Part shown: positions 1 through 34,101 of the stretch, piece by piece
How positions within the stretch are numbered: position 1 is the stretch's first letter
Layout of the letters: every line of letters begins with the position of its first letter
From: a virus
Strand: one strand, 5' to 3'
DNA: 34,101 nucleotides
IMG/VR virus record: IMGVR_UViG_3300038701_000727
Span: 1-34,101 of that record
Position numbers and translations under genes: made by a program
Notes under the pieces: generated by a model
Databases searched by the model: none
What the model was told of the DNA's origin: nothing
Seen by the model: the letters and a program-made list of their open reading frames with translations, nothing else

Positions 1-71
1 GAGCGCTGCCTGTCTTCGCGATCGATTGAAATAGAGGATAGTGGGATGGAAGTAAATTGTCCGCTGGTCAT
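1..71 (-). CDS. 5' end of a ParB N-terminal-domain-like protein (partial, cut by the window edge)
   Basis: Reading the minus strand from an ATG at 71 gives 23 codons open to the window edge, beginning MTSGQFTSIPLSSI and followed by SIDREDRQR. The pattern of a short hydrophobic strand (IPLSSI), an acidic/basic turn and the dipeptide RQR resembles the start of ParB/Srx-type domains, in which the conserved R..R follows the first strand. Such proteins occur in phage replication and methyltransferase neighbourhoods. The ATG lies 13 bases past the stop of the gene at 85-300, in the same direction, so it continues the early operon. A purine-rich AAAGAAAG sits about 8 bases upstream as a weak ribosome binding site. 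The assignment rests on a very short piece. A SNF2-like or unrelated start cannot be excluded. Confidence 0.45.
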   Translation of the reverse strand, partial: MTSGQFTSIPLSSISIDREDRQR

Positions 72-84
72 CGTGTGACTTTCT

Positions 85-300
85 TTAGAGTTCGGCGTCT
101 AGTGTCACGCCGTTTAGAGTTGAAGTGTTAGCAGCTACCATAGCTGCGTGCGCTAATAATACATAACATTTAAATTGCTTGACAGGAACACTAATTGTAG
201 GTACTTGTTCTTGCTCTTCTAACGTTAATTCAGTATGCTCGTCTATTGCGGCTATCATATTTAAAGCAAGTTGTTTATCTATCTCTATAAGTTCTGGCAT
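85..300 (-). CDS. Hypothetical protein, 71 aa
   Basis: I do not recognise this small acidic protein. It starts at an ATG (300) with a good ribosome binding site (AGGAG, 7 bases upstream) and ends in TAA. The sequence is mostly helical in character: an acidic stretch (ELTLEEQEQ) in the first third is followed by a hydrophobic alanine-rich segment (LLAHAAMVAANTS). That segment is too short and mixed to be called membrane-spanning. It is the last complete gene of the left-arm operon and follows a 75-base gap holding a GC-rich hairpin, so its expression may be partly separated from that of the upstream SSB-like gene. Confidence 0.65.
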   Translation of the reverse strand: MPELIEIDKQLALNMIAAIDEHTELTLEEQEQVPTISVPVKQFKCYVLLAHAAMVAANTSTLNGVTLDAEL

Positions 301-319
301 TATTTTCTCCTGTTAGAAT

Positions 320-349
320 GGGGAGGACTGGAAAAGTAACGCCCTCCCC
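320..349 (-). terminator. GC-rich hairpin between the SSB-like gene and the 71-aa gene
   Basis: GGGGAGG (320-326) pairs perfectly with CCTCCCC (343-349) around a 16-base loop. It lies just after the stop of the gene at 376-834 and about 20 bases before the next start codon. There is no T-run on either side, so it is a poor intrinsic terminator. It may instead be an mRNA 3'-end stabiliser or processing hairpin. A similar hairpin follows the gene at 4551-5018. Confidence 0.35.
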
Positions 350-375
350 CTGCCATAGATTAAGCTACGGGAAAC

Positions 376-834
376 TTAGTCTACTGGCATTGTTTTACGA
401 ACTTCTTCGTACTGCTTTTCAGGGTCGTTAGGATCAGCGCGGTGTGAAACTTCCGCCATCACCTGACAGCCTTTAGCAGCTTCCGCCAACACTTTAAGCG
501 GGGCATCAGCATCAACTTCCGCTTGGCAGTGGTCAAGGCAGAAAGTTTTTACTTCGAATAGAGTACGGTTAAAGTTAGCTTCGTCTTCGCCGTTGAACAT
601 GAAACGCTTGGTCATGATCTTGTTAGCGGGCGAGCCGTATTCTGCAAGTTCGTCTTCGTCAACATCATCGGAAGCAGACACGCACTTCAACTGGAAGTCC
701 ATTGTGTCCCACTTGCCGCCACCAACTTTGTCAGTTGAGAATTTATTGACGACCCACACGTAGGCACCTTGTGGCATCAACGGTGGTTTTTCGATTGTAT
801 CAATTGCTTGATCGAGTACTGAATTAAAGTCCAT
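376..834 (-). CDS. Putative SSB-like protein (DUF669-type), 152 aa
   Basis: The protein opens MDFNSVLDQA, then LPxGxY-like text (PLMPQGAYVWVV), a glycine-rich turn (KVGGGKW) and a beta-rich stretch (DTMDFQLKCVSA). This order (short helix, proline/glycine strand start, then a long strand) is typical of phage DUF669-type proteins. These are thought to be single-strand-binding analogues and sit beside Sak4-type recombinases. The C-terminal half is acidic, including DVDEDELAEY, as in many SSBs. It begins 15 bases after the stop of the P-loop ATPase at 849-1652 and is co-oriented with it, which supports a joint role in recombination. An AAGGA motif lies about 10 bases before the ATG. The fold call is by analogy. 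The neighbourhood is the stronger argument. Confidence 0.5.
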   Translation of the reverse strand: MDFNSVLDQAIDTIEKPPLMPQGAYVWVVNKFSTDKVGGGKWDTMDFQLKCVSASDDVDEDELAEYGSPANKIMTKRFMFNGEDEANFNRTLFEVKTFCLDHCQAEVDADAPLKVLAEAAKGCQVMAEVSHRADPNDPEKQYEEVRKTMPVD

Positions 835-848
835 AGCTATGGTATCCT

Positions 849-1652
849 TTAGTTTTCTAAAATCTGCTTGAATAAATCCGCGAGTCCGGTTTCGAGGGGC
901 AGATCGTTACCCTCAATTTTTAGCGCGGCGGTTGACTTGAGATCAATCTCCGCCGTGCTGTTTAGTCTAATGGTACGTTTGATCTTATCGCCCGTACCTG
1001 TTGCACGTGCCATGACTAGGTTGTCAAAGTATGACCCGATGATAGGGCCAAGGGCACGACCGACTGCGGAGGGGTAAGCTTTGCCGCCACCCGTTCCATC
1101 GGCCTTGAGGTCGTCGCGCTTGATGTGGGATATAACCACTACGTGTGCGTCGAACTCATCTGATGTGATCATTGCGATCGTGTTCTCTACTGCCTCTTGC
1201 GCAGCGCGGAATGTCTGGCGCTTATCCTTAGCACCTGGGTTCATTGCGTCTGCCCATGCGTAGGCGGAATTGGATAGGTGAGTGAGGGTGTCAAGAACGA
1301 AAACAATCTTGTCATCCTCTTTGCCCCACTCGCTCGGGATTGACTCATCGTCCCACTTATTAAGATACTTCATTGACTGGACGAAAGCCTTAGGGTTGTT
1401 CGCCTTCAAGCCCTGCGGTCCAGCTTTGAACGCATCGCGTAGGGTGATCGCGTCCACGGCGTCGAGTTTGTCGGGGCAATGTTTCTTGATCAGCGCCTCG
1501 AGAATTGATAGGCCGTTGTCCATGTCAAGCACGCGGAGTTTATATCCCGCCTTGACCAATGAAAGCAATGCGCCTGTCTTGCCCGAACCGCTATCCCCGA
1601 CTATAATCATCTTGGCTTTCTTAGTCTTAGCGCGTTCACTTAGTTTCGCCAT
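849..1652 (-). CDS. P-loop ATPase, Sak4/RecA-core-like phage recombinase (AAA_24 type), 267 aa
   Basis: This is a RecA-core ATPase. Walker A is GDSGSGKT (residues 19-26), Walker B is IVFVLDT (116-122), and a polar strand end VVVISHIKRDD (171-181) occupies the sensor position seen in RecA/Sak4 proteins. Sak4 proteins bind ssDNA and promote annealing with help from an SSB. Here the SSB-like gene follows directly and a Cas4-like nuclease lies 1 kb upstream, completing a recombination set. I chose the ATG at 1652 because AGAAAGGA precedes it by 7-8 bases. An in-frame ATG at 1691 forms an ATGA overlap with the upstream gene and would add 13 residues (MSRPTQIF...), but it has no clear ribosome binding site. 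Alternative reading: a DnaB/RadA-like accessory ATPase. Confidence 0.75.
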   Translation of the reverse strand: MAKLSERAKTKKAKMIIVGDSGSGKTGALLSLVKAGYKLRVLDMDNGLSILEALIKKHCPDKLDAVDAITLRDAFKAGPQGLKANNPKAFVQSMKYLNKWDDESIPSEWGKEDDKIVFVLDTLTHLSNSAYAWADAMNPGAKDKRQTFRAAQEAVENTIAMITSDEFDAHVVVISHIKRDDLKADGTGGGKAYPSAVGRALGPIIGSYFDNLVMARATGTGDKIKRTIRLNSTAEIDLKSTAALKIEGNDLPLETGLADLFKQILEN

Positions 1653-1687
1653 GAGGTTTTCCTTTCTGAATATTTGGGTTGGGCGAC

Positions 1688-1966
1688 TCATCGCGCGTTC
1701 TTAAGTTCGTCTGCCACGGCCTTGATTGCAGCGGCGTCGGATGCCTCGGAAGTAATCGCAGGTCCGGCCTCAGACATGGCGGAAGATAGCTGCGTTCCGC
1801 GTGTGTTCTCACCGAGTAGGTCGCGGCGGATTTGCCCACGGACGTTACGGAGTTTGGCGAGGTTAGCTTCGCACTCATTGATCGCGGCCTCGATACCCTT
1901 GAGGTAGATTGTGCTTGCATCGTATACGCTATTCAATGCCTTGGAGTTGATTGGTGTGTTTGTCAT
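1688..1966 (-). CDS. Hypothetical small helical protein, 92 aa
   Basis: I do not recognise this protein. It is predicted helical, with a heptad-like middle (IEAAINECEANLAKLRNVRGQIRR, residues 25-48) that could form a short coiled coil, and an alanine-rich tail (SEASDAAAIKAVADEL). The start ATG at 1966 overlaps the stop of the upstream gene as ATGA, so translation is probably coupled. The gene lies directly before the Sak4-like ATPase and may be a partner of it, but only position suggests this. Confidence 0.65.
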   Translation of the reverse strand: MTNTPINSKALNSVYDASTIYLKGIEAAINECEANLAKLRNVRGQIRRDLLGENTRGTQLSSAMSEAGPAITSEASDAAAIKAVADELKNAR

Positions 1967-2271
1967 CTGGATTGTTCCTTCTCTAACTCTTCTCTGGTTA
2001 AATATCTAAATGAGCTTTTGGGCTGCATCGCGATTATTGTTTTCAACAGCCGCATTTTCTTTTTGGGACTCCCCATGAACCCAGCTGTGTATTCATAACC
2101 GACTAACTTTTCTTTTGGTTTCAGTTCCCATACGCGGGACCAGAATGTTATTGCATAATCTGCGCCTCGTGTTGGCACGACCTGCGATTTTAATGTTAGC
2201 CAAGCCTCACGGCGTTCTTGATAATGTCCTCGGTGAGACCCCTTCCATATTATCCGCGCTATCCTAGCCAT
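1963..2271 (-). CDS. Hypothetical basic protein, 102 aa
   Basis: A lysine/arginine-rich protein with many aromatic residues (e.g. WKGSHRGHYQERREAW near the N-terminus and SRVWELKPKEKLVGYEY in the middle). Overall charge is positive, which is compatible with nucleic-acid binding, but no motif is recognisable. The ATG at 2271 has GAGG about 9 bases upstream and overlaps the end of the upstream gene by 8 bases. Its own stop overlaps the next start as ATGA. It belongs to the run of small genes between the nuclease and the ATPase of the recombination module. Confidence 0.65.
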   Translation of the reverse strand: MARIARIIWKGSHRGHYQERREAWLTLKSQVVPTRGADYAITFWSRVWELKPKEKLVGYEYTAGFMGSPKKKMRLLKTIIAMQPKSSFRYLTREELEKEQSR

Positions 2272-2575
2272 CGTCTCCGTCCTCTATCATTGATACATAC
2301 GCCATATCAATAGTGGTGTTAACTGGCTTGTCCGATCTCATATAATACGAAACTACCATGTGGCGAGTTCCATACTTTACATTACGCCTACGCAGCCAAT
2401 TCCAAAAACGATCCAAGCGGTCAGGCGCAGCAATTTCATAAGCTACCTCATGCTCTATTTTCTGCCAACCCTTGTCCCATTTATCTTTTGGCTCGGCTTT
2501 TATAGGCTTTGTACCTTTAGTTATTTTCCAGTCCCCGTTTAAGATAGCTGTTTTATTTGTGCTGTCTTCTGTCAT
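2264..2575 (-). CDS. Hypothetical protein, 103 aa
   Basis: The start was set at the ATG at 2575 (MTEDSTNKTA). It has GGAG 8 bases upstream and lies one base after the nuclease stop codon; upstream in-frame starts would run deep into the nuclease gene. The protein is rich in lysine and tryptophan in its first half (DWKITKGTKPIK, DKWDKGWQK) and has a basic RRRNVKYGTRH segment near residue 70. No family is recognised. The tight coupling to the Cas4-like nuclease suggests co-regulation with DNA processing. Confidence 0.6.
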   Translation of the reverse strand: MTEDSTNKTAILNGDWKITKGTKPIKAEPKDKWDKGWQKIEHEVAYEIAAPDRLDRFWNWLRRRNVKYGTRHMVVSYYMRSDKPVNTTIDMAYVSMIEDGDDG

Positions 2576-2576
2576 C

Positions 2577-3527
2577 CTATCTCTCCACCAGTGGGTCCCA
2601 AATGCGTTTCTGAAAATCGCCCTTGAGAATGTTTGGTCTAACGGCAGGGTCGCGGCCACACACTGAACGGAATGGGCAGCCTCCATAGTTGCCGCATGAT
2701 GCGAGGTTCATCGGAAAGTATTTCTCCCGCGCGAGGTGACGAGCCGTCTCGATTGTATACATGGTGTTGTCGTACCACTCGTTAAGCTGGCCCTTCGTCC
2801 GCAGTGTTGGGTTGCGGCTGAAGCGGGTGAACGTAACGCCGACTTGGGCTGCGTCAATGATCACGCCCTTAACAGGCATGGAAAAGATAACGCTTCCCGC
2901 GTAGGTATACATTGACATCTGCCCGTCCGTTTTGAACTGATCGAAGTAGTACGGGCCGAGTGCAGCGGAAGTGGTTTTGTTATCCGTCACGAAGGGATCG
3001 CCGTTCTTGACTGTAAGACGGTCGAGGTGACCCGCGAATATAATATCGCCGTCGACTGGTAGTTTGAAAGTATGTTCGACGGCTGGCTTCCCGTCAGAGG
3101 TAATGTAAGTTTCAAGGTCGTCATGCTCAAAAGTTTCGACGTACCAGATGAGGGAGCGGATAAGCCCTTCGCGGGATTTAGCGGACTCGGGCTGCCCGTA
3201 ACGATCGGTAGCTTTCCACGGTAAGCCAGTTCCTTCTACGCGTTTACCGTCCTCGTCCCTTGCGTGTTGCCATGTCTCAATGAGTGTCTCCCGTACCATC
3301 TTGTGCATCGCCTCTTTATGGGAAAGGCCTGCGGTACGATCGATGTGATAGTGTTCAAGGGCTGAAGCATACCATCCGCCGAATAGAAGGTGGACAGACT
3401 TGCCTCGCGGTTGATATCCCTCGACTATATTATAGTAATAGTATCTCATGCAACGTTGTGCAGAGGTGAGGGAAGTGGCGTCCCAAGCATACTGGTCGCC
3501 CTTATCTGTGAATGATGTGTTCTTCAT
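2577..3527 (-). CDS. Cas4/RecB-like PD-(D/E)XK nuclease with a four-cysteine cluster, 316 aa
   Basis: All signature elements of the RecB/Cas4 nuclease family are visible in order: H59 after the first helix (SALEHYH), D169 in GHLDRL, D182 and K184 in the core TDNKTT, and the Q203/Y207 pair in DGQMSMYTYA. One cysteine near the N-terminus (C26) and three near the C-terminus (C278, C284, C290) match the layout of the 4Fe-4S cluster of Cas4 and AddB. The expected activity is metal-dependent exonuclease digestion of DNA ends, leaving single strands for the Sak4-like ATPase and the SSB-like protein encoded downstream. It overlaps the upstream gene as ATGA. The ribosome binding site is weak, consistent with translational coupling. 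No defensive CRISPR context is seen, so a recombination or replication role is favoured. Confidence 0.85.
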   Translation of the reverse strand: MKNTSFTDKGDQYAWDATSLTSAQRCMRYYYYNIVEGYQPRGKSVHLLFGGWYASALEHYHIDRTAGLSHKEAMHKMVRETLIETWQHARDEDGKRVEGTGLPWKATDRYGQPESAKSREGLIRSLIWYVETFEHDDLETYITSDGKPAVEHTFKLPVDGDIIFAGHLDRLTVKNGDPFVTDNKTTSAALGPYYFDQFKTDGQMSMYTYAGSVIFSMPVKGVIIDAAQVGVTFTRFSRNPTLRTKGQLNEWYDNTMYTIETARHLAREKYFPMNLASCGNYGGCPFRSVCGRDPAVRPNILKGDFQKRIWDPLVER

Positions 3528-3748
3528 TTCAGTAGGTCGCCTAAGTCCAAGCTGTTCATAACGCCAGCTGTGTCTTCTTTAACCTTGGGCGCAGCTTTTT
3601 TACGTGCAGTTGGTTTCTTTCCTGCCTTCTCGTCGGCCTCAAAGTTTTGGCGGCGGGCACGGAAGACCTCACATATTTTCTCGATGTCTTGGTCAGTGAG
3701 GGAAAGGGGATCGCGGGTGAATAACTCTGTGATTTCTGCGGTGGTCAT
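3524..3748 (-). CDS. Hypothetical small charged protein, 74 aa
   Basis: The first half is helical and acidic (TAEITELFTRDPLSLTDQDI). The middle is a lysine/alanine-rich linker (EKAGKKPTARKKAAPKVK), and the tail (VMNSLDLGDLLK) resembles a short peptide-docking motif. This layout, a small domain plus a basic linker plus a terminal hydrophobic peptide, fits an adaptor, but no family is recognised. The ATG at 3748 has GAGG 7 bases upstream and overlaps the preceding stop as ATGA. The stop in turn overlaps the nuclease start as ATGA. Confidence 0.65.
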   Translation of the reverse strand: MTTAEITELFTRDPLSLTDQDIEKICEVFRARRQNFEADEKAGKKPTARKKAAPKVKEDTAGVMNSLDLGDLLK

Positions 3749-3960
3749 TTCAGCACCTCGTCCGTATCGATGTCTAGGGTTGGGGCGTTGGCAGCGGCTT
3801 CGGCCTCGGCGTTATCGATCACGCGAGATACTAGATCGCGGATAAACTTAGCGGCTGACATCTTCGGGAACAGTGCTTTGAGTTTGTCGAAATCACCAGC
3901 GCGAAGATTGAGTGTGTGCTTCTGCAACTCTGCCTTGTCTTCGAGTTCGGGGTTAGTCAT
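3745..3960 (-). CDS. Ribbon-helix-helix-like protein, 71 aa
   Basis: After a short acidic lead (MTNPELEDKAE), the segment QKHTLNLRAGDFDKL followed by FPKMSAAKFIRDLVSRVID has the strand, helix, turn, helix pattern of Arc/MetJ/CopG-type ribbon-helix-helix proteins. These bind DNA operators as dimers through the N-terminal strand (here roughly HTLNLR). Small RHH proteins of this type are common in phage early operons, where they may autoregulate. The ATG at 3960 was chosen because AAGGAAG lies 8 bases upstream. A start at 3984 would overlap the previous gene more deeply. The tail is acidic and alanine-rich. Confidence 0.5.
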   Translation of the reverse strand: MTNPELEDKAELQKHTLNLRAGDFDKLKALFPKMSAAKFIRDLVSRVIDNAEAEAAANAPTLDIDTDEVLK

Positions 3961-4192
3961 TATCTTCTTCCTTAGTGTTTGCAAAAAAGACTACGTTTTC
4001 ATCGCTTGTACTGAGGATCGATATGTTTTTGATATCGTGTTCCCTCATTACCATGTAGACTGTATCAATAAAATTTTTCTTCGGGCCTGAAAATTCTACA
4101 CGTGTACCGATGGGCTCGGACTGAGTTAAGAGTAACGTCTCCAATAACTCAGTCTTAAGTTCCCTTCGGGCGATCTTACTCGCTCGGCTCAT
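3953..4192 (-). CDS. Hypothetical protein, 79 aa
   Basis: A mixed alpha/beta small protein. The N-terminus is basic and helical (MSRASKIARRELKTELLETL), followed by strand-like text (GTRVEFSG, ISILSTSDENVVFFA) and an acidic end (KEEDND). It overlaps the HIRAN gene upstream by 17 bases and the RHH-like gene downstream by 8 bases. No family is recognised. Gene packing and a purine-rich GGAAAT upstream of the ATG support it as real. Confidence 0.6.
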   Translation of the reverse strand: MSRASKIARRELKTELLETLLLTQSEPIGTRVEFSGPKKNFIDTVYMVMREHDIKNISILSTSDENVVFFANTKEEDND

Positions 4193-4451
4193 AGGTGATT
4201 TCCATCATGCCTGAACCTTCGTACTTACCTGAGATAAGGTTTGCGCCGGATAGTTCAGCTGCAAACTCTTTGCCGACGTAGCCGACATGCTCGCCGCGCG
4301 CGAGAACCTTGATGGCGTTCTCGTCGTACTGGTTTTCTGGTTCTGGTTCTAGGGATAGTTCTTCGTCCCACTCGAGTTCATTGTAAACTGTCTTGGCGGA
4401 CGCTGGGCGGAAGTGGTTTCCGCGAATTGGTGCTGTGATTGTAAGTTGCAT
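4176..4451 (-). CDS. Stand-alone HIRAN-domain protein, 91 aa
   Basis: The whole protein is one HIRAN domain. Its hallmark is EPENQYDENAIKVL (37-50), the EPxNxxDxxAIxV motif, followed by HVGYVGKEFA (55-64), the GYxxxxxA motif. HIRAN domains bind DNA 3' ends and were first described in HLTF/Rad5-type fork remodellers. In bacteria and phages they also occur alone near nucleases and helicases, as here, with a Cas4-like nuclease downstream and a UvrD-like helicase upstream in the operon. AGAGG lies about 7 bases before the ATG. A hairpin separates it from the preceding gene. A role in recognising stalled forks or DNA ends is inferred from the family. Confidence 0.85.
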   Translation of the reverse strand: MQLTITAPIRGNHFRPASAKTVYNELEWDEELSLEPEPENQYDENAIKVLARGEHVGYVGKEFAAELSGANLISGKYEGSGMMEITYEPSE

Positions 4452-4486
4452 AATAGCCTCTGGATAAGCTAGGGGTTAAATGAAGA

Positions 4487-4519
4487 GGGGAAGGGCATGT
4501 TGTGTGAGTGCCCTTCCCC
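4487..4519 (-). terminator. Perfect 11-bp hairpin after the 155-aa gene
   Basis: GGGGAAGGGCA (4487-4497) is perfectly complementary to TGCCCTTCCCC (4509-4519) with an 11-base loop. It lies between the stop of the gene at 4551-5018 and the HIRAN gene. On the minus strand it is followed by TCTTCATTTAACC, which is only moderately T-rich. It may give partial termination, or it may protect the 3' end of a message made from the promoter at 5068-5096. Confidence 0.5.
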
Positions 4520-4550
4520 GTTTAAGCAGTCGGGGGACAGTCCCGCTTGC

Positions 4551-5018
4551 TTATAGTTCGACGCTTGCCATGTCAACGATCTTAGCCTGATCGGATAGGC
4601 GTTTCTTAGCGGCCTTGATAACGTCTTCTTGCTCGGCGATCTTAGCAGCGGCTTCTTCAAACTGCTCCTTAGTAACATCGTCCTCAGCAACCTTACGACC
4701 TGCTGCTTTGATCTTAGCGCGCAATGCTTCTTTAGCAATCTTGAGTGCTTCTTTCTCAAGTGGGTCCATTTTAGCTGAACCACCTTCGCGTGGTGAAGTG
4801 AACTCGTATTCGGCATCGTACTCAGCTACGACCTTAGCCGCGTCATCGTTGTTGCCAGCTTCAAGCAGTTCTTTGATGCGCTTTGCAACGTTATTGCGAA
4901 CGTTCTCGGTGCGAGTCTGGTTGAGGACTTTGGCTTCGATCTCAGTCAATGTGTGACCTGCTGCGAATGGTTGAGACACATTGAAAATTGCGCCTTGGAT
5001 TGTAACTTCTTTTGTCAT
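4551..5018 (-). CDS. Hypothetical helical phage protein, probably well expressed, 155 aa
   Basis: It begins with a short beta-like lead (TKEVTIQGAIFNVSQPFAAGHTLTE, residues 2-26), after which the protein is almost entirely helical and charged (alanine, lysine and glutamate rich), including ENVRNNVAKRIKELLEAG and a long C-terminal coiled-coil-like stretch. Proteins with this lead and helical body are common in podovirus early regions but have no assigned function that I know. It has its own sigma-70-type promoter 43 bases upstream and a strong hairpin after its stop. This suggests a separately regulated, abundant product. GGAAG lies about 9 bases before the ATG. A structural or nucleoid-like role is conceivable but not shown. 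Confidence 0.75.
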   Translation of the reverse strand: MTKEVTIQGAIFNVSQPFAAGHTLTEIEAKVLNQTRTENVRNNVAKRIKELLEAGNNDDAAKVVAEYDAEYEFTSPREGGSAKMDPLEKEALKIAKEALRAKIKAAGRKVAEDDVTKEQFEEAAAKIAEQEDVIKAAKKRLSDQAKIVDMASVEL

Positions 5019-5067
5019 TTGAATAATCTTCCGTTGTTTGATTTGGGTTAATGTTTAACACCCACAT

Positions 5068-5096
5068 AATATACATGAACTGATCTGGCTTTGCAA
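5068..5096 (-). promoter_or_regulatory. Sigma-70-type promoter for the 155-aa gene and downstream early genes
   Basis: On the minus strand TTGCAA (5091-5096) and TATATT (5068-5073) are separated by exactly 17 bases, putting the start of transcription near 5061 and giving a leader of about 43 bases. It is the only gap over 100 bases inside the early operon (5019-5156). Just upstream of the -35 lie two inverted repeats: CCCCCG/CGGGGG (5097-5102 and 5136-5141) and GACA-TTT-TGTC (5126-5136). They could be operators or a weak terminator for the gene upstream. Confidence 0.65.
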
Positions 5097-5156
5097 CCCC
5101 CGTTCCACAGTTAAATATGGTTTGTGACATTTTGTCGGGGGCCATATGGGGCTGTG

Positions 5157-5351
5157 CTATTCTAAGGGGCACCAGTCAGGGAAGTCGCCGTTAACCATTT
5201 GGCTTTCCTTGAATGTGAATCGCCGCCTCTCTAGCTTGCAATAAGGAAAATCGCTTGCGTCAGGGTTCATGCTATGCGTCTCGTCTACATGATGGGGGCA
5301 AGCAGCGCAGGAATTAATTGTTATCAGTTTCGGTGTAGGTTTGTCTGTCAT
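5157..5351 (-). CDS. Small four-cysteine protein, probably zinc-binding, 64 aa
   Basis: Four cysteines are arranged as CAAC (15 and 18), YCK (38) and WCPL (61), with histidines at 20 and 21. The pattern resembles small treble-clef or zinc-ribbon proteins that are frequent in phage early operons. The start at 5351 was chosen for GGAGA 6 bases upstream. A longer start at 5384 would overlap the preceding gene. No enzymatic motif is seen, so a metal-stabilised adaptor or DNA-binding protein is the most that can be said. It is the last gene before the promoter gap at 5019-5156. Confidence 0.6.
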   Translation of the reverse strand: MTDKPTPKLITINSCAACPHHVDETHSMNPDASDFPYCKLERRRFTFKESQMVNGDFPDWCPLE

Positions 5352-5352
5352 C

Positions 5353-5592
5353 TTACTTCTCCAATAGTCTAGGGTTGACCGCATAATAGAGGTTGCGCGT
5401 GATCCCGTCTACCTTTACTGTCTTGCCGACGAGGTACTCGGGGCGGGACTGGAAAGTCATGAACCCGCCCACGAACAGGTCCACAACTAACTCTTGCCCA
5501 TCGGCTACCTCCACGCGGTACATCTGATCTTGAGGTAAATAAGCTTTCACCTCGAGATGCTTGTATGGGATCGTGCCGAGTTCTACTTTCAT
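5353..5592 (-). CDS. Hypothetical beta-rich protein, 79 aa
   Basis: Strand-like segments dominate (LEVKAYLP, MYRVEVADGQELVVDLFV, KTVKVDGITRNLYYAV), suggesting a small beta-barrel, possibly of OB or SH3 type. It overlaps the helicase stop region in the usual ATGA manner, having its ATG at 5592 with a strong GGAGG 7 bases upstream. The coupling to the helicase suggests a DNA-related accessory role, but there is no recognised family. Confidence 0.6.
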   Translation of the reverse strand: MKVELGTIPYKHLEVKAYLPQDQMYRVEVADGQELVVDLFVGGFMTFQSRPEYLVGKTVKVDGITRNLYYAVNPRLLEK

Positions 5593-7088
5593 GGCTTGGC
5601 CTCCGCAAGCCCAGGAATGTAAGTCTCACCTGGAGGTAGGGCGCCGAGGGTTTCCCGCTCAGGTGAGATGATATAGGTGAGACGATCCTTGGCCCGCGTC
5701 TGCATGACATACATGAGGTTGCGGTCTTGGCCTTCGCCCTCCAGGTCGAGAAGGTTCTTATCCAGGATGAATACCTCGTCGAACTCGAGGCCCTTACTCT
5801 TATGCCCTGTCATGAGTTTGATCGTGCCATCGCTCGAGAAGAACTTATCCATCTGGCGGATCGCCAATTGTAAAGTTGGAGCCGCTTCTAGGAACGCCAC
5901 GAGACAGTCGTGTTCATCGCGGGCGCGGTTAGAGGACTTGAGTTTCTTCTTGCGTTCGCGATACCACTTGTCCATCAAGGGAAGGATGTCGGAGGTGGGC
6001 GTCTCTTTCTTGCCTAGCTTGCGCATGAGCTTGAGTAGGTTCTGATGGATGTCGCGGCCCACGTACTCACACGAACGACCGGACTTAATCAGGCGCATGG
6101 CGAGGGTAATGAGTGGCGCGTTGTTCCGGCAAAGGATTGCGCAGCGATCGGGTAGATCGGACATGTCCCACTCACTTCCGAAGAAATCGACCGCGCCCTC
6201 GATCGCCCAATCAGGGTACTGCATGGACGGGGCGTGCCATCGGGCCTCCTTCACAACTTCTTGCGAGCATCGGAATGAGATGGTGAGATAGAACTCGGTC
6301 ATGTCGAAGCGCCGTTTGAGTACTTCCATCGAAGAGGACAGGGCACCTCGGAACTCATAGATTGCTTGGCGCGAGTCGCCGACCGCGATGAGGCGTTTCT
6401 TATACATCTTCGCGATCATCTGGTGGTTGAGTTCGGAAAGGTCTTGCGCCTCGTCCACCAGTACGATCGGGTACTTGGGGAAACGGCAGGTGAAGATCGA
6501 AGGCATATAGATTTGATCGTCGAAATCGATTATGCCCTTGAAGGACTCGGCGATCGACGAGAGGATCACGTTCTTGATCACATGCTGCTCGACTTGGGTG
6601 TAGTTGTAATCGAGCATGGGCCAGAAGTGGGCATCATCTAGGACTGGCTTGGCCTGATCGTAATGCCCATCAGGTATCCAGCCGTAGACCTTAGCCGAGC
6701 GGATGGCGTGGTTCAGTTCCATCATGGAGTCGAATAGCGATTGCTGCTCGGGACCTTTGTGCCGCTTGATTTCGTCTTGGAGTAGATTATACATCTTCTT
6801 GGTATCGACCTTCAGATGCTTGTTAATCTGCTGGCCCCATGCGCGGTGACCAGCGGAGTTAAGTGTGCTGCAATTGCAAAGGGAAGGCATACGAGTAGCG
6901 GCCTCGGTTGCGATTGACTTGTTGAACGCGAGGAACAGCATGGATTGTTTCTTCAAGGCCTGCGCGATCAGAACGAGGGTTGAGGTCTTGGCGGCTCCCG
7001 CGAGAGCCTGCACTAAGATGTTGTCCTCGGTTGAGGTGGCGGCGGAAACGATCGCTTCCTGTTCGGCGGTTGGTTTGAACTCAGTCAT
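5589..7088 (-). CDS. UvrD/PcrA-type superfamily 1A helicase, 499 aa
   Basis: All SF1A motifs are seen: Q-motif region FKPTAEQEAIV (4-14), Walker A ALAGAAKTST (28-37), motif Ia LFLAFNKSIA, Walker B VLVDEAQD (210-216 region), motif III GDSRQAIYEFRG (237-248), motif IV TISFRCSQ (269-276), motif V TGHKSKGLEF (427-436) and motif VI YVMQTRAKDRL (460-470). It should unwind DNA 3' to 5' using ATP during replication or recombination. At 499 residues it is shorter than UvrD (about 720), with reduced 1B and 2B inserts, as is common in phages. Walker A has alanine where GxGKT normally has its second glycine. GGAG lies 8 bases before the ATG, which overlaps the preceding stop as TAATG. Confidence 0.9.
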   Translation of the reverse strand: MTEFKPTAEQEAIVSAATSTEDNILVQALAGAAKTSTLVLIAQALKKQSMLFLAFNKSIATEAATRMPSLCNCSTLNSAGHRAWGQQINKHLKVDTKKMYNLLQDEIKRHKGPEQQSLFDSMMELNHAIRSAKVYGWIPDGHYDQAKPVLDDAHFWPMLDYNYTQVEQHVIKNVILSSIAESFKGIIDFDDQIYMPSIFTCRFPKYPIVLVDEAQDLSELNHQMIAKMYKKRLIAVGDSRQAIYEFRGALSSSMEVLKRRFDMTEFYLTISFRCSQEVVKEARWHAPSMQYPDWAIEGAVDFFGSEWDMSDLPDRCAILCRNNAPLITLAMRLIKSGRSCEYVGRDIHQNLLKLMRKLGKKETPTSDILPLMDKWYRERKKKLKSSNRARDEHDCLVAFLEAAPTLQLAIRQMDKFFSSDGTIKLMTGHKSKGLEFDEVFILDKNLLDLEGEGQDRNLMYVMQTRAKDRLTYIISPERETLGALPPGETYIPGLAEAKP

Positions 7089-7498
7089 TATGATTTCTCC
7101 ATCATGCGTAGGAATTTAATTTGTTCTGCCATGCGCTCGAGTGGGTCCTCGTGCAGAAGTTTGAGTATGCCCCATGTGGCTACGGCGAGTTTGAGTGGGC
7201 CACCGCGTTTGTAATAATTGCGGAGGGCCGCGGTAAGAAGTGCGCCTTCCATATCGCCTTGATGATCTTGGGCAAAGTTCGCGCCCAGCGTTGGGATCAG
7301 CTTGATGTCCTGCCCCTGAATATCCGTAGCAACTAACGCGAGGTTAAGCGCGGTGTGTACCTGGACGTGGAGGTTGTTGTTAGTGAGCATGGCGATCATG
7401 ATCAGGTTATCGATGCGGTCCAACGCGACTGCTGTGTCGCACGGCTTGTCATACCCCAAGGTCTTGCGCAGGTCGGCTGTGATTTCTTCGAGTGTCAT
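7088..7498 (-). CDS. Hypothetical helical protein, 136 aa
   Basis: Mostly alpha-helical, with hydrophobic helices (DNLIMIAMLTNNN, HTALNLALVATDIQ, GALLTAALRNYY) and a leucine/methionine-rich C-terminus (ERMAEQIKFLRMMEKS). The helices are amphipathic rather than membrane-spanning. Its stop overlaps the helicase ATG as TAATG, and its start overlaps the previous stop as ATGA. It could be a helicase partner, on position alone. No family is recognised. Confidence 0.65.
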   Translation of the reverse strand: MTLEEITADLRKTLGYDKPCDTAVALDRIDNLIMIAMLTNNNLHVQVHTALNLALVATDIQGQDIKLIPTLGANFAQDHQGDMEGALLTAALRNYYKRGGPLKLAVATWGILKLLHEDPLERMAEQIKFLRMMEKS

Positions 7499-7866
7499 TT
7501 GTTTATAAACCCTTCTAGAGTTAGTTTAATGATTGAATGCGTACTGTCTGATAAAGAGCGCGCTGTCATAATTATTTCCATTGGCCCCCAGCCGCGTTTA
7601 GCTGCTTTCAACTGGCGATCATAGAGGTGTGTGATGAGGTGTATGGATAAGAGACTGGCGATGTAAGCGTTCTCCGCGTGTTCCTTCTCGTTCGTGGAAT
7701 AGACCAATTCAGTTAGGTCTTGGACCAGTTCTTGGTTCCATACTCCATCGTCTGAACCTTTCATAAACATCTCCTCCATCCGCGAAAAGAATGTTGGATC
7801 AGTCTCCATCACCTTTTCCATCGCGGACGGTTTCAAACCCTGAAAGAAATTGTTCGAGTTCGTCAT
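7495..7866 (-). CDS. Hypothetical helical protein, 123 aa
   Basis: The ATG at 7866 (MTNSNNFFQG) is preceded by AGGAG about 10 bases upstream. This start makes the gene overlap the end of the preceding one by 68 bases, the longest overlap in the window. Internal ATGs at 7821 or 7809 would shorten it but lack a good ribosome binding site. The protein is helical, with acidic patches (SRMEEMF, NQELVQDLTELVYSTNEKE) and a hydrophobic helix IASLLSIHLITHLYD. No family is recognised. Confidence 0.6.
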   Translation of the reverse strand: MTNSNNFFQGLKPSAMEKVMETDPTFFSRMEEMFMKGSDDGVWNQELVQDLTELVYSTNEKEHAENAYIASLLSIHLITHLYDRQLKAAKRGWGPMEIIMTARSLSDSTHSIIKLTLEGFINK

Positions 7867-8185
7867 CTTGGTTAATCTCCTGTTCAATGCCGCCAATTGT
7901 TAGCGTTCCAAGTCCGTCGGTTAATGGGAATATTTTAACAATGCTGCTTCCCTTTGTCAAGCTGAAGACCAGCTGGTCGTAGATGCACGATCCCTCGGCC
8001 TCAGGGACCTCCCGATTATTGGCATCGATGCGGCGGAGGGCGACGCGGAAATTGTTAGCGCGTTGCCTCCAACGTACAGCTGCGGCGTAGTCGGGAAGCT
8101 TGTACTCCGCCCGTTGATTAGGTGAATTGATCACCGTTGCAAGCACCTGCTCGATGTCGTTGTATTTCATTAATTTAACTACCAT
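7799..8185 (-). CDS. Hypothetical protein, 128 aa
   Basis: The start at 8185 (MVVKLMKYND) has GGAG 7 bases upstream and lies just after the ligase stop. Upstream in-frame methionines fall inside the ligase gene. An arginine-rich middle (VRWRQRANNFRVALRRIDANNRE) suggests contact with nucleic acid. The C-terminal third is acidic (INQDDELEQFLSGFETVRDGKGDGD) and is the part that overlaps the next gene. No family is recognised. A small DNA-binding regulator is possible. Confidence 0.65.
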   Translation of the reverse strand: MVVKLMKYNDIEQVLATVINSPNQRAEYKLPDYAAAVRWRQRANNFRVALRRIDANNREVPEAEGSCIYDQLVFSLTKGSSIVKIFPLTDGLGTLTIGGIEQEINQDDELEQFLSGFETVRDGKGDGD

Positions 8186-8187
8186 GA

Positions 8188-9027
8188 TTATTCTCCGTTT
8201 CTCCAGCCCATGAATACAGGTTGGCGCGGGCGTCCTTTTGATCCCCAACCCTTGAACTTGATTGTGCATTGCGAACCTACGAACTGGTCGCGGTTATCCC
8301 AAATGTATTGGCGTTGCGTGTCCGTGAAACCAGTACCGCATTTGAAGTGAGCGCCCTGCATTCGCAATTGAAGTGCGCCGAGAGTGTCCATGGGGACCAT
8401 GTTCTCCTGATGCGTACTGCGTTTGGCGTAGCCTCGTTCATCGCGAGTCTGCTCATTCGCGTTGTGCATACGTTCCTCGAACCCGATCACCTCTGCCTCG
8501 TCCCGTTCTTCTCGGGTGAAGCGAGCGAGGTAGTTTTCGCGTGGCGTGGATCGGCCTTGCTTATAGCGGCCAGTGGGATCGCGGAGGACCACGCCTTCCA
8601 GCCCCTCGGAAAGCACTCGCTCTTCGAACTGCTCGAGGTCTGACATGCAAGACACATTTTGAGTTGGGACGAAACGGCAGAACGAGGGTAAGTCTACACG
8701 CGCTAGTAAATCCATCCTGTTTATATACGGAAGGGACGAGAAGTAGTCGAAGACGTAGAACTGAAAGTCAGGCCGTCCCGTGTGTGTCATGACCGCAGAC
8801 TGAGTTTCTTGGAATGTGCCCGCTATGAGTTCTCCGTCGAGGTTGAGGGGAAGCGCGCTTAACGCCTCTCTAATGTGAAGGTTGGGGATAAGCTTGCGCG
8901 AACGGGTGACGGGGCCAATCAGCTGTGTCATAGCACGCACGCCATCGTACTTGCCCGTGGCCACTAAGGGCCAACGAGCTTTCGCGGGGTTAAAGTTGTT
9001 TGCGAGGAGGGGGTTGAAGTTGCTCAT
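8188..9027 (-). CDS. ATP-dependent DNA ligase (compact phage type), 279 aa
   Basis: The nucleotidyltransferase motifs are clear: motif I GKYDGVR with the AMP-accepting lysine K26, motif III NLDGELI (62-68), motif IIIa YVFDYF, motif IV EGVVLRDP and motif V TIKFKGWGSKG near the C-terminus, inside a small OB-fold-like end. It seals nicks in double-stranded DNA during replication and recombination. The length is that of a minimal ligase, below T7 ligase (359 residues), with no extra DNA-binding domain visible. The start at 9027 was chosen because it has GGAG 6 bases upstream and an ATGA overlap with the previous gene. A start at 9039 would add four residues. Confidence 0.9.
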   Translation of the reverse strand: MSNFNPLLANNFNPAKARWPLVATGKYDGVRAMTQLIGPVTRSRKLIPNLHIREALSALPLNLDGELIAGTFQETQSAVMTHTGRPDFQFYVFDYFSSLPYINRMDLLARVDLPSFCRFVPTQNVSCMSDLEQFEERVLSEGLEGVVLRDPTGRYKQGRSTPRENYLARFTREERDEAEVIGFEERMHNANEQTRDERGYAKRSTHQENMVPMDTLGALQLRMQGAHFKCGTGFTDTQRQYIWDNRDQFVGSQCTIKFKGWGSKGRPRQPVFMGWRNGE

Positions 9028-9293
9028 GCGACACTCCATTGTGCTATTGATTTAAGAGGTTTGCCGTTGTACTCAAGGTTGACTACGTACTCAAGTATAT
9101 AGACGCGGTAAGGCTCGGTTTTAAACTCATGTGTTATGTAGGCGATAGCATGAATTGTTTCGAGGCCAGTTAATTCGTAAATGCGCTCGGTCCCGTGCAG
9201 TATTTGCATACTCCTGAACTCGAATAAGTCTCCCCGCGAAGCAGCTTGGTACTGCGGGAAGAACACAAGTGCGCCTGTTTTAATACAAGGCAT
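9024..9293 (-). CDS. Hypothetical beta-rich protein, 89 aa
   Basis: Aromatic and strand-like text throughout (GALVFFPQYQ, YRVYILEYVVNLEYNG). It may be a small beta-barrel or PUA-like domain, but no motif is firm. Its ATG overlaps the stop of the ATPase-like gene upstream by one base (TAATG), and its stop overlaps the ligase start (ATGA), so it sits in the middle of a tightly coupled trio. Confidence 0.6.
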   Translation of the reverse strand: MPCIKTGALVFFPQYQAASRGDLFEFRSMQILHGTERIYELTGLETIHAIAYITHEFKTEPYRVYILEYVVNLEYNGKPLKSIAQWSVA

Positions 9294-10606
9294 TATTCAG
9301 CTCCTTTTGGGGGCGTTGGCAAGGCATAACCTTTCTTGTTCGCCCAGCGCTCGATGCGGTTAATCTCCTCCATGCGGGAGGTGAGGGCGTGCATGAGGTG
9401 GGATTGGAATGCGCGGGTCTCGTCCTTGAACCCGTACACCTTGTGAAGAAGTTCCTCGTGCAGGACAGTGTTGAGGTAGGACTGGCCACGATCAAACACT
9501 TCCTGCGCGAGGTAGATTTTACCGTCTCGCCCGTCATACAGTCCCATGATGCCGACTCCGAGCGAACGCTTAACAGTAATGTCCTTGCGCTCGATGTCGT
9601 AGGCGAAATCGTTAAGGAACTGGATCGCAGTGTCAAGCATATCTCGATTGCCCTCGATTTCCGTGTCTTGTGCGGACAGTTCGTAGTCTGTCCAAAGCCC
9701 GCCAATGGCCTCGGCTGTCATGCCCGCGATATGGCCGAGGGTTAAGCGGCTGCTCAAGATACGGTAAACTGCGAGTGGGACAAGGTGGGCCTCCGTTCCT
9801 TTGCCGTTGGCCCTTGCCTCCTTATGCCCTCGCATGTCCTGTTCCAGCCGCGAAAACGGAATGAGGTCGCAATCAACTACATTACCGGCGAATAGTTCCC
9901 ATTGGGCTGGAGTGAAATGACATGCGGCGGCGTGTACTCGGTTATAGAGTGACCAGTGGTTGTTAAGCATACGATCCTCGGACAAGAGGCCTTGTGCCAT
10001 TACGTTAATCGCTAGGCCGTAATTTGTTTCCTTGGTCGCGCGGATGCCATTGACGTAGGCGTACTTGGACTTGCAGGTCGCCATTTGCATGTTGCCAACT
10101 GTGTGGACGGCATGGCCCTCGGTCAGGCGGTCATAGAATATCGTGTCCCGTTCCTGTACTACGCAAGTGTTATACGCAGCGCCTCGGATTGCAATTTGAA
10201 CCACGTTAGGCTGAGGATTGAGATGGACCGCAGTGCGGTAGTTGCCGTCCTCGTCCCGCATGTTGGACTCGATCTCGCGCAAGGCCATCCAGAGTTTCCA
10301 GTCTTTGCCGAGGTCCGTGGTGAAGGGTAAGGGAATGGGATCGCCTTCTGCGGTCGGTTCGAGGACAAGCTCTTTAAACTCGTGCCCACGGAAGGTGGTT
10401 GGGCGCGACTCGACTGCCCACGAATTACCTTGCCCGTCCGAAATGTGGATATCGCAGTCATGTCGCTTGAGTGTGGCGATTGCGTACTTGAGGCCCGTAC
10501 CGAAATAACCGATCGCGCCCTCCGAGTTCTTCGCGTTCATGCCCATTACTGTGATTGCACGCAGGTCTAGTGTGCCCGCGTTTGAGTAGATATGCCATTG
10601 TTCCAT
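9293..10606 (-). CDS. Putative GHKL-type ATPase domain joined to an HExxH metalloprotease-like domain, 437 aa
   Basis: The N-terminal 60 residues carry an asparagine-centred segment (ITVMGMNAK, 18-26) and a glycine-rich lid motif GYFGTGLKYAIA (33-44). Together they resemble the N-box and G2 box of GHKL (Hsp90/MutL/histidine kinase) ATPases, although a classical DxGxG box is not evident. The C-terminal part holds TVLHEELLHKVYGFKDE: HEELLH (383-388) is an HExxH zinc-protease signature followed by a glycine and an acidic residue that could be the third ligand. The function is unknown. An ATP-gated protease or a chaperone-like protein acting on a host target is an inference. The ATG at 10606 was chosen for AGAGGA 8 bases upstream. 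The longer reading from 10720 overlaps the previous gene. Confidence 0.5.
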   Translation of the reverse strand: MEQWHIYSNAGTLDLRAITVMGMNAKNSEGAIGYFGTGLKYAIATLKRHDCDIHISDGQGNSWAVESRPTTFRGHEFKELVLEPTAEGDPIPLPFTTDLGKDWKLWMALREIESNMRDEDGNYRTAVHLNPQPNVVQIAIRGAAYNTCVVQERDTIFYDRLTEGHAVHTVGNMQMATCKSKYAYVNGIRATKETNYGLAINVMAQGLLSEDRMLNNHWSLYNRVHAAACHFTPAQWELFAGNVVDCDLIPFSRLEQDMRGHKEARANGKGTEAHLVPLAVYRILSSRLTLGHIAGMTAEAIGGLWTDYELSAQDTEIEGNRDMLDTAIQFLNDFAYDIERKDITVKRSLGVGIMGLYDGRDGKIYLAQEVFDRGQSYLNTVLHEELLHKVYGFKDETRAFQSHLMHALTSRMEEINRIERWANKKGYALPTPPKGAE

Positions 10607-10619
10607 TGTTAGTTCCTCT

Positions 10620-10955
10620 CTAAGTGAATAGTGGTATTGAGTAGATGATGATTGCCCAGATAAAAGACTGGAATAAGATGCGGGGACTCCGCAAGAGTAG
10701 AAATCCCGCGAGGTAGCCAAGGCGGGCCATGCGGAGTTCGCGGATTATTCTATTCCACTCGCGATATTCTTTGAGGTAATTATCTACGGTGGCGGTAATC
10801 CGAGGGAGTTCGTTCGGGTGGCAACGCCCGCTTGAGCGTATTCTATGGTACTCTCGAATACGCTTGACGCAAATTTGCCTGTTATGCTTGACGCGAGCAA
10901 GCTCCTCGGAATTACCTTCGAGATACTCGCGAGTGACATTTTCCAATGTGGTCAT
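10620..10955 (-). CDS. Small protein with a C-terminal membrane segment, 111 aa
   Basis: A charged, helical cytoplasmic part (EYLEGNSEELARVKHNRQ, EYREWNRIIRELRMARL) is followed by a hydrophobic tail (GYLAGFLLL, then FQSFIWAIIIYSIPLF) that can span the membrane once or as a hairpin. The start at 10955 has GGAG 7 bases upstream and overlaps the preceding stop as ATGA. It is one of four consecutive or near-consecutive small membrane proteins in the early operon. Possible roles are superinfection exclusion or remodelling of the host envelope. Nothing in the sequence decides. Confidence 0.6.
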   Translation of the reverse strand: MTTLENVTREYLEGNSEELARVKHNRQICVKRIREYHRIRSSGRCHPNELPRITATVDNYLKEYREWNRIIRELRMARLGYLAGFLLLRSPRILFQSFIWAIIIYSIPLFT

Positions 10956-11218
10956 AGTAGTTCTCCGAGTATGTAAAGGAATAAGGCGAAACCCATTGCC
11001 GCGCAGCCGAATGAAGCCCAACGAAAGATAACTGAAAGGCGCATTAGCTTGATCATGGACTGCTTTAGGTTAAGCGATGCGCGGGCCTCGACGTATTGCG
11101 GATGCTTCACGCCTAGAAAGTTGAGGTGTTGGCGCAAGAACTGGATTTCGTCCTGCGTGTATTTGTAAAGCGCTTGTTCGTCGCGCGTTTGCATGACCTG
11201 AATGAGGACTTTAAGCAT
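10952..11218 (-). CDS. Small protein with a C-terminal membrane segment, 88 aa
   Basis: The soluble part is helical and charged (QTRDEQALYKYTQDEIQFLRQ region, residues 10-30). The last 25 residues are strongly hydrophobic (FGCAAMGFALFLYILGELL), a probable tail anchor. Layout and size match the next gene in the operon (10620-10955). The ATG at 11218 has GGAG 7 bases upstream. A longer reading to 11305 overlaps the previous gene completely and was rejected. Function unknown. Confidence 0.6.
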   Translation of the reverse strand: MLKVLIQVMQTRDEQALYKYTQDEIQFLRQHLNFLGVKHPQYVEARASLNLKQSMIKLMRLSVIFRWASFGCAAMGFALFLYILGELL

Positions 11219-11435
11219 TGTGCCACTCCAAGTACGCTTCGAGAGAGGTTGACGGGTGGATGGGGCCAAGTTGCCCTTGTTCATCGTGCATGGAATAACC
11301 CGCATACTTTTTCCACTTACAGTAAGAAAGCGCTTGTGCTTGGATAAACTCCATGCCGAGCGTGGTCGGGTATTCCTTGGTTTCGGGCAAGCAACGAAAT
11401 TCGCCCTCGCGGAATGTGTAGAACCTGATGATCAT
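11211..11435 (-). CDS. Hypothetical protein, 74 aa
   Basis: A soluble, aromatic-rich protein (FYTFREGEFRCLPETKEYP; SYCKWKKYAGYSMHDEQG). No family is recognised. The ATG at 11435 has a strong GGAGG 6 bases upstream and overlaps the preceding stop as ATGA. It lies between two membrane-protein genes, so it may work with them. Confidence 0.6.
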   Translation of the reverse strand: MIIRFYTFREGEFRCLPETKEYPTTLGMEFIQAQALSYCKWKKYAGYSMHDEQGQLGPIHPSTSLEAYLEWHNA

Positions 11436-11626
11436 CTCTTGCCTCCGAAAGCTACTCCGAGCGCGAATGCGAACACGACTAGCATGAACGCATGGACGGG
11501 CGAGAACGCGAAAAAGCGTATGTCCGTATAGTAGAACACGGTGAAATCACGCGCGGCCAGTGTAGTTAAAAGCCATGCGCCTGAAAGTGCGGCGGCGGCT
11601 AGTGAAAACCTAATTAATTTTAGCAT
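11432..11626 (-). CDS. Small two-span membrane protein, 64 aa
   Basis: Two hydrophobic helices are visible: residues 5-25 (IRFSLAAAALSGAWLLTTLAA is the first) and residues 45-61 (AFMLVVFAFALGVAFGG). A short polar loop with aromatic residues (RDFTVFYYTDIRFF) separates them. Size and topology would fit a class II holin, but the gene sits in the early operon far from any lysis enzyme, so an early membrane role is as likely. GGAAGGA precedes the ATG by 5-6 bases, and the start codon follows directly on the stop of the upstream gene. Confidence 0.6.
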   Translation of the reverse strand: MLKLIRFSLAAAALSGAWLLTTLAARDFTVFYYTDIRFFAFSPVHAFMLVVFAFALGVAFGGKR

Positions 11627-11845
11627 TTAATTTCCTTCCTGCTTGTCATCGTCCTTGCGCTCCCACGAATGAACTCGTTTAGCAATGAACCCGCTGCAAT
11701 AACCTTGCGAGTCGGTGAACTCGATATCTGAATAGTCTTCACCGTACTCGTGGCGCAGATACTCAAGTACAATTGCCTCGAGGTCCTCTACTGTGCCCTC
11801 GACCACCTGAGTTTCGGTGACCATGTTAACTCTAGTTCGTTTCAT
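11627..11845 (-). CDS. Hypothetical acidic protein, 72 aa, paralogue of the 62-aa protein at 12556-12744
   Basis: The core TQVVEGTVEDLEAIVLEYLR, then a YSDIEF strand and a FIAKRV strand, aligns over its length with the protein at 12556-12744 (TQSFEGNTDELAKIILLYIR, SHVEF, SFVASQT). The two are therefore copies of one small alpha/beta family. Function unknown. The ATG at 11845 overlaps the preceding gene by 14 bases and has AAGGG about 9 bases upstream. An alternative ATG at 11824 would remove the overlap and match the paralogue length better but has a weaker ribosome binding site. The tail (RKDDDKQEGN) is highly charged. Confidence 0.6.
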   Translation of the reverse strand: MKRTRVNMVTETQVVEGTVEDLEAIVLEYLRHEYGEDYSDIEFTDSQGYCSGFIAKRVHSWERKDDDKQEGN

Positions 11846-12158
11846 CTCTCAGCCCTTTCAAGAACTCCAGTTCCTCCTTGGCGTACTCTTGCCAACGCGA
11901 CTTGTCTTTTTCGGTCTTATACGTTTTCCACCCATTAAGCGCTAATACTGCGCGGTGATAGGGAGTGCCAAAGCATCCTGTATTTCCCGTCTCTTCCCTG
12001 ACAGGACAACCACGGCAAAAACCTGTGTCGAGTACAAACATGAGGCAGAGTGCACAAGACTCCCCGCCCAATGTAACCTCACTCGGAGTTTCCGCTGTTA
12101 AGTTCTCCTCCCAATGGAGGATTGACGCTTCAAGCGCCTCTCTTGTTTCCGCGTTCAT
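11832..12158 (-). CDS. Cysteine-rich phage protein, probably zinc-binding, 108 aa
   Basis: The centre contains SCALC (C35, C38), FCRGCPV (C48, C51) and GCFGTPY (C62), followed by a histidine. The set CxxC...CxGCPV...TGxxxCxxTPY is a recurring arrangement in small phage proteins, probably a zinc-stabilised fold. N- and C-terminal parts are helical (TREALEASILHWEENL; WQEYAKEELEFLKGL). Function unknown. The ATG at 12158 has AAGGAAGG 7 bases upstream and overlaps the preceding stop as ATGA. Confidence 0.65.
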   Translation of the reverse strand: MNAETREALEASILHWEENLTAETPSEVTLGGESCALCLMFVLDTGFCRGCPVREETGNTGCFGTPYHRAVLALNGWKTYKTEKDKSRWQEYAKEELEFLKGLRDETN

Positions 12159-12391
12159 GGTTGAACCTTCCTTACGAGTAATTTGCCATCGTGATGCACT
12201 AGACATGTGTCGGAGCCGTAGCACTTTTCCACGACATACGCCTCGCCGCGTTGCCCGATCACAAGATCGCCCTGAGTTGGCAAGCTTACAAGCTGTGCGT
12301 CGGGTTGGTTCCGCGCTACGTGAGTAGTAAGCGCGACCATGCCTAAGCCAAGCGCGATCGTGCCTACGAGTATTTTCTGTTCATGTTTCAT
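12155..12391 (-). CDS. Small protein with an N-terminal membrane anchor, 78 aa
   Basis: After MKHEQK comes a single hydrophobic span (ILVGTIALGLGMVALTTHVA), then a soluble domain with strand-like text (GDLVIGQRGEAYVVEKCYG, TCLVHHDGKLLVRK) and two cysteines that could form a disulphide. An uncleaved signal anchor with a periplasmic domain is likely. Two adjacent ATGs (12394 and 12391) follow GAGGA. The second gives the better spacing (7-8 bases) and overlaps the upstream stop by one base (TGATG). Function unknown. A spanin- or exclusion-type envelope role is possible. Confidence 0.6.
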   Translation of the reverse strand: MKHEQKILVGTIALGLGMVALTTHVARNQPDAQLVSLPTQGDLVIGQRGEAYVVEKCYGSDTCLVHHDGKLLVRKVQP

Positions 12392-12546
12392 CATTTGATC
12401 CTCATCCAACATGGATTACCTGTCGCGCGTTCCCACTCAACCGCAAAGGCGTAGGCCTTTTCATAGGTTGCGTGGTGCGTCTCAGTTTCGGGCACTACGA
12501 ATACACATAGCACTCGCCCGAAATAAGTATAAATTTCAAATTTCAT
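12391..12546 (-). CDS. Hypothetical small protein, 51 aa
   Basis: An open frame from the ATG at 12546 to a TGA at 12391-12393 reads MKFEIYTYFGRVLCVFVVPE, then a helical part with HATYEKAYAFAVEWERATG and a final WMRIK. It has GAGGG 6 bases upstream of the ATG, starts 9 bases after the previous stop, and its stop overlaps the next start. It thus fills what would otherwise be the only gap in this stretch. The fold looks like strand-strand-helix. No family is recognised. Confidence 0.6.
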   Translation of the reverse strand: MKFEIYTYFGRVLCVFVVPETETHHATYEKAYAFAVEWERATGNPCWMRIK

Positions 12547-12555
12547 TTTCTGCCC

Positions 12556-12744
12556 TCAGTAATATTCCCGTGTTTGACTCGCCACGAAACTAATTAATTT
12601 GCCATCGTGAATACGAAACTCCACATGCGAAAATTGCTCGCCCATAATCTCATCCCTGATATACAAAAGAATGATTTTAGCGAGTTCGTCAGTGTTGCCC
12701 TCAAAGGATTGAGTCAGTTTAACTTTTTCTATGTCCTTGTTCAT
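12556..12744 (-). CDS. Hypothetical small protein, 62 aa, paralogue of the 72-aa protein at 11627-11845
   Basis: The first gene of the main early operon. AAAGGGACTAGG leads into the ATG at 12744. The body (TQSFEGNTDELAKIILLYIR, then SHVEFRIHDGKLISFVASQT) shares pattern and order with the protein at 11627-11845, so one is a duplicate of the other. The fold appears to be helix followed by two or three strands. The 255-base leader upstream carries repeats, a hairpin and a tiny frame, which implies special control of this gene. Function unknown. Confidence 0.6.
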   Translation of the reverse strand: MNKDIEKVKLTQSFEGNTDELAKIILLYIRDEIMGEQFSHVEFRIHDGKLISFVASQTREYY

Positions 12745-12798
12745 CCTAGTCCCTTTCCGTTCCACGTCTATCCGTGGTCCAGTTCGTGTTAATGGGGT

Positions 12799-12836
12799 GC
12801 GACTCGCCAAGAGGTTTAAGGGGAGCGGCGAGTCGC
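12799..12836 (-). promoter_or_regulatory. Perfect 10-bp hairpin in the leader of the early operon
   Basis: GCGACTCGCC (12799-12808) pairs with GGCGAGTCGC (12827-12836) around an 18-base loop. No T-run follows on the minus strand, so it is not a standard terminator. It lies between the promoter at 13006-13034 and the first gene at 12744, where it could act as an attenuator, RNase site or mRNA stabiliser. Confidence 0.5.
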
Positions 12837-12852
12837 GATTTACAATATTAAC

Positions 12853-12874
12853 TTACTTCATGCCTAGGCCTCCT
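12853..12874 (-). promoter_or_regulatory. Consensus Shine-Dalgarno followed by a Met-Lys-stop minigene
   Basis: On the minus strand AGGAGG (12869-12874) is followed at 7 bases by ATG AAG TAA (12861-12853). This is the best ribosome binding site in the region, yet the frame codes for only two residues. It lies in the leader, 17 bases before the 10-bp hairpin. It could be a translated leader minigene, or the remains of a decayed gene start. A six-codon frame (12893-12873) and an 18-codon basic frame (12980-12924) precede it but have poor ribosome binding sites. Confidence 0.4.
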
Positions 12875-13005
12875 ATTTGCGCACCTCGAACATGTCCGGA
12901 CTCTATCCGTGGTCCCGCGTGCGTCAGTTGGTTAAAAGTGAACCGCGCGCCGAACGAGTAGACTTTACGCCCTTTTTCATGGTCGGTCGGCGGCGATTCC
13001 CGTTT

Positions 13006-13034
13006 ATTATATCAGGACTGGCGGCAATGGTCAA
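13006..13034 (-). promoter_or_regulatory. Strong extended -10 sigma-70 promoter of the main early operon
   Basis: On the minus strand TTGACC (13029-13034) is 17 bases from a perfect TATAAT (13006-13011), itself preceded by TGA, giving an extended -10. Transcription should start near 12999 and enter a leader of about 255 bases before the first clear gene (start 12744). It is the best match to the sigma-70 consensus in the window, so the early arm is probably transcribed by host RNA polymerase. Confidence 0.8.
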
Positions 13035-13089
13035 AATATTATTTTAAGTATGTTTCTCATGTTCTTGTTTTAAGAGGCGCGGGATCGGT

Positions 13090-13316
13090 CCTGCATGCAC
13101 CTTAATGCACCTAGTGACCTGTTTTAAATCGGGCCCCCGTGGGTGTGGGTGTGGGTATGGCTGGGGCTGGGTATGGTTGTAGTGTGTGTTTAGTAGTGTT
13201 AAAAAAATCTCTCTCACTGATAACAACAACAAAAAGGGAGGTGGGACCATACCCCTCAACAGGCCATCGGGGGGGAAAATAAAACAGGTCCGTAGGTGCA
13301 TCTAGGTGCGTGCAGG
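13090..13316. repeat. 37-base inverted repeat (32/37 matching) carrying four AGGTGC-type motifs
   Basis: The left arm 13090-13126 is the reverse complement of the right arm 13280-13316 at 32 of 37 positions. Each arm holds two tandem AGGTGCAT/AGGTGCGT units followed by TGCAGG, so four copies point towards one another. The arms enclose about 150 bases that include the G-quadruplex motif and the A/T-rich patch. Iteron-like motifs beside an A/T-rich patch are typical of replication origins. A protein-binding or packaging site is an alternative. Confidence 0.65.
13141..13171 (+). other. G-quadruplex motif
   Basis: Five runs of three or four guanines (13141-13143, 13147-13149, 13153-13155, 13163-13166, 13169-13171) are separated by loops of 3, 3, 7 and 2 bases, which satisfies the usual G3N1-7 rule for intramolecular quadruplexes. 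It lies on the strand opposite to early transcription, so the transcript-template relation would expose it as single-stranded DNA rather than RNA. Confidence 0.6.
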
Positions 13317-13464
13317 TCGACTCATGGGCGCGGGTGTGGGCGCGGCATGTCGGGGGGAAATGTGGGCGCAATGGGCGGAGGTTTGCGCGTGGTGGGCGGC
13401 GTGGGTATGGGATGGCCAATCGCCCACGGGCGGGCGGTGCGGCGTTGTGCGGACAAAATAAAAA

Positions 13465-13490
13465 CCCGCGAGCCATAATGAACTCGCGGG
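13465..13490 (-). terminator. Intrinsic terminator after the 155-aa gene at 13511-13978
   Basis: On the minus strand CCCGCGAG and CTCGCGGG (13483-13490 and 13465-13472) form a perfect 8-bp GC-rich stem with a 10-base loop, followed directly by TTTTTATTTT. This is a textbook Rho-independent terminator, 20 bases after the stop codon. Confidence 0.9.
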
Positions 13491-13510
13491 CTTAATCGGT
13501 GTGGAGTTGG

Positions 13511-13978
13511 TTAGAAGTCTAACTTGATATCAAGATCGGCAACGGCGGCCTTGGCCTTATCGTCGATCTCTTTCAGTTTGGCCGCGTGCTTATCAACCGC
13601 GTCGACTTGTGCGGGAATAAGAAGGCGATAGAACTCGTCAAGATAGGCGTTGCGATCGGCGGCGTTTTTATAGCCATCCGTTTCCCGCACCTGATCGCGG
13701 ATGATATTACGACGATACTTCACCAACGGATCGGCGGTGCGAGTCGTACGTTGTACCGTGCCCGCTTTGATATCCGCAAGCGCTTGTGCCACGATCCGCT
13801 CCTTTTCGTCGGGCGTTTTCCCGCCAGTCTTATCATTAATAAAGCGTTGAAAGCCGTATTGAAAAATCTTGACCGCGGCCTTGCCATGAATATCCGCAAG
13901 CGCGTGTTGGTATGTTTTACCGCCAACAGTTGCCTCGATTACATCCGCGTCTAGTTCGATTGTGATAACTTTAGTCAT
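13511..13978 (-). CDS. Hypothetical phage protein from its own transcription unit, 155 aa
   Basis: The protein has a beta-like start (TKVITIELDADVIEATVGG) and then a mainly helical, charged body (GKAAVKIFQYGFQRFIND, KTPDEKERIVAQALADIKAG, basic KYRRNIIRDQVRE) and ends in a lysine-rich coiled stretch (HAAKLKEIDDKAKAAVADL). I know of no function for this type. It has its own promoter 28 bases upstream and its own intrinsic terminator, so it is probably made early and in quantity. The start at 13978 was chosen for AAAGGAC 8 bases upstream. A longer reading to 14023 would start inside the promoter. Confidence 0.75.
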   Translation of the reverse strand: MTKVITIELDADVIEATVGGKTYQHALADIHGKAAVKIFQYGFQRFINDKTGGKTPDEKERIVAQALADIKAGTVQRTTRTADPLVKYRRNIIRDQVRETDGYKNAADRNAYLDEFYRLLIPAQVDAVDKHAAKLKEIDDKAKAAVADLDIKLDF

Positions 13979-14012
13979 TGTGTCTGTCCTTTCATTTACA
14001 TTGACAAGTGCT

Positions 14013-14040
14013 ATTATGCACATATTTGAGCGGTTGTCAA
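14013..14040 (-). promoter_or_regulatory. Sigma-70 promoter for the gene at 13511-13978
   Basis: On the minus strand a perfect TTGACA (14035-14040) is followed after 16 bases by CATAAT (14013-14018, five of six). Transcription would start near 14006, about 28 bases before the ATG. The -35 box abuts the stop of the upstream gene. A plus-strand TTGACA about 30 bases away makes the outer edges inverted (TTGACAA...TTGTCAA), possibly an operator. Confidence 0.7.
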
Positions 14041-14041
14041 C

Positions 14042-14227
14042 TCACCCAAACAATTTATTGTTAATTTCTTCAATCTTATCATCTTGCTCATCCCATGGGC
14101 ATTTTACAAGCTTTGCGGAAAATCCATCCCCGCGCAACTCCTTAACGCTATTCCGCGCAACCGTTGCACATTCTTCAACGCAATCAACTCCGTACTCCGT
14201 AACGATGATATAAGCAATCTTGTCCAT
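14042..14227 (-). CDS. Hypothetical small acidic protein, 61 aa
   Basis: The first gene on the left arm. It starts MDKIAYIIVTEYGVDCVEEC and contains a helical middle and a C-terminus rich in acidic residues (CPWDEQDDKIEEINNKLFG). Three cysteines are present but without a metal-binding spacing. The ATG at 14227 has AAAGGACAGG directly upstream, nearly identical to the leader of the next gene. Its position nearest to the divergent control region suggests immediate-early expression. Function unknown. Confidence 0.65.
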   Translation of the reverse strand: MDKIAYIIVTEYGVDCVEECATVARNSVKELRGDGFSAKLVKCPWDEQDDKIEEINNKLFG

Positions 14228-14259
14228 AACCTGTCCTTTCATGTTTAAGTTATGGCATG

Positions 14260-14288
14260 AGCCTATCTCAACTCCACCACCATGTCAA
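14260..14288 (-). promoter_or_regulatory. Candidate promoter for the first left-arm gene
   Basis: On the minus strand a perfect TTGACA (14283-14288) is 17 bases from TAGGCT (14260-14265), a poor -10 with three of six matches. This suggests a promoter that needs an activator or is weak by itself. It lies 33 bases upstream of the start at 14227. Confidence 0.45.
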
Positions 14289-14342
14289 GCCCACTGACTA
14301 AACTTTTTTGCTTGTCCACTGCATGATGATTCCCGCCCACTG
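14284..14342. promoter_or_regulatory. Candidate operator region: three CCACTG boxes and a dyad next to the left promoter
   Basis: CCACTG occurs at 14291-14296, 14316-14321 and 14337-14342, spaced 25 and 21 bases, close to two helical turns. Two of the boxes lie within or next to an imperfect dyad GTCAAGC (14284-14290) and GCTTGTC (14310-14316) that overlaps the -35 box at 14283-14288. The spacing suggests binding by a regulator. The rest of 14343-14500 is GC-rich with no gene or obvious signal. Confidence 0.35.
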
Positions 14343-14502
14343 CAAGCCCGTTTGAGAAAAGCGGCTTCGACGGGTACGCCCCGCCCCTGCCCCAGCCAGG
14401 ACCTTTCAAAATTCTGCGGGCTGAAAACACCCACTTCCCTTTCCCAGCCCTATATGGTTCCCGTCAATTTGTCACGGGCCATACCCGCCGCGAAATTCGC
14501 CC

Positions 14503-14531
14503 TTGCCACCGCCGCCGCCTTATGATACATT
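14503..14531 (+). promoter_or_regulatory. Candidate sigma-70 promoter of the late (virion) arm
   Basis: TTGCCA (14503-14508, five of six) and TACATT (14526-14531, four of six) are 17 bases apart, with transcription expected near 14538 and the first start codon at 14556. A small dyad CCCGT/ACGGG (14460-14464 and 14474-14478) lies upstream. The spacer is a CCG repeat. The match is moderate, as expected for a regulated late promoter. Confidence 0.5.
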
Positions 14532-14555
14532 CGGGACAACTGATTGGAGTATGGC

Positions 14556-15152
14556 ATGAGCCTCGGACTAGAAATCGCTAGAGCAAGTCGCGGACACAAA
14601 AGCGTGGCCGAAGTTCACCTTGTTGGGACCCGCAGCCTGACCGAGGAAGACGCACAGGCGTATCTTGAGGACGACTCGCGGAAAATCCCGATCGCGCAAA
14701 CTCGGTTGAAGAAAATCCGTGCTCGCCATCACGAGGCAGCTCGCCTTATGGCTTCGGGCAAAAATGACGCTGAAATCCACATCCTTACTGGCCTCGCATA
14801 CAGCACCTTATCCATCCTCCGCAATGATCCCGCGTTCGCCGATCTCGTAGCTCACTACAATAAGATCGCGGACGAGAAGTTCGAAACGACTCATGAACGG
14901 CTCGCGGCTCTGGGTACGGACGCTATCGAAGTCCTGCAAGAACGACTCGAGGAAACGCCAGAGGAGTTCGACAACGATCAGCTCATCACGGTGATCAAGA
15001 CCACATCGGATCGGACTGGCTATGGCCCTTCCAGCAAACAACAAGTCAATGTTAATGTGAACTTGGCGGATAAACTACAACGCGCGCGTGAGGCAATGGC
15101 CACCCGCCGGACAATTGAACTCGGAGATGATGATGTCAAAAAGCTTGGTTAA
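14556..15152 (+). CDS. Terminase small subunit-like DNA-binding protein, 198 aa
   Basis: The first gene of the late arm. The middle has a helix-turn-helix-like segment, EAARLMASGKNDAEIHILTG followed by LAYSTLSILRNDPAF, as in small terminases that recognise the packaging site. The C-terminal half is helical (THERLAALGTDAIEVLQERL) and ends in a basic and then acidic tail. It probably selects genome ends and hands DNA to the large terminase encoded two genes later. GGAG lies 7 bases before the ATG at 14556. An in-frame TTG at 14544 would add four residues but has no ribosome binding site. Other DNA-binding roles are possible, but the neighbourhood is strong. Confidence 0.75.
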   Translation: MSLGLEIARASRGHKSVAEVHLVGTRSLTEEDAQAYLEDDSRKIPIAQTRLKKIRARHHEAARLMASGKNDAEIHILTGLAYSTLSILRNDPAFADLVAHYNKIADEKFETTHERLAALGTDAIEVLQERLEETPEEFDNDQLITVIKTTSDRTGYGPSSKQQVNVNVNLADKLQRAREAMATRRTIELGDDDVKKLG

Positions 15153-15474
15153 CATGGCGAAGACGCCAGAGGAAATTGAGAAGGAAAAGGGCGAGGGCGT
15201 TGAGTGGCAGCCCGATAAATACCCTTGGGGCCTAGAACTCCGCCTCGGCACAGAAGAATTAAAGAAGCTGGGCATCACCGAGATGCCGCCTCTTGGGTCT
15301 CAGGTCCAGATCACTGCGGTCGCGGACATCGAGCGGCTATCCGAGCATAAGGACGCGGAGAACGGAGAGGATCAAAGCATGACCCTGCAGATCACGGACA
15401 TCGCCCTCGACTTCGGCGCTGAGCGTTCCGACGAGGACCGCGCTGCCTCAATGTACTCAGATGGGTCTCAATAA
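15133..15474 (+). CDS. Capsid-staple/decoration-like protein, 113 aa
   Basis: The N-terminus MSKSLVNMAKTPEEIEKEKG, followed by KYPWGLELRLGTEELKKLG and a beta domain (SQVQITAVADIERLS, SMTLQITDIALDFG), matches the pattern of small phage proteins annotated as capsid staples: a SKSLVxM lead, then YPxGLxxxL, then LQITxM/I. These bind capsid shells. This recollection is from family pattern, not a search. The third of three consecutive ATGs (15133) was chosen because GGAG lies 6 bases upstream and the SKSLVxM lead is retained. A shorter start at 15154 exists. The gene overlaps the small terminase by 20 bases. Confidence 0.5.
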   Translation: MSKSLVNMAKTPEEIEKEKGEGVEWQPDKYPWGLELRLGTEELKKLGITEMPPLGSQVQITAVADIERLSEHKDAENGEDQSMTLQITDIALDFGAERSDEDRAASMYSDGSQ

Positions 15475-16958
15475 TGTTTGATGATGTCATCGAGGACCTC
15501 GCGAAATACTCTAGCGATCCGCTCGGGTTTGTCTATTGGGCATTCTCTTGGGGCGAGGGAGAACTGCGCGAGTACCCCGATGGGCCTGAACAATGGCAGC
15601 AGGACATTCTAACATTGCTCGGCGAGGGCCTTATCACCATCGACCAAGCTATCCAAATCGCGGTTAAGTCTGGCCACGGTATCGGCAAGTCCGCACTCGT
15701 ATCCTGGATCATCCTTTGGGCCATGTCTACATTCGAAGATACTCGAGGCGTGGTTACGGCGAATACCGAGAACCAGCTCAAGACTAAAACTTGGGTCGAG
15801 GTCGCTACATGGTATCGCCGCTTCATCGCCAAGGAGATGTTCAAGATGACGGCTACGGCCCTCTTCTCCTCAGACCCCGCCCACGAGCGTACATGGCGTA
15901 TCGATATGGTTCCGTGGAGTGAGAAGAACACTGAGGCGTTCGCGGGTATGCACAACCAAGGCAAGCGCATTCTAGTAGTGTTCGATGAGGCTTCCGCGAT
16001 TAACGACCTGATCTGGGAGGTGACCGAGGGCGCACTGACGGATAAGAACACGCAGATCATCTGGTGCTGCTTCGGAAACCCTACTAAGAACTCAGGCCGC
16101 TTCCGTGCGTGTTTCGAGGGCGGTAAGTTCGAGAAGCGCTGGATTACTCTCACAGTGGACTCCCGTACAGTCTCATTCACCAACAAGACGCAGATCGCCG
16201 CGTGGATTGAAGACTACGGCGAGGACTCCGACTTCGTTCGCTATCGTGTTAAGGGCATGTTCCCACGGCAGGACGAAAACTCATTCATCTCTTTGGAGGT
16301 TGCACGCGAGGCCGAGAACCGCAGCATCTACCCCGATAAATCCCTTCCAATCATTATCGGAGTGGATGTTGCGCGTTTCGGTACTAACAATACCGTGATC
16401 TACGCGAGGCAGGGCCGCAACGCCCGTGACCTTCCAATCCTCCTGTTCAATGGGCTGGACACGATGGAGGTCGCAGCCGAGATCATTAAACTATTTAATC
16501 AATTAAACGCTGCTATGGTGTTTATTGATGAAGGCGGAGTTGGCGGCGGTGTTCTGGATCGCTGTCGTCAGCTTCGTCTGCCTTGTCGCGGCGTCCACTT
16601 CGGCGGTTCTCCCTCTGGCACGAACATCGAGCGAGGCGTCAAGTATAAGAATAAGCGCGCCGAGATGTATGGTGAGATGCGGGATTGGCTCCAGGACGGC
16701 GCTATCCCTAAACGCATCCGAGGCATGGAGATTGACTTCGCCGAAGAACTCTCTGGCCCCGCCTACACCATGTCCGAGAAAGACGAAATCGTGCTCGAGC
16801 GGAAAGAGACTATGGCACGACGCGGCCTCGAATCTCCTGACGTTGCCGATGCTCTCGCCCTAACATTCGCCTATCCCGTGGCAAGTCGCGGGTCAAACCA
16901 GTCTTCAACCGTAGCTTCGTCCTACGACCCGTTTGCTAAAGAAAGGATCACAGCATGA
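15474..16958 (+). CDS. terL: Terminase large subunit, 494 aa
   Basis: The packaging motor. The N-terminal ATPase has Walker A GHGIGKS (67-73) and Walker B ILVVFDEAS with D171 and E172. The C-terminal RNase H-like nuclease has acidic metal ligands at D298 (GVDVARFG), D352 (VFIDEGGVGGGV) and D456/D459 (SPDVADALAL). It pumps DNA into the prohead through the portal and cuts it at the ends. Length and motif spacing are normal. The ATG overlaps the stop of the preceding gene as TAATG, and its own stop overlaps the next start as ATGA. The prolonged N-terminal lead (DPLGFVYWAFSWGEG) is typical of terminases from podoviruses and lambdoid relatives. Confidence 0.93.
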   Translation: MFDDVIEDLAKYSSDPLGFVYWAFSWGEGELREYPDGPEQWQQDILTLLGEGLITIDQAIQIAVKSGHGIGKSALVSWIILWAMSTFEDTRGVVTANTENQLKTKTWVEVATWYRRFIAKEMFKMTATALFSSDPAHERTWRIDMVPWSEKNTEAFAGMHNQGKRILVVFDEASAINDLIWEVTEGALTDKNTQIIWCCFGNPTKNSGRFRACFEGGKFEKRWITLTVDSRTVSFTNKTQIAAWIEDYGEDSDFVRYRVKGMFPRQDENSFISLEVAREAENRSIYPDKSLPIIIGVDVARFGTNNTVIYARQGRNARDLPILLFNGLDTMEVAAEIIKLFNQLNAAMVFIDEGGVGGGVLDRCRQLRLPCRGVHFGGSPSGTNIERGVKYKNKRAEMYGEMRDWLQDGAIPKRIRGMEIDFAEELSGPAYTMSEKDEIVLERKETMARRGLESPDVADALALTFAYPVASRGSNQSSTVASSYDPFAKERITA

Positions 16959-17149
16959 AATCTTCCGCTGCCGCACCGCAGGCCCCACCTCCACCACCGA
17001 ACGCCCCAACTCAGGCCAAGGCCCGCGATGATGTAAGTTCGCGCGTTCAGCCTAACTCAGTTGGTCGCGCATCCCTGATCAACACCTCAAACGTTGGGCT
17101 TAAGAAGAAAAGCACCACGTCTAAAAAATCAATCCTTGGAGGCAACTAA
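16955..17149 (+). CDS. Small proline-rich protein between terminase and portal, 64 aa
   Basis: Low-complexity start (APQAPPPPPNAPTQAKARDD), then serine/asparagine-rich text and a basic end (GLKKKSTTSKKSILGGN). Probably disordered. A small protein with these traits is often found between terminase and connector in phages of this type. It may help packaging or connector assembly, but this is unknown. AAGGA lies about 8 bases before the ATG, which overlaps the terminase stop as ATGA. Its stop overlaps the portal start as TAATG. Confidence 0.65.
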   Translation: MKSSAAAPQAPPPPPNAPTQAKARDDVSSRVQPNSVGRASLINTSNVGLKKKSTTSKKSILGGN

Positions 17150-18816
17150 TGCAAGTTACCGCCGATTTTAAAAAGCGGATCAACGCCACAATGTCGACTC
17201 TCAAAAACACGCGGGAGTCGCATTGGGACCACTGGCGCGATCTCGCTGACTTTTACATACCTCGCCGTTATCGCTCACTCCTAACCAATCAGGAGCAGCA
17301 GAACCTCAGCAAAACTGGAGGCCGTAACCCGCGCATCTTAGACGCGGCTGGAACTCGGGCAGCTAAGGTTCTCGCAGCGGGCATGATGAACGGCATCACA
17401 TCTCCATCACGTCCTTGGTTCAAGCTTCGTGTACCTGACGCGGACCCGAACGATATCGAGATTGCTACATGGACTGAGAAGGTTCAAGAGCTAATGCTCA
17501 CCACGATGGCGGAGTCCAACTTCTATAACGCACTCGCCGTCATGTACCTTGACTTAGCCGTGTTTGGTTCCGCGGCCACGCTTATTTACGAAGACGAAGA
17601 GTCCGTGATCCGCTGCTACAATCCCATGCTCGGCGATTTCTACTTCTCCAATTCAGCTCGTCTCGCGGTGGACACATTCGCCCGAAAGCTGAAAATGAAT
17701 GGGCGCCAAATCCGAGCTCGTTTCCCTGATGGTAAGGACGCATGGCCTACTCAGATGACGAACACACCTGAGAACATGGAACGCGAGCTGCGCGAGACGC
17801 ATATCGTCTGCCATCTGATCGAGCCGATCACTAAGAAAATTCCAGGCGTTCCCTCTTCACGCAAGTTCGTGGAGTACTACTGGATCGAGAAAGACTCCAA
17901 GCACAACATCCTCGAGCGCAAGTCCTACGATGAACTACCTGGCATGTTCCCGCGTTGGGACGTGAGTGGCGAAGACGCGTATGGCGTATCTCCCGCTATG
18001 GAAGCGATCGGCGATGTCATCCAACTCCAGCAAGAAACGCTTTCGAAGGCTAAAGGTCTGGACATGATGATCCAGCCGCCGATGAACGCGGGCATAGAAC
18101 TGCAGACCTCTAAGATCGCGATGGTCCCAAACGGAGTTACATTCGTGTCGGACGTGCGCACTTCCGGCCTGTCCCCTGTCCACCGCGTCCAACTACCTCT
18201 GGGCGAACTCACGCAGGACATCATGCAGGTGAAGGAGAGCATTCGCGAGGCGTTCCATAACGAACTCTTCAACATGATCTCGCAACTTGACACGGTTCGC
18301 AGTGCGACTGAGATCGACGCACGGAAAGAAGAGAAACTCGTGCTGCTTGGGCCGGTCTTGGAGCGCTTTGAGAACGAGGCACTTGATCCCGCGATCAACC
18401 GCGTGTTCGGCATAATGAACCGCCGCGGTATGCTTCCGCCTCCGCCCGAACAACTACAGGGCCGAGAGTTAGAAATCCAATACGTCTCCATCCTGAGTGT
18501 GGCACAGAAAGCAATTGCAACAGCCCCAACCGAGCGCTTTATCCAGTTCCTCGGCGGTATCGCTGGCGCGCGTCCTGACGCTCTCGACATCCCTGACTTC
18601 GACACACTCATCCGCGATTACGCTCGTAACATCGGCGTGTCCGCTAAGAGTCTGCTTAAGCAAGAGGACGTTGAACAAGCGCGGGCAGCTCGGGCCGAAC
18701 AACAGCAGATGGCTCAGGTAGCTGAACTCGGAGGCCAGGCCGCGCAAGCCGCTAAGGTTGCAAGTGAAACGGAGGTGGGCGGAGGGCGTTCCGTATTGAA
18801 CGAAATCATAGGGTGA
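17149..18816 (+). CDS. Portal (head-to-tail connector) protein, T7 gp8-like, 555 aa
   Basis: The N-terminus is characteristic of podoviral connectors: RESHWDHWRDLADFYIPRR (residues 22-40), then NPRILDAAGTRAAKVLAAGM and GITSPSRPWFKLRVPD, the hallmark of the Head_tail_con family. The protein forms the dodecameric ring at the capsid vertex through which DNA is packaged and ejected and to which the tail tube attaches. The length is close to that of T7 gp8 (536). The C-terminus is glutamine/alanine-rich (EQQQMAQVAELGGQAAQAAK), forming the crown helices. Strong GGAGG precedes the ATG. The stop codon lies inside a hairpin at 18812-18846. Confidence 0.93.
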   Translation: MQVTADFKKRINATMSTLKNTRESHWDHWRDLADFYIPRRYRSLLTNQEQQNLSKTGGRNPRILDAAGTRAAKVLAAGMMNGITSPSRPWFKLRVPDADPNDIEIATWTEKVQELMLTTMAESNFYNALAVMYLDLAVFGSAATLIYEDEESVIRCYNPMLGDFYFSNSARLAVDTFARKLKMNGRQIRARFPDGKDAWPTQMTNTPENMERELRETHIVCHLIEPITKKIPGVPSSRKFVEYYWIEKDSKHNILERKSYDELPGMFPRWDVSGEDAYGVSPAMEAIGDVIQLQQETLSKAKGLDMMIQPPMNAGIELQTSKIAMVPNGVTFVSDVRTSGLSPVHRVQLPLGELTQDIMQVKESIREAFHNELFNMISQLDTVRSATEIDARKEEKLVLLGPVLERFENEALDPAINRVFGIMNRRGMLPPPPEQLQGRELEIQYVSILSVAQKAIATAPTERFIQFLGGIAGARPDALDIPDFDTLIRDYARNIGVSAKSLLKQEDVEQARAARAEQQQMAQVAELGGQAAQAAKVASETEVGGGRSVLNEIIG

Positions 18817-18846
18817 TATGGCGCAATAAGGCGCTTGCATATCACC
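18812..18846 (+). other. Hairpin over the portal stop codon
   Basis: GGTGATATG (18812-18820) pairs with CATATCACC (18838-18846). The interior GCGC/GCGC can extend the stem with a bulge. No T-run follows, so it is not a classical terminator. It separates the portal message from the next gene cluster and overlaps the -35 box of the candidate promoter at 18835-18863. Confidence 0.5.
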
Positions 18847-18863
18847 GCCACCTGATGTATATT
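18835..18863 (+). promoter_or_regulatory. Candidate promoter upstream of the scaffold/capsid genes
   Basis: TTGCAT (18835-18840) and TATATT (18858-18863) are 17 bases apart, very like the minus-strand promoter at 5068-5096, including ATG just before TATATT. Transcription would begin near 18870. However, the ribosome binding site of the next gene (GAGAGGG, 18864-18870) would then fall at or before the start, so either the real start is earlier or the promoter mainly serves the scaffold and capsid genes downstream. Confidence 0.4.
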
Positions 18864-18879
18864 GAGAGGGATTACAAGT

Positions 18880-19167
18880 ATGGATGAGGCAAACGAAAAC
18901 ACTAACGCCCATAACCTGAACGTCAAACGGTTAGAGGAGTTAGATCAACGGCTCATTACCCAAATAATGAGTACACCGCAGGGGCGGGAGTGGATGTGGA
19001 ATCTACTAGCCCTCTGCAAAATCGGTCACACAGCAATGAGGCAAACGGATAGAGAGACAGCGTTCACACTTGGAGAACAGAATATCGGACTCCAGCTCCA
19101 GAATAAAATCTTTATCCACGCGCCTGACATGTGGATCAAAACCCTAGAAGAGAGGCAAGGACAATGA
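18880..19167 (+). CDS. Bbp19-like virion-region protein, 95 aa
   Basis: The stretch STPQGREWMWNLLALCKIGH, then ETAFTLGEQNIGLQLQNKI and ending in an acidic helix, fits the small Bbp19-like family (named after a Bordetella phage BPP-1 protein), which is found between connector and scaffold/capsid genes. Biochemical function is not known. The ATG at 18880 has GAGAGGG about 9 bases upstream. An alternative ATG at 18862 falls in the -10 box. The stop overlaps the scaffold start as ATGA. Confidence 0.65.
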   Translation: MDEANENTNAHNLNVKRLEELDQRLITQIMSTPQGREWMWNLLALCKIGHTAMRQTDRETAFTLGEQNIGLQLQNKIFIHAPDMWIKTLEERQGQ

Positions 19168-19769
19168 CTATTGAAGAAACTGGAAATGAAGAAGTCACTG
19201 AAGAGGTAACAGAAGAAGTTATCGAGGAACCTACTGAAGAGGCACAGGGTTCTGAGCAGGAGACTAAAGAAAGTGAGAATGGCGAGGAAGAGGGCCCGAT
19301 TGAGCTTGACTTCGAAGCTATCGAGTTGCCTGACGAAACCGAGTTAACCGACAAGGACAAAGAGTACCTGACCGAGTTGGTTAACTTTGACGGAACACCT
19401 GAGGAACGCGCTGGCAAGTTAATCGCCATCTCTCAGGAAATGCAGCAGGCTCAGGCCGACGCAACAATGGAACAGTGGATGAACACTCGTCAAGGGTGGG
19501 TCGATGAGGCCAAAGCTGATCCAGAGTTCGGCGGTGAGAAGTTTGATGCGAATATGCTGGAAGTAGATAAGGTGGTGGAAAAATATGGTTCTGCAGAGCT
19601 CCGTGAGGTGTTCGACGCCACGGGCGCTGGGGACAATCCACACATGATCCGCTTTTTGCATAAGATAGCGCAGGACATTGGTGAAGGCACACCGGCTGGC
19701 GGTGACACCAACAATGATACTAAACGGGACGCAGCAGCCTTGATGTTTCCCTCTGCTAACAAGGAATAG
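19164..19769 (+). CDS. Scaffolding (capsid assembly) protein, 201 aa
   Basis: Extremely acidic: the first 60 residues are mostly Glu, Thr and Val (NEEVTEEVTEEVIEEPTEE), followed by ELDFEAIELPDETELTDKD and a helical C-terminal half with the basic/polar end NNDTKRDAAALMFPSANKE. Acidic composition, size (T7 gp9 has 307 residues) and position directly before the major capsid gene fit a scaffold, which holds the prohead until packaging and is then released. AAGGACA lies before the ATG at 19164. The GAA/ACT repeats at the 5' end form a low-complexity stretch in the DNA. Confidence 0.8.
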   Translation: MTIEETGNEEVTEEVTEEVIEEPTEEAQGSEQETKESENGEEEGPIELDFEAIELPDETELTDKDKEYLTELVNFDGTPEERAGKLIAISQEMQQAQADATMEQWMNTRQGWVDEAKADPEFGGEKFDANMLEVDKVVEKYGSAELREVFDATGAGDNPHMIRFLHKIAQDIGEGTPAGGDTNNDTKRDAAALMFPSANKE

Positions 19770-19773
19770 CTAA

Positions 19774-20784
19774 ATGGCTACCAAATCAGCAAATAATCCT
19801 ACGCTGCTGGACTTAGCGCAAGCGTCGGACGAAGCTGGCAACATTCAATCTGTTGCCGAAATTCTAACCGAAACTAACCCGATCTTGGAAGATATGACTG
19901 TCGTTGAAGGCAATCTGCTTACAGGTCACCGATCAACAATCCGTACAGGCTTGCCCGTCCCTACATGGCGTAAAATGTATGGCGGCGTTCAGCCTACAAA
20001 AGGTACTACATCTCAGGTCACTGACTCATGTGGTAACCTCGAGGCATACGCTGAGGTCGATAAAGATCTTGCAGACTTGAACGGCAATACTGCCGCGTTC
20101 CGCCTGCTTGAAGACCGTGCTCACATCGAGGGCATGAACCAAGAGATGGCCGAGACTATCTTCTTGGGCAACGAAGCAACTGAGCCAGAAACTTTCACGG
20201 GCTTAGCACCACGCTATAACACTGTCAATACTGCGAACGCGCAAAACGCTCGTAACGTTATTGATGGCGGCGGTACAGGTTCTGACAATGCGTCAATCTG
20301 GATCGTATGCTGGTCACCGATGACTGCATTCGGTATTGTTCCAAAAGGCTCTAAAGCTGGCTTGCAGCAAAAAGACCTTGGCGAAATCACAATCGAAGAC
20401 GCTGATGGCAATGGCGGACGTATGCAGGGTTATCGCTCTCATTACAAATGGCAGCTTGGTCTTGTGGTCAAGGACTGGCGTTACGTAGTGCGCATCCCTA
20501 ACATCGATCGTTCACTATTGAACGCTGATGCTTCAGGTTCCAGCGCGGACTTGACAAACCTACTCTTCACGGGTTTGCGCTCAATCCCTAACATGGGCAT
20601 GGGTCGTTGTGGTATCTACCTCGATAAGGATATCGAAACGAAATTGATGCAACAGTTGTCTAACAAGACAAGCGCATCTACACTGAAAACAGAGAACGTT
20701 GGCGGTACAATGGTAACATCTTACCAAGGTATCCCTCTTCGCCAGTCTGCGGCGCTTGAGGCTAACGAAGCTCGCGTAGTCTAA
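19774..20784 (+). CDS. Major capsid protein, 336 aa
   Basis: An HK97-fold-type capsid subunit of podoviruses. Recognisable features are the N-terminal ATKSANNPTLLDLAQASDEAG, the conserved ILEDMTVVEGN, the hinge TGLPVPTWRKMYGGVQPTKG, and LLEDRAHIEGMNQEMAETIF with FTGLAPRYN. It forms the icosahedral shell. There is no obvious ribosomal slippage site near the end, unlike the T7 10A/10B pair. AAGGA lies 9 bases before the ATG. The GC content and codon choice (many GCT, GGC, ACA codons) are smoother than in its neighbours, consistent with very high expression. Confidence 0.92.
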   Translation: MATKSANNPTLLDLAQASDEAGNIQSVAEILTETNPILEDMTVVEGNLLTGHRSTIRTGLPVPTWRKMYGGVQPTKGTTSQVTDSCGNLEAYAEVDKDLADLNGNTAAFRLLEDRAHIEGMNQEMAETIFLGNEATEPETFTGLAPRYNTVNTANAQNARNVIDGGGTGSDNASIWIVCWSPMTAFGIVPKGSKAGLQQKDLGEITIEDADGNGGRMQGYRSHYKWQLGLVVKDWRYVVRIPNIDRSLLNADASGSSADLTNLLFTGLRSIPNMGMGRCGIYLDKDIETKLMQQLSNKTSASTLKTENVGGTMVTSYQGIPLRQSAALEANEARVV

Positions 20785-20797
20785 AAGGAGACCACTT

Positions 20798-21247
20798 ATG
20801 ATTATCGACTCACGTACAGAGTTCTGTGATGCCGCTGCTATGGCTGGTGGCACAGGACGTCAGTTGGTTGGTGACGTAGTTCCGCTAGGTGCTGCTGTTC
20901 CCAATCTGGGCATTGGCGCTCAAATGTTCCTTGTGATCAAGGTTGCCACTGCTTTCACTTCAGGCGGCTCAGCCACCGTGGATTTTGAACTTAGCTCGGA
21001 TGCTGCTGCGGCAATCGCAACAGACGGTTCGGCGACAGTTCATGCTTCCACAGGTGCTATTGCGTTGGCTGATTTGGACGCGGCTGGTGATATTATCGCT
21101 ATCATGCCATTGCCCGCTCGCGCTACATACGAAGATTATCTTGGTATCGTGGCTAACGTAGGCACAGCTGCCCTAACCGCTGGAGCAATTGACGCGTTCA
21201 TCACGCCAGTTCCAGATAATTGGAAAGCGTATCCAGGAGCTAAATAA
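20798..21247 (+). CDS. Bbp16-like capsid cement protein, 149 aa
   Basis: MIIDSRTEFCDAAAMAGG, followed by beta-rich text (GAQMFLVIKVATAF, GSATVDFELSSD, STGAIALADLDAAGD and YLGIVANVG) and an ending like SAFITPVP, fits the Bbp16-like capsid cement family named after phage BPP-1. These small beta proteins bind the outside of the shell and stiffen it. The position directly after the capsid gene agrees. AAGGAGA lies about 8 bases before the ATG. The stop overlaps the next start (TAATG). Confidence 0.75.
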   Translation: MIIDSRTEFCDAAAMAGGTGRQLVGDVVPLGAAVPNLGIGAQMFLVIKVATAFTSGGSATVDFELSSDAAAAIATDGSATVHASTGAIALADLDAAGDIIAIMPLPARATYEDYLGIVANVGTAALTAGAIDAFITPVPDNWKAYPGAK

Positions 21248-21465
21248 TGGCTAAGATCGAAATCCTGAAAACAGGGTTTGCGAATGGTAGTCGCATCCGA
21301 CCTGGCATCTACGACGAGCTACCTGAAGGGTATGACCCTAAAGGACCAGGCGCTTATCGTGAAGTCAATGACGATGGGACTCCTATTTCGGAGACCGAAC
21401 AAAAGAAGGACTCTGCCCCTCTGACAACGAAGGGCAAGTCCACTAAAGAACCGGTAAAACTGTAG
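21247..21465 (+). CDS. Hypothetical small protein, 72 aa
   Basis: A polar protein with strand-like start (KIEILKTGFANGSRIRPGIY), then acidic/proline-rich text (LPEGYDPKGPGAYREVNDDG) and a lysine/threonine-rich disordered end. It lies between the cement and tail-tube genes, where small head-completion or connector-plug proteins occur, but no family is recognised. The ATG overlaps the preceding stop as TAATG. Confidence 0.65.
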   Translation: MAKIEILKTGFANGSRIRPGIYDELPEGYDPKGPGAYREVNDDGTPISETEQKKDSAPLTTKGKSTKEPVKL

Positions 21466-21475
21466 GGATAAAGCA

Positions 21476-22153
21476 ATGGCACAGGACGTCACTTCTATCT
21501 ATAACCTCGCACTGAGTAACGCTGGAATTGACGTTACTGTGTCTGCTCCTACAGAGCGTTCGCCGGAGGCGGAGAAATGTAACTTGCACTATGAAACAGT
21601 TCGCGATTATGTCTTTGGTATGGCGGACTGGCCCGAGTTGAAGAAGAGCCAAATCTTAGCTCTGAGCGCGACACGGGACGAGAATGTTGATTGGGCTGAT
21701 GCCGATCCTCATCCTGGGTATAAGTACGCATTCTCCTTCCCCTCCGATTGCGTTGTTCCGAGGCACCTGAGCGATTACTCTCGTTTTATAACAGGCGCTT
21801 CGGACTCTGCAAGACTTGTCTACTGTAACAAGTCCCCCTCTATCCTGACCTACACGGCGCGCCGAACCAATCCCGCGCTTTGGTCTAACAGCCTTTACAC
21901 CGCCGTACACACCGCACTAGCTGCCGCAATCGTAATGCAGATGACAGGCAAGAATAACCGCGTTAAAATTCTGACCGAGCGTACTGACTCTCACGTCATG
22001 CAGGTTCGCGCCGTGTCCGCCCGAGAGCAAAATCAGGTCATGGAAACGCTACCACAGTGGATCACAGCTCGCGGGTTCGGCGATGCGCAGCGCACTCGAT
22101 ACTACTACCCACTCAATTCACTATTGGTTAACTCAGGAGTTCCAGTGACATGA
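21476..22153 (+). CDS. Tail tubular protein A-like (gp11-type head-tail adaptor), 225 aa
   Basis: The start QDVTSIYNLALSNAGID, the ERSPEAEKCNLHYETVRDYV helix and the aromatic FGMADWPELKKSQ are the usual features of gatekeeper/adaptor proteins of the T7 gp11 type. It attaches beneath the connector and joins it to the nozzle. The length is similar to T7 gp11 (196). Its start has a GGGATAAAGCA lead, and its stop overlaps the next gene as ATGA. Confidence 0.85.
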   Translation: MAQDVTSIYNLALSNAGIDVTVSAPTERSPEAEKCNLHYETVRDYVFGMADWPELKKSQILALSATRDENVDWADADPHPGYKYAFSFPSDCVVPRHLSDYSRFITGASDSARLVYCNKSPSILTYTARRTNPALWSNSLYTAVHTALAAAIVMQMTGKNNRVKILTERTDSHVMQVRAVSAREQNQVMETLPQWITARGFGDAQRTRYYYPLNSLLVNSGVPVT

Positions 22154-24921
22154 GCGATGACTTAATTCAATTTGCCTTTACTTCGGGTGAGCAATCGCCC
22201 AAGCTGGGATTCCGCGCTGACTTTGAGAAGTACGGCTTTGGTCTTGAACGAGCGCATAACTGGTATGTGGATTTTCACGGCGGGCTTAACACACGTCCTG
22301 GCTTATTAGTCTCCGAGATTATTCCCGACATGGCGAGTGGCGTGCGCTTATTGAAGTTCCAATTCTCCAACGACACCTCGAACAGTTACGTGGTCATTCT
22401 GACGGACGGGAAAATTCGTTTCGTGCAGGACTCCAAGTACATCCTTGAAACCGCGATCAGCTTCACGCAGAGTGAATCAGCCCCATACAACATTACTAGC
22501 GCAGGGCACGGCTATACCACTGGCGATATCGTAAAGTACATGGGCGAGGAAGATGGTATCATATACACTGTGACTGTAGTGGACGCGAATACCTTCACAC
22601 TACAACATCCGATCACTGGCGCCAACGTGCTATTGAGCGGGGCCAGTACGGAAATTGCTCGTGTCTATACTATTGCCAATCCATACGCCGTAGCTGACTT
22701 CACAAAAATCCGCTCTTATAACATTCGCGACACGATCCGTCTAACGCACTCAAGTTACCCAATCAAGAACCTGACCCGCGCGGCTCACGCTTCATGGAGC
22801 ATTACAAATGAAGCAATCGTGGGATCGGGAGCGCGTCCTACAAGTCTATCACACACTGCGAGTGGCGCTGGTTCTGCGGGTTGCATCTACGCAGTGACTG
22901 CAGTATTCGAAGACGGCACTGAGTCCTTACCTTCTGACCTACGCTTCGCCACCTCCATTGTGGACTTTACTTCCACCGCAGGCTATGTACGACTTAACTG
23001 GACAGGCGTAATAGGCGCTATCGGGTATAAGGTCTATCGCTCACTCGTACTATCTGCCTCAGGTGAATTGTCCGCCTCTCAGGACCTTGGTTACCTCGGG
23101 GACGCATCATCTACTCAATTCATAGACAATAACATCGTTCCTGATTTCACCTCGTCATTTCCAGTGAACTACAACCCTTTCGCTAATGGCGCAGTAACGC
23201 ATATCGACGTGACTGCTGTTGGTTCCGGTTATAGCAACTCCAGTACTGTTTCCATTAGTTCGGGCACTGGCTCTGGCTTCGTCGGCTATCCCATAGTTAA
23301 CTCAAGCGGGCAATGTACGAGCATTCGCATTTTAAACGGGGGCGAGGGCTACATTTTTTCTGACACCATCACGGTATCGGGAGGCTCAGGCGCTACATTC
23401 TCTCTTACGGTTAGTGAAGCTTCGGGCAATTATCCTGCCGTGTCCAACATCATTCAGCAGCGCCAAATTTACGCCGCGACCGATAACAACCCTCTAACGA
23501 TCTTCGGCTCTAAGCCAGGCGCGTTCTCCAACTTCGACGTGTCAACTGTCAGCAATGCTGCGGACGCATACGAGTTCATCATCGATAGTGAAACCATAGC
23601 CCCCTTGCGTCATGTAGTTCATATGCGCGGCGGTATGCTACTCCTTACTGGTGCTGGCATCTGGCTATTGTCAGGCGGATCGGACAGCTTCGCGATTACC
23701 TCCCAAACGAACTTCGCTGAACCCCAAACTCGTTTCGGAGTTGCGGACATTGACCCGATCACCATTGACTCGAACCTCCTCTATGTGACGGATAAGGAAA
23801 GCACGGTTCGCCTTCTATCCTACTCAGAGTTCTCAAAGGTCTACGGCGGGCGCGACATGTCCATCCTAAGTTCTCACCTGTTTCGTCAGGACAATCCGAT
23901 CGTGAACTGGGCCTACCAAGAAACACCAAATCGCCTAGTCTTCTGTACGCGCGAGGACGGTTCTGCGCTGATCTTCACACTGGAGATCGAACAAAATATT
24001 TATGCATGGACTCCAATCACTACCCGCGGTAAGTTCAAAGAGTTTATCAATGTGCAAGAGGACACTAAGGATAAGACCTATTGCGCAGTGCAACGAAACA
24101 TCAACGGCACCTCAGTAGGTTTCCTTGAGTACGTCTCGGACTACGACATCGAGGTAGATGAAGACGCGATCTGCTTAGACAACTCAATCTCGAACACGCT
24201 GAACGCTCAGACTACGGGCCTCACAGTTTCCGCCGCAACTGGCACGGTCACATTAACGGCGGACTCAGCTGTATTCAGTTCCGGTAATGTCGGGCATATT
24301 GTTCGTGTTGGCGGCGGCAAGCTAGTAATTACGGCGTACACCTCAACCACAGTCGTGACCGCTTCAGTCCAGCGCGCCATTACTGAACTTGACTTTGAGC
24401 TCGAGACTCCTGCCAAAGCGTTATCCGGCGAATGGACTATGGATGAACCAAGCACAACGGTGAGCGGCCTACGTCATCTCGAAGGCGAGACTATCAAAGT
24501 GTTGGCGGACGGTAACGTAGTAGAAAACTTGACAGTTAGTAACGGAAGCGTAACGTTACCTCAGGCCGCAACTAAGACAATCGCGGGACTCGGCTACACT
24601 TGCATAGGCCGTACCCTTCCCCTTACTGTGGATGGCGCTGTTATTCAGGCACGGCGCAAAGACGTTATTGGTCTGGCGCTGAAAGTGAATAAAACGAGAG
24701 GCCTCAAATACGGTAAGTCTTTGGATAAACTGTATGAGGTAAAAGAGAGGACTAACGAACCAATGGGCACGGCAATTGCGCTGCGTTCAACGACGGACTA
24801 TCTCGCAGTGACGGGCGGGATGGATAAGACTGGTCAAAGCTACTTCGTGCAAGATCAGCCGCTGCCCGCTCGTGTCCTTGGTATCGTGACAACACTAGAG
24901 GTCGGAGATGATCCTGATTAG
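22150..24921 (+). CDS. Tail tubular protein B-like (gp12-type nozzle), 923 aa
   Basis: Typical nozzle features are present in order: FTSGEQSPKLGFRADFEKY with LNTRPGLLV (residues 10-54); a TxGHGYTTGDIVKY domain with VDANTFTL (117-151), as in many phage nozzle insertions; a fibronectin-like GCIYAVTAVFEDGTESLPSD part (244-263); a glycine-rich pair of repeats (357-424); then the propeller motif QQRQIYAATDNNPLTIFGSK (436-455). A beta-sandwich of T/V/S repeats (about 683-760) follows. The protein forms the lower tail through which DNA passes. The final overlap with the next gene is 14 bases. Confidence 0.88.
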   Translation: MSDDLIQFAFTSGEQSPKLGFRADFEKYGFGLERAHNWYVDFHGGLNTRPGLLVSEIIPDMASGVRLLKFQFSNDTSNSYVVILTDGKIRFVQDSKYILETAISFTQSESAPYNITSAGHGYTTGDIVKYMGEEDGIIYTVTVVDANTFTLQHPITGANVLLSGASTEIARVYTIANPYAVADFTKIRSYNIRDTIRLTHSSYPIKNLTRAAHASWSITNEAIVGSGARPTSLSHTASGAGSAGCIYAVTAVFEDGTESLPSDLRFATSIVDFTSTAGYVRLNWTGVIGAIGYKVYRSLVLSASGELSASQDLGYLGDASSTQFIDNNIVPDFTSSFPVNYNPFANGAVTHIDVTAVGSGYSNSSTVSISSGTGSGFVGYPIVNSSGQCTSIRILNGGEGYIFSDTITVSGGSGATFSLTVSEASGNYPAVSNIIQQRQIYAATDNNPLTIFGSKPGAFSNFDVSTVSNAADAYEFIIDSETIAPLRHVVHMRGGMLLLTGAGIWLLSGGSDSFAITSQTNFAEPQTRFGVADIDPITIDSNLLYVTDKESTVRLLSYSEFSKVYGGRDMSILSSHLFRQDNPIVNWAYQETPNRLVFCTREDGSALIFTLEIEQNIYAWTPITTRGKFKEFINVQEDTKDKTYCAVQRNINGTSVGFLEYVSDYDIEVDEDAICLDNSISNTLNAQTTGLTVSAATGTVTLTADSAVFSSGNVGHIVRVGGGKLVITAYTSTTVVTASVQRAITELDFELETPAKALSGEWTMDEPSTTVSGLRHLEGETIKVLADGNVVENLTVSNGSVTLPQAATKTIAGLGYTCIGRTLPLTVDGAVIQARRKDVIGLALKVNKTRGLKYGKSLDKLYEVKERTNEPMGTAIALRSTTDYLAVTGGMDKTGQSYFVQDQPLPARVLGIVTTLEVGDDPD

Positions 24922-25306
24922 AGACGTAAATAAGATGTCACCTGAACTAGAGGTGGCGTTAGATAATATCGCTGAGTTGGAAGGCAAGAGGCCCAAACTA
25001 ACTCACCAAACAATTCAGCGTATGTGGGTAATATTTGAAGACAAGGAGCCAGTTTTCTTTTGCGGTGTTTCGCGCCACAGTATGCTTGGGCAACTCGTAT
25101 TCTGGTTTATGCCGTGCAAACAGTTCTACGCGAAACCTCGGCGGTACATCAAGGCAATTCATTCCTTGCTGCCGATGATGAAAGAAATCTATCCCTCGTT
25201 CCGTGTTGAGGTGGACGAGACTAACAAGGTTAATATTCGGTTTGTAGAGGCGTTTGGTTTTCGCTATTCTCACACTACCGAAAACATGAAAGTTTATGAG
25301 GTGTAA
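24908..25306 (+). CDS. Ejection-region protein of the gp13 type (acetyltransferase-like fold), 132 aa
   Basis: An early part with aromatic strands (MWVIFEDKEPVFFCGVS, MLGQLVFWFMPCKQFYA), then helices and a C-terminal VEVDETNKVNIRFVEAFGFRY with a YEV end, resembles GNAT acetyltransferases, as does T7 gp13. The equivalent T7 protein is needed for virion assembly and is not known as an enzyme. Conserved acetyl-CoA loop residues (RxxGxxG/A) are not visible, so it may be a structural derivative. The start overlaps the nozzle end by 14 bases, with GAGG 6 bases upstream. Confidence 0.7.
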   Translation: MILIRDVNKMSPELEVALDNIAELEGKRPKLTHQTIQRMWVIFEDKEPVFFCGVSRHSMLGQLVFWFMPCKQFYAKPRRYIKAIHSLLPMMKEIYPSFRVEVDETNKVNIRFVEAFGFRYSHTTENMKVYEV

Positions 25307-25308
25307 TT

Positions 25309-25857
25309 ATGGCAGGTATAAGCGCAGCAGCTTCCGTTCTTAGCTCCGTTGTTGGGGCAGCGGGCGCTATCATGCAAGCTCAGGCTCAAGCAAATGCGGC
25401 GAAGTATCAAGCTCAAGTGGCGGAAATGAACGCGCAGATTTCTCGCGATAACGCTCAGAGAGAAATTCAAGTTTCTCAACTAGAGCAGCAACGTAAGGAT
25501 CAGGATAACGCGGCACTGCTTGGTGAACAAGTGGTCATTCAGGGCGCAAGTGGTTTGGCGTTGGGCGGGCGATCTCAGATGCTTACGCGTAAGAGTGCCA
25601 AGCAATTATCCCGTGCTGACTCCTTCGCGGTGCGTTATGCGGGCGAGCTTAATAAATACAATCATCTGGTTGAGGCCAGCAATCAAACGGCTAACGCGGA
25701 ACTCAAACGGATGGAAGCCTCAGCCGCGTCCACCGCTGGTTTCTTCAACGCGTTCGGTTCTCTGCTCGGCGCCGCCTCTGCCTTCAGTGGTAGTCGCAGC
25801 ACTTCCCGAAAATATACCCCTGTACCAACTCAGCGCCAAGGACTGCTAGTGATATGA
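25309..25857 (+). CDS. Internal virion protein of the gp14 type, 182 aa
   Basis: A hydrophobic, alanine-rich start (GISAAASVLSSVVGAAGAIM) is followed by a long glutamine/alanine-rich coiled stretch (AQAQANAAKYQAQVAEMNAQ, then QREIQVSQLEQQRKDQDNA) and a second hydrophobic alanine-rich segment near the end (AASTAGFFNAFGSLLGAASA). T7 gp14 has about 196 residues and joins the ejection complex inserted in the outer membrane. Layout and position match. GAGG lies 8 bases before the ATG. The stop overlaps the next start as ATGA. Confidence 0.75.
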   Translation: MAGISAAASVLSSVVGAAGAIMQAQAQANAAKYQAQVAEMNAQISRDNAQREIQVSQLEQQRKDQDNAALLGEQVVIQGASGLALGGRSQMLTRKSAKQLSRADSFAVRYAGELNKYNHLVEASNQTANAELKRMEASAASTAGFFNAFGSLLGAASAFSGSRSTSRKYTPVPTQRQGLLVI

Positions 25858-28800
25858 GAATACCATCACCTAAGACTACCAGTGTCGGAATTTCCAATAC
25901 GCCGCTTGCTCACTTTAACGTATCGGCTGCTACGCCGGAAGCATTCGGTGCAGGCATTGGTCGCTCGCTTCAAAATGTGGCGGGCGCAATTAGTAAGTTC
26001 GGCGCTAGCTATGACGCACGTCAGCAGAAGGTTAAGACCACTGATGGCTTGGTGGAGTTGCAGAAGTTCAACACAAACCTACAAACCACGCTGATCGAGA
26101 ACCGCCGAAACACCGATCCCGCTCAAAGCAACCACTTTGAAATCAGCGAGGCCACGATTGAGAATATGACGAATGAGTTCGTGGCTGGACTCGATCCGAA
26201 AATTCAGGAAAGCTTCCGTGTTCGAGCAGGTGCTATTGCTGAAGAGGCTAAGCTAAGCGAATTCAAATTCGGGCTGGAACAGGAAGACGCGTTCTTTACT
26301 CAGGCTGTCGGCGAAGCGCATGACACGGCGATTACAGGATTTGGCGAAGGCCGCTGGACCCGCGAACAGGCTAAGCAGCATGTGGCCGAGATTGTCCTCA
26401 ACACTGACCTGAGCGAGATGCAGAAAGCTGAAGCCCTCTATAAGTTTGAGTTAGCAATCTCCGCGCAGGACTATAAGCGCAGCATTAAGAAGGAGATGGA
26501 ACTTAATTCGGCCGAGGCGCCTGACCAAGCGCTGAATATTATTCGCGGGTTCGAGGGATATCGCACCTCAGCTTACGGAGACACGCGGGCAAGTACAGGG
26601 CAGTTCGATGCTTGGCGTGTTGGCTACGGCTCCGACACAGTCGTTCGCGCGGATGGCAAGATTGAAAAAGTTACCAAGAATACTGTGGTGACTAAGGCAG
26701 ACGCTGAACGTACTCTACGCTACCGTCTTGAAAACGAGTTCATCCCGCGTGTTAAAAAACAGGTGGGCGCGTCGAACTACGATAGCTTACCTAACTCCGT
26801 TAAAGGTGTACTTGGTTCACTAGCATGGAACTACGGCTCACTTCCTAACGAGGTTACTAAGGCCGTGAAAACTGGCGATCTTAACCTCATTGCAGATCAG
26901 GTCGGCAAGCTTAGCTCAAATCCAGAGCGCCGCGAGAAAGAGGCGGAGATTGTTCGTCAGGCGGCTGCGGGCTATAGCGGACCTGAGTTTGAGCGAGTGC
27001 AGCTTGGGCAAGACAAAAACGGGTATTGGACTGCGCCAAATATCTCATACCAGATCGCGGGCAAGACACGGAACAAGCCAGTATCTAAAGATTATGTGGC
27101 TAAGATTTCCACTGGTCTAACTATGATTGATCCGAAGCTAGGCGCTATCATTACGTCTGGCGCGCAGGATCGTAAAGGAGAGAAAAAGGGACTGGAAGCG
27201 CTTAGACGTACAGGCTCAACTCGACATGACCACGATGGTTCGGGCGAGGGACATACGTCAGATTTCGTCCTGACCTATAACGGCAAAGCGGTTACCCCAG
27301 GTCAGAACAAGGAGTTGTATGCGAAAGTTATCGGACAGATGGCTGCGATGGGCTTTACTGGCATCGGGCACTATGCATGGGGTATTCATGTGGGCGGCGG
27401 CACTCCTTCGTTTTGGGGGCCAGACACTACTTCGGCTACCGCTGATCCAGACTTACTCGCTGCATACAACGCGGGGCGTACTCGGGCACGGAATGGCATC
27501 GACACTGATCCGCGTTTCGACCTCGTCACCCTCGAGCAACGTCAAGCTTATCGTGCGGATGCTCAGAAAGAGATTGCTAATGAAGAGGCCGCGATGCTTA
27601 AAGCGTTGGCCGATCAGAAGAATGAGGAGATTAACGCTCTTCGTTTCGCAATCGCTGACGGTAAGGCGGGACGCGCAGACATTGAGGCGGCTCGTGCAAA
27701 CGGCACATTAAGCGATTTCACTGACTATGAGAAAGTATTGAATGATCTGGAAGCGCGCGATAAGGATGACTCGGACTATAACAATTACGTGCAGAAGAGT
27801 GCAAATGGCGGGTTCTTCTCTCAGGACTCCACAGACGATAAGGATGGAGCGAACGCGTTCCTTAAGAAGTCTGGCATTCTCTCGCAGATTGAAGAGATGG
27901 ACGAGGGCGCGGCGCAAGTCGTAACTCAGCTAGTCGAGCAGCAGCAATTCATCGCGCCGAACCTCATGTCACAACTGAATGCGATGGCAGCTAGTAATAA
28001 CTACGCGGCTTCGAAGTACGCCTATCAGTTACTGGCGCAGTTGCAGGATCGGGCACCTGAGCAAGTCGACCTCCTAATGAACGATGCGGAGATGCGTAAG
28101 TTCAATGAGTGGCGCCAGTTGCAAGGCACGCTCACCGAGGAACAACAAGAGGCAAGATTTAATAATGCCCGCGATCCTGAACGCCGTGTAGTTACTGAGG
28201 CCACGCGGAAAATTGCGGACGATCTACTAAAGGAAGAATACGATGCGGACTACGTTTCCGGAAAGATCAACGACCGTTACTGGTTTAACCCCGATCATGA
28301 GGGCCTCGCGAAACAAACAGAACTTGCCTTGTACAAAGAATTTTCCACAGAGTTCCGTAAAGCCATGGAAAGCGTGAAAGACCCTGATATTGCGGCTGAG
28401 CTAGCAATGAAAGCGATCAACCGCAATTGGGATAAGTCTGCGGTTGGGATGCCGATATTCATGAAGCATCCGCCGCAAATTACCTACCCTGCTATTGAGG
28501 AGTCACACGACTGGATCGACATCGATATCCGTAAAGAGTTTGATATCTTGGGCGACACGCAATATCAGCTTATAAGCGATAAGCAAACTGCGGCGGATAT
28601 TGAACGGCGGCGGAAAGGTGAAAGTAATCAACTCCCATCTTACCGTGTTGTAGTGATGCGCGATGGCGTGTTCGAGTATGAGGAAGATCGTTGGTACGGC
28701 GAGGTCGATCCTAAGATGATAGACCGTGACGCTGAACGTATTGAAAAAGCGGCCGCAGAGCGCAGAGAGTATAATCGCATGCTTGAGCTACAAGAGATGA

Positions 28801-28964
28801 AGTACGCTATGCCAGGCCGGTCCGCGCCTCAAGAGTTCCCGCCTGAGCTAGACACAGAGCTGGAAGAACTTGAGTTCAAACTGAAACAACAAAACGACGC
28901 ACTACGGAAAAAGCTTGAGGGCAAAAAACGCAATATTGATATGCGCAATGAGAGGACTAAGTAA
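25854..28964 (+). CDS. Large ejection protein with a GH24-like lysozyme and an M15-like peptidase domain, 1036 aa
   Basis: Residues 1-220 are helical. Residues 230-375 are lysozyme-like: catalytic-glutamate context RGFEGYRTSAYGD (E234, D243), WRVGYGSDT (254-262), and a C-terminal lobe with SLAWNYGSLP (322-331). Residues 415-545 look like a VanY/D-Ala-type M15 zinc peptidase: ITSGAQDRKG lead, RTGSTRHDHDGSGEGHTSDF with H458, H467 and D470, and GFTGIGHYAWGIHVGGG with H512. The remainder (545-1036) is a long charged helical region with coiled-coil potential. It probably opens the peptidoglycan during DNA ejection and forms the inner core. T7 uses a lytic transglycosylase in gp16 instead. ATGA overlap upstream. 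Confidence 0.8.
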   Translation: MRIPSPKTTSVGISNTPLAHFNVSAATPEAFGAGIGRSLQNVAGAISKFGASYDARQQKVKTTDGLVELQKFNTNLQTTLIENRRNTDPAQSNHFEISEATIENMTNEFVAGLDPKIQESFRVRAGAIAEEAKLSEFKFGLEQEDAFFTQAVGEAHDTAITGFGEGRWTREQAKQHVAEIVLNTDLSEMQKAEALYKFELAISAQDYKRSIKKEMELNSAEAPDQALNIIRGFEGYRTSAYGDTRASTGQFDAWRVGYGSDTVVRADGKIEKVTKNTVVTKADAERTLRYRLENEFIPRVKKQVGASNYDSLPNSVKGVLGSLAWNYGSLPNEVTKAVKTGDLNLIADQVGKLSSNPERREKEAEIVRQAAAGYSGPEFERVQLGQDKNGYWTAPNISYQIAGKTRNKPVSKDYVAKISTGLTMIDPKLGAIITSGAQDRKGEKKGLEALRRTGSTRHDHDGSGEGHTSDFVLTYNGKAVTPGQNKELYAKVIGQMAAMGFTGIGHYAWGIHVGGGTPSFWGPDTTSATADPDLLAAYNAGRTRARNGIDTDPRFDLVTLEQRQAYRADAQKEIANEEAAMLKALADQKNEEINALRFAIADGKAGRADIEAARANGTLSDFTDYEKVLNDLEARDKDDSDYNNYVQKSANGGFFSQDSTDDKDGANAFLKKSGILSQIEEMDEGAAQVVTQLVEQQQFIAPNLMSQLNAMAASNNYAASKYAYQLLAQLQDRAPEQVDLLMNDAEMRKFNEWRQLQGTLTEEQQEARFNNARDPERRVVTEATRKIADDLLKEEYDADYVSGKINDRYWFNPDHEGLAKQTELALYKEFSTEFRKAMESVKDPDIAAELAMKAINRNWDKSAVGMPIFMKHPPQITYPAIEESHDWIDIDIRKEFDILGDTQYQLISDKQTAADIERRRKGESNQLPSYRVVVMRDGVFEYEEDRWYGEVDPKMIDRDAERIEKAAAERREYNRMLELQEMKYAMPGRSAPQEFPPELDTELEELEFKLKQQNDALRKKLEGKKRNIDMRNERTK

Positions 28965-31900
28965 TGCCACGTTTACCAAATCAGACTACATCTAATCTAC
29001 CTGCGGCATTACCTTTCGAGGATAAAGCTGATCCAACCTTTAAGGGGATCGTGGATGCAGCTATCCGCTCAGAGAATGATGTGTATAACTTCTTTGACGG
29101 GATGCAACAGCCTACGTTCGATCCCGATCCTGAGTTCTCATTGGCCGAGGCATTGAAAAAACGCCCTGAGTTTGTACTCGCGCCGAACAGCGCTTTGAAT
29201 GAGTCGCAAAGTCAGGAAGAGTTCGACTTCATCCTGCAAAAGATTGCGAAGGAACGCGAGGACCAAGACACACTTAATCGCGCTGGTGTGCCTGGGTTTA
29301 TCGCGGCGGTGGCCTCTAGCATCATTAGTCCGACCAGTTTCCTCCCGCTGATCGGACAGGCCCGTGGTGCTAGGGCCATCGCGGTTGGCGCAGGGTATGG
29401 ACTGCTCGGCGCGGGTGCACAAGAGGTTACGCTGCAGGCAAATCAAGTGGATCGCTCGGGCGGAGAGACTGCGTTGGCTGTGGGAACCAGTGCGATTTTG
29501 GGCGGGGTGCTTGGCGGAATTGCGGGCAGACTCACTCGGGCGGAAAGAGAAGCGCTTGAGTCCGGTATGGCTTATGACAATTTGTCGTCGCCCATACCTA
29601 GCTCCCCGATCGCCGCACCCAATCAACCAACTGCAATCATGCAATCACCTGCACCTCAGGCTGTGAGTGGGCGCTATGCCGAGGCAGTTATCAATTCAGA
29701 TGTAGATGAAGTAGTACTGAGAGGAAAGTATGATGAAATATCCACGCAAGTTCGCCAGTCCGACCCCGAACTTAACCAGCGTTTTACTGCGGCGGAAGCA
29801 CGAGTTGCGGAAGTCGCAAGAAAAATTGAAGCGTTCGAACAGCTTGACGTCGACAGCGTATCAGAATTGGCAGCGAAACGTAGTAACCCTGACCTCTTCA
29901 GGGAGCGTGACCGTCTATTGCGGACCAAGGAGGTCCTCCAAAAGCGTATTGACGAACTGAAGTTTGGCGAGAAGCAAGCACTGGAGAAAGCGCACGCCTC
30001 TGCCACAGGCAAACGGAAGAAAATCGCGAAGCAAAAGTTGGATAAGGCCACGACGGACGAGACTCCCGAAACATTGGAACTCCGCCAACGCCTGATGCAG
30101 AACGATTTCAAGCTTCGAGATATCGCGGAAGAGGTTTCGGCTGAGCTACGGATAGGTAAAGCTAAGGCAGAGGGCTATGATCCTAGTAAACTCTACAAGC
30201 AGTTACGCCGCGCCCAACGCGATCTCGGTCAAATCCAAGCTCAGGTTGAGGATGCTATCTTCGCGTCTGAGGAATGGGCTACGGTACTCCGTGATGGAGA
30301 CAAAGAAATTGATGATTTAACTGCACTGACTCAGGATACGTCGCCCGAGTTCGTGCACTCCACCGATGCTTTTGGGTCGTCGAGTGGAGCGGCGGGCGGT
30401 GCGGCCACCTCTCAGTCCACGCCCGCCGGAAAATTAAAGGGGCCTCAGATACCTGGCCTTACCAAACTTAGCCCTGTAACGCGCCAATTGCAGAACAAGA
30501 CCTTGCCATTCGCCCGTTTCTTTATGGCGCAGCTGAGTACGGCGGGCCTCCGGCTGCAAGGTAACACGCAGGGCATTGCCTCTTCCGTGGGCGGGACCGT
30601 AGAGCAGCGCATCAAGGTGCATCATAAGCTGCTCTACGATGGCCTCCGTATGCTAGATGAACAGTATGTAGCATGGCGGACTGAGCTTGGTAAAGGCAGA
30701 GGCCCTATGACGCGCAAGGAATTTAACGTCGAGGTGTCTCGGGCCATGCGTCAGGGAGGCGAATTTAAAGGGAGTAAGGCCGCTCGTATGTCAGCGGATC
30801 GTCTTCGCAGTGAGTTCTACACCCCGCTATTTGAAGAGGCTAAGGGCGTGGGAATGTTTGACAACCTGCCAGAAGGACTGGTGGGAGATGAGGAGTATCT
30901 AAACCGTGTTTTCCGTAATGAGATTATTGAGCAAAGGTTCCCTGAGTTTGTTGAAAAGTTGGCTGCGAACTATCAAGTTAAACTTGAGGCGGATATTGCT
31001 AAGCGAGTTAACAGGCTGCGCGCGAAAGAAGCCGATCTTAACTTTGAGCGACAGGCGCTCGATGGAATGGACACAGCTAAATTACGCGTTCAGTATGAAG
31101 CGGCGATCAGTTCGGCAAATAAAGCGGAGGCAAAAACAGCCAAGTCGCGGCTTAAGATACTGGACTCAGTCGCAGAAGTTAAAGCGGCGAAAACAGTGAA
31201 CGCTCGGATCAAGGCTATCGATGAGGCTATCCTCGGGAATAAGCTGGACGAGGGAGAGAAACTTAGAGAGATGGGAATTGAGGATGCGGATTTTGACGCT
31301 AATAAATTCGATACTGGCACGGCGGCTATGGACAAAGCGAGGGAAACAGCGCATAAAATCCTCGGTACCTACAACCGCCTTCCCGCCCGTGACATACTGG
31401 TCGAAGCTAGAGGGGCGGAGTTACGCCGCGTACTTAACATCAACTCAACCGAGATCGAAGAGTTCCTCGAGAACGACATCGAAATACTTATGTCACGCTA
31501 CCTGCGAACGCTTGGGCCGGATATCGAGCTCACTCGTAAGCTAGGCGATAGCACAGGTACGCAATGGTTCACGCGCCTAACTGAGGAACATGAGAAGGTA
31601 TTGTCCGAGTTGCCTGAGGGCGATCGTGCAAGCGCAGTCACAGATTTCCAAGACGCGCAACGTGACCTGATGGCAGTGATTTCCAGAATGCGGCACACCT
31701 GGGGTATCCCCAACAACCCTACAGGTGTAGCAGCTAGGGCGGCGCGAGTAGTTATGAACATCAACACTCTAAGGTTCATGGGTTCGGTGATGATATCATC
31801 TATCCCAGACCTCGCCCGCCCGATCTTCCGTTATGGCCTTACTCGCACATTCCGTGATGGCTTCATACCTATGATCGCGAATTTCAAAACCGCGAAGCTG

Positions 31901-32947
31901 AGTATGGAAGAAGCTAAGTTAGCAGGCACCGCGCTTGACGTTTTGCTTCACACACGGGCTGCGCAGATGGCGGATATCATGGACGACTACGGGCGCGGGA
32001 CAGGTATTGAGAAGGCCCTGAACTACGGCGCTAACCGAATGGGCGCTCCGTTAGTGGGCGGCTTTGACGTATGGAACTCCGCGCTTAAACAGTTCTCGTC
32101 CGTGGTGGTTAACGCGGAATTAATGCAGGGGCTTGAAAAGGTCGTGAAAGGTTCGGACGCTAAGGCTACTGAAAAGCTTGCCTCCGTTGGCATCAATCGC
32201 GAAATGGCTGAGCGCATCTGGGAGCAGGTCGAGAAGGTTAATGGCGGCGGCGGACAAGTAGATGGAGTCTGGTTGCCCAATACGGAGAAGTGGACTGACG
32301 TCGAAGCTGTCCGCGCATACCGTGCTGCGCTTGTGGGCGAGATCGATGACACCATTATCACGCCTGGAGTGGAGCGCCCGCTATGGATGGACTCTTCTTC
32401 CCTCGCCTTCAAGCTATTAGGGCAGTTTCGATCATTCACATTCTCGTCTACGCAGAAGGTTGTGATGGCTGGTATGCAACAGCGTGATATGGCTGTGGTT
32501 CAAGGGATGTTAGTTTCCCTTGCATTTGGCGCACTTTCGTATTATATTAGGGCACAATTAATTGGCGGCACGTATAAAGAAAATATGGAGTCAGCTACAA
32601 CAGCAGAGTGGGCAGACAATGCATTGTATAATTCAGGATTGCTCGGTGTTTTCGCTGAAGTACAGGCGGTCGGATCAAAACTTCCAGCCACTGCTCCATA
32701 TTCAACATTTGCGGGTAGGGCAGTACAAAACCGTAGCGGGCAAGGTATTATATCAAACGTCCTCGGACCAAGCTTTGACATGGCAGACACAGCCGTCAGG
32801 ATCGCCTCGGGAATAGATGAACCAACAGATGCTACGGTAGGACAAGCAAGGAAGTTAGTACCGTACCAAAACCTTTGGTGGCTAAGGTCACTGTTTAACG
32901 AAATTGAGGACGCAGCGAAAGATGGCGTTCCTGACTCACGGAGATAA
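28964..32947 (+). CDS. Large ejection protein of the gp16 type without an evident muralytic domain, 1327 aa
   Basis: After a proline-rich lead, residues 107-190 are glycine/alanine-rich and hydrophobic (AAVASSIISPTSFLPLIG, AGYGLLGAGAQ, AVGTSAILGGVLGGIAG), able to insert into the inner membrane. Long charged coiled-coil segments follow (about 260-470 and 700-830). A second hydrophobic patch lies near 1166-1200 (GMLVSLAFGALSYYIRAQLIG). The length matches T7 gp16 (1318). The gp16 lytic transglycosylase motifs are not seen; that function appears to have moved to the preceding protein. It probably forms the channel or ratchet across the envelope. The start overlaps the previous stop as TAATG. Confidence 0.8.
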   Translation: MPRLPNQTTSNLPAALPFEDKADPTFKGIVDAAIRSENDVYNFFDGMQQPTFDPDPEFSLAEALKKRPEFVLAPNSALNESQSQEEFDFILQKIAKEREDQDTLNRAGVPGFIAAVASSIISPTSFLPLIGQARGARAIAVGAGYGLLGAGAQEVTLQANQVDRSGGETALAVGTSAILGGVLGGIAGRLTRAEREALESGMAYDNLSSPIPSSPIAAPNQPTAIMQSPAPQAVSGRYAEAVINSDVDEVVLRGKYDEISTQVRQSDPELNQRFTAAEARVAEVARKIEAFEQLDVDSVSELAAKRSNPDLFRERDRLLRTKEVLQKRIDELKFGEKQALEKAHASATGKRKKIAKQKLDKATTDETPETLELRQRLMQNDFKLRDIAEEVSAELRIGKAKAEGYDPSKLYKQLRRAQRDLGQIQAQVEDAIFASEEWATVLRDGDKEIDDLTALTQDTSPEFVHSTDAFGSSSGAAGGAATSQSTPAGKLKGPQIPGLTKLSPVTRQLQNKTLPFARFFMAQLSTAGLRLQGNTQGIASSVGGTVEQRIKVHHKLLYDGLRMLDEQYVAWRTELGKGRGPMTRKEFNVEVSRAMRQGGEFKGSKAARMSADRLRSEFYTPLFEEAKGVGMFDNLPEGLVGDEEYLNRVFRNEIIEQRFPEFVEKLAANYQVKLEADIAKRVNRLRAKEADLNFERQALDGMDTAKLRVQYEAAISSANKAEAKTAKSRLKILDSVAEVKAAKTVNARIKAIDEAILGNKLDEGEKLREMGIEDADFDANKFDTGTAAMDKARETAHKILGTYNRLPARDILVEARGAELRRVLNINSTEIEEFLENDIEILMSRYLRTLGPDIELTRKLGDSTGTQWFTRLTEEHEKVLSELPEGDRASAVTDFQDAQRDLMAVISRMRHTWGIPNNPTGVAARAARVVMNINTLRFMGSVMISSIPDLARPIFRYGLTRTFRDGFIPMIANFKTAKLSMEEAKLAGTALDVLLHTRAAQMADIMDDYGRGTGIEKALNYGANRMGAPLVGGFDVWNSALKQFSSVVVNAELMQGLEKVVKGSDAKATEKLASVGINREMAERIWEQVEKVNGGGGQVDGVWLPNTEKWTDVEAVRAYRAALVGEIDDTIITPGVERPLWMDSSSLAFKLLGQFRSFTFSSTQKVVMAGMQQRDMAVVQGMLVSLAFGALSYYIRAQLIGGTYKENMESATTAEWADNALYNSGLLGVFAEVQAVGSKLPATAPYSTFAGRAVQNRSGQGIISNVLGPSFDMADTAVRIASGIDEPTDATVGQARKLVPYQNLWWLRSLFNEIEDAAKDGVPDSRR

Positions 32948-32949
32948 TA

Positions 32950-34101
32950 ATGACGATTACCTCAACCACTAATGTGGCAATCGCTACGGGGAACGGGGCA
33001 GCTACAAACTTCCCGTTTACCTTTCGTCTGGATGACGAGGACGAGTTGATAGTGAGCTTGCTCACGATCGCGGATAACACAGAGGAAACTCTCACGCTTA
33101 CCACGGACTACACTATTACAGGTGTGGGCGATGATGCGGGTGGCTCGGTCACATACACGGGTGGCGGCACTCCTCTTCCCGCGACTAAGAAAATCATCAT
33201 CAAGCGAGTTGTGCCACTGGATCAGGAAACAGTCCTGAACAACCAAGGTGGCTTCTTCCCCGAAGTAATTGAAACTCAACTCGATCGCCTCGTGATGCAA
33301 ATTCAGCAAGTGGCGGAAAAGTCTGATCGCGCTATCATCGTGCCATCGGGTGTGGACCTTGCAGATTATGACACGTTCTATACCAACTTATATAATGTAG
33401 CTGGTAGCATGAGCGCTATAACTTCAGTCAACGCCAATTCCGCAAACATAAATACTGTTGCGGGAATGGAAACTGATATTTCTGACTTGCTTGGTCAGGT
33501 AAACACTATCCAATCCGCAGTAGATGATTTTGGCGATCGTTACCTTACTCCTAAAGCGTCCGACCCTAGCGTGGACGATGATGGCGATGCGCTAACAGCG
33601 GGCATAATGTTCTTTAATACGACACTTAATTCTATGCGTATTTATGACGGAACTGATTGGGGTGATGTGTCCACAACAGTTGCACGTAATCTTTTTGAGT
33701 ATACTGCGACTGCTGGGCAGACCGTATTTACAGGCGCGGATAGGGAAGGTAATATACTTTCAACTGGTAACCGGTTTTTGAATGTTCATTTGAATGGCGC
33801 TAGACTTACGCCGACTGATGATTATACATATGACGCTTCGTCTGTCACCTTCACTTCACCTGTCAACTCAGGTGATGAAGTGTTAATTGAGGCTTTGAAT
33901 ACATTTGAAATTATTGATGGCATCCTCTCAACAGCGCAAGTCCTGACGGACGGTCAGAAGACACAGGCAAGAACTAATATTGAAGCTGCAAGTGAAGCTG
34001 ATATAACACGAGTAGAGAACGCTCTTGGTGGTTACAGAAACAAAATCATTAACGGTGATTTTGATATCTGGCAACGTGGAACATCTCAAACGTCATCTGT
34101 C
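32950..34101 (+). CDS. Tail fibre/tailspike protein, N-terminal part (open at the right edge, 384 codons seen)
   Basis: The first domain (ATGNGAATNFPFTFRL...DYTITG, residues 12-60) and the segment VVPLDQETVLNN with ETQLDRLVMQIQQVAEKSDR (about 90-120) are typical of the T7 gp17 N-terminal domain that attaches fibres to the tail. A coiled, asparagine-rich neck follows (NANSANINTVAG), then MRIYDGTDWGDVS and a second beta domain (TAGQTVFTGADREGN ... HLNGARLTPTDDYTYD), then RNKIINGDFDIWQRG, the usual lead into a receptor-binding or spike domain. The receptor part lies outside the window. GGAG lies 6 bases before the ATG at 32950. Confidence 0.88.
   Translation, partial: MTITSTTNVAIATGNGAATNFPFTFRLDDEDELIVSLLTIADNTEETLTLTTDYTITGVGDDAGGSVTYTGGGTPLPATKKIIIKRVVPLDQETVLNNQGGFFPEVIETQLDRLVMQIQQVAEKSDRAIIVPSGVDLADYDTFYTNLYNVAGSMSAITSVNANSANINTVAGMETDISDLLGQVNTIQSAVDDFGDRYLTPKASDPSVDDDGDALTAGIMFFNTTLNSMRIYDGTDWGDVSTTVARNLFEYTATAGQTVFTGADREGNILSTGNRFLNVHLNGARLTPTDDYTYDASSVTFTSPVNSGDEVLIEALNTFEIIDGILSTAQVLTDGQKTQARTNIEAASEADITRVENALGGYRNKIINGDFDIWQRGTSQTSSV

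Follow-up and report, generated by a model that had tools for sequence, protein, structure and literature searches.

A conserved non-coding tract with phage-specific inverted arms around a poly-A run is predicted to be the replication origin of a podovirus group

Origins of the SV40/papillomavirus type, in which inverted clusters of initiator sites lie beside an A/T tract, resemble the tract described here in layout only and are not homologous to it. Similar to this tract, the origin of phage lambda has repeated short initiator-type sites by an A/T-rich, strand-asymmetric tract and is linked to the phage's own replication genes (PMC7466680). The mobile elements with MCM-like helicases, represented by the MCM-like helicase of SCCmec and the DUF927/DUF3987 predictions, share with the phages of this study an AAA+ candidate initiator/helicase with an MCM-like predicted fold and a winged helix, and because DUF3987 occurs fused to primases, an earlier study predicted it to serve mobile elements as a replication helicase (PMC5862659). 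For genome ends, the closest case is Caulobacter phage Kuura, whose 606-bp direct terminal repeat was mapped with PhageTerm by Laanto and Oksanen (PMC9959647) and whose mapped end is within its version of the tract. In the literature found, no replication origin was described for this phage group and no origin was tied to DUF3987.

The window, i.e., the whole stretch of DNA analyzed, is a complete IMG/VR virus record of 34,101 bases and represents a 34.1-kb fragment of a podovirus, the closed relatives of which are ~45 kb long. Its early genes are on the minus strand left of ~14.4 kb and include those for a Sak4-like annealing ATPase, a PD-(D/E)XK exonuclease, a UvrD-type helicase and a ligase; its late genes are on the plus strand from 14.5 kb. 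Relatives of its portal were found in epsilon15-like and many other phages at identities below 60%. The portal of the sister phage G001, a 45.3-kb closed circle, was at 80% to that of the window. G001 encodes three proteins that are absent from the window: a family A DNA polymerase (PolA) split from its exonuclease, a DUF3987 primase/helicase-like protein and a ParB-methyltransferase. As the window is a fragment, the DUF3987 and PolA genes of this phage are beyond its ends. Phages like that of the window are referred to as W-type phages; TerL and MCP denote the large terminase and the capsid protein. Genes were called with a simple caller of our own, and the scoring thresholds were likewise set by us. 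A search for related loci with gene 13511–14023 as the query recovered the sister phage alone.

The tract lies in the largest intergenic gap of the contig, which measures 766 nt and not the 430 bases given in the preliminary description. The genome is also not otherwise gapless, as five other gaps of 297–345 nt were found in the contig. The homologous gap is ~680–1140 nt long in G001, G002, G004, G005, G007, G011, G014, and G017. The non-coding nature of the tract was confirmed, for the ORFs inside 12745–13510 had no tblastn match in the relatives. The features of the region are as follows.

12745–13510, no strand: whole non-coding region holding the tract, 766 nt, by gene calling
13006–13034, minus strand: promoter-like site, TTGACC-17-TATAAT (11/12), which would read left into the early genes
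13090–13126, plus strand: left arm of the inverted repeat, with two GCACCT (13097 and 13107) 10 nt apart
~13141–13171, plus strand: five-run G-quadruplex motif, not conserved in most relatives
13154–13161, plus strand: GGTATGGC half-site, 38-fold enriched in the tracts of relatives
13170–13176, plus strand: second half-site, GGTATGG
13201–13207, plus strand: A7 run, the dyad center; A7 to A40 in relatives, the A's of W-type phages being on the late-gene strand without exception
13208–13240, plus strand: A-rich block to the right of the A7 run; the two together are proposed to be the unwinding element
13246–13252, minus strand: CCATAC half-site, facing 13170–13176 across the A-run
13280–13316, plus strand: right arm of the inverted repeat, with two AGGTGC (13294 and 13304) 10 nt apart
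13462–13493, minus strand: terminator-like hairpin, which would end transcription from gene 13511–14023; a comparable hairpin is right of the tract in the relatives read

The imperfect inverted repeat of 37 nt that had been noticed before was borne out, with 32 of the 37 positions matching (86%). Its arms are 153 nt apart and nearly symmetric about the A7 run, as their ends are 74 and 72 nt away. Its score of 26.0 was reached by 0 of 40 dinucleotide shuffles, whose maximum was 12.0, and it was the best inverted repeat of the whole contig among gaps of 50–380 nt. The four AGGTGC-type copies facing each other, the A/T-rich patch (13193–13236, 70% AT, including the A7 run) and the bounding terminator-like and promoter-like elements were also found as described. 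Moreover, G001 has a TATAAT at the place equivalent to that of the promoter-like site, in similar surroundings. Three other elements are present in the window but were not conserved. The whole contig has G-quadruplex motifs in two places only; of 31 tracts, 9 carried one on the plus strand and 6 on the minus strand, and the motif was therefore rejected as the functional core. The G excess of the tract (154 G vs. 80 C) has no constant counterpart, as the G/C skew of the tracts varied in sign among phages. Finally, the duplicated TGTGGGCGC, with copies at 13335 and 13361, was not conserved in our reading of the relatives' tracts.

When the tract was compared with related phages, as the preliminary description had suggested, it recurred at the equivalent place with arms that matched within each phage. 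The IMG/VR relatives carry there a late-strand poly-A run flanked by an inverted repeat. For instance, in the gap of G001, GCTGTATTACATCAACCCACGTTATA faces TATAACGTGGGTCCACGTAATACAGC around an A11 run, at the same position as in the window and with a different sequence. The distance between the arms ranged from 73 to 291 nt in the relatives. Among 32 tracts compared, the median score of a phage's left arm against its own right arm was 25.7 vs. 9.0 for the cross-phage pairs (n = 992); the 99th percentile for random positions was 13.2. The own-arm score exceeded the 99th percentile of the cross-phage pairs in 27 of the 32 tracts, and sister phages, such as G008/G017 and L142/L143, accounted for most of the highest cross-phage matches. 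The distances of the left and right arms also correlated (r = 0.69). In addition, the A-run of the W-type tracts is bordered by two blocks, one of pyrimidines (−12 to −23) and one of purines (+7 to +25). Thus, the conserved set consists of the A-run, phage-specific inverted arms, pyrimidine/purine blocks, GGTATGGC half-sites and a right-hand terminator. The inverted repeat was weak in G005, G007, G035, L129, and Kuura. In most genomes with the replication module, the tract was the best inverted repeat of the genome (gap of 50–380 nt).

Among 18 further genomes with DUF3987, 14 had a non-coding run of A≥8, and the run was missing in four (G031, G032, G039, and G040), two of which are fragments of 35–37 kb. 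Five of the 14 have a contig end at the run or very close to it, which prevents an assessment of the repeat. The single uninterrupted long palindrome of a hairpin telomere (protelomerase type) was not found in the tract, whose arms are separated in the window and in the relatives. A perfect 70-nt inverted repeat at the end of the G029 contig (1–338) is probably an assembly fold-back artifact.

Two features of iteron-type origins were found. Direct repeats at a lag of 10 nt numbered 0.29 per flank, compared with 0.019 for random stretches of genome; such helix-phased, initiator-type repeats, to which the AGGTGC units of the window belong, are as expected of protein-binding iterons on DNA and are putative binding sites. 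The adjacent A/T-rich tract, A7 to A40 in the 32 tracts, is a putative site of unwinding. The same repeats bear on the possibility that the arms pair within a transcript as a structured non-coding RNA. Such an RNA would account for arm complementarity that is kept while the sequence changes, but the 10-nt spacing within the arms fits a DNA-bound protein, no Rfam match was found even at E ≤ 5, and the tract is located between a terminator and an outward-facing promoter. We regard an RNA as very improbable.

The tract could also be an island of transcription control only, in which a divergent operator/promoter and a terminator are combined with the half-sites of a regulator and there is no role in replication. 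The early promoter-like site on the left and the terminator on the right are consistent with this, as are the GGTATGGC half-sites that the tract has in common with a dispersed, promoter-near 31-nt dyad. However, it leaves unexplained the universal poly-A, the phage-specific symmetric arms and the linkage to the replication module, and other intergenic gaps were without such a repeat, so that transcription control as the only function appears improbable. Similarly, the central core with arms is reminiscent of an attP integration site, in which inverted arm-type sites surround a core. A tyrosine integrase (PF00589) was absent in 14 of 14 genomes tested whereas 14 of 14 controls were positive; attP was rejected on this ground and has a negligible probability.

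Further comparisons showed which genes the tract accompanies. Its occurrence follows that of the replication module (PolA, DUF3987, and Sak4), including in phages whose terminase, portal and capsid are undetectably related to those of the window. For Mel-JY34, ctMlz233, and Kuura, no match to the TerL, portal or MCP of the window was detectable, and all three possess PolA and DUF3987. The tract is the best repeat of Mel-JY34 (inverted-repeat score of 21.4), where a T9 run is on the opposite strand because the late genes are inverted, and of ctMlz233 (35.0, with A9); it is weaker in Kuura (14.6, with A12). Conversely, six phages, G010, SR18, Carin1, AF, PfDIW6, and HU1, have TerL, portal and capsid of the window type without PolA, DUF3987 and Sak4, and these controls, six in number only, had no A-run with a strong inverted repeat (best scores of 13–17, inner A-runs ≤6). 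Thus, the tract is not co-inherited with the terminase, and it is linked to the phages' own replication genes via PolA and DUF3987 across unrelated packaging modules, although the candidate initiator gene is not adjacent. At longer distances the structure varied. LS06-MD01 (A17), vir526 (A6), and ctLwi270 had strong repeats with a deviating core or orientation, VS-ABTNL-3 had an AT-rich inverted repeat, PaMx41 had a weak one spanning the ends of its record, and the remote replication-module phages Tiera and EBPR podovirus 3 had no such structure. We read the tract as a probable element of the replication module that decays or changes at long distance.

The preliminary description had named a packaging or genome-end site as the main alternative. 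According to this alternative, a direct terminal repeat begins at the tract: the small terminase subunit (TerS) binds the inverted arms around a bent A-tract and the terminase cuts nearby, so that the terminal repeat of the window would extend from ~13265 to somewhere upstream of TerS. In the Kuura record (L144), the terminal repeat (43208–43813 = 1–606) begins inside the local version of the tract (43141–43247), immediately before the right arm and ~55 nt to the right of the A12 run, and it stops 144 nt upstream of TerS. The published experimental mapping therefore places a physical end inside one version of the tract. In W-type phages, the tract is ~1 kb upstream of TerS. Moreover, several contigs and the record of PaMx41 end in or near the tract; how the ends of the PaMx41 record were set was not found. 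However, the tract follows the replication genes and not TerL, portal and MCP, in both directions, and G001, G004, G011, G023, and G030 close as circles that read through it. The contig ends at the tract were discounted as physical ends, because they fall in or near poly-A runs, where assemblers break, and other relatives are circular through the tract. The contigs of G002, G017, G024, G026, G036, and G037 start or end in or near such a run (A9 to A29), which is probably an assembly effect that can be mistaken for genome ends.

The Kuura end could be compatible with a neighboring origin, so that origin and genome end may be adjacent, or the tract could serve mainly to form the end. Because the terminases differ, the module test argues against this second possibility. 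Weighing this test against the Kuura end, on evidence that is comparative throughout, leads us to regard a replication origin as the probable function of the tract in this podovirus group and an end-forming site as rather unlikely. An origin is preferred to a packaging-linked site because the tract keeps its position, its arms co-vary within each phage and it follows the replication genes. The resemblance to an origin that had been proposed at the outset thus persists on these grounds, and not on the G-quadruplex, G excess and TGTGGGCGC copies cited for it. Cumulative GC skew, also proposed as a check, had its maximum, not its minimum, 0–5 kb left of the A-run in five closed relatives. Early genes run mostly leftward and late genes rightward from the region, and both meet on the far side of the circle, a layout that itself speaks for an origin; since gene orientation alone can explain the maximum, the skew was not used as evidence.

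The likely initiator/helicase is the DUF3987 protein, the obvious ATPase that these phages have in common, whose gene is the distal one of the early operon. The AlphaFold2 model of the DUF3987 protein of G001 (L085, 1934–3145) had a pLDDT of 87, and the best 50 PDB matches listed for it were all MCM helicases or their complexes. The best of these had E values of 1e-10 to 1e-8 and TM-scores by query of ~0.4–0.5, and they include double hexamers on duplex DNA. DUF3987 is thus predicted to have an MCM-like AAA+ domain and a C-terminal winged helix, which is a similarity of fold and not proof of MCM activity. A sequence search of solved structures with DUF3987 gave mostly low-complexity or chance matches. 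One scan of IMG/VR revealed 507 relatives of DUF3987; a scan of the genome contigs with the DUF3987 of the sister phage gave no match. The mean identity was 0.37 for the winged helix vs. 0.49 for the AAA+ core, as expected if the winged helix follows the changing arms. This difference is compatible with co-evolution with the arms and does not prove it.

From this predicted fold and the anatomy of the tract, we infer how initiation might proceed. The phage initiator, presumably DUF3987, would bind the short repeats spaced by ~10 nt in both inverted arms, one arm per side. The A-run with its pyrimidine-left and purine-right borders would then melt, and helicase, primase and PolA would be loaded at the melted run, probably bidirectionally. 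A more specific version, which we offer tentatively and hold to be unlikely in full, is a dyad origin in which inverted phage-specific iterons surround the poly-A core, MCM-like DUF3987 is loaded as two opposed rings and the terminase cuts beside it, a layout like that of MCM double-hexamer/SV40-type initiation.

Different from the lambda origin, the repeats of the tract are in two inverted arms flanking a poly-A run, the tract is located between genes and distant from that of the candidate initiator, and its arm sequences differ among close relatives. The lambdoid O/P-type arrangement, with iterons inside an O-type gene, was not found, as the tract is intergenic and no homolog of lambda O or P was found among the proteins scanned. 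Compared with the MCM-like mobile-element systems, what is new is a candidate cis site for DUF3987, identified by linkage. Different from a boundary of a Kuura-type direct terminal repeat, the tract is linked to replication genes. If the origin reading is right, a poly-A center with inverted phage-specific arms would be a recognizable origin signature for a widespread, uncharacterized podovirus replication system. It would also match a candidate initiator of MCM-like fold to a candidate cis site; the winged helix of the former and the target arms both change fast, so that initiator specificity would be open to swap experiments in a cultured phage. In Kuura, origin and genome end would be joined at one locus.

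The 31-nt dyad mentioned above, TATGG-N21-CCATA, was found in 35 copies in 26 related genomes vs. ~1 copy for each other spacing. Its half-sites recur in the tract as the GGTATGGC motifs, its inner half-sites are phage-specific, and it is probably the operator of a regulator. The window has copies at 5116–5146, 14453–14483, and 29566–29596. In several relatives, the dyad is 89–104 nt upstream of the homolog of early gene 4551–5018, and it also occurs upstream of TerS. A further position is inside the internal virion protein gene, at nucleotides +599 to +617, though the encoded residues differ. Finally, a late-promoter-like TATGAT and one dyad copy are located in a conserved non-coding stretch 5′ of TerS (14366–14540 of the window), which the window has in common with G001 and G002.
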